In this document: one piece after another, positions 1 to 24,673 of the stretch
How positions within the stretch are numbered: position 1 is the stretch's first letter
How the letters are laid out: each line of letters begins with the position of its first letter
Program-made: the position numbers and the translations under genes
The notes under the pieces: model-generated
Told to the model about the DNA's origin: nothing
Database searches by the model: none
What the model saw: only the letters and a program-made list of their open reading frames with translations
Virus record (IMG/VR): IMGVR_UViG_3300029914_000132
Location: 1 to 24,673 of that record
Length of the DNA stretch: 24,673 nucleotides
DNA from: a virus
Strand: one strand, 5' to 3'

Positions 1-135
1 GGCATCCCGGCCCTGCGTGCCCTGTTCAAGGTCGCTTCGGCCAAAAGCACCGGCGGGGTCACCGCCACCGTGGCCATGGACTCGGCCGGCCTGAAAGAAC
101 GCTTCCCCAACGCCAACCGTTTCAGCCACGCCTAG
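1..135 (+). CDS. C-terminal end of an upstream head-module protein (partial)
   Basis: The window opens inside a rightward reading frame: 44 codons end at the TAG at 133-135, with last residues NANRFSHA. The frame is GC-rich and in phase with the strong ribosome site of the next gene, so it is a real gene end. No domain can be recognised in so short a piece. From gene order in related small myophages, the gene just before the cement protein is usually the DUF2213-type head maturation protease/scaffold; that assignment is inference from position only. Confidence 0.6.
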   Translation, partial: GIPALRALFKVASAKSTGGVTATVAMDSAGLKERFPNANRFSHA

Positions 136-158
136 CCAATAGGTAAGGAGAAAAAACT

Positions 159-1061
159 ATGTCTTTCCAGACCCAAGTAAACCTCACCCCTGCCCCGGCG
201 CAGGCTGGTGACTTCGCTTCGTCCAATCCCCGCGTCAGCGTCCTCGCCGGCGAAGGCGGTCTGATCGCGGGCTCCGGTGGCGTGATCGTCGGCAATTTCG
301 CCTGGAACAACAACGGCGTCGTGCAGTCCTACGGCACCGCCCCCAACTCCCCGGACGGCATCGTGCATCGTGAGATGCAGGCCCTGATCCAGACCTACTT
401 GGCCGAATCCGGCAACAACATTCCCCAGGGATTCCCGGTCAACCTGTTCAACGAGGGCGACTTCTGGGTCAAGAACAATAGCGCCAGCGCCACCACCATG
501 AACGAGGCCGTCTACGCCCGCTATTCGGACGGTGCGGTTTTCTTCGGGTCCGCCCCCACCGGTGCGACCGTGACCGGCTCCATCGGCGCGACCTTCACCG
601 CCTCGGCTGGCACTCCCACCACCCAGCTGGTCGTGACCGCCGTCACTGGCCTGATTTCCATTGGCGACACTGTGAGCGGAACGGGCATCACCGCTGGCAC
701 CACCATCGTCAGCCAGGCCTCCGGCACCGCTGGCGGGGCTGGTACTTACAACTTGAGCGCGGCCAACACCTGCTCGGCTGCAACCGTTACCTCGTTCGGT
801 AATGTGCTCAACGTGACCGCCGTCTCCTCTGGCACCCTTGCCATAGGAGACCCCGTAACCGGTACTGGAATTCCTGCCAGCGCCAATATCTCGGGCATCA
901 TCACCGGGACCAACGGCATCGGCGTGTACACCCTGGACGTGGCGGCCACCGCCTACGCTGCCAGCACCACCGTCACCGCCGTGGGCGGCGTAGTGACCAG
1001 CTGGAAGGCCAAGAGCGTGGCAAACGCCGGCGAACTCGTGAAGATTTCCACCTGGGGCTAG
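159..1061 (+). CDS. Capsid cement/decoration protein (Gp24-like) with a two-repeat insertion
   Basis: The 300-residue product begins with the hallmark of phage structural cement proteins (PAPAQAGDFASSNPRVSVLA, then GEGGL), and the WKAKS...GELVKISTWG ending is the usual family C-terminus. Such proteins stabilise the capsid shell and are normally around 170-180 residues. The surplus is an insertion at about residues 131-276 that holds two copies of a beta-rich module (about 156-211 and 214-275), each with a GDxVxGTGI core followed by a GxYxL strand. A similar module sits in the tail sheath gene at 4886-5101. The start is supported by AAGGAG 8 bases upstream. It lies directly before the major capsid gene, as expected. 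Confidence 0.85.
   Translation: MSFQTQVNLTPAPAQAGDFASSNPRVSVLAGEGGLIAGSGGVIVGNFAWNNNGVVQSYGTAPNSPDGIVHREMQALIQTYLAESGNNIPQGFPVNLFNEGDFWVKNNSASATTMNEAVYARYSDGAVFFGSAPTGATVTGSIGATFTASAGTPTTQLVVTAVTGLISIGDTVSGTGITAGTTIVSQASGTAGGAGTYNLSAANTCSAATVTSFGNVLNVTAVSSGTLAIGDPVTGTGIPASANISGIITGTNGIGVYTLDVAATAYAASTTVTAVGGVVTSWKAKSVANAGELVKISTWG
549..986 (+). repeat. Two tandem copies of a GTGI/GGAGTY beta-module inside the cement gene
   Basis: Residues 131-276 of the cement protein contain two related segments with the pattern G-x-I-x-x-G-D-x-V-x-G-T-G-I followed by a Gly-rich turn and Y-x-L. The first copy (TVSGTGITAGTTIVSQ, then GGAGTYNLS) is closest to the sheath copy (TITGTGVTAGSIIVSQ, then GGAGTYKLA). 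Similar modules recur in many phage structural proteins. I infer a surface-exposed decoration domain. Confidence 0.7.
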
Positions 1062-1093
1062 GCCAGAAACTTAAAAAGAACGGAGACAAATAA

Positions 1094-2152
1094 ATGGACC
1101 CCATCCTTCAAGCCCTCATGCACCAGGCGGGCATCACCTTCATGGGTGTCAACCCCGCCTTTCAGGCCGACAACGCGGCTAAGGCCCTGCGTATCGCCCA
1201 CGACGGTGGCTTTGCTTGCGATGCCCAGCCGTCGCTTGTGACTACCAGTTCGTCGGGCATCCCGGCTTTCCTGTCCACCTACATCGATCCGAAGATGATC
1301 GAAGTCCTGGTCGCCCCGATGAAGGCGGCCGAGATCGTCGGCGATGAAGTCAAGAAGGGCGACTGGACCACCGAAACTGCCATGTTCCCCATGGTCGAAT
1401 CGACCGGCCAGACCAGCGCCTACGGCGACTACTCCGAAAATGGTTCGGTTGGCGTCAACGCCACGTTCCCGCAGCGCCAGAGCTTCCACTACCAGATCAT
1501 GTCCCAGTGGGGCGAGCGCGAACTCGAACGCGCCGGACTGGCCCGCATCGACTACGCCAACCGCATCCAGATCGCTGGGGCCTTGACCCTGAACAAGTAC
1601 CAGAACAAAACGTACTTCTTCGGCGTGGCTGGCCTGGAAAACTACGGCCTGCTGAACGATCCCAGCCTGTCCGCTCCGATCACCCCCATGTCCAAGACAG
1701 GAGGAGGTACCGCGTGGTCCACTAACGCGCTTGGCCTTGAGGTCTATGAGGACATCCAGGCGCTTTACACTCAACTTCAGTCCCAGGCCAATGGCTTGGT
1801 TGAGCTGGACACGAAGATGACACTGGCGATGTCGCCCACGTCCGAACAAGCACTAACCAAAACGGTGGGATCGACTTATGGCGTAACCAGCGTAGCCGAT
1901 TTGCTCAAGAAGAACTTCCCGAACATGCGGCACATTACCGCCCCCGAGTACGCCACGGCCTCTGGACAGTTGCTTCAGTTGATCGTGGACGAAACGGAAG
2001 GCCAGCGCACCGCCTCCTGCGCCTTCACCGAGAAAATGCGCGCTCACCCGATCATCGTCGAGGCTTCCAGCTTCAAGCAGAAGAAGAGCCAGGGGAGCTG
2101 GGGCTGCATCGTATTCCGGCCGGTCTTCATCGCCCAGATGCTCGGCGTCTAG
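1094..2152 (+). CDS. Major capsid protein (DUF2184 family)
   Basis: The 352-residue product matches the DUF2184-type major capsid family in length and layout: a variable N-terminal arm, then SGIPAFLSTYIDPKMIEVLV, the MVESTGQTSAYGDYS segment, a GERELERAGLARIDY helix resembling the HK97-fold spine, and a C-terminal FRPVFIAQMLGV strand. It forms the icosahedral shell. No separate N-terminal scaffold domain is visible. The start has a GGAG-containing ribosome site about 10 bases upstream, and the gene lies between the cement protein and the connector genes, the normal head order. The family assignment is from recalled sequence character, not from a search. Confidence 0.88.
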   Translation: MDPILQALMHQAGITFMGVNPAFQADNAAKALRIAHDGGFACDAQPSLVTTSSSGIPAFLSTYIDPKMIEVLVAPMKAAEIVGDEVKKGDWTTETAMFPMVESTGQTSAYGDYSENGSVGVNATFPQRQSFHYQIMSQWGERELERAGLARIDYANRIQIAGALTLNKYQNKTYFFGVAGLENYGLLNDPSLSAPITPMSKTGGGTAWSTNALGLEVYEDIQALYTQLQSQANGLVELDTKMTLAMSPTSEQALTKTVGSTYGVTSVADLLKKNFPNMRHITAPEYATASGQLLQLIVDETEGQRTASCAFTEKMRAHPIIVEASSFKQKKSQGSWGCIVFRPVFIAQMLGV

Positions 2153-2182
2153 GCCCAAACGAAAGGAAAGAGGAGAAAATAC

Positions 2183-2512
2183 ATGGCTGGCAAAGTAATT
2201 GTCGGGTGCAAACTGCCGCACGGCATCATCCTGGAACATCCTGCGGACCCCTCGAAAAAAGTCGCCATCGGCGGCCTGAACAAGTCCAAGGTCATCGGTG
2301 CGACCCATGTTCATACCGAAGTGGACGAGGACTTCTGGAACGCCTGGCACGGTGCCCACAAGTCCTTTCCGGCGGTCAAGTCCGGGGCGATATTCGTGGC
2401 CAAGTCCAAGGACGAAGCTCACGGCAAGAGCCGGGAAATGGAAGGGGTAAAAACCGGCTTCGAGCCGATGCCACAGGACGCCATGGGCGTCAAAAAGGAC
2501 AAAGGGGAATAA
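2183..2512 (+). CDS. Small phage structural-module protein of unknown function
   Basis: A 109-residue basic protein lying between the major capsid and connector genes, with a very strong ribosome site (GAGGAG) before its ATG. The sequence begins with a compact beta-like part (KVIVGCKLPHGIILEH), continues with THVHTEVDEDFWNAW, and ends in a lysine-rich tail (KKDKGE). Small proteins of this type and position are common in Mu-like and AP22-like phages, where they are annotated only as hypothetical or possible head-associated proteins. I cannot assign a function. It is four bases from the next gene, so it is part of the same operon. Confidence 0.75.
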   Translation: MAGKVIVGCKLPHGIILEHPADPSKKVAIGGLNKSKVIGATHVHTEVDEDFWNAWHGAHKSFPAVKSGAIFVAKSKDEAHGKSREMEGVKTGFEPMPQDAMGVKKDKGE

Positions 2513-2515
2513 CCG

Positions 2516-2914
2516 ATGCCCCAGGTCGTCTTCAACCTCGCCGCGTTCCAAGCCCGATACCCGGAGTTTTCCGGGGTGTCCGGGGCGAATCTTGGCGCTT
2601 GCTTCGTTGAAGCGACCTTGTACCTGTCCAATGCCGACAACTCCCCGGTGCAGGATTTGACGCGCCGGGGGCTGCTTTTGAACATGTTGACCGCGCATAT
2701 CGCATATCTGGGGGGAGCCCTTAGCGCGGATGGGCAACCCCTCCCAGTGGGAAGAGTTTCAAGCGCAACCGAGGGCAGCGTTACCGCGCAGCTTGAATAC
2801 GCCCCGCCCGGTACGCAAGCCTGGTTCGTGCAGACTGGCTACGGCGCGGCCTTCTGGCAAGCGACTCAAAACCTCCGATGCTTTCGGTATATCCCGAGCC
2901 GAGGCGGTTTCTAA
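2516..2914 (+). CDS. Head-tail connector protein (DUF4054 family)
   Basis: A 132-residue protein that starts with the typical DUF4054 signature (FNLAAFQARYPEFSGV), followed by a helical segment with LTRRGLLLNMLTAHIAYL, a GRVSSATEGSVTAQLEY strand and the closing TGYGAAFWQ motif. In related phages such proteins sit at the portal ring and build the head-completion/neck interface. Start and stop are tightly packed: the ATG follows the preceding stop by three bases, and the stop is one base before the next ATG. Assignment rests on recognised sequence pattern and synteny. Confidence 0.83.
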   Translation: MPQVVFNLAAFQARYPEFSGVSGANLGACFVEATLYLSNADNSPVQDLTRRGLLLNMLTAHIAYLGGALSADGQPLPVGRVSSATEGSVTAQLEYAPPGTQAWFVQTGYGAAFWQATQNLRCFRYIPSRGGF

Positions 2915-2915
2915 A

Positions 2916-3491
2916 ATGGCGATACTCAAAGGCGGCGACAAGGCGGCGGACGTACTCAAGCGCATTGGCGACAAGGCGCGGGGACTGATGCTTTCCGTCG
3001 GATTCTTTGAGGATAGCCCACAATACGACAACGGGCAGACCGTCGCCACGGTGGCCTTTTTGAATGAGTTCGGATCGTCGCCCACGGTTCCCGAGCATGA
3101 AACAACGATTTACAGAAGCATGGGGGAAGACGGCGAGTTCAACAAAAACGGGAAGTTCGTCAAGAAAAGCAAATCGAACTTCGCCACGACTCACCATGTC
3201 GATGCGTATTCGTTCACAATTCCTCCGCGCCCGTTCTTTAGAAACATGATTGCGGAAAAGTCTGGAGAATGGAGCGGACAACTTGCAGCATCAATGAAAA
3301 ACAATGGAAACGACGGGAAAAAGGCTCTTGAAATACAGGGCCAGATTATCGAGCATGAACTTGTGGAATCCATAAACGAGTTCACGACCCCGGGCAACGC
3401 ACCTTCCACGATACGCAGGAAGGGTTTTAATAAGCCACTTGTCGACACTGGCAACATGCTCAACTCGGTAACATCCAAGGTGACAGGCTAA
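2916..3491 (+). CDS. Neck / tail-completion protein (HK97 gp10-like)
   Basis: I place the start at the ATG at 2916, giving 191 residues, because it follows the DUF4054 stop by one base; the open frame reaches back to 2730 but only as overlap with the connector gene. Key family-like features are VGFFEDSPQYDNGQTVATVAF in the first third, IPPRPFFRNMI near residue 105, and the C-terminal pattern NAPSTIRRKGFNKPLVDTGN, which resembles the end of HK97 gp10-like and virion-morphogenesis proteins (a 'T-x-x-R-K-G-x-x-x-P-L-V-D-T-G' arrangement). These proteins seal the neck or complete the tail terminator. Composition becomes AT-richer in its second half. Confidence 0.78.
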   Translation: MAILKGGDKAADVLKRIGDKARGLMLSVGFFEDSPQYDNGQTVATVAFLNEFGSSPTVPEHETTIYRSMGEDGEFNKNGKFVKKSKSNFATTHHVDAYSFTIPPRPFFRNMIAEKSGEWSGQLAASMKNNGNDGKKALEIQGQIIEHELVESINEFTTPGNAPSTIRRKGFNKPLVDTGNMLNSVTSKVTG

Positions 3492-3869
3492 ATGGACTTG
3501 CGCTCGCTCGCCAACCGATCAACCGCCGCGATCAACCCGAATGAGATTGTTTCGGTGTTGATATCGACGGGTTTTACTGTTGGTGCGGGGCAAAAGCAGA
3601 TTCCGACTTACGCCACGCCGGTTGTAGGCCCGGCACAGATACAAGCCCTTGACGACCTGGAATTACGATTGCTGGAAGGTTTGAACCTCCAGGGCTACGT
3701 CAAGGCAATTTTCTTTCGCGGCGTTCTCGCTGGCGTTATTCGCCCCACGGGACAGGGCGGCGACATCGTGAAGACCGCGAACGGGGATACCTGGCTAGTG
3801 GTCAAGATTCTCGAAGGTTGGCCGCTTTGGACGAAGGCAGCTATAGTGCTCCAAAAGGCCGGAACATGA
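3492..3869 (+). CDS. Phage neck/head-tail joining protein, conserved hypothetical
   Basis: A 125-residue protein that begins immediately after the previous stop with no intergenic base. The layout MDLRSLANRSTAAINPN, then a VSVLISTGFTVGAGQKQIPTY stretch, then DLELRLLEGLNLQGYVKAIFF and a final TWLVVKILEGWPLWTKAAI is a recurrent small beta-rich protein in this phage group, usually annotated as hypothetical. Its place between a gp10-like protein and the neck-terminator gene suggests a head-tail joining role; this is inference from position. Its stop overlaps the next start by four bases (ATGA), implying translational coupling. Confidence 0.75.
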   Translation: MDLRSLANRSTAAINPNEIVSVLISTGFTVGAGQKQIPTYATPVVGPAQIQALDDLELRLLEGLNLQGYVKAIFFRGVLAGVIRPTGQGGDIVKTANGDTWLVVKILEGWPLWTKAAIVLQKAGT

Positions 3870-4387
3870 CTGCGCCATACGTCCCGAGCATCGCCGTTGA
3901 CGACGTAATAGACGCCATTGCGGTGGTTATTCTTCCATTCGTTCCGGGCGGCCAGGTCGTGCGCGCCCAAGTCGGAATGGTAGCGTTGCCCCCGGACCCG
4001 TTCGTACTTCTAACCGAACTTGGACAATATCACCTCGATATCCCGTATGAGAATGACGACGCGGACGCCCAAACGTCAACAGTCATCGGGCCAACTCGCA
4101 TTGAAGTTCAAGCCGACTTTTACGGTGCGAATTCCGGGGATTATTGTGAAGCATTTCGCACCGCGTTTCGCTCTATGTGGGGATGCAACCAGTTCCCATC
4201 AAATATTCAGCCGCTTTATACATCGAACGCTATTCAGAACCCGCTGATAACTGGTGAGCAGCAATACGAAACTCGGTGGACTATAACTATTTCCTTGCAG
4301 TACACTCCCACGGTTCTTGTGCCGCAACAGTCGGCAACCGTGATAACCTCAAACGAATTGACACCTGTTGATGTTTTTTATGAGTAA
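3866..4387 (+). CDS. Phage neck terminator protein (gp12-like / LIC_12616 family)
   Basis: The best start is the ATG at 3866, within the ATGA overlap with the preceding gene; this gives 173 residues. The protein shows an N-terminal helix (VDDVIDAIAVVILPF), a central PYENDDADAQTSTVIGPTRI strand region with the QVDFYG-like QADFYG motif, and a late EQQYETRWTITISLQYTP segment. This pattern is typical of the neck-terminator family that caps the tail tube and joins it to the head in small myophages. Its position directly before the sheath gene supports this. The gene is noticeably AT-richer than the sheath gene after it. Confidence 0.78.
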   Translation: MTAPYVPSIAVDDVIDAIAVVILPFVPGGQVVRAQVGMVALPPDPFVLLTELGQYHLDIPYENDDADAQTSTVIGPTRIEVQADFYGANSGDYCEAFRTAFRSMWGCNQFPSNIQPLYTSNAIQNPLITGEQQYETRWTITISLQYTPTVLVPQQSATVITSNELTPVDVFYE

Positions 4388-4417
4388 GATCAAACCTTTT
4401 ACCGTGAGGATACAATA

Positions 4418-6136
4418 ATGACGATCCCGGCTTCAAACATCGTAAGCGTCAACCCGGGGGTTATCGGGGCCGGGGGCGTCCCGCAGGCCCTGAATGGCGT
4501 CATCTTGAGCCAAAGCACCCTTTTGCCCACGGGCGAGGTCATGTCCTTCGTCAGCGCCGAAGCGGTCGGCAGCTTTTTCGGCCAGGCATCGCTGGAATAC
4601 GCGCTCGCCCAGGTGTATTTCCTGGGATTCGACAACTCCACCATCGAGCCCGGAGCGATCTACTTCGCGCCCTTCAATCTCGCGGACCGGGCGGCCTGGA
4701 TCCAGTCCGGAGCCCTGACCGGCATGACCCTGGCACAGCTTCAGGCTGTTTCCGGATCGCTTTCGGTGGTCATGGACGGCTACACGCACACGGCGGCCTC
4801 GATCAACCTCTCCACGGCCTCCAGCTTCACCGACGCGGCCAACAAAATCGCTACGGCTCTGGACGCTACCGAGCCGACCGAGTCCTCGGCCACCGGCTCG
4901 ATTTCCGGAACCACCATGACCATCACCGACCCCGTGACCGGGACTTTTGAGCCCGGCCAGACCATCACCGGGACGGGCGTCACCGCCGGGTCGATCATCG
5001 TCTCTCAGCTCACCAGCACCGAGACGGGCAGCGTCCTTGGCGGGGCCGGAACGTACAAGCTTGCGGCCTCCTCGACGGTAGCAAGCGAGGCCTTGACTGG
5101 AATGGCCACAGCCATATCAGTGTCATGGAACAGCGTCTTGTCCACCTTCGTCATCACCTCGGGAATCGCCGGGACCGCGTCCACCGCTGCTTACCCCACC
5201 GGGACCATCGCGGCCAGCCTCAACCTGACCAGCGCCACCGGCGCGATCCTGTCGCAGGGAGCCGATGCCGACACCCCGGCATCGGCCATGTCCAGCGTCA
5301 TCAAGAACACCCAGAATTGGGTCAGCTTCATGACCGCATGGGAACCGATCATCACCGACAAGGAAAACTTCGCGGTCTGGGTCAACGCCCAAAACCAGCG
5401 GTACTGCTACATATGCTGGGATACGGACGCCCAAGCCATCGTCCAGAACTCCGCGACATGCTTCGGTGCGGTCGCCAACACCCTGGCCTACGACGGCGTG
5501 GTTCCGGTCTACAACACCGCCGACCTGGCCGCGTTCGTCTTGGGGACCATCGCCAGCATCGACTTCTCGCGGACGAATGGCAGGATCACCACGGCCTTCA
5601 AAAGCCAGTCCGGCATGGCCCCGACCTGCACCGATGCCCAGACCGCCGCGAACCTCTTGGCCAACGGCTACAGCTTTTACGGCACTTACGCCACGGCGAA
5701 CGATCAGTTCAACTTCTTCTACAACGGCCACATGAGCGGCAAGTGGAAGTGGATAGACACTTTCGCCGATCAAGTATACCTCAACTCGCAACTCCAGCTT
5801 GCCCAGATGGCACTTCTGACCGTCGTGAAGTCCATTCCCTACAACCAGAAGGGCTACACCATGGTCAGGGCCGCCATGCAGGACACGATCAACCAAATGA
5901 TCAACTTCGGCGGAATTCAGACCGGCATCAATCTGTCCCTCCCCCAGATTTCGCAACTCAACACCCAGGCCGGCGGCGACGTTGCCAACATAGTACAGAA
6001 CGACGGCTACTATCTCCAGGTTCTTGATCCGGGCGCTCAGGTTCGCGGCAACCGTGGAACCCCGATCGTGAACCTCTGGTACACGGACGGCGGCAGTGTC
6101 CAGCAGATCAGCCTGACGTCCATCGACATCCTGTAG
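4418..6136 (+). CDS. Tail sheath protein (DUF3383 family)
   Basis: The 572-residue protein is the contractile sheath subunit. Family features include the N-terminal SNIVSVNPGVIGAGGV segment, YALAQVYFLGFDNST with the following PGAIYFAPF, the ADTPASAMSSV and ENFAVWVN region, KSQSGMAPTCTD, and a C-terminal domain with KGYTMVRAAMQDTINQ. Typical DUF3383 sheaths are about 480-500 residues; the extra length comes from an inserted beta-module at residues 157-228. The start has GAGGA upstream. Tube gene follows after 12 bases, as in all related phages. This gene makes the tail a contractile, myovirus-type tail. Confidence 0.9.
   Translation: MTIPASNIVSVNPGVIGAGGVPQALNGVILSQSTLLPTGEVMSFVSAEAVGSFFGQASLEYALAQVYFLGFDNSTIEPGAIYFAPFNLADRAAWIQSGALTGMTLAQLQAVSGSLSVVMDGYTHTAASINLSTASSFTDAANKIATALDATEPTESSATGSISGTTMTITDPVTGTFEPGQTITGTGVTAGSIIVSQLTSTETGSVLGGAGTYKLAASSTVASEALTGMATAISVSWNSVLSTFVITSGIAGTASTAAYPTGTIAASLNLTSATGAILSQGADADTPASAMSSVIKNTQNWVSFMTAWEPIITDKENFAVWVNAQNQRYCYICWDTDAQAIVQNSATCFGAVANTLAYDGVVPVYNTADLAAFVLGTIASIDFSRTNGRITTAFKSQSGMAPTCTDAQTAANLLANGYSFYGTYATANDQFNFFYNGHMSGKWKWIDTFADQVYLNSQLQLAQMALLTVVKSIPYNQKGYTMVRAAMQDTINQMINFGGIQTGINLSLPQISQLNTQAGGDVANIVQNDGYYLQVLDPGAQVRGNRGTPIVNLWYTDGGSVQQISLTSIDIL
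4886..5101 (+). repeat. GTGV/GGAGTY beta-module inserted in the sheath gene
   Basis: Residues 157-228 of the sheath interrupt an otherwise normal DUF3383 protein with a module that resembles the two copies in the cement protein. Shared features are a GTTMTITDPVTG strand, EPGQTITGTGVTAGSII, and GGAGTYKLA. The DNA is also alike across the core. It probably forms a surface loop domain on the sheath. Confidence 0.7.
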
Positions 6137-6148
6137 GAGGGATCAAAA

Positions 6149-6589
6149 GTGAGCAATCCTAGTTCGATCACCAGTGCCAACAGCATCTTCATCCTGACCG
6201 TCGTCGACCTTTTCCCGGCCGGCGTAATCCTCCAGGGATACGCGACGGACAAGGCTTTCGCCAGCGATGCCCTGGAAATTGCCGAGACCATGATGGGCGT
6301 GGACGGGCAGTTGACCGGCGGATACACGCCGATGCCCGTCAAGCAAACGATCACGCTCATGGCCGACAGCCCGAGCAACGTCGTTTTCGACGCCATCGTG
6401 CGCACCACCAAAACCATCGGCGACATCATCTACCTGGCCGCGATCATCACGCTTCCCGGCCCGGGTGAAATCTTCGCCTTGAACAACGGCATCCTGACCA
6501 GCGCGAAGCAAATTCCCGATGCCCAGAAGGTTTTGCAGCCCCGGGATTTCGTCATAACCTGGGAAAGCGTCAACGTCGCCCTGCTCTAA
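6149..6589 (+). CDS. Tail tube protein
   Basis: A 146-residue protein starting with GTG; the start is fixed by a perfect AGGAGG eight bases upstream. The sequence has the usual tube-protein arrangement of this phage group: SSITSANSIFILTVVDLFP, a GYATDKAF segment, ETMMGVDGQLTGGYTPMP, the strongly conserved QTITLMADSPSN, and a closing QPRDFVITWESVN strand. It polymerises as the inner tail tube beneath the sheath, through which DNA passes. Databases sometimes label homologues as 'tail fibre protein', but position after the sheath and before the chaperones favours tube. Confidence 0.82.
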   Translation: MSNPSSITSANSIFILTVVDLFPAGVILQGYATDKAFASDALEIAETMMGVDGQLTGGYTPMPVKQTITLMADSPSNVVFDAIVRTTKTIGDIIYLAAIITLPGPGEIFALNNGILTSAKQIPDAQKVLQPRDFVITWESVNVALL

Positions 6590-6601
6590 AAGGAACACGC
6601 A

Positions 6602-7048
6602 ATGGCTCGAAAGACTTTGCAATACACCGTCCAAGAGGAAGGGCGCGACCGGGGCAAGGTGTTCTTGCTTACGGAAATGAGCGCCAGCCAGGCCGAGTCA
6701 TGGGCTGCCAGGGCGATCCTGGCGCTCATGGCCGGCGGCGTTGACCTCCCCGAGGGCTTTGAGCGGCTGGGCATGGCCGGAATCGCTGAGCTGGGCCTGC
6801 GTGCTCTCGCCAAGCTCCGCTGGCAGGATGCCAAGCCGCTCTTGGACGAAATGATGTCCTGCGTCCAAATCCTGCCCAATCCGGCCAAGCCGAACATCGT
6901 GCGGGCGCTGATCGAGGAGGACATCGAGGAGGTCCAAACCCTGGTCAAGCTCCGCATGGAGATATGGGGATTGCATGTGGGTTTTTCTCCGGCCGCCACC
7001 AAATCCAGTTCAACCGGCCTCCCGGTGGCGGCTCAAAGAAAACCCTAG
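6602..7048 (+). CDS. Tail assembly chaperone (zero-frame product)
   Basis: A 148-residue, largely helical protein between tube and tape measure genes, the fixed location of phage tail assembly chaperones, which keep tape measure protein soluble and guide tube polymerisation. It starts at an ATG after AAGGAA. The visible core is SQAESWAARAILALM, GLRALAKLRWQDAKPLLDEMM, and ALIEEDIEEVQTLVKLRM. The tail end (WGLHVGFS onwards) overlaps a second open frame shifted by -1, and a canonical slippery heptamer plus hairpin lies in the overlap, so a minor extended product (about 202 residues, ending at 7209) is expected, comparable to lambda gpG/gpGT. Confidence 0.82.
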   Translation: MARKTLQYTVQEEGRDRGKVFLLTEMSASQAESWAARAILALMAGGVDLPEGFERLGMAGIAELGLRALAKLRWQDAKPLLDEMMSCVQILPNPAKPNIVRALIEEDIEEVQTLVKLRMEIWGLHVGFSPAATKSSSTGLPVAAQRKP

Positions 7049-7209
7049 CCGAATACCAGAACGTCCCGCCCGTCATCGGGACTTTGATTTCGCGTCGAAT
7101 GGCAACGATGCACGAACTCGGGACGGTCTACGGAATAGAGGACGCCTACAACATGCTCGAAATCATCACCGTGGACGCCTACAACGACGCGCTCTTGAGG
7201 CAGGAATAA
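6964..7209 (+). CDS. -1 frame extension of the tail assembly chaperone
   Basis: This frame is open from 6964, but its only ATG there has GGAG just two bases away, so independent initiation looks poor. If ribosomes shift -1 at 6979-6985, the chaperone continues in this frame from about 6985 to the TAA at 7207-7209, adding FFSGRHQIQF, a short Pro/Gly linker, and the conserved-looking helical tail with GIEDAYNMLEIITVDAYNDA. Such an acidic, aromatic C-terminal tail is common in the long form of small-myophage tail chaperones. The stop is four bases before the tape measure start. I treat it as part of a fusion protein, not a separate gene. Confidence 0.75.
   Translation: MGIACGFFSGRHQIQFNRPPGGGSKKTLAEYQNVPPVIGTLISRRMATMHELGTVYGIEDAYNMLEIITVDAYNDALLRQE
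6979..7032 (+). promoter_or_regulatory. Programmed -1 ribosomal frameshift site with stimulatory hairpin
   Basis: G GGT TTT at 6979-6985 fits the X XXY YYZ slippery rule in the chaperone frame. After a 6-base spacer, GCCGCCACC (6992-7000) is perfectly complementary to GGTGGCGGC (7024-7032), forming a 9-bp stem with a 23-base loop. Spacer and stem match known -1 frameshift signals, and the receiving frame is open to 7209. Confidence 0.78.
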
Positions 7210-7212
7210 GCG

Positions 7213-9150
7213 ATGCCGACGATCATAGATTCGCTCGTAATGACCTTGGGCCTCGACTCCCAGGACTATGACGCCGGCCGGGCCAAGGTCGATAAGGGGC
7301 TCAAAGACACCGGGGCCTCGGCGGAAGACACCGGCAAGAAGCTGAAAAAGTCCCTTGGCGACGGCGCGACCGGCTTTGAAACCATGGCCAAGAACGCGGC
7401 CAAGTTCCTGGCCCTGCTGGGCAGCACGTTCGCGGTCAAGGAGTTCATTCAGCACACCATCGAATCCAACAGCCAGCTTGAGCGATTCTCCAAGAACATC
7501 GGGGAGTCGGTTGACGCCATTTCCGCATGGATGAATGCGACAGAGCTGGCCGGCGGATCCGCTGGTGGATTCGAGGGGGCCATGTCCCTTTTGAGCCAGG
7601 CCCAAACAGACCTCCGCATGACGGGAGAATCCTCGCTCATTCCCTACTTTTCCCGGCTCGGGGTAGACATCGGGGCGTTCGGGGAAAAGACCCGGCCGGT
7701 ATTGGACGTGCTCCGGGACTTGGCCGACAAATTTCACGCCATGGATCGGCCCACGGCCATGAACATCGGCCGGCGCATGGGCTTCGATACGGGCACCATG
7801 AATCTGCTGGTCCAGGGCTCCAAGGCCATTGACGAGATGGTGGCCAAACAAAAAAGCGGCAACGCGGTCACAGCGGAACAGGCGGCCGAGTCGTCAAAAC
7901 TTCGGGAGAGACTCGTTGAAATGGAGCAATCCTTCAGCGCCCTGGGAAGGACAATTCTCCACGATGTCTACCCGTACATGGTCGATTTTTTCAACATCTG
8001 CGACAAAATCGGAACATGGATCAGGCAAAACACCACTTTCGTGGAAGTGTTTTTTGGGGTTTTGGCCGCCGGCATCGCGGCCGTTGCCGTCGCCGCTCTC
8101 CCCTTCAACGGAACCGCTGCCCTCATCCTGGGTGTAGCCGCAGCGATTGCCACCCTCTACACCGAATACGACCACTGGAAGAAGGGCGAAAAAGGCCTCA
8201 TTGACCGGGAAAAATGGGCTCCGGCGATCAAGTTCATCAAGGACATGATCGACGACATGAACAAGGCGATATCGAGTTTCATCGAGTTGGTCGACAAGGC
8301 CCTGGCCAGGTTGCAGATATTCATCGACAAGGCGGCCGGCGCGGAAGGCTCAAAAATAGCGAAGGCCATCAAAGAAAACTCCGTTTTGAACTGGCTCGAC
8401 AACTTCGGCGGCGATGTGCTTGAGTTCTTCGGGTTCAAAAGGCTCGCCCCCAAGACCGTCGCCCCCAAGACCGTCGCCCCCAAGACCGTCACCCCTCCCG
8501 CGAAAGGGCCGACATCGGAACGCGAAAAAAGCGCCCTGGACTATTTCCAGTCCCAGGGCTGGACGAAAGAGCAGTCCGCCGGGCTCGTGGCGAACCTCAA
8601 GGCGGAATCCGGGTTCAATGAAAAAATTCCCGGCGGCGGCGGGAAGGCTTACGGCATCGGCCAGTGGCACCCCGACAGGCAAGCCGACTTCCAAAATCTT
8701 TTCGGGCATCCCATTCAGCAATCCACGTTCGAGGAGCAGCTCGCTTTCGTCCAATACGAACTGACCCAGGGCAAAGAGAAGGCAGCCGGCGATGCGCTGC
8801 GCAAGGAGAGTTCTGCCGCCGGGGCCGGCGCGGTCGTCTCCAAAAAATATGAGCGCCCGGCCGCCGCCGAATCGGAAGCCTACAATCGAGGGCGGATGGC
8901 CGACTCGATCATTGCCGGCGTTCCTGGAGCTTCCCGTGCCGCGTCGGGAGCGGGCGCAGTCGAATCCGCCCGGGCCAAGTCCTTTGCGATGCCCCAGCAG
9001 ATCGCCGACAATTCCGACCGGAGCAGCGAGACGAACATCGGGACCATCACGATCCACACGCAAGCCACGGACGCGGAGGGCATAGCCAGGGACATCAAGA
9101 AGGCGACCGATTACCTATTCACCAGCCAGGCAAACTACGGGTTGGCATAG
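7213..9150 (+). CDS. Tape measure protein with C-terminal tail lysozyme domain
   Basis: The 645-residue protein begins DSLVMTLGLDSQDYDAGRAK, a typical tape-measure N-terminus, followed by a long amphipathic helical part, a hydrophobic stretch at about residues 277-315 (FFGVLAAGIAAVAVAALPF and ALILGVAAAIATL) suited to membrane insertion, a perfect APKTV triple repeat linker (412-426), and a phage tail lysozyme-type domain at about 432-570. In that domain NLKAESGFNEK places the likely catalytic Glu at 465, with YGIGQWHPDRQ and the EEQLAFVQYEL helix following. It sets tail length and probably locally degrades peptidoglycan during infection. It begins three bases after the chaperone frame. Confidence 0.87.
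   Translation: MPTIIDSLVMTLGLDSQDYDAGRAKVDKGLKDTGASAEDTGKKLKKSLGDGATGFETMAKNAAKFLALLGSTFAVKEFIQHTIESNSQLERFSKNIGESVDAISAWMNATELAGGSAGGFEGAMSLLSQAQTDLRMTGESSLIPYFSRLGVDIGAFGEKTRPVLDVLRDLADKFHAMDRPTAMNIGRRMGFDTGTMNLLVQGSKAIDEMVAKQKSGNAVTAEQAAESSKLRERLVEMEQSFSALGRTILHDVYPYMVDFFNICDKIGTWIRQNTTFVEVFFGVLAAGIAAVAVAALPFNGTAALILGVAAAIATLYTEYDHWKKGEKGLIDREKWAPAIKFIKDMIDDMNKAISSFIELVDKALARLQIFIDKAAGAEGSKIAKAIKENSVLNWLDNFGGDVLEFFGFKRLAPKTVAPKTVAPKTVTPPAKGPTSEREKSALDYFQSQGWTKEQSAGLVANLKAESGFNEKIPGGGGKAYGIGQWHPDRQADFQNLFGHPIQQSTFEEQLAFVQYELTQGKEKAAGDALRKESSAAGAGAVVSKKYERPAAAESEAYNRGRMADSIIAGVPGASRAASGAGAVESARAKSFAMPQQIADNSDRSSETNIGTITIHTQATDAEGIARDIKKATDYLFTSQANYGLA
8446..8490 (+). repeat. Three perfect 15-bp tandem repeats (APKTV linker)
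   Basis: GCCCCCAAGACCGTC is repeated three times without change and in frame at 8446-8460, 8461-8475 and 8476-8490. It encodes a proline/lysine hinge between the hydrophobic region and the lysozyme domain of the tape measure protein. Perfect copies suggest recent expansion. Confidence 0.9.
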
Positions 9151-9151
9151 C

Positions 9152-9772
9152 ATGATTTCTTCCAACATCGCACTCCCGCTCGTTTACGACGCATTCAGCC
9201 TCGGCATGGGGCTTTACCAGGCGATGAATCCGGTTCAGTGGGGTATTTTCGATAGTTCGAGGAATCCGATTTACAGCCCCTCGAACCTGACGTTCATTGC
9301 ATCCTCGACCAGGCTTTCGACGGCCGCCATGGAGTATCACAAAGAGGCGAGAGTCAGCGACTTCCCGGTTGAGCGGGGCAGCTTCGCCAGTTACAACAAA
9401 GTGGAAATCCCTTCGCAGTCGATTGTGGTGTTGTGCCTTTCGGGGAGTGCTTCGGACAGGGCGGGGTTCTTGAAAAAATTGGACGCGGCCGCAGCCTCGA
9501 CCGATCTTTACAGCGTCGTGACGCCGGAAGCGACATACATAAATCATACCATTGAGCGGTACAACTACTCCCGCAGGAACTCCCAGGGCGCGACCCTTCT
9601 CACGGTTGAAATTTTCTTGAAGCAGGTACGGCAACTCACCGCGCCCACGTCTTCCACCAAAAGCACCGGCGCGGCCGCGCCGGTCAACACCGGGAACGTG
9701 GCCGGCAGCCCGGCAAGCCCCACGACCACGGCCACGGCTCAGGGGCTTTTGCAAAGCGACGGGGGGTTCTAG
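9152..9772 (+). CDS. Baseplate protein, Dit-like N-terminal domain
   Basis: A 206-residue protein one base after the tape measure stop. It carries the pattern of the Dit-like phage tail protein domain found in AP22- and Pam3-type phages: a hydrophobic start (LPLVYDAFSLGMGLYQAM), a beta-rich core containing DFPVERGSFASYNKV and PSQSIVVLCLSG, and ERYNYSRRNSQGATLLTVEI followed by a family-typical strand. The last 45 residues are a Thr/Ala/Ser/Pro-rich low-complexity tail (about 162-206). It is likely a ring around the tube end, linking tail tube to baseplate hub. The function is inferred from family and position. Confidence 0.78.
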   Translation: MISSNIALPLVYDAFSLGMGLYQAMNPVQWGIFDSSRNPIYSPSNLTFIASSTRLSTAAMEYHKEARVSDFPVERGSFASYNKVEIPSQSIVVLCLSGSASDRAGFLKKLDAAAASTDLYSVVTPEATYINHTIERYNYSRRNSQGATLLTVEIFLKQVRQLTAPTSSTKSTGAAAPVNTGNVAGSPASPTTTATAQGLLQSDGGF

Positions 9773-9774
9773 CG

Positions 9775-10062
9775 ATGATCCAAATACCTCTTCAAGCCGT
9801 CCCGGCGCAAACGCTGGTGATAAATCTGAACAACCAAAATGTTCAGATCGCCGTCTACCAGAAGCCGGAAGGGTTGTTCGTGGACATCAACTTGAACGGA
9901 ACGGACATCGTGACTGCCGTCCTGGCCCTGAACGGAGTCCCTTTGGTTTGCCGGGAGTACATGGGATTCCAGGGCAACATTATGTTCGTGGATACCCAGG
10001 GGACAAGCGATCCGACATACGCCGGCCTCAACACGCAGTACGAGCTGATTTACTATGTCTAG
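9775..10062 (+). CDS. Baseplate plug protein (Pam3 gp18-like)
   Basis: A 95-residue beta-rich protein: MIQIPLQAVPAQTLVINLNN, a KPEGLFVDINLNG strand pair, and the closing LNTQYELIYYV. Small proteins of this pattern, placed between the Dit-like and hub genes, correspond to the cyanophage Pam3 baseplate plug. The expected role is to close the tail tube or stabilise the hub before contraction. The start follows a G-rich stretch that can serve as ribosome site inside the previous gene's end, and the stop overlaps the hub start by eight bases. Confidence 0.78.
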   Translation: MIQIPLQAVPAQTLVINLNNQNVQIAVYQKPEGLFVDINLNGTDIVTAVLALNGVPLVCREYMGFQGNIMFVDTQGTSDPTYAGLNTQYELIYYV

Positions 10063-10924
10063 CTTCACAAACAAAAAGCAGCTCAAGTTCGTCATCTCGC
10101 TTGGCGTCGGCACGTTCGGGTCGAGTTCCGACAACGTGATTACGCTCCACGGGTTCCGGGCGGTTGTGGATATCGACCGTGCCGGCGGTGCCATGATGGC
10201 GACCATGCAGGCCCGGATTTACGGCGTCTCGATTTCCCACATGAACAGCATTACCACGCTGCTGTACCAGCCCAGAAATGAATACTACCAGCCGAATACG
10301 ATCAAGGTCTACGCGGTAGACGGGGCTTCTGAGTCAATGGTTTTCACTGGAAACATCATCCAGGCCTGGGGAGAGTTCCGGGGGATGCCGGACGTGTACC
10401 TGCATATTCAATCGCAGGCCATGTATTTTGATAAATTGAAGGCTGTTCCGCCCCGGAGTTTCCAGGGACAAATCGACATTGCAACCGCTATATCTCAAAT
10501 TGCCAATGATCTTGGACTTAATTTTGAAAACAACGGAGTTTCTGTTCAGGCTGAAAACATCTACATTGCCAATACCGCGATAGAGCAGGTTCAAGAACTC
10601 GCCAGAATGGCCGGATGTGAACTTTATATCGACAACACCACCTTAGCGATTACCCCCAAGGGAAAGCCGCGCAGCTCTCAGACTGTCCCGATTATTTCAA
10701 AAGATACCGGACTTGTCGGATACCCCACTTTTGACGGAAACGGAATCATTTTCAAGATGCTTTTCGACCCCGGCGTGAAATGGGGTGCGAATATCCAAAT
10801 GCAAAGCGATTTAACCCCGGCGAATGGAACATGGAAAGTTTTGTCTATGTCGTATCGGCTGGAAAGCGAATGCCCTGGGGGCGAGTGGTTTGCAATCGTG
10901 AGGTGTTCAAATTTTGCCCTCTAA
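10055..10924 (+). CDS. Baseplate hub protein (gp27-like)
   Basis: The 289-residue protein begins in the last codons of the plug gene. Sequence order fits a hub protein: an N-terminal barrel-like part (KQLKFVISLGVGTFGSSSD, ITLHGFRAVVDIDRAGGAMM, ARIYGVSISHMN), a KVYAVDGASESMVFTGNI strand typical of hub/late-control-like proteins, an insertion starting near YFDKLKAVPPRSFQGQI with AISQIANDLGL, and a C-terminal segment IFKMLFDPGVKWGANIQM resembling the end of hub domains. It would form the trimeric platform between tube and spike. Codon use becomes AT-richer from about 10400 onward. Confidence 0.78.
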   Translation: MSSFTNKKQLKFVISLGVGTFGSSSDNVITLHGFRAVVDIDRAGGAMMATMQARIYGVSISHMNSITTLLYQPRNEYYQPNTIKVYAVDGASESMVFTGNIIQAWGEFRGMPDVYLHIQSQAMYFDKLKAVPPRSFQGQIDIATAISQIANDLGLNFENNGVSVQAENIYIANTAIEQVQELARMAGCELYIDNTTLAITPKGKPRSSQTVPIISKDTGLVGYPTFDGNGIIFKMLFDPGVKWGANIQMQSDLTPANGTWKVLSMSYRLESECPGGEWFAIVRCSNFAL

Positions 10925-11702
10925 TCCAAGCAACGGCGTAGCCTCAGGCGGCATGACTCCCCAGATCAATTATGGGGACTACAACGCCATTTCCTTCGCC
11001 ATTCAGCAGGCGCTTGGAAAAATGCAGACGGCCACGCTGGTCAAGATAGTTTCCTGCACCAATGACGGAGACCTTTCCCCGGTTGGCATGGTGGACGTTC
11101 TACCATTGGTGAACCAACTCGACGCGAACGGACAGCCCACGCCCCATATCACCGTCCACAAACTTCCTTATATGCGAGTCCAGGGCGGATCAAACGCCGT
11201 CATCATGGACCCGCAGCCGGGAGACATCGGCCTGGCCGTATTCGCCTCCCGAGACATTTCAAAGGTCAAGAACACCAAGAACCAGGCCAACCCAGGAAGC
11301 TGGCGGCAGTACAGTTTTTCTGACGGAATCTACATGGGCGGTATGCTAAACGGAACTCCAACCCAATTTATTCAATATCTTCCGTCCGGGATTAATATAA
11401 CTTCTCAAGTTGGCTCTATAGGTGTTAATATTACTGCACTTGTTGGGAATGTAAGACTGCAAGCCGGAACCACCACAACCCTGACTTTATTAAAAGATTC
11501 AGATATTGTTTTGACAGATGGCGAAAGAACTATGATCCTTGGTACGGACGGGACTTCATCAATTACTGACGGTGAAAGCACAATATCTCTGAATGGAAAC
11601 AAAACTATTGCGGTAATTGCCCCCATTTCTGTGGTCGTAAACAGTCCTTTGACTACATTTTCCGGAAACGTAATAGTGGACGGGACTATCAATGGAATAT
11701 AG
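10914..11702 (+). CDS. Baseplate spike protein (Gp138 N-terminal domain family)
   Basis: The frame can begin at TTG 10914 (overlapping the hub stop, with AGGTG about 9 bases upstream) giving 262 residues, or at ATG 10953 with a weak site. The N-terminal part (LVKIVSCTNDGDLSPVGMVD and GLAVFASRDISKVKNTKNQ) is typical of the Gp138 OB-fold spike domain. The C-terminal part from about residue 155 is Thr/Ile/Val-rich with short repeating strands (TTTTLTLLKDSDIVLTDGE), suggesting a trimeric beta-helix needle. This spike would pierce the outer membrane. The C-terminal DNA is clearly AT-richer than the N-terminal DNA. Confidence 0.8.
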   Translation: MPSNPSNGVASGGMTPQINYGDYNAISFAIQQALGKMQTATLVKIVSCTNDGDLSPVGMVDVLPLVNQLDANGQPTPHITVHKLPYMRVQGGSNAVIMDPQPGDIGLAVFASRDISKVKNTKNQANPGSWRQYSFSDGIYMGGMLNGTPTQFIQYLPSGINITSQVGSIGVNITALVGNVRLQAGTTTTLTLLKDSDIVLTDGERTMILGTDGTSSITDGESTISLNGNKTIAVIAPISVVVNSPLTTFSGNVIVDGTINGI

Positions 11703-12048
11703 TACAATGCTTCTCGACGTTCCAGCATGGGACTTAACGACGGACGCCTTTGGCAACATCGCCACGACCACGCCACCCTATGCGCTTGAGCAAGACGTGG
11801 CCAGCGCGGTCCGTCTCTTCCTCGGGGAACTCTGGTGGGACACGACGCAGGGAGTCCCATACTTCCAAGACGTGCTCGGCCACCTGCCGCCCGCCGCTCT
11901 TTTGAACGGCTACATCGCTCAGGCGGCCTTGACGGTCTCGGGCGTTGTCCAGGCGCAAAGCACAATTACCGAGTTCAGCGGGCGCACCGTTCGGGGCCAG
12001 ATCAACTTTATAGACGAAAACGGGAGTCAGCATAATGTGTCCTTCTAG
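11692..12048 (+). CDS. Baseplate wedge protein, gp25/gpW-like
   Basis: A 118-residue protein with the gp25-like lysozyme-fold wedge pattern: LLDVPAWDLTTDAFGNIA, then the conserved QDVASAVRLFLGELWWD, TTQGVPYFQDVLG and a C-terminal VRGQINFIDENG strand. Gp25-like proteins join the baseplate wedge to the sheath start. The ATG at 11692 overlaps the spike gene stop by 11 bases; an in-frame ATG at 11707 is an alternative that would remove five residues and would fit many homologues equally well. Confidence 0.85.
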   Translation: MEYSTMLLDVPAWDLTTDAFGNIATTTPPYALEQDVASAVRLFLGELWWDTTQGVPYFQDVLGHLPPAALLNGYIAQAALTVSGVVQAQSTITEFSGRTVRGQINFIDENGSQHNVSF

Positions 12049-13249
12049 CGTTCCCGAGCTTTCATGGACCCCCGCAGGTCTTGTTCTCCCCCTGGAGACG
12101 GACATCCTGGCAGGCGTCCAGGCCGACATCAATGCAGCTTTCGGCGGCGTTCTCAACCCTGGCCTATCAACTCCGCAGGGTCAGCTTGCCTCAAGTGAAG
12201 CGGCGATCATCGCGGACAAAAACAGCCAGATAGCGTACATCACGAACCAAGTAGACCCGCAATACGCCCAGGATCGCTTTCAAGATGCTATCGGACGCAT
12301 CTACTTCCTGACGCGCAACCCGGCCACCGCAACCGCCGTGCAATGCGTCCTGACCGGCCTTGTGGGCGCTGTTATCCCGGCCGGAACATTCGCGCAGGAT
12401 ACCAACGGAAACACCTACGCCGCAACGCAGACCATCACCATCGGCGCGGCCGGGACGGTCGTGGGTGAGTTCCAGAACATCGTCACCGGGCCTATTCCTT
12501 GCCCGGCGGGGACACTGACGCAGGTTTACCAGGCTATCCCCGGATGGGACAAAATCAACAACTTATCGGCGGGAGTGATAGGGCAGAACGTCGAATCCCG
12601 GTCAGACTTTGAACTGCGCCGGTCGAACTCCGTTGCGGCCAACGCCCACGGAAGCGTCCAGGCGGTCTACGGGGCAGTTTTCAGTGTTACCGGAGTGCTC
12701 GACGCCTATGTGCTGGATAACCCGTCCAGCGTCCCTTTGATCGTCGGTCCAACCAATTACACGTTGCTTCCCCATTCCCTGTACGTGGCCGCAGTCGGCG
12801 GTATCGCGGCGGATATCGCAAACGCCATCTGGACGAAAAAAGATATCGGATGCGACACAAACGGAAACACCACAGTCGTGGTTGTTGACCCTTCCGGGTA
12901 TAGCAACCCAAAGCCGTCGTATAACGTCAAATTTGAAGTCCCTACCCCGTTGCCGATTTTATTCGCGGTCAATATCGCCAATAGCCCGTTACTGCCCGCG
13001 AATATCGCATCTCTGGTCCAGGCCCAAATCATCGCGCAATTCAATGGGACCAATGGCAACTTGCGCGAGCGCATCGGCGGCGAGATTTTCGTATCTCGGT
13101 ATTACGGGCCGGTTTCTTCGGCTGACCCCAATGTGTCGGTTGTCTCAATTCAAATCGGGACTTCAACCGCCAACCTCAATACATTGCAAGTTGGGATAGA
13201 CCAGGTTCCCATTGTCAATACGTCAAATATCGTAGTCACGCTGGTTTAA
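12035..13249 (+). CDS. Baseplate wedge protein, baseplate J-like (Mu gp47-like)
   Basis: The 404-residue protein has the baseplate J signature: a helical N-terminal part ending in YAQDRFQDAIGRIYFLTR, the AVIPAGTFAQDTNGNTYAA beta-domain, a strand run with GPIPCPAGTLTQV, and the conserved NVESRSDFELRRSNSVAANA followed by a C-terminal alternating strand/helix part. It builds the wedge iris around the hub and controls baseplate opening. The start (with GGGAG seven bases upstream) overlaps the gp25-like gene by 14 bases, indicating translational coupling. J after gp25 is the normal order. Confidence 0.9.
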   Translation: MCPSSVPELSWTPAGLVLPLETDILAGVQADINAAFGGVLNPGLSTPQGQLASSEAAIIADKNSQIAYITNQVDPQYAQDRFQDAIGRIYFLTRNPATATAVQCVLTGLVGAVIPAGTFAQDTNGNTYAATQTITIGAAGTVVGEFQNIVTGPIPCPAGTLTQVYQAIPGWDKINNLSAGVIGQNVESRSDFELRRSNSVAANAHGSVQAVYGAVFSVTGVLDAYVLDNPSSVPLIVGPTNYTLLPHSLYVAAVGGIAADIANAIWTKKDIGCDTNGNTTVVVVDPSGYSNPKPSYNVKFEVPTPLPILFAVNIANSPLLPANIASLVQAQIIAQFNGTNGNLRERIGGEIFVSRYYGPVSSADPNVSVVSIQIGTSTANLNTLQVGIDQVPIVNTSNIVVTLV

Positions 13250-13260
13250 GAGAGCAAATC

Positions 13261-13929
13261 ATGCAAAACTACCTCGAAACAATAATCAGCCAATACGGGA
13301 ATAGCCCGCGACTTTTACAGTTGATTTCCGACTTGAATCAGTACATCGACCCGAGTGTCGATATTGATAATTTTTACAACATGGTTTGGAACGTCGAAAC
13401 GGCGCAGGGTTTTGGGCTGGATATCTGGGGGCGGATTTTAGGGGTCAGTCGTAATTTACAAGTTCCAGACAACCCAGATTATTTCGGTTTTTCGCAAGCT
13501 TCCCCGGGGTGTTTTCCTTTTAATCAGAAGTCATTTTACGAAGGAACGCCCCCATTAACAAAGACATATCAAATGTCTGATGATTATTTTAGGAAGCTAC
13601 TATTGGCAAAAGCGTTATCGAATATAACTGCAACCAATGCTCTAGCGATAAACAAGATAATACAATATATATTCGCTGGACGTGGTGTTGCTTATTGCAG
13701 CGACATTGGCAACATGATGATGCGTTATACCTTTGAATACCAATTGCAACCATTTGAAATAGCGATAACCAGGCAGACTAAGATTTTCCCTGTCCCTTGT
13801 GGTGTTAGGGGTTTTGTTTTTAATAGTAAATTACCACTGTTTGGATTTTCCCAGGCGGGAATACGTTCAGCAACTACATTCGGGTTTGGTGTTTTTTTAC
13901 CAATAGGAGCATTTTATGCGATCAACTGA
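13261..13929 (+). CDS. Baseplate/tail protein, DUF2612 family
   Basis: A 222-residue protein following J. The N-terminal half (LLQLISDLNQYIDPSVDID and the highly typical AQGFGLDIWGRILGVSR) identifies the DUF2612 family, which in these phages takes the place of tail protein I and links the wedge to the tail fibre. The C-terminal half has YFRKLLLAKALSNITATN and ends in a repetitive aromatic/Gly pattern with two FGFSQ motifs (near residues 77 and 197). Most of the gene from about 13380 is distinctly AT-rich compared with J and the fibre. It overlaps the fibre gene by 14 bases. Confidence 0.85.
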   Translation: MQNYLETIISQYGNSPRLLQLISDLNQYIDPSVDIDNFYNMVWNVETAQGFGLDIWGRILGVSRNLQVPDNPDYFGFSQASPGCFPFNQKSFYEGTPPLTKTYQMSDDYFRKLLLAKALSNITATNALAINKIIQYIFAGRGVAYCSDIGNMMMRYTFEYQLQPFEIAITRQTKIFPVPCGVRGFVFNSKLPLFGFSQAGIRSATTFGFGVFLPIGAFYAIN

Positions 13930-15997
13930 TGACAAGCCGACTAAAATGGTTTTGCCGTTCGCGGCAGACACCGCGTTGAAAAACACCATTCCCGTTACTT
14001 CTCAAATCGGGATAACCCCAGGTGCGGCCTCATATACGGACGGATTTCCGCCCTTGAATTTTTTGGACCCTATCAATGCCGGTGGCATACCGCCTGACGG
14101 CAAGGATATGAACGGAATCTTGAACGCGGCTACGGCCTTGGGCGTCTGGTTCTCCTTTGGGGCCGGGTTTGCTTACGATCAGGCCCAAGCCTCAAATGCG
14201 CTCATTCCTGGCTACCCGGCGGGCGCTCGCGTCATGCGAACCGACAAGACCGGATACTGGATCAATACCATCGACAACAATTTGACCGATCCCGAGTCCA
14301 TTACCCCGGGCGCAGCGGCGGCGGCCGGCTGGGTCCCCGACACCACCAACGGGGTGGCCTCAGTTGCGATGTCCAGCACCAACGTGACGCTGACCCCGGT
14401 GCAGTATGGCAAGCCGATGATCGCCCTCACGGGAACCCTTACGGCCAGCCTAAACTTGGTTTTTCCGAACATTGCGGGCTCATGGATCGTGACGAACAAC
14501 TGCACCGGGGCGTACACGGTGACGTGCAAAACCGCATCCGGGACCGGCGTGGCCTTGAACGCCGGCCAGACCCTTACCGTTTTCGGAGACGACACCAATA
14601 TTTATCCTGTCGGGTACTCCCCGAGCATCGCCCAAGCGCCCTACACAGTGCCGGAGTCCGATGCCAACGGTACAGTGTCCAATTTTATGAAGGGCGGGAC
14701 GCTGTACGGCTACGGGAAGAATGTTTTTTCTCTCGGGACGATGACCGCCAGCAACGCCGCGATCAGCTTGTCGAATGCGACCGTTTTTACTGCGGGTCTC
14801 TCGTCTGGCTTAGTCCCGGGCAAAATCAACTGGACATTTCTCAATCCGCGTCCATCGGGGTTGATGACGGAGTTTGAAATTCATCTGACCAACGGAGGCC
14901 TTTGTTCCCAGAATTTTTTGAACTCGATGATGTGGCCCGCCGGTAATGCTCCATCCTGGTCCAGCAGCGGCCTCGATATTGTCAAGATTTCCACCAGTGA
15001 CAGCGGCAATAGCTATCAAGCGACGATTGTTGCCCTCAATTTGCAGGTGTCACCCGTTGCTACCGGGGAACTGGGTGCGCTTCTGGCGCTGACCAGTCAA
15101 GGCGCGGTGGAAATTTCAAGCAACACCACTTTGTATAACGCATTATCGATCGACGGTTTTTACCGTGCTAAATTTTCCAGTCTGACCATTGATGGCGGAG
15201 CGACACTCACCCTCGCTAACCGGGGTGTTATGTCCATCCTGGTTACGGGAAACTGCGTCATTAATGGCACTATCAGCATGTCCGCGAAGGGGGCTATCGG
15301 CACGGGCCAGCCCGTTTCCTACTCCTCGGGCGGTGGTCCGATCAAAACGATCATTGCGGCCATCGGAGGCGCGGGCGGTGCCGCCCAGGGTGCTAACGGC
15401 GCGGTCCAAACAAATGCAAGTGGCAATCCCGGGGCGGCCGGGTCCGTGGGGCAATCCGGTGGCGGCGGCTCTGGCGGTGCATTTAATCAGAACGCCTCCT
15501 ATCTATTTTCTGGTGCCGGAGGCAACGGAACTTCGTTCTCCGGGGGGCCGGGCGGCGGCGGGCTATTGGTGTATGAGGATAGTTCTGATGATTATCCCCC
15601 CACTCCGGGGTCAAATACCGGAGGATCGGGAGGATCGGGCGGCGGGCAGTTCAACGCCCCTAGTTCCGGAGGCGCTGGAAATCCCGGCGGAACGTCTCCA
15701 AATGGGGGTTCTACGGGCGGCACCGGGACAGGAGGAACCATTTTACTGTTTGTCCAGGGAAACCTCACGGTAGGGCCGACCGGATCACTCATTGCCGCTG
15801 GTGTGTCCGGGGGAACAAACGGTGGCGGCGGCGGCGGTTCAGGTGGCGGATCAATACAGGTTTTTTATGGTGGAACATTGTCTTATTTGGGCAGCATGTC
15901 TGCCCCTGGTGGTGCGGGCGGCCCAGGCGGCGGCCCTGGGAATGGCGCGGTCGGTGGTGCTGGTGGTGCGGGGAATTGCCGCATAACGACCATATAG
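13916..15997 (+). CDS. Tail fibre / adhesin with long glycine-rich C-terminal domain
   Basis: The 693-residue protein starts with the attachment region common to many prophage tail fibres (ITPGAASYTDGFPPLNF and GGIPPDGKDMNGILNAATAL). A beta-rich shaft follows (to about residue 415), then short beta-helix-like strands (LTIDGGATLTLANRGVMSIL, NCVINGTISMSAKGAIG) and, from about 470 to 690, a Gly/Ser-rich region with several GGGG runs interrupted by hydrophobic strands (GTILLFVQGNLTVGPTGSL, SIQVFYGGTLSYLGSM). Glycine-rich loops like these resemble the polyglycine sandwich of gp38-type adhesins, which bind host receptors; that comparison is inference. The start has AGGAG six bases upstream. Confidence 0.83.
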   Translation: MRSTDDKPTKMVLPFAADTALKNTIPVTSQIGITPGAASYTDGFPPLNFLDPINAGGIPPDGKDMNGILNAATALGVWFSFGAGFAYDQAQASNALIPGYPAGARVMRTDKTGYWINTIDNNLTDPESITPGAAAAAGWVPDTTNGVASVAMSSTNVTLTPVQYGKPMIALTGTLTASLNLVFPNIAGSWIVTNNCTGAYTVTCKTASGTGVALNAGQTLTVFGDDTNIYPVGYSPSIAQAPYTVPESDANGTVSNFMKGGTLYGYGKNVFSLGTMTASNAAISLSNATVFTAGLSSGLVPGKINWTFLNPRPSGLMTEFEIHLTNGGLCSQNFLNSMMWPAGNAPSWSSSGLDIVKISTSDSGNSYQATIVALNLQVSPVATGELGALLALTSQGAVEISSNTTLYNALSIDGFYRAKFSSLTIDGGATLTLANRGVMSILVTGNCVINGTISMSAKGAIGTGQPVSYSSGGGPIKTIIAAIGGAGGAAQGANGAVQTNASGNPGAAGSVGQSGGGGSGGAFNQNASYLFSGAGGNGTSFSGGPGGGGLLVYEDSSDDYPPTPGSNTGGSGGSGGGQFNAPSSGGAGNPGGTSPNGGSTGGTGTGGTILLFVQGNLTVGPTGSLIAAGVSGGTNGGGGGGSGGGSIQVFYGGTLSYLGSMSAPGGAGGPGGGPGNGAVGGAGGAGNCRITTI

Positions 15998-16011
15998 CGA
16001 GGTGAGACGTA

Positions 16012-16299
16012 ATGGCTATCATTCTGCTGCATGACGAGCTTAACGCGCAATCAAGGGCATTTCTGGCCCAATACGGGCCATCCTTCGACTCCGTGCTGAC
16101 CACGGATAGAATCGGGAGTCATCCTTGGCCCCAGGTGCAGGGCTATCCGTCCGTGTTGTTCGATATTCCGGCGCATGTGGTCCCAGCCTCGGGGAACATT
16201 CCGGCTCACAGTGTCCCCGCCGGGAAGGGGTTGATCTATAACCCGCCGGATTTTGCAACGGTCCAGGCGGAAGTGGCCCGGCGTAGTGCAGGGGATTAA
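16012..16299 (+). CDS. Small protein after the glycine-rich fibre, unknown function
   Basis: A 95-residue protein that begins 14 bases after the fibre stop, with GAGGTGAG as ribosome site. It has a helical start (LHDELNAQSRAFLAQYG), a beta/loop middle rich in Pro and Val (HVVPASGNIPAHSVPAGKGL) and a helical end (FATVQAEVARRSAG). No family recognised with confidence. Placed between two fibre genes, it could be a fibre-assembly helper or small fibre-associated subunit; this is positional inference. Confidence 0.7.
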   Translation: MAIILLHDELNAQSRAFLAQYGPSFDSVLTTDRIGSHPWPQVQGYPSVLFDIPAHVVPASGNIPAHSVPAGKGLIYNPPDFATVQAEVARRSAGD

Positions 16300-16302
16300 T
16301 GC

Positions 16303-16344
16303 TTGACAACCTTGGCGTGGTATTATGGATATTATGGATATTAT
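16303..16344 (+). promoter_or_regulatory. Possible promoter/leader: TTGACA plus 9-bp TATTATGGA repeats
   Basis: A perfect TTGACA at 16303-16308 precedes three TATTAT hexamers at 16321, 16330 and 16339, spaced nine bases apart by GGA. The stretch is strikingly AT-rich for this genome. The hexamers lie 12, 21 and 30 bases from the -35-like box, none at the ideal 17, so promoter activity is uncertain. Confidence 0.35.
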
Positions 16345-16385
16345 TCCTCCGCTACTCTGTAGCTGATCGATATGAGGGTATGTAT

Positions 16386-17906
16386 ATGAGCGTCCAATCG
16401 GTCAACGTTACCTGTACGATATTGGATTCCTCTGGGATTCCGGTGTCGAACGCGAACATTGTTTTTCAGCTTATGCGGACGGCACTGACCCCCGGCGGCG
16501 TCCTACTCTCCACGAATGTATCGGTAACGACCAATTCAAGCGGCGTGGCCGTTGCACAGCTCTACACCTATGCCTACTGCGAGTCGCCTTATATGGTGTT
16601 TATCTCGTCCTCGGGCAATCAATACCATGCGCAAGGGACGGCGCAGGTGTTGAATCAAGATTGTACGCTTGACGAGATTTTTCAGCCAAGCGGAAATCCC
16701 CCGGTTTCGCTGTTGGAAACCACGCTCTCGGAATGCCAGCAATGCGTCTCGAACGCTCAACTGTCGGCGGCGGCGTCTCTAATGTCCGAGGAGGTTAGTG
16801 AAAGTTCCGCATCTAATGCGTCGCTTTCGGCGGTTGCGGCGGTTGGAAGTGCGGGCGATGCGGGGAGAAGTGCAGTTGCGGCGGCTCTTTCAGCTATCAA
16901 CTCCGCAAGTGCGGCATCCAGCGCGGCGTCTTCGGCCGGAACGGTCACGGCCGTCCTGGCGTCCTTCCACGCCTTGTATTTCGGGGCCTACGCCTCGGAC
17001 TCGGCCGCCAACGCGAGCGGCTACACGGCCGCCGTGGGCAGCGAGTATTTCAACACCACGGAAAACAAGCTGCGCGTGGCGGCCTCGATTTCACCGACCG
17101 TTTGGGCCGACTACGACGCCGCCGCCCAAACCGATGTGACCAACGCGGCCCTGTCGGCCACGGCGGCGTCCGGGAGCGCGAGCGCGGCGGCCACCAGCGC
17201 GGCCAATGCCTCCACCAGCGCGGCCAACGCGGCTGGCAGCGCCACATCGGCGGCGGGATCGGCTGTTTCCGCCGCGTCTTCCGCTGGAACGGCCACGACC
17301 CAGGCTGGCAACGCCAGCACCTCCGCGAGCGCGGCGGCTACTTCCGCCACGGCATCCGCGACCTCGGCGACTGCATCGGCGTCAAGCGCCACTGCGGCGG
17401 CTTCGTCTGCTACGGCGGCGGCGGCCAGCGTAGCTGCCCTTTCGGCTACATCCACCACGTCTCTGGCCGTTGCCACCGGGGCGCAAACATTCGCCACGCA
17501 GGCCGGAAAGCTGTTCGTCGCCGGACAAATCCTCCAAATAGCCAGTGCGGGAACGCCAACGGCCTACATGCACGGCCAGGTGACCAGCTATTCAGGGACT
17601 TCGCTGGTGATGAACATTTTGGATATTGGCGGGACGGGAACCCATGCCGATTGGAATATCGCCATTTCCGGGACGCAGGGAACGACAGGGGCGGCTGGAA
17701 CGACAGGGGCTGCTGGAACGACAGGGGCTGCTGGGACAAACGGGACGAATGGAACGAACGGCACGAATGGGCAGGGTGTACCCACGGGCGGCACGGCAGG
17801 CCAGTCCCTGACCAAGATCGACGGAACCAATTACAACACGCACTGGTCGACCCCTAATTCAACCGGCTCGACCATCATCGAAGCCGCCATCATGGGAGGA
17901 ATGTAA
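16386..17906 (+). CDS. Tail fibre protein with Ala/Ser-rich shaft and collagen-like triplets
   Basis: I choose the ATG at 16386 (506 residues), with GAGGG seven bases upstream. The frame extends to an ATG at 16299 overlapping the previous stop, but that would add a hydrophobic, repeat-encoded leader (LWILWILFLR) without a good ribosome site. Domains: an Ig/regulatory-like beta domain (about 1-110; ILDSSGIPVSNANIVFQL), an Ala/Ser-rich heptad-like shaft (about 118-360) as in lambda-type side fibres, a beta tip part, and collagen-like Gly-X-Y triplets at 429-461 (GTT GAA three times, GTN four times), ending in TIIEAAIMGGM. A trimeric host-recognition fibre is likely. Confidence 0.8.
   Translation: MSVQSVNVTCTILDSSGIPVSNANIVFQLMRTALTPGGVLLSTNVSVTTNSSGVAVAQLYTYAYCESPYMVFISSSGNQYHAQGTAQVLNQDCTLDEIFQPSGNPPVSLLETTLSECQQCVSNAQLSAAASLMSEEVSESSASNASLSAVAAVGSAGDAGRSAVAAALSAINSASAASSAASSAGTVTAVLASFHALYFGAYASDSAANASGYTAAVGSEYFNTTENKLRVAASISPTVWADYDAAAQTDVTNAALSATAASGSASAAATSAANASTSAANAAGSATSAAGSAVSAASSAGTATTQAGNASTSASAAATSATASATSATASASSATAAASSATAAAASVAALSATSTTSLAVATGAQTFATQAGKLFVAGQILQIASAGTPTAYMHGQVTSYSGTSLVMNILDIGGTGTHADWNIAISGTQGTTGAAGTTGAAGTTGAAGTNGTNGTNGTNGQGVPTGGTAGQSLTKIDGTNYNTHWSTPNSTGSTIIEAAIMGGM
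17679..17768 (+). repeat. 18-bp and 9-bp tandem repeats coding collagen-like triplets
   Basis: Three near-identical 18-bp units (GGAACGACAGGGGCTGCT with one change) occupy 17679-17732, then four related 9-bp units encoding Gly-Thr-Asn fill 17733-17768. Copy number could vary by slippage without changing frame, altering the fibre's length. Confidence 0.85.
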
Positions 17907-17907
17907 C

Positions 17908-18303
17908 ATGGCCGTCACCGCCACTCCGGTTTATCCTCAGGCGAACAACACCCAGGACACCAATATCGCAGCTGCCGCGACCAGCACCGCCGTCTACACG
18001 GCCGGAGCCAACGGCGGCTATGTCTACGACATTTTGATCTCGACCAACGACACGGCGACGCAGACCGCGCAGTTGTTCCGCAATACCAGCACCATCCCGC
18101 TCGCTTCGATCTCAATTCCGATAGGCGCGGGCGGTTCCAATGGCAACAACGCGATCAACATCATGTCGGCGGTGTCCTGCTACGCCGACGAATACGGCAA
18201 CCGGGTTCTTCGTCTCAAGGCGGGTGAAATTCTGAAACTCGCCATTGCCGCCATCACCAGCGCCAAGTCGTTCCAGGTGTTCGCCCAGGGAGCGGACCTG
18301 TAA
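17908..18303 (+). CDS. Fibre-cluster protein of unknown function
   Basis: A 131-residue protein that starts one base after the fibre stop and ends in a TAATG overlap with the lectin-like gene. It is beta-rich with a strand order like small jelly-roll or fibre-tip proteins: AVYTAGANGGYVYDILISTN, TAQLFRNTSTIPLASISIPI, and a closing LRLKAGEILKLAIAAI followed by SFQVFAQGADL. The pattern recurs in phage tail clusters as a hypothetical protein. A tail-fibre tip or decoration role is inferred from context only. Confidence 0.72.
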   Translation: MAVTATPVYPQANNTQDTNIAAAATSTAVYTAGANGGYVYDILISTNDTATQTAQLFRNTSTIPLASISIPIGAGGSNGNNAINIMSAVSCYADEYGNRVLRLKAGEILKLAIAAITSAKSFQVFAQGADL

Positions 18304-19043
18304 TGGGCTCCCCACTCGGCGTCAGAATGCCCCGGCGGGGGACGGCGAAGCGGCAGTACCAGAGCGGAAACGATCAGTACACGTACCTGCTGTTGCACGG
18401 CGACAGCGCCAACGACAAATCGGTCATGGGTGGCGCCGGGGCGGGGTATGCCTTCACCAATTCAAACGTGACTTTCGCATCTGCCGGATACCCGGTGGGT
18501 CCGAAAGCGCTCTCGTTTAACGGAACAAATGCCTGTTTGCAGGGTACGATTGCTGTCCAGGATTATTACATGGGCGGCAACGACTACACGGTAGAAGGTT
18601 ATTTCAACGCATCCAACATCTCAAACGAACAATGCTTGCTTGGGGCTAGCTCTTCTAGTGCGGTATACGACGGATGGACGGTTGGCATCGGCCTTACCAG
18701 CTCCGGTTCTTTTGGACTGCACCATTACATCAACGGCGGCGGAAATTCGGTCAACGCCGAAACATCCACTGGAGGCATTGTGGCCGGAACGACATACCAC
18801 TTCGCCTGTTGTCGCGACGGCAGCACCATTCGCACTTACTTAAACGGCATCCAGGTGGCGTCTGCATCCTGTTCCAGCGCAATGAACCAAGCCTCGATGG
18901 CTAGCTTGTGTATTGGATCTGGGTATGGCGGGTATTACTTCGGAGGCTGGATGCAGGAATTGCGTATCTCCGTTGGCAAATGCCGCTACCCAAACGGAAC
19001 GACGTTCGCCGTACCCGGCCTGTTCGGCCCGGATGCGAGGTAG
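18303..19043 (+). CDS. LamG/concanavalin A-like lectin-domain tail protein
   Basis: The 246-residue protein contains a LamG-like beta-sandwich over most of its length: LLLHGDSANDKS at the start, ALSFNGTNACLQG, NDYTVEGYFNASNISNEQCL, WTVGIGLTSSGSFGLHHYI, TTYHFACCRDGSTIRTYLNG with the family-typical 'YLNGIQVAS' strand, and GGWMQELRISVGKCRY. Such domains bind carbohydrate and are frequent in phage host-recognition proteins. There is no signal peptide. The first 25 residues are basic (MPRRGTAKRQY) and may attach it to the fibre. Being co-translated with the preceding fibre-cluster gene, it is probably a receptor-binding component. Confidence 0.82.
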   Translation: MGSPLGVRMPRRGTAKRQYQSGNDQYTYLLLHGDSANDKSVMGGAGAGYAFTNSNVTFASAGYPVGPKALSFNGTNACLQGTIAVQDYYMGGNDYTVEGYFNASNISNEQCLLGASSSSAVYDGWTVGIGLTSSGSFGLHHYINGGGNSVNAETSTGGIVAGTTYHFACCRDGSTIRTYLNGIQVASASCSSAMNQASMASLCIGSGYGGYYFGGWMQELRISVGKCRYPNGTTFAVPGLFGPDAR

Positions 19044-19046
19044 GCC

Positions 19047-19625
19047 ATGCTGCGATACATCCACGGAACCGACTATCAACAGTTCGACCATATCCTGTTC
19101 GCCGCCGCCGTCCAGGCGCAGTTCCCCGGAACTCAGGTCAATTCCGAAGGCGATAATGCCGATCTCGGGACGCCGGGTTTCGTGACTGTCGATCTGCCCG
19201 ATGCCGACCAGGCCGCCGTGCTGGCGATCCTGACCAGTGCGCTTCCGGTTGCAATCGCCGCCCAGCAGCTGTCCCAGGCCAAGGCGGCGATGAACGCGGC
19301 GATCATGGCCGGGGCCGACCAGCTCCGGGCGCAGATGATGGCCGACTACTCCGACCTCGAGCAGTCCAGCTTCCCGTATCAACTGGCCGACGCGCAAGCG
19401 TGGACGAAAGACAACACCGCAACGACGCCATGGCTCTCCGCGATGGCGTCCGCCCGGGGAACGACCGTGGCCGTCCTGGCCCCCAAGGTCATCGCCAACG
19501 ACGCGGCCTGGACCGCGCTGGCTGGCAAAATCATCGGCCAGCAGCAAGCATATCAGGACCAAGTCACGGCGGCCACGACAGTTGACGCGGTGAACGCCAT
19601 AAACCCGGCATATCAAACCTCATAG
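19047..19625 (+). CDS. Probable tail fibre assembly protein (DUF4376-like C-terminal part)
   Basis: A 192-residue protein three bases after the lectin gene. The N-terminal 70 residues form a small unknown domain (QQFDHILFAAAVQAQFPGTQ, DLPDADQAAVLAILTSAL). The C-terminal part has the repeating order found in many fibre-assembly-type phage proteins: FPYQLADAQAWTKDNTATTP, then WLSAMASARGTTVAVLAPKV, then AWTALAGKIIGQQQAYQDQV. These proteins usually follow fibre genes and assist fibre folding or remain attached. I am fairly sure of the C-terminal family type, less of its role. Confidence 0.62.
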   Translation: MLRYIHGTDYQQFDHILFAAAVQAQFPGTQVNSEGDNADLGTPGFVTVDLPDADQAAVLAILTSALPVAIAAQQLSQAKAAMNAAIMAGADQLRAQMMADYSDLEQSSFPYQLADAQAWTKDNTATTPWLSAMASARGTTVAVLAPKVIANDAAWTALAGKIIGQQQAYQDQVTAATTVDAVNAINPAYQTS

Positions 19626-19636
19626 GAGCTGCGACC

Positions 19637-19771
19637 ATGACCGACGAACAGAAGGACCGATTGTTTGAGGGACTGACCGAAGCCCAGGCCCAGGAGGTGC
19701 AGACGAAGCTGGACCAGGGAGACGAAATGGGAGCGGAAGACCTGGCCAACAAGTTCAAGCGCGAGGGCTAG
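19637..19771 (+). CDS. Small acidic protein, last gene of the structural operon
   Basis: A 44-codon frame with a clear AGGAG eight bases before its ATG, beginning 11 bases after the fibre-assembly stop. The product is helical and charged (MTDEQKDRLFEGLTEAQAQE near the start, LANKFKREG at the end). No family recognised. The good ribosome site, GC-rich third positions and location before the operon terminator support a real gene. A small virion or lysis-timing accessory role cannot be told apart. Confidence 0.6.
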   Translation: MTDEQKDRLFEGLTEAQAQEVQTKLDQGDEMGAEDLANKFKREG

Positions 19772-19787
19772 GCGTCGTAGTTTAATC

Positions 19788-19834
19788 CCGTCGATTTCGA
19801 CGGCGTTGAACCGTCAAGGATTCCTTGACAGTTC
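19788..19834. repeat. Two tandem inverted repeats upstream of the terminator
   Basis: CCGTCGA (19788-19794) and TCGACGG (19797-19803) form a perfect 7-bp inverted repeat with a 2-base centre. Next, GAACcGTCAAGGA (19808-19820) pairs with TCCTTGACaGTTC (19822-19834): 12 of 13 positions match around one central base. They may be protein-binding palindromes or, in RNA, 3'-end hairpins. Confidence 0.7.
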
Positions 19835-19868
19835 AAGCCCTCTGGTTTTCGGATCAGGGGGCTTTTCT
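19835..19868 (+). terminator. Intrinsic terminator of the rightward structural operon
   Basis: AGCCCTCTG (19836-19844) pairs with CAGGGGGCT (19855-19863), nine pairs with one G-U, around a 10-base loop. TTTT then C T follows directly (19863-19868). It lies after the last rightward gene and just before the 3' end of the convergent methyltransferase gene. The other strand has no U-run after the hairpin, so it should act mainly rightward. Confidence 0.72.
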
Positions 19869-19882
19869 ATTGGTCATGGCGG

Positions 19883-21214
19883 CTACGCGTTGGCCTCCTT
19901 CTCCGGGTACTTCGCCAGGGTGGCGTCCACATTTTGGGCGGCCACTGTTTTGATCCTCTTGCCGATCCAGGCCATGCACGGAACGGCCATTGAATTGCCG
20001 AGCGCCTTGTAGCGCGGTCCGTCCGGGCATTGATCGGCGGGCTTGCCGCGCCAGGGGATTGCGGTGTAGCCGTCAGGAAATCCCTGGAGGCGTTCGCACT
20101 CGACGGGGGTGAGTCGGCGTACCCGGGATGCCACGCCTACGCCGTGCTGCTTCCCGGATTGCAGGGTGTACATGGGGTCTTGGCTGTTGCCGATACCGAT
20201 TCCGGCGCGGATGTCTGTCGTGCTGTTGCCCGTCCGCGCACCCACTTCCAGGAGGGGTACCACAAAAGTCTCGCTCTTAAAGACCATCGGCGTATTGCGC
20301 TCGCTGGCGTTGGCGTTCTGGTTTATGGTGTTGAAGACTTCCCCGGTTCGGACTTCACCGAGTTGGTTCTGCGCGAAGGCCAGGATCGCAGGATAGCCTT
20401 GCCCCGGCTTCCCGCCGCCCTTGTTCAAGGCCCCGGCAGTGTCGTTGGTGGTAATTTCGCCCCGCTGTTTTTCGTGGATGGCCTGAACTACCGCGACCAC
20501 CGGGTCTTGCCCTCGGGTTTCCCCGGCGCGTTCTACGCCCCGGCCGCTTGCTCCAAGGCACGGCGCAACGTCGTGGGTAATGCTTTCCCCCGCTTCTCGG
20601 CTCGGCGCAGTATCCCGGCGCAAGCCTTCGCGCTCAAATAAAATCTCTCTGGGATCGGCCCCGTTTCGAGGACATGCGACAAGGAACACACGGCGGCGTC
20701 GTTGGGCCACGCCGAAATATTGGGCGTCGAGCACCCGCCACGCGATTGCTCTTTCGGGACCAAGCACGAAACCTGCGTCCGTCCACCGGCCCCCTGGCGG
20801 TTGGAGCGCATCATCTTCGCCGGCAAGGAGTCCCAGGAAGCATCCGAAAGCGTTTGTCTTGTCGGAGAGGACGCCAGGGACGTTCTCCCAGACGACGAAT
20901 CCGGGCTGGATCGCATCAGCCAATCCAGCAAAGACAAGCGTGAGGTTGCCACGCGCATCTTCAAGCCCGCGCCTTGCACCGGCAACGCTGAACGCCTGGC
21001 AGGGTGTTCCCCCCACAAGGATGTCGACGATTCCACGATATTCATCCCCCTTGATTTTGGCCATATCGCCCAGGTTTGGGACGGCTGGGTAGTGATGCGC
21101 CAGCACGGCGGCCGGGAATTTCTCTATCTCGGCAAACGCCACCGCGTGAAACCCTAACGGCTCCCACGCCACGGTTGCGGCCTCGATGCCCGAGCAAACG
21201 GACAGATAGCTCAT
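19883..21214 (-). CDS. C5-cytosine DNA methyltransferase (Dcm-type)
   Basis: The 443-residue enzyme transfers a methyl group from S-adenosylmethionine to cytosine C5. Motifs in order: I SVCSGIEAATVAW (5-17), IV GGTPCQAFS with catalytic Cys72, VI ENV (110-112), VIII QRRRRVF (171-177), a target-recognition region of about 180 residues (180-363), IX RRLTPVECERLQGFPDGYT (near 366), X ALGNSMAVP (near 404). All key residues are present, so it should be active; no cognate nuclease is visible. The start overlaps the upstream methyltransferase stop as ATGA. Its last residues (VDATLAKYPEKEANA) copy the tail of the neighbouring, unrelated methyltransferase. Confidence 0.93.
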   Translation of the reverse strand: MSYLSVCSGIEAATVAWEPLGFHAVAFAEIEKFPAAVLAHHYPAVPNLGDMAKIKGDEYRGIVDILVGGTPCQAFSVAGARRGLEDARGNLTLVFAGLADAIQPGFVVWENVPGVLSDKTNAFGCFLGLLAGEDDALQPPGGRWTDAGFVLGPERAIAWRVLDAQYFGVAQRRRRVFLVACPRNGADPREILFEREGLRRDTAPSREAGESITHDVAPCLGASGRGVERAGETRGQDPVVAVVQAIHEKQRGEITTNDTAGALNKGGGKPGQGYPAILAFAQNQLGEVRTGEVFNTINQNANASERNTPMVFKSETFVVPLLEVGARTGNSTTDIRAGIGIGNSQDPMYTLQSGKQHGVGVASRVRRLTPVECERLQGFPDGYTAIPWRGKPADQCPDGPRYKALGNSMAVPCMAWIGKRIKTVAAQNVDATLAKYPEKEANA

Positions 21215-21236
21215 ACATCCTTCTCCGGGTACTTCG
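19897..21236. repeat. 18-bp direct repeat at the 3' ends of both methyltransferase genes
   Basis: CCTTCTCCGGGTACTTCG is identical at 19897-19914 and 21219-21236, with GGCGTC also shared a few bases further on. Read on the coding strand it gives the common KYPEKE/KYPEKD tail. The two copies bracket the whole C5 methyltransferase gene. Confidence 0.8.
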
Positions 21237-22386
21237 TCAGCACGGCGTCAATCTCTCTGACAGCCTGAAGGCGGTTGACGGCTATACCGGCGTAATCCTG
21301 TTCCCGTTCAATGCCCGTAACACTACCCCAACCGGCATTTAACGCGCCTATCATCTCGCTGCCGGAACCGGAGAAGGGAACGAGCATCTTGCCTCCATTT
21401 GCCGGGATAATGAGGCGCGCTAAGTATTCAGTGAGGGTGGTAGGCTTGACGGTGGGGTGATTATTACCGTCACCACGTTCTTTCTTGCTGGCCTTCGCGC
21501 AATAAAAGAAGCGGGAGGCGGAACCGCCGTTATCCCCAGGCCAAACTCCAACCTTGTCAGGTGTGCCTATTGCGGGCGAACCATGTATAGGTGAACCGCC
21601 ACGTAAGCCTATCCGTTGCTTTTTAGGCGGTTGACCGTCAGGAAACCCACTCACAACCTCATCGCTGCCATCGTGGATGATGTTGGCGGGCCAGCGGCCG
21701 GAACGCTGCGGCGTGATATTCCCGTCAGCACCCTCAAACGTTCCAATTTTAGACACGCCCTTGGTTACTTCAGGTAAAATCTCAGTCCCAACCCTACACC
21801 CAGCAATCCACAAAGCCCCGCATCCCCACTTCTGAACATTGTTAGCCACAGTTCCGTCGAGCGGCTTACGGGCTAACACAATAGGTTCATGGGCGGGCTT
21901 TAGGGCTGTATTGTAGCCGTCCCACTGTTTAGCTAGGTCGGACATACCACCAACGCGAACAAGCCTGTTCTTGGTGACATTGTATCCACCGTCACCGTTT
22001 GGGTTCATAAACCCAACACCGGTAGCTGGTTGTGCAGAAAACTCCGTTCCGCTCTCTTTATCCAACGCCTTGCAGACATCGTGAGATTTCGGGAAACCGG
22101 AGCCATAAATCCACTGCAATGAATCCCGTATCTCCCATCCGGCGTCCTCAATCGCGCACACAAGCCGGTGGAACGTCCTGCTTCCACCAAACGCCAGTAA
22201 ATGCGCCCCGGGTCGGCAGACACGCAACACCTCGGCCCAAACATCAACACCCGGTACGCCGTGGTCCCAAGCCTTACCCATGAACTTCAGGCCATAGGGA
22301 GGGTCACACAACACGCCGTGGTAAATATTATCGTCCATGCCCCCCAACACGGTTAGGACATCACCGCAAATGACACGGCTACTCAT
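21211..22386 (-). CDS. N6-adenine/N4-cytosine DNA methyltransferase (beta-type order)
   Basis: The 391-residue protein carries motif IV DPPYG at 28-32 near the N-terminus and the cofactor-binding motif I FSGSG at 338-342 near the C-terminus, the beta-class order of the N6_N4 methyltransferase family. HPTVKP at about 310 is the usual segment before motif I. The middle (AHEPIVLARKPL and a long variable part with GGYNVTKNRL and SGRWPANIIHDGSDEVV) is typical of phage solitary methylases and should hold target recognition. DPPY does not decide between adenine and cytosine. It overlaps both neighbours by four bases, indicating coupled translation with the C5 enzyme. Confidence 0.92.
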   Translation of the reverse strand: MSSRVICGDVLTVLGGMDDNIYHGVLCDPPYGLKFMGKAWDHGVPGVDVWAEVLRVCRPGAHLLAFGGSRTFHRLVCAIEDAGWEIRDSLQWIYGSGFPKSHDVCKALDKESGTEFSAQPATGVGFMNPNGDGGYNVTKNRLVRVGGMSDLAKQWDGYNTALKPAHEPIVLARKPLDGTVANNVQKWGCGALWIAGCRVGTEILPEVTKGVSKIGTFEGADGNITPQRSGRWPANIIHDGSDEVVSGFPDGQPPKKQRIGLRGGSPIHGSPAIGTPDKVGVWPGDNGGSASRFFYCAKASKKERGDGNNHPTVKPTTLTEYLARLIIPANGGKMLVPFSGSGSEMIGALNAGWGSVTGIEREQDYAGIAVNRLQAVREIDAVLTKYPEKDV

Positions 22387-22733
22387 TCCCCACCCCCGTC
22401 TTGCCCCTTTAGGGACACGGCTGACTGAAAAAGCATTTTGAATGTTTCCGCGTCCAAAAACACCTTGGCTGCATCAATAAAATACTCTCCTAAACCCCTT
22501 TCTGATTTATTCTTAGCCTTTGTTTCGTTATTTATTTTACTTAATTGCAGGTTGTATGCGCCCATTCTTTGTTGTAAATTTTGTATTCTTCTCTCCCTTC
22601 CGTAAAAAACATCCGATGGTTCATACCTATTCAATGTCTTTGAACGCACCTTGGCGGCAATATGTTCATCTTTTGCCTTATGAAGCGCCACCAGCGTTTC
22701 ATTCCTTTTCTGCAAGATTTCTTCTCTTTTCAT
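22383..22733 (-). CDS. Coiled-coil small protein of unknown function
   Basis: A 116-residue charged protein, helical throughout: REEILQKRNETLVALHKAKD and RERRIQNLQQRMGAYNLQL are heptad-like segments, followed by a compact C-terminal helix pair (EYFIDAAKVFLDAETFKMLF). No enzymatic motif. The coding DNA is clearly AT-richer than the methyltransferases it is coupled to by ATGA overlaps at both ends, a sign of separate origin. Helix-rich small phage proteins of this kind are found near recombination or modification genes, but I do not recognise a family. Confidence 0.75.
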   Translation of the reverse strand: MKREEILQKRNETLVALHKAKDEHIAAKVRSKTLNRYEPSDVFYGRERRIQNLQQRMGAYNLQLSKINNETKAKNKSERGLGEYFIDAAKVFLDAETFKMLFQSAVSLKGQDGGGE

Positions 22734-22921
22734 TCCCCATCCCCTACCCCGGTAGCAGCGAGGGCATCTACAACGTCGGTAATCACCTTGTGTATCTGCT
22801 CATCCGTCACGGCATCCCAGGCATTGGAGCACCCGACAAACAATGAGCCGAACCCTGGATGGACAAACGGTTGTGCGCGGCAAAACGGACATTCCTGCGG
22901 CTGTTCCTGTTCGGTGGTCAT
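22730..22921 (-). CDS. Small CPFC-motif protein, possibly Lar-like
   Basis: A 63-residue protein with CPFCRAQP at residues 11-18 and a third cysteine in FVGCSN. The opening resembles Lar-type restriction alleviation and phage zinc-ribbon proteins (CPFCGxxP, then a strand, then C-x2-C), but only one cysteine of the second knuckle is present, so zinc binding would need another ligand, for example His21 (in VHPG) or an Asp. The C-terminal half is a helix (DEQIHKVITDVVDALAATG). Both ends overlap neighbours by ATGA. The assignment to a restriction-alleviation role is tentative. Confidence 0.68.
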   Translation of the reverse strand: MTTEQEQPQECPFCRAQPFVHPGFGSLFVGCSNAWDAVTDEQIHKVITDVVDALAATGVGDGE

Positions 22922-23106
22922 GCCTTTCCCCCTCGCGCCTTTTTTACTGCCTTCCTAGCCCGGTCCAACCATCCTCCCGGATCACTCGGGACGTTCCATG
23001 GACCACCCGGCTTGCCGTACAGGGAAATGGCGTCTTCTAGTGCCTCTAGCAGATCATGGGCGGCACCCCTGACCCTGGCGTTCGATTCGGATATGGTGGG
23101 CATCAT
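22918..23106 (-). CDS. 62-residue protein of unknown function
   Basis: Two consecutive ATG codons (23106 and 23103) follow AAAAGGAG; the second has the better spacing, so the product is 61-62 residues. It is a short helix (AAHDLLEALEDAISLYGKP), a Gly/Pro/Trp turn (GGPWNVPSDPGGWLDRA) and a basic tail (RKAVKKARGGKA). No family recognised; small basic phage proteins like this often bind DNA or a host protein. It is the first of five genes joined by ATGA overlaps down to the C5 methyltransferase, so its start probably sets translation of the group. Confidence 0.7.
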   Translation of the reverse strand: MMPTISESNARVRGAAHDLLEALEDAISLYGKPGGPWNVPSDPGGWLDRARKAVKKARGGKA

Positions 23107-23157
23107 TGACTCCTTTTCTCATCCACTCTTCCGCTCATCCACGCCCGGCCGGTGGCC

Positions 23158-23644
23158 GAGCATGGGGAGGGGCGTCCGAAGGCGCTAAATACTACCCGTC
23201 CCCGGACCCGTCCCCGTCCAGGCTGGCCCCGGACAGGTTGGCCCCGTCCAGGCTGGCCCTGGTCAGGTCGGCCCCGGTCAGGTCGGCCCTGGTCAGGTTG
23301 GCCCCGTTCAGGCTGGCCCCGGTCAGGTCGGCCCTGGTCAGGTTGGCCTCGGTCAGGTTGGCCCTGTACAGGTTGGCCCCGTACAGGCTGGCCCCGGTCA
23401 GGTCGGCCCTGGTCAGGTTGGCATCGTACAGGCTGGCATTGTACAGGTTAGCCCCGGTCAGGTTAGCCCCGGACAGGTATGCCCCGGTCAGGTTAGCCCC
23501 GGACAGGTTGGCCCTGGTAAGTTTTCGCATTGCTCAATCTCCTTTGTTGGGCCTAGTGGTGGATGGATCGCATCGGCCCGTCACCGTGCTTATGTGCCCC
23601 TTGGGGTCATGGGTTCACCCTGAGTATGGAGGGGCGTCCGAAGG
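23158..23644. repeat. 17-bp direct repeat at two gene ends
   Basis: GGAGGGGCGTCCGAAGG occurs at 23166-23182, just beyond the pentapeptide gene stop, and at 23628-23644, inside the last codons of the C2H2 gene. Similarity extends leftward (GAGCATGG / GAGTATGG) with a 2-base gap. Confidence 0.65.
23192..23530 (-). CDS. Pentapeptide-repeat protein (20 perfect units)
   Basis: The 112-residue protein is an unbroken run of 20 pentapeptides of the form A-(N/D/S/Y)-L-x-x at residues 7-106, preceded by MRKLTR and followed by DGSGDG. Pentapeptide-repeat proteins fold as a right-handed quadrilateral beta-helix; 20 units give about five coils. Some members (MfpA, Qnr) mimic DNA and inhibit or protect gyrase, others have unknown roles. 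This one lacks the usual Phe at the central position, keeping Leu in every unit, and has no cap domain. The start has AAGGAG eight bases upstream. It is not overlapped with neighbours, so it may be translated independently. Its role here, perhaps protection from a DNA-binding host enzyme, is inference. Confidence 0.88.
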   Translation of the reverse strand: MRKLTRANLSGANLTGAYLSGANLTGANLYNASLYDANLTRADLTGASLYGANLYRANLTEANLTRADLTGASLNGANLTRADLTGADLTRASLDGANLSGASLDGDGSGDG

Positions 23645-23992
23645 GATGGGACTGACATTGTACGGCTCGCAGTGGCCGGTTTTTAGGTGGATGCTTAGTC
23701 CAACCACGTCAAAATCCTTTTCTCCGCAGAACGGGCACACCCCGTCTCCTGTGGCAAAGTTTCCACTCGCGGTTTGTGCATCCCGCATCTCCGCAATCAC
23801 CGCCTCACGTTCCGCGAATTGGGCGCGGAGAACGGTGGCATCATGGTGGCCCTGGTGTCGATACACGCGCATATCCTCATATGCTATTTGCAAACTGGAC
23901 AGGCTTTCTTTTGTCTCCTCAAGTTTTCTGTTCGCTGTTTCTATTTGGGCGCGGAGGGATCTTTCTATTTCAATGCGTTCTGCGTCGTTCAT
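23615..23992 (-). CDS. Coiled-coil protein with C-terminal C2H2 zinc finger
   Basis: A 125-residue protein. Residues 1-75 form a long charged helix with heptad character (ERSLRAQIETANRKLEETKE, AQFAEREAVIAEMRDA). Residues 86-107 carry Cys86-x2-Cys89-x12-His102-x4-His107 with Phe94 and Leu99 in core positions (CPFCGEKDFD, then GLSIHLKTGH), a near-classic C2H2 finger. The end is Pro/Ser-rich (SPIPSDAPPYSG). A dimeric, zinc-dependent DNA- or RNA-binding protein is a reasonable reading; function unknown. The start overlaps the stop of a 24-codon frame by ATGA, with GAGGT as ribosome site. Confidence 0.8.
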   Translation of the reverse strand: MNDAERIEIERSLRAQIETANRKLEETKESLSSLQIAYEDMRVYRHQGHHDATVLRAQFAEREAVIAEMRDAQTASGNFATGDGVCPFCGEKDFDVVGLSIHLKTGHCEPYNVSPIPSDAPPYSG

Positions 23993-24063
23993 TTTATTAC
24001 CTCGTGATCGTTCTTATCATCGCTGTAAATTGTGGCGGCACACTCCATACAAATATATTTCAT
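23989..24063 (-). CDS. 24-residue CxxC micro-protein
   Basis: A 24-codon frame that begins inside the stop of the upstream zinc-protein gene (ATGA at 24063-24060) and ends inside the start of the C2H2 gene (ATGA at 23992-23989), filling the space exactly. The product, MKYICMECAATIYSDD and a short tail, has one Cys-x2-Cys knuckle. AAGGTGG lies about six bases upstream. Exact end-to-end overlaps on both sides make a real, translationally coupled gene likely; it might pair as half a zinc site with a partner protein. Confidence 0.6.
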   Translation of the reverse strand: MKYICMECAATIYSDDKNDHEVIK

Positions 24064-24533
24064 TTGCGTCCACCTTCGGTCCAATATTGGCAAACACCAC
24101 AATGGTTTACGTGTTTTTCCACACAAATATGCGCGCAGTATCCCTTTTCACCCCAGAAATAACAGGTCACACATTTATGTGGAACTGATTCATCTTGATT
24201 GATTACCGCCTCGGCAAGCGCGTTTTGAAGCCTGATAAAATCTTGGATCAAATCCCAAAACACGCAACCGGGGCATGAAACCCTTTCCGGTGACCACTCC
24301 TCACACGTCTCGCAAGGGGTAAATTCTTCCACGGCTATTCCCCCCCCCACCCGGTTTTTATTCCACGCGGCGATTGCGGCGGATTCAGTTTTACAGGCTA
24401 TCCCGCCACGTCCGCAATTCAAACAGACTACCGTGTAAGGTTTTTTTAGTGTCTTCCTGCACTGGATATCAGGACCGTACCCCACCGGTTGCTTGCACTC
24501 TGGGCACTTCTGCGGCTGGTCGGTGGTGGTCAT
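24060..24533 (-). CDS. Multi-zinc Lar-like protein
   Basis: I start at the ATG at 24533 (157 residues) because AGGGGAG lies seven bases upstream; an in-frame ATG at 24554 would add seven residues without a better site. Residues 10-60 resemble Lar-type restriction-alleviation zinc ribbons: Cys10-x2-Cys13, Cys37-x2-Cys40 and the typical ending TESAAIAAWNKN. After a Gly linker coded by nine G's, two more cysteine-rich modules follow: C74-x2-C77-x9-C87-x2-C90 and a C/H-rich one (C121-x2-C124, C133, H135, C137, H141, H144, C145-x2-C148). Lar relieves restriction and boosts modification in Rac prophage; a similar role here is inferred. Confidence 0.78.
   Translation of the reverse strand: MTTTDQPQKCPECKQPVGYGPDIQCRKTLKKPYTVVCLNCGRGGIACKTESAAIAAWNKNRVGGGIAVEEFTPCETCEEWSPERVSCPGCVFWDLIQDFIRLQNALAEAVINQDESVPHKCVTCYFWGEKGYCAHICVEKHVNHCGVCQYWTEGGRK
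24340..24348 (-). repeat. Nine-G homopolymer (poly-C on + strand) within the Lar-like gene
   Basis: Nine consecutive C on the + strand at 24340-24348 are read as G on the coding strand, in the codons for Val-Gly-Gly-Gly between the Lar-like domain and the second zinc module. Loss of one G puts TAG two codons on; gain of one reaches TGA after a short tail. Slippage could therefore switch the C-terminal modules off. Confidence 0.8.
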
Positions 24534-24582
24534 AGCTATTCTCCCCTGCCGCATCCATCCCCACTAGGCCCAACGATTGTAT

Positions 24583-24673
24583 TTACGCAACCTCTTCAAG
24601 TTCTCGGATACGAGCGCTAAAGAGGTCAAGCGCCGGAATTTTGTTTTTGTCCGCCATTATTCGTGGCATAGAT
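24583..24673 (-). CDS. 3' end of a small protein gene (partial at window edge)
   Basis: A leftward frame ends at the TAA at 24583-24585. Its visible end reads ADKNKIPALDLFSARIREL followed by EEVA. ATG codons at 24657 and 24669 could each be a start, giving 24 or 28 residues, or the frame may continue beyond the window. The sequence is a plain amphipathic helix; no family can be named. Confidence 0.45.
   Translation of the reverse strand, partial: SMPRIMADKNKIPALDLFSARIRELEEVA

Follow-up and report, generated by a model that had tools for sequence, protein, structure and literature searches.

Two DNA methyltransferase genes stand next to each other on the minus strand of a viral genome fragment (IMG/VR record IMGVR_UViG_3300029914_000132; the whole stretch analysed, 24,673 bases, is called the window here), and the two enzymes, which belong to unrelated families, end in the same residues. 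Does this common tail represent a peptide kept for its function, or a piece of DNA copied from one gene end to another? The upstream gene (21211..22386, minus strand) encodes an N6/N4-type enzyme of 391 aa, which matches PF01555 (E=1.2e-09) and phrog_67 and carries the DPPY motif with D28, P29, P30 and Y31 invariant. Its neighbour (19883..21214, minus strand) encodes a C5 cytosine methyltransferase of 443 aa, which matches phrog_116 and, across the full domain and with the conserved motifs present, PF00145 (E=8.1e-44). The start of the C5 gene overlaps the stop of the N6/N4 gene by four bases (ATGA). The C5 protein ends in ...VDATLAKYPEKEANA and the N6/N4 protein in ...IDAVLTKYPEKDV, each followed by the stop. 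The Pfam matches finish at residue 422 of 443 in the C5 enzyme and at residue 370 of 391 in the N6/N4 enzyme; therefore both tails lie beyond the catalytic domains, as had been proposed from the position of the last catalytic motifs. The composition of the C5 gene is unlike that of the genes upstream of it, with a GC3 of 0.71 against 0.57 for the N6/N4 gene and 0.41 for the gene at 22383-22733. Elsewhere in the window, an open reading frame of pentapeptide-like repeats (ANLTGADLTRA...) is present at 23192-23530 on the minus strand.

The common tail is encoded by a direct repeat that lies within the last 45 bases of both genes, with 28 of 32 bases identical (88%) and the copies 1322 bases apart. 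Copy 1 (21218..21249, minus strand) is contained in the last 13 codons of the N6/N4 gene. Copy 2 (19896..19927, minus strand), at the end of the C5 gene, encodes DATLAKYPEK and runs on to one base of the next-but-one codon. The longest exact run common to both, CGAAGTACCCGGAGAAGGA on the minus strand, has 19 bases and not the 18 that had been counted. When up to three mismatches were allowed, two matches were obtained in the window and none in 100 dinucleotide-preserving shuffles, which confirms the claim of the initial annotation that two unrelated methyltransferases have the same C-terminal tail. A third copy was looked for throughout the 24,673-base window, and none was found. The copies differ at four of the 32 bases, and every differing codon alters its residue. 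Since one copy is the 3' end of the N6/N4 gene and the other falls within the C5 gene at its 3' end, the two bracket the C5 body (19928-21217). The repeats had been described as flanking the C5 gene precisely; this holds for its body, but the copies are not outside the gene on both sides, as copy 2 is part of its 3' end. By analogy with loci of other phages (L096 and L332 against L339, see below), the segment bounded by both copies, 19928..21217 on the minus strand, would be the inserted one. It consists of the C5 body minus the C5 tail, preceded by the final two codons and the stop codon of the N6/N4 gene.

We consider that the C5 gene probably entered by recombination at the 3' end of the N6/N4 gene, an event in which about 32 bases of that gene end were duplicated. 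The C5 gene appears the likelier newcomer of the two, because the repeat brackets C5 and no copy is present ahead of the N6/N4 gene. The gain is also favoured by the composition of the C5 gene, given above, and by its tail, which beyond residue 422 is long for the family (21 residues, against a median of 8 in the C5 homologues, of which 5% are as long), the N6/N4 tail being of ordinary length. Phage genes overlap tightly, and a newcomer can therefore fit between two others only if their junction is kept or duplicated. Such recombination at the end of the N6/N4 gene would have brought in the C5 gene, which then had a copy of that gene end on either side. Copy 1 would keep the N6/N4 end working and would also give the C5 gene a Shine-Dalgarno-like stretch and the 4-base overlap. 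The C5 body would be fused in frame to copy 2, the C5 gene borrowing the former tail and stop context of the N6/N4 gene, whose ancestral product may have ended in KYPEKEANA followed by the stop. Homologous or annealing recombination by phage or host, acting at the short gene-end repeat, was the probable agent, and illegitimate exchange or the integration of a circular intermediate might also have been responsible. The same repeats could later allow the loss of the C5 gene by homologous recombination. The initial annotation had favoured such a cassette-type gain at a recombination seam. The nucleotide duplication that brackets C5 only is in its favour, as are parallels in other phages, one with filled and empty sites and one with swapped methyltransferases and gene order, but the gain is not proven for this phage.

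An empty-site relative of this phage was looked for in IMG/VR and was not found, nor was any relative of the region with or without the C5 gene, and the window was the only IMG/VR contig in which the repeat was found. A search with the baseplate protein returned four contigs of about 98.7% identity (L245-L248), which belong to the same species and all end before the methyltransferase region. The more distant relatives (24 records) included two with distant C5 relatives and two whose N6 matches were only weak and partial. Homologues of the upstream 116-aa gene (22383-22733) and of the 192-aa gene at 19047-19625 were also sought in IMG/VR, and none was found. Megablast of the whole window against phages gave two short local matches only.

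Similar scars were found around other phage methyltransferase genes. In L096 (also in L331-L333), an N6/N4 methyltransferase gene lies between putative terS and terL genes, named from position and sequence, and the terS/terL overlap of 37-40 bases is present on both sides; therefore the first residues of the enzyme copy the TerL N-terminus and its last are the TerS tail, GLPAKP. In L332 the N6 methyltransferase gene, between terS and terL, has a junction copy on each side, and the period is 1207 bases. In L339 and L340, relatives with TerL at 81% identity, terS and terL overlap directly, with a single junction copy and no methyltransferase. The left flanks of L332 and L339 agree at 82 of 90 positions, the filled and empty sites correspond up to the end of copy 1, and the right flanks match from copy 2 onward. 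Filled and empty sites at the terS/terL overlap were thus both observed (L096 3435-4679, L332, L339).

A second parallel involves the exchange of enzymes. In L390 (the L150 record; 3300-5000), a repeat of 45-55 bases with a CNRNHRAD tail follows a 126-aa gene, a C5 gene and an N6-type methyltransferase gene in turn. The related L391 (3300-5400) has the same 126-aa gene, and there the tandem repeat follows this gene, a different N6-type gene and a C5 gene 75% identical to that of L390, the last repeat preceding another gene. In L391, CNRNHRADGDC and one to three further residues form the end of both the N6-type and the C5 enzyme, and in this L391 is a close parallel of the window, with a common tail on an N6-type and a C5 enzyme. 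In addition, L018 has two methyltransferases, one a D12-type adenine enzyme and one a C5 enzyme, that both end in IQNSLF, and their similarity continues past the stop codon. Some repeats were seen at other genes. In L158 (1025-1470), adjacent 115- and 142-aa genes both end in EEASRER, with a 27-base repeat that includes the stop; the 142-aa gene has no Pfam match, and the pair are not methyltransferases as far as seen. A gene-start repeat (ATGAANACAGACACNCCGAGAACA) is present at three successive small genes in L127 (3810-4850). In L252 (1530-3332), a full gene is followed in tandem by a fragment of its 3' end (86 aa), with 44 identical bases where they join, and the end of the fragment resembles the tail sheath protein of the window.

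The fetched loci were surveyed for direct repeats between the end of each gene and that of the upstream gene, with a simple gene caller; a local alignment score of 14 or more was required, and matches scoring 13 or less were excluded as possibly convergent start or stop signals. Of 155 methyltransferase genes, 8 had a gene-end repeat, as did 11 of the 1623 others (Fisher p=9e-5), in counts that are small and in a survey that is post hoc, the hypothesis having been formed on the same data. Without the window and one pair of homologous neighbours, the methyltransferase count was 6/153 (p=0.002). When hits were counted by locus and L069, with its promoter-like site, was removed, it was 4/151 (p=0.02). 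L145 was left out, as its two neighbours are both methyltransferases and their similarity may be homology, and L069 was kept in the survey, marked as possibly regulatory. The gene caller missed L096 and L110, both of which would raise the methyltransferase count. A wider reading, which we put forward tentatively and would not expect to hold, is that phage methyltransferase genes are preferentially exchanged as cassettes via gene-end or junction repeats (15-55 bp) that preserve both neighbours. The L390/L391 loci might then be a reusable array for swapping methyltransferases, a phage counterpart of gene cassettes for changing the methylation pattern, and the window a two-copy, ageing example.

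It is also possible, if unlikely, that no cassette-like gain occurred, and that the present arrangement arose by local gene conversion, or by the N6/N4 gene being duplicated in tandem and the body of its second copy then replaced by C5. The end product would be the same, the upstream gene's tail on an unrelated body, and this phage has no known empty site. However, more steps are required, and in the L096 family the duplicated stretch sits at the junction and both neighbour genes are intact.

Also unlikely, and slightly less probable, is a regulatory role, in which the repeat would be a translation-start element copied ahead of genes, similar to what cluster K mycobacteriophages have in their start-associated sequences, with the peptide similarity as a by-product. 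Copy 1 does include a Shine-Dalgarno-like stretch, GGAGAAGGA, immediately ahead of the C5 start codon as read from the sequence, and among the parallels there are junctions that carry start signals (L110, L122) and one case with a promoter-like TTGACA (L069). On the other hand, only two copies are present in 24.7 kb, copy 2 has no suitably spaced gene start after it, and the similarity reaches upstream into GACGCC...CTG, past any start signal.

A common docking peptide for one partner had been offered as the other explanation of the tail. We regard a functional peptide, serving for docking or degradation and kept by convergence or selection since a single partner binds it, as highly improbable. 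The same residues do stand at both C-termini, in the correct frame and beyond the catalytic domain, and AlphaFold, with shallow alignments, places both tails as low-confidence extensions of the C-terminal helix. However, homologues of both families, gathered from IMG/VR and prokaryote genomes with near duplicates removed, do not share this feature: no KYPEK-like tail was found among about 118 C5 and 74 N6/N4 homologue tails. A scan of IMG/VR with the degenerate pattern DAxLxKYPEK matched only two unrelated proteins, apparently by chance, so that methyltransferases ending in KYPEK, which had been suggested as something to look for in related phages, did not come to light. All eight residues common to the two tails are encoded by identical codons, for which P is about 5e-4 if codons are independent, given the codon usage of both genes. 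Moreover, the two genes seldom occur together in related loci (10 loci with both), and the analogous common tails of other phages have sequences unlike that of the window. The absence of the tail from homologues, the unrelated pattern matches and the identical codons indicate that the common tail is a recent local DNA duplication and not a docking peptide. Chance similarity between two GC-rich gene ends is scarcely credible. Short matches do arise between unrelated pairs (37 of 10609 mismatched pairs from different loci score at least 14, some of them from related loci), but the window pair, with 19 exact bases, scores 22 and has no equal in shuffles.

The proposed gain of the C5 gene with duplication of the N6/N4 gene end has consequences for the interpretation of other phage genomes. 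Unrelated adjoining phage proteins can have a common tail without any functional link, and caution is needed with docking-peptide readings. If the methyltransferase enrichment holds in an independent sample, gene-end repeats would be a simple sequence signature of recent methyltransferase gain in phages, and would mark a route to an altered anti-restriction repertoire that does not break tightly packed, overlapping genes.

Nothing direct was found in the literature on methyltransferase cassettes flanked by repeats, but several known systems resemble the window, two of them only in part. In T4-type phages, the mobile regulatory cassettes known as PeSLs occur in many copies, each a promoter/stem-loop element (Arbiol et al. 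2010 and Comeau et al. 2014, as cited in PMC4503421). As described there, they also involve repeats at gene boundaries that mediate the shuffling of gene modules; in contrast, the window has two copies inside coding ends with neither promoter nor stem-loop at the repeat, and it was not assigned to this group. Neither copy has a terminator-like stem, and 19600-21400 was found to be free of promoter-like sites. Start-associated sequences precede many genes of one cluster K genome (PMC3203893) and, like copy 1, are short repeats with a translation-start signal beside phage genes. The window was not placed with them either, as it has two copies only, one of which is not ahead of a gene start. The closest system is that of the cluster I mycobacteriophages Island3 and Brujita (Pope et al. 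2011, PMC3029335). The 60-bp 3' end of Island3 gene 68, with its 18 C-terminal residues, is common to the unrelated upstream neighbour, Brujita lacks the inserted gene and has a single recombinant copy of the repeat, and gene gain or loss was explained by recombination between gene-end repeats. There, the genome that has the gene and the one that lacks it are almost the same, and the insert is small and lacks homologues. In the window the insert would be a C5 methyltransferase, its repeat has less length (32 bp, 88%), and a sister with an empty site was not found; a single copy without the gene, as in Brujita, is present at the analogous L339 locus. In both systems the inserted gene and an unrelated upstream gene have a 3'-end DNA repeat and the same C-terminal residues in common, and in the window this similarity is at the nucleotide level. 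By its anatomy, the window appears to be a further case of the Island3/Brujita kind of insertion, the mechanism of which is already published.
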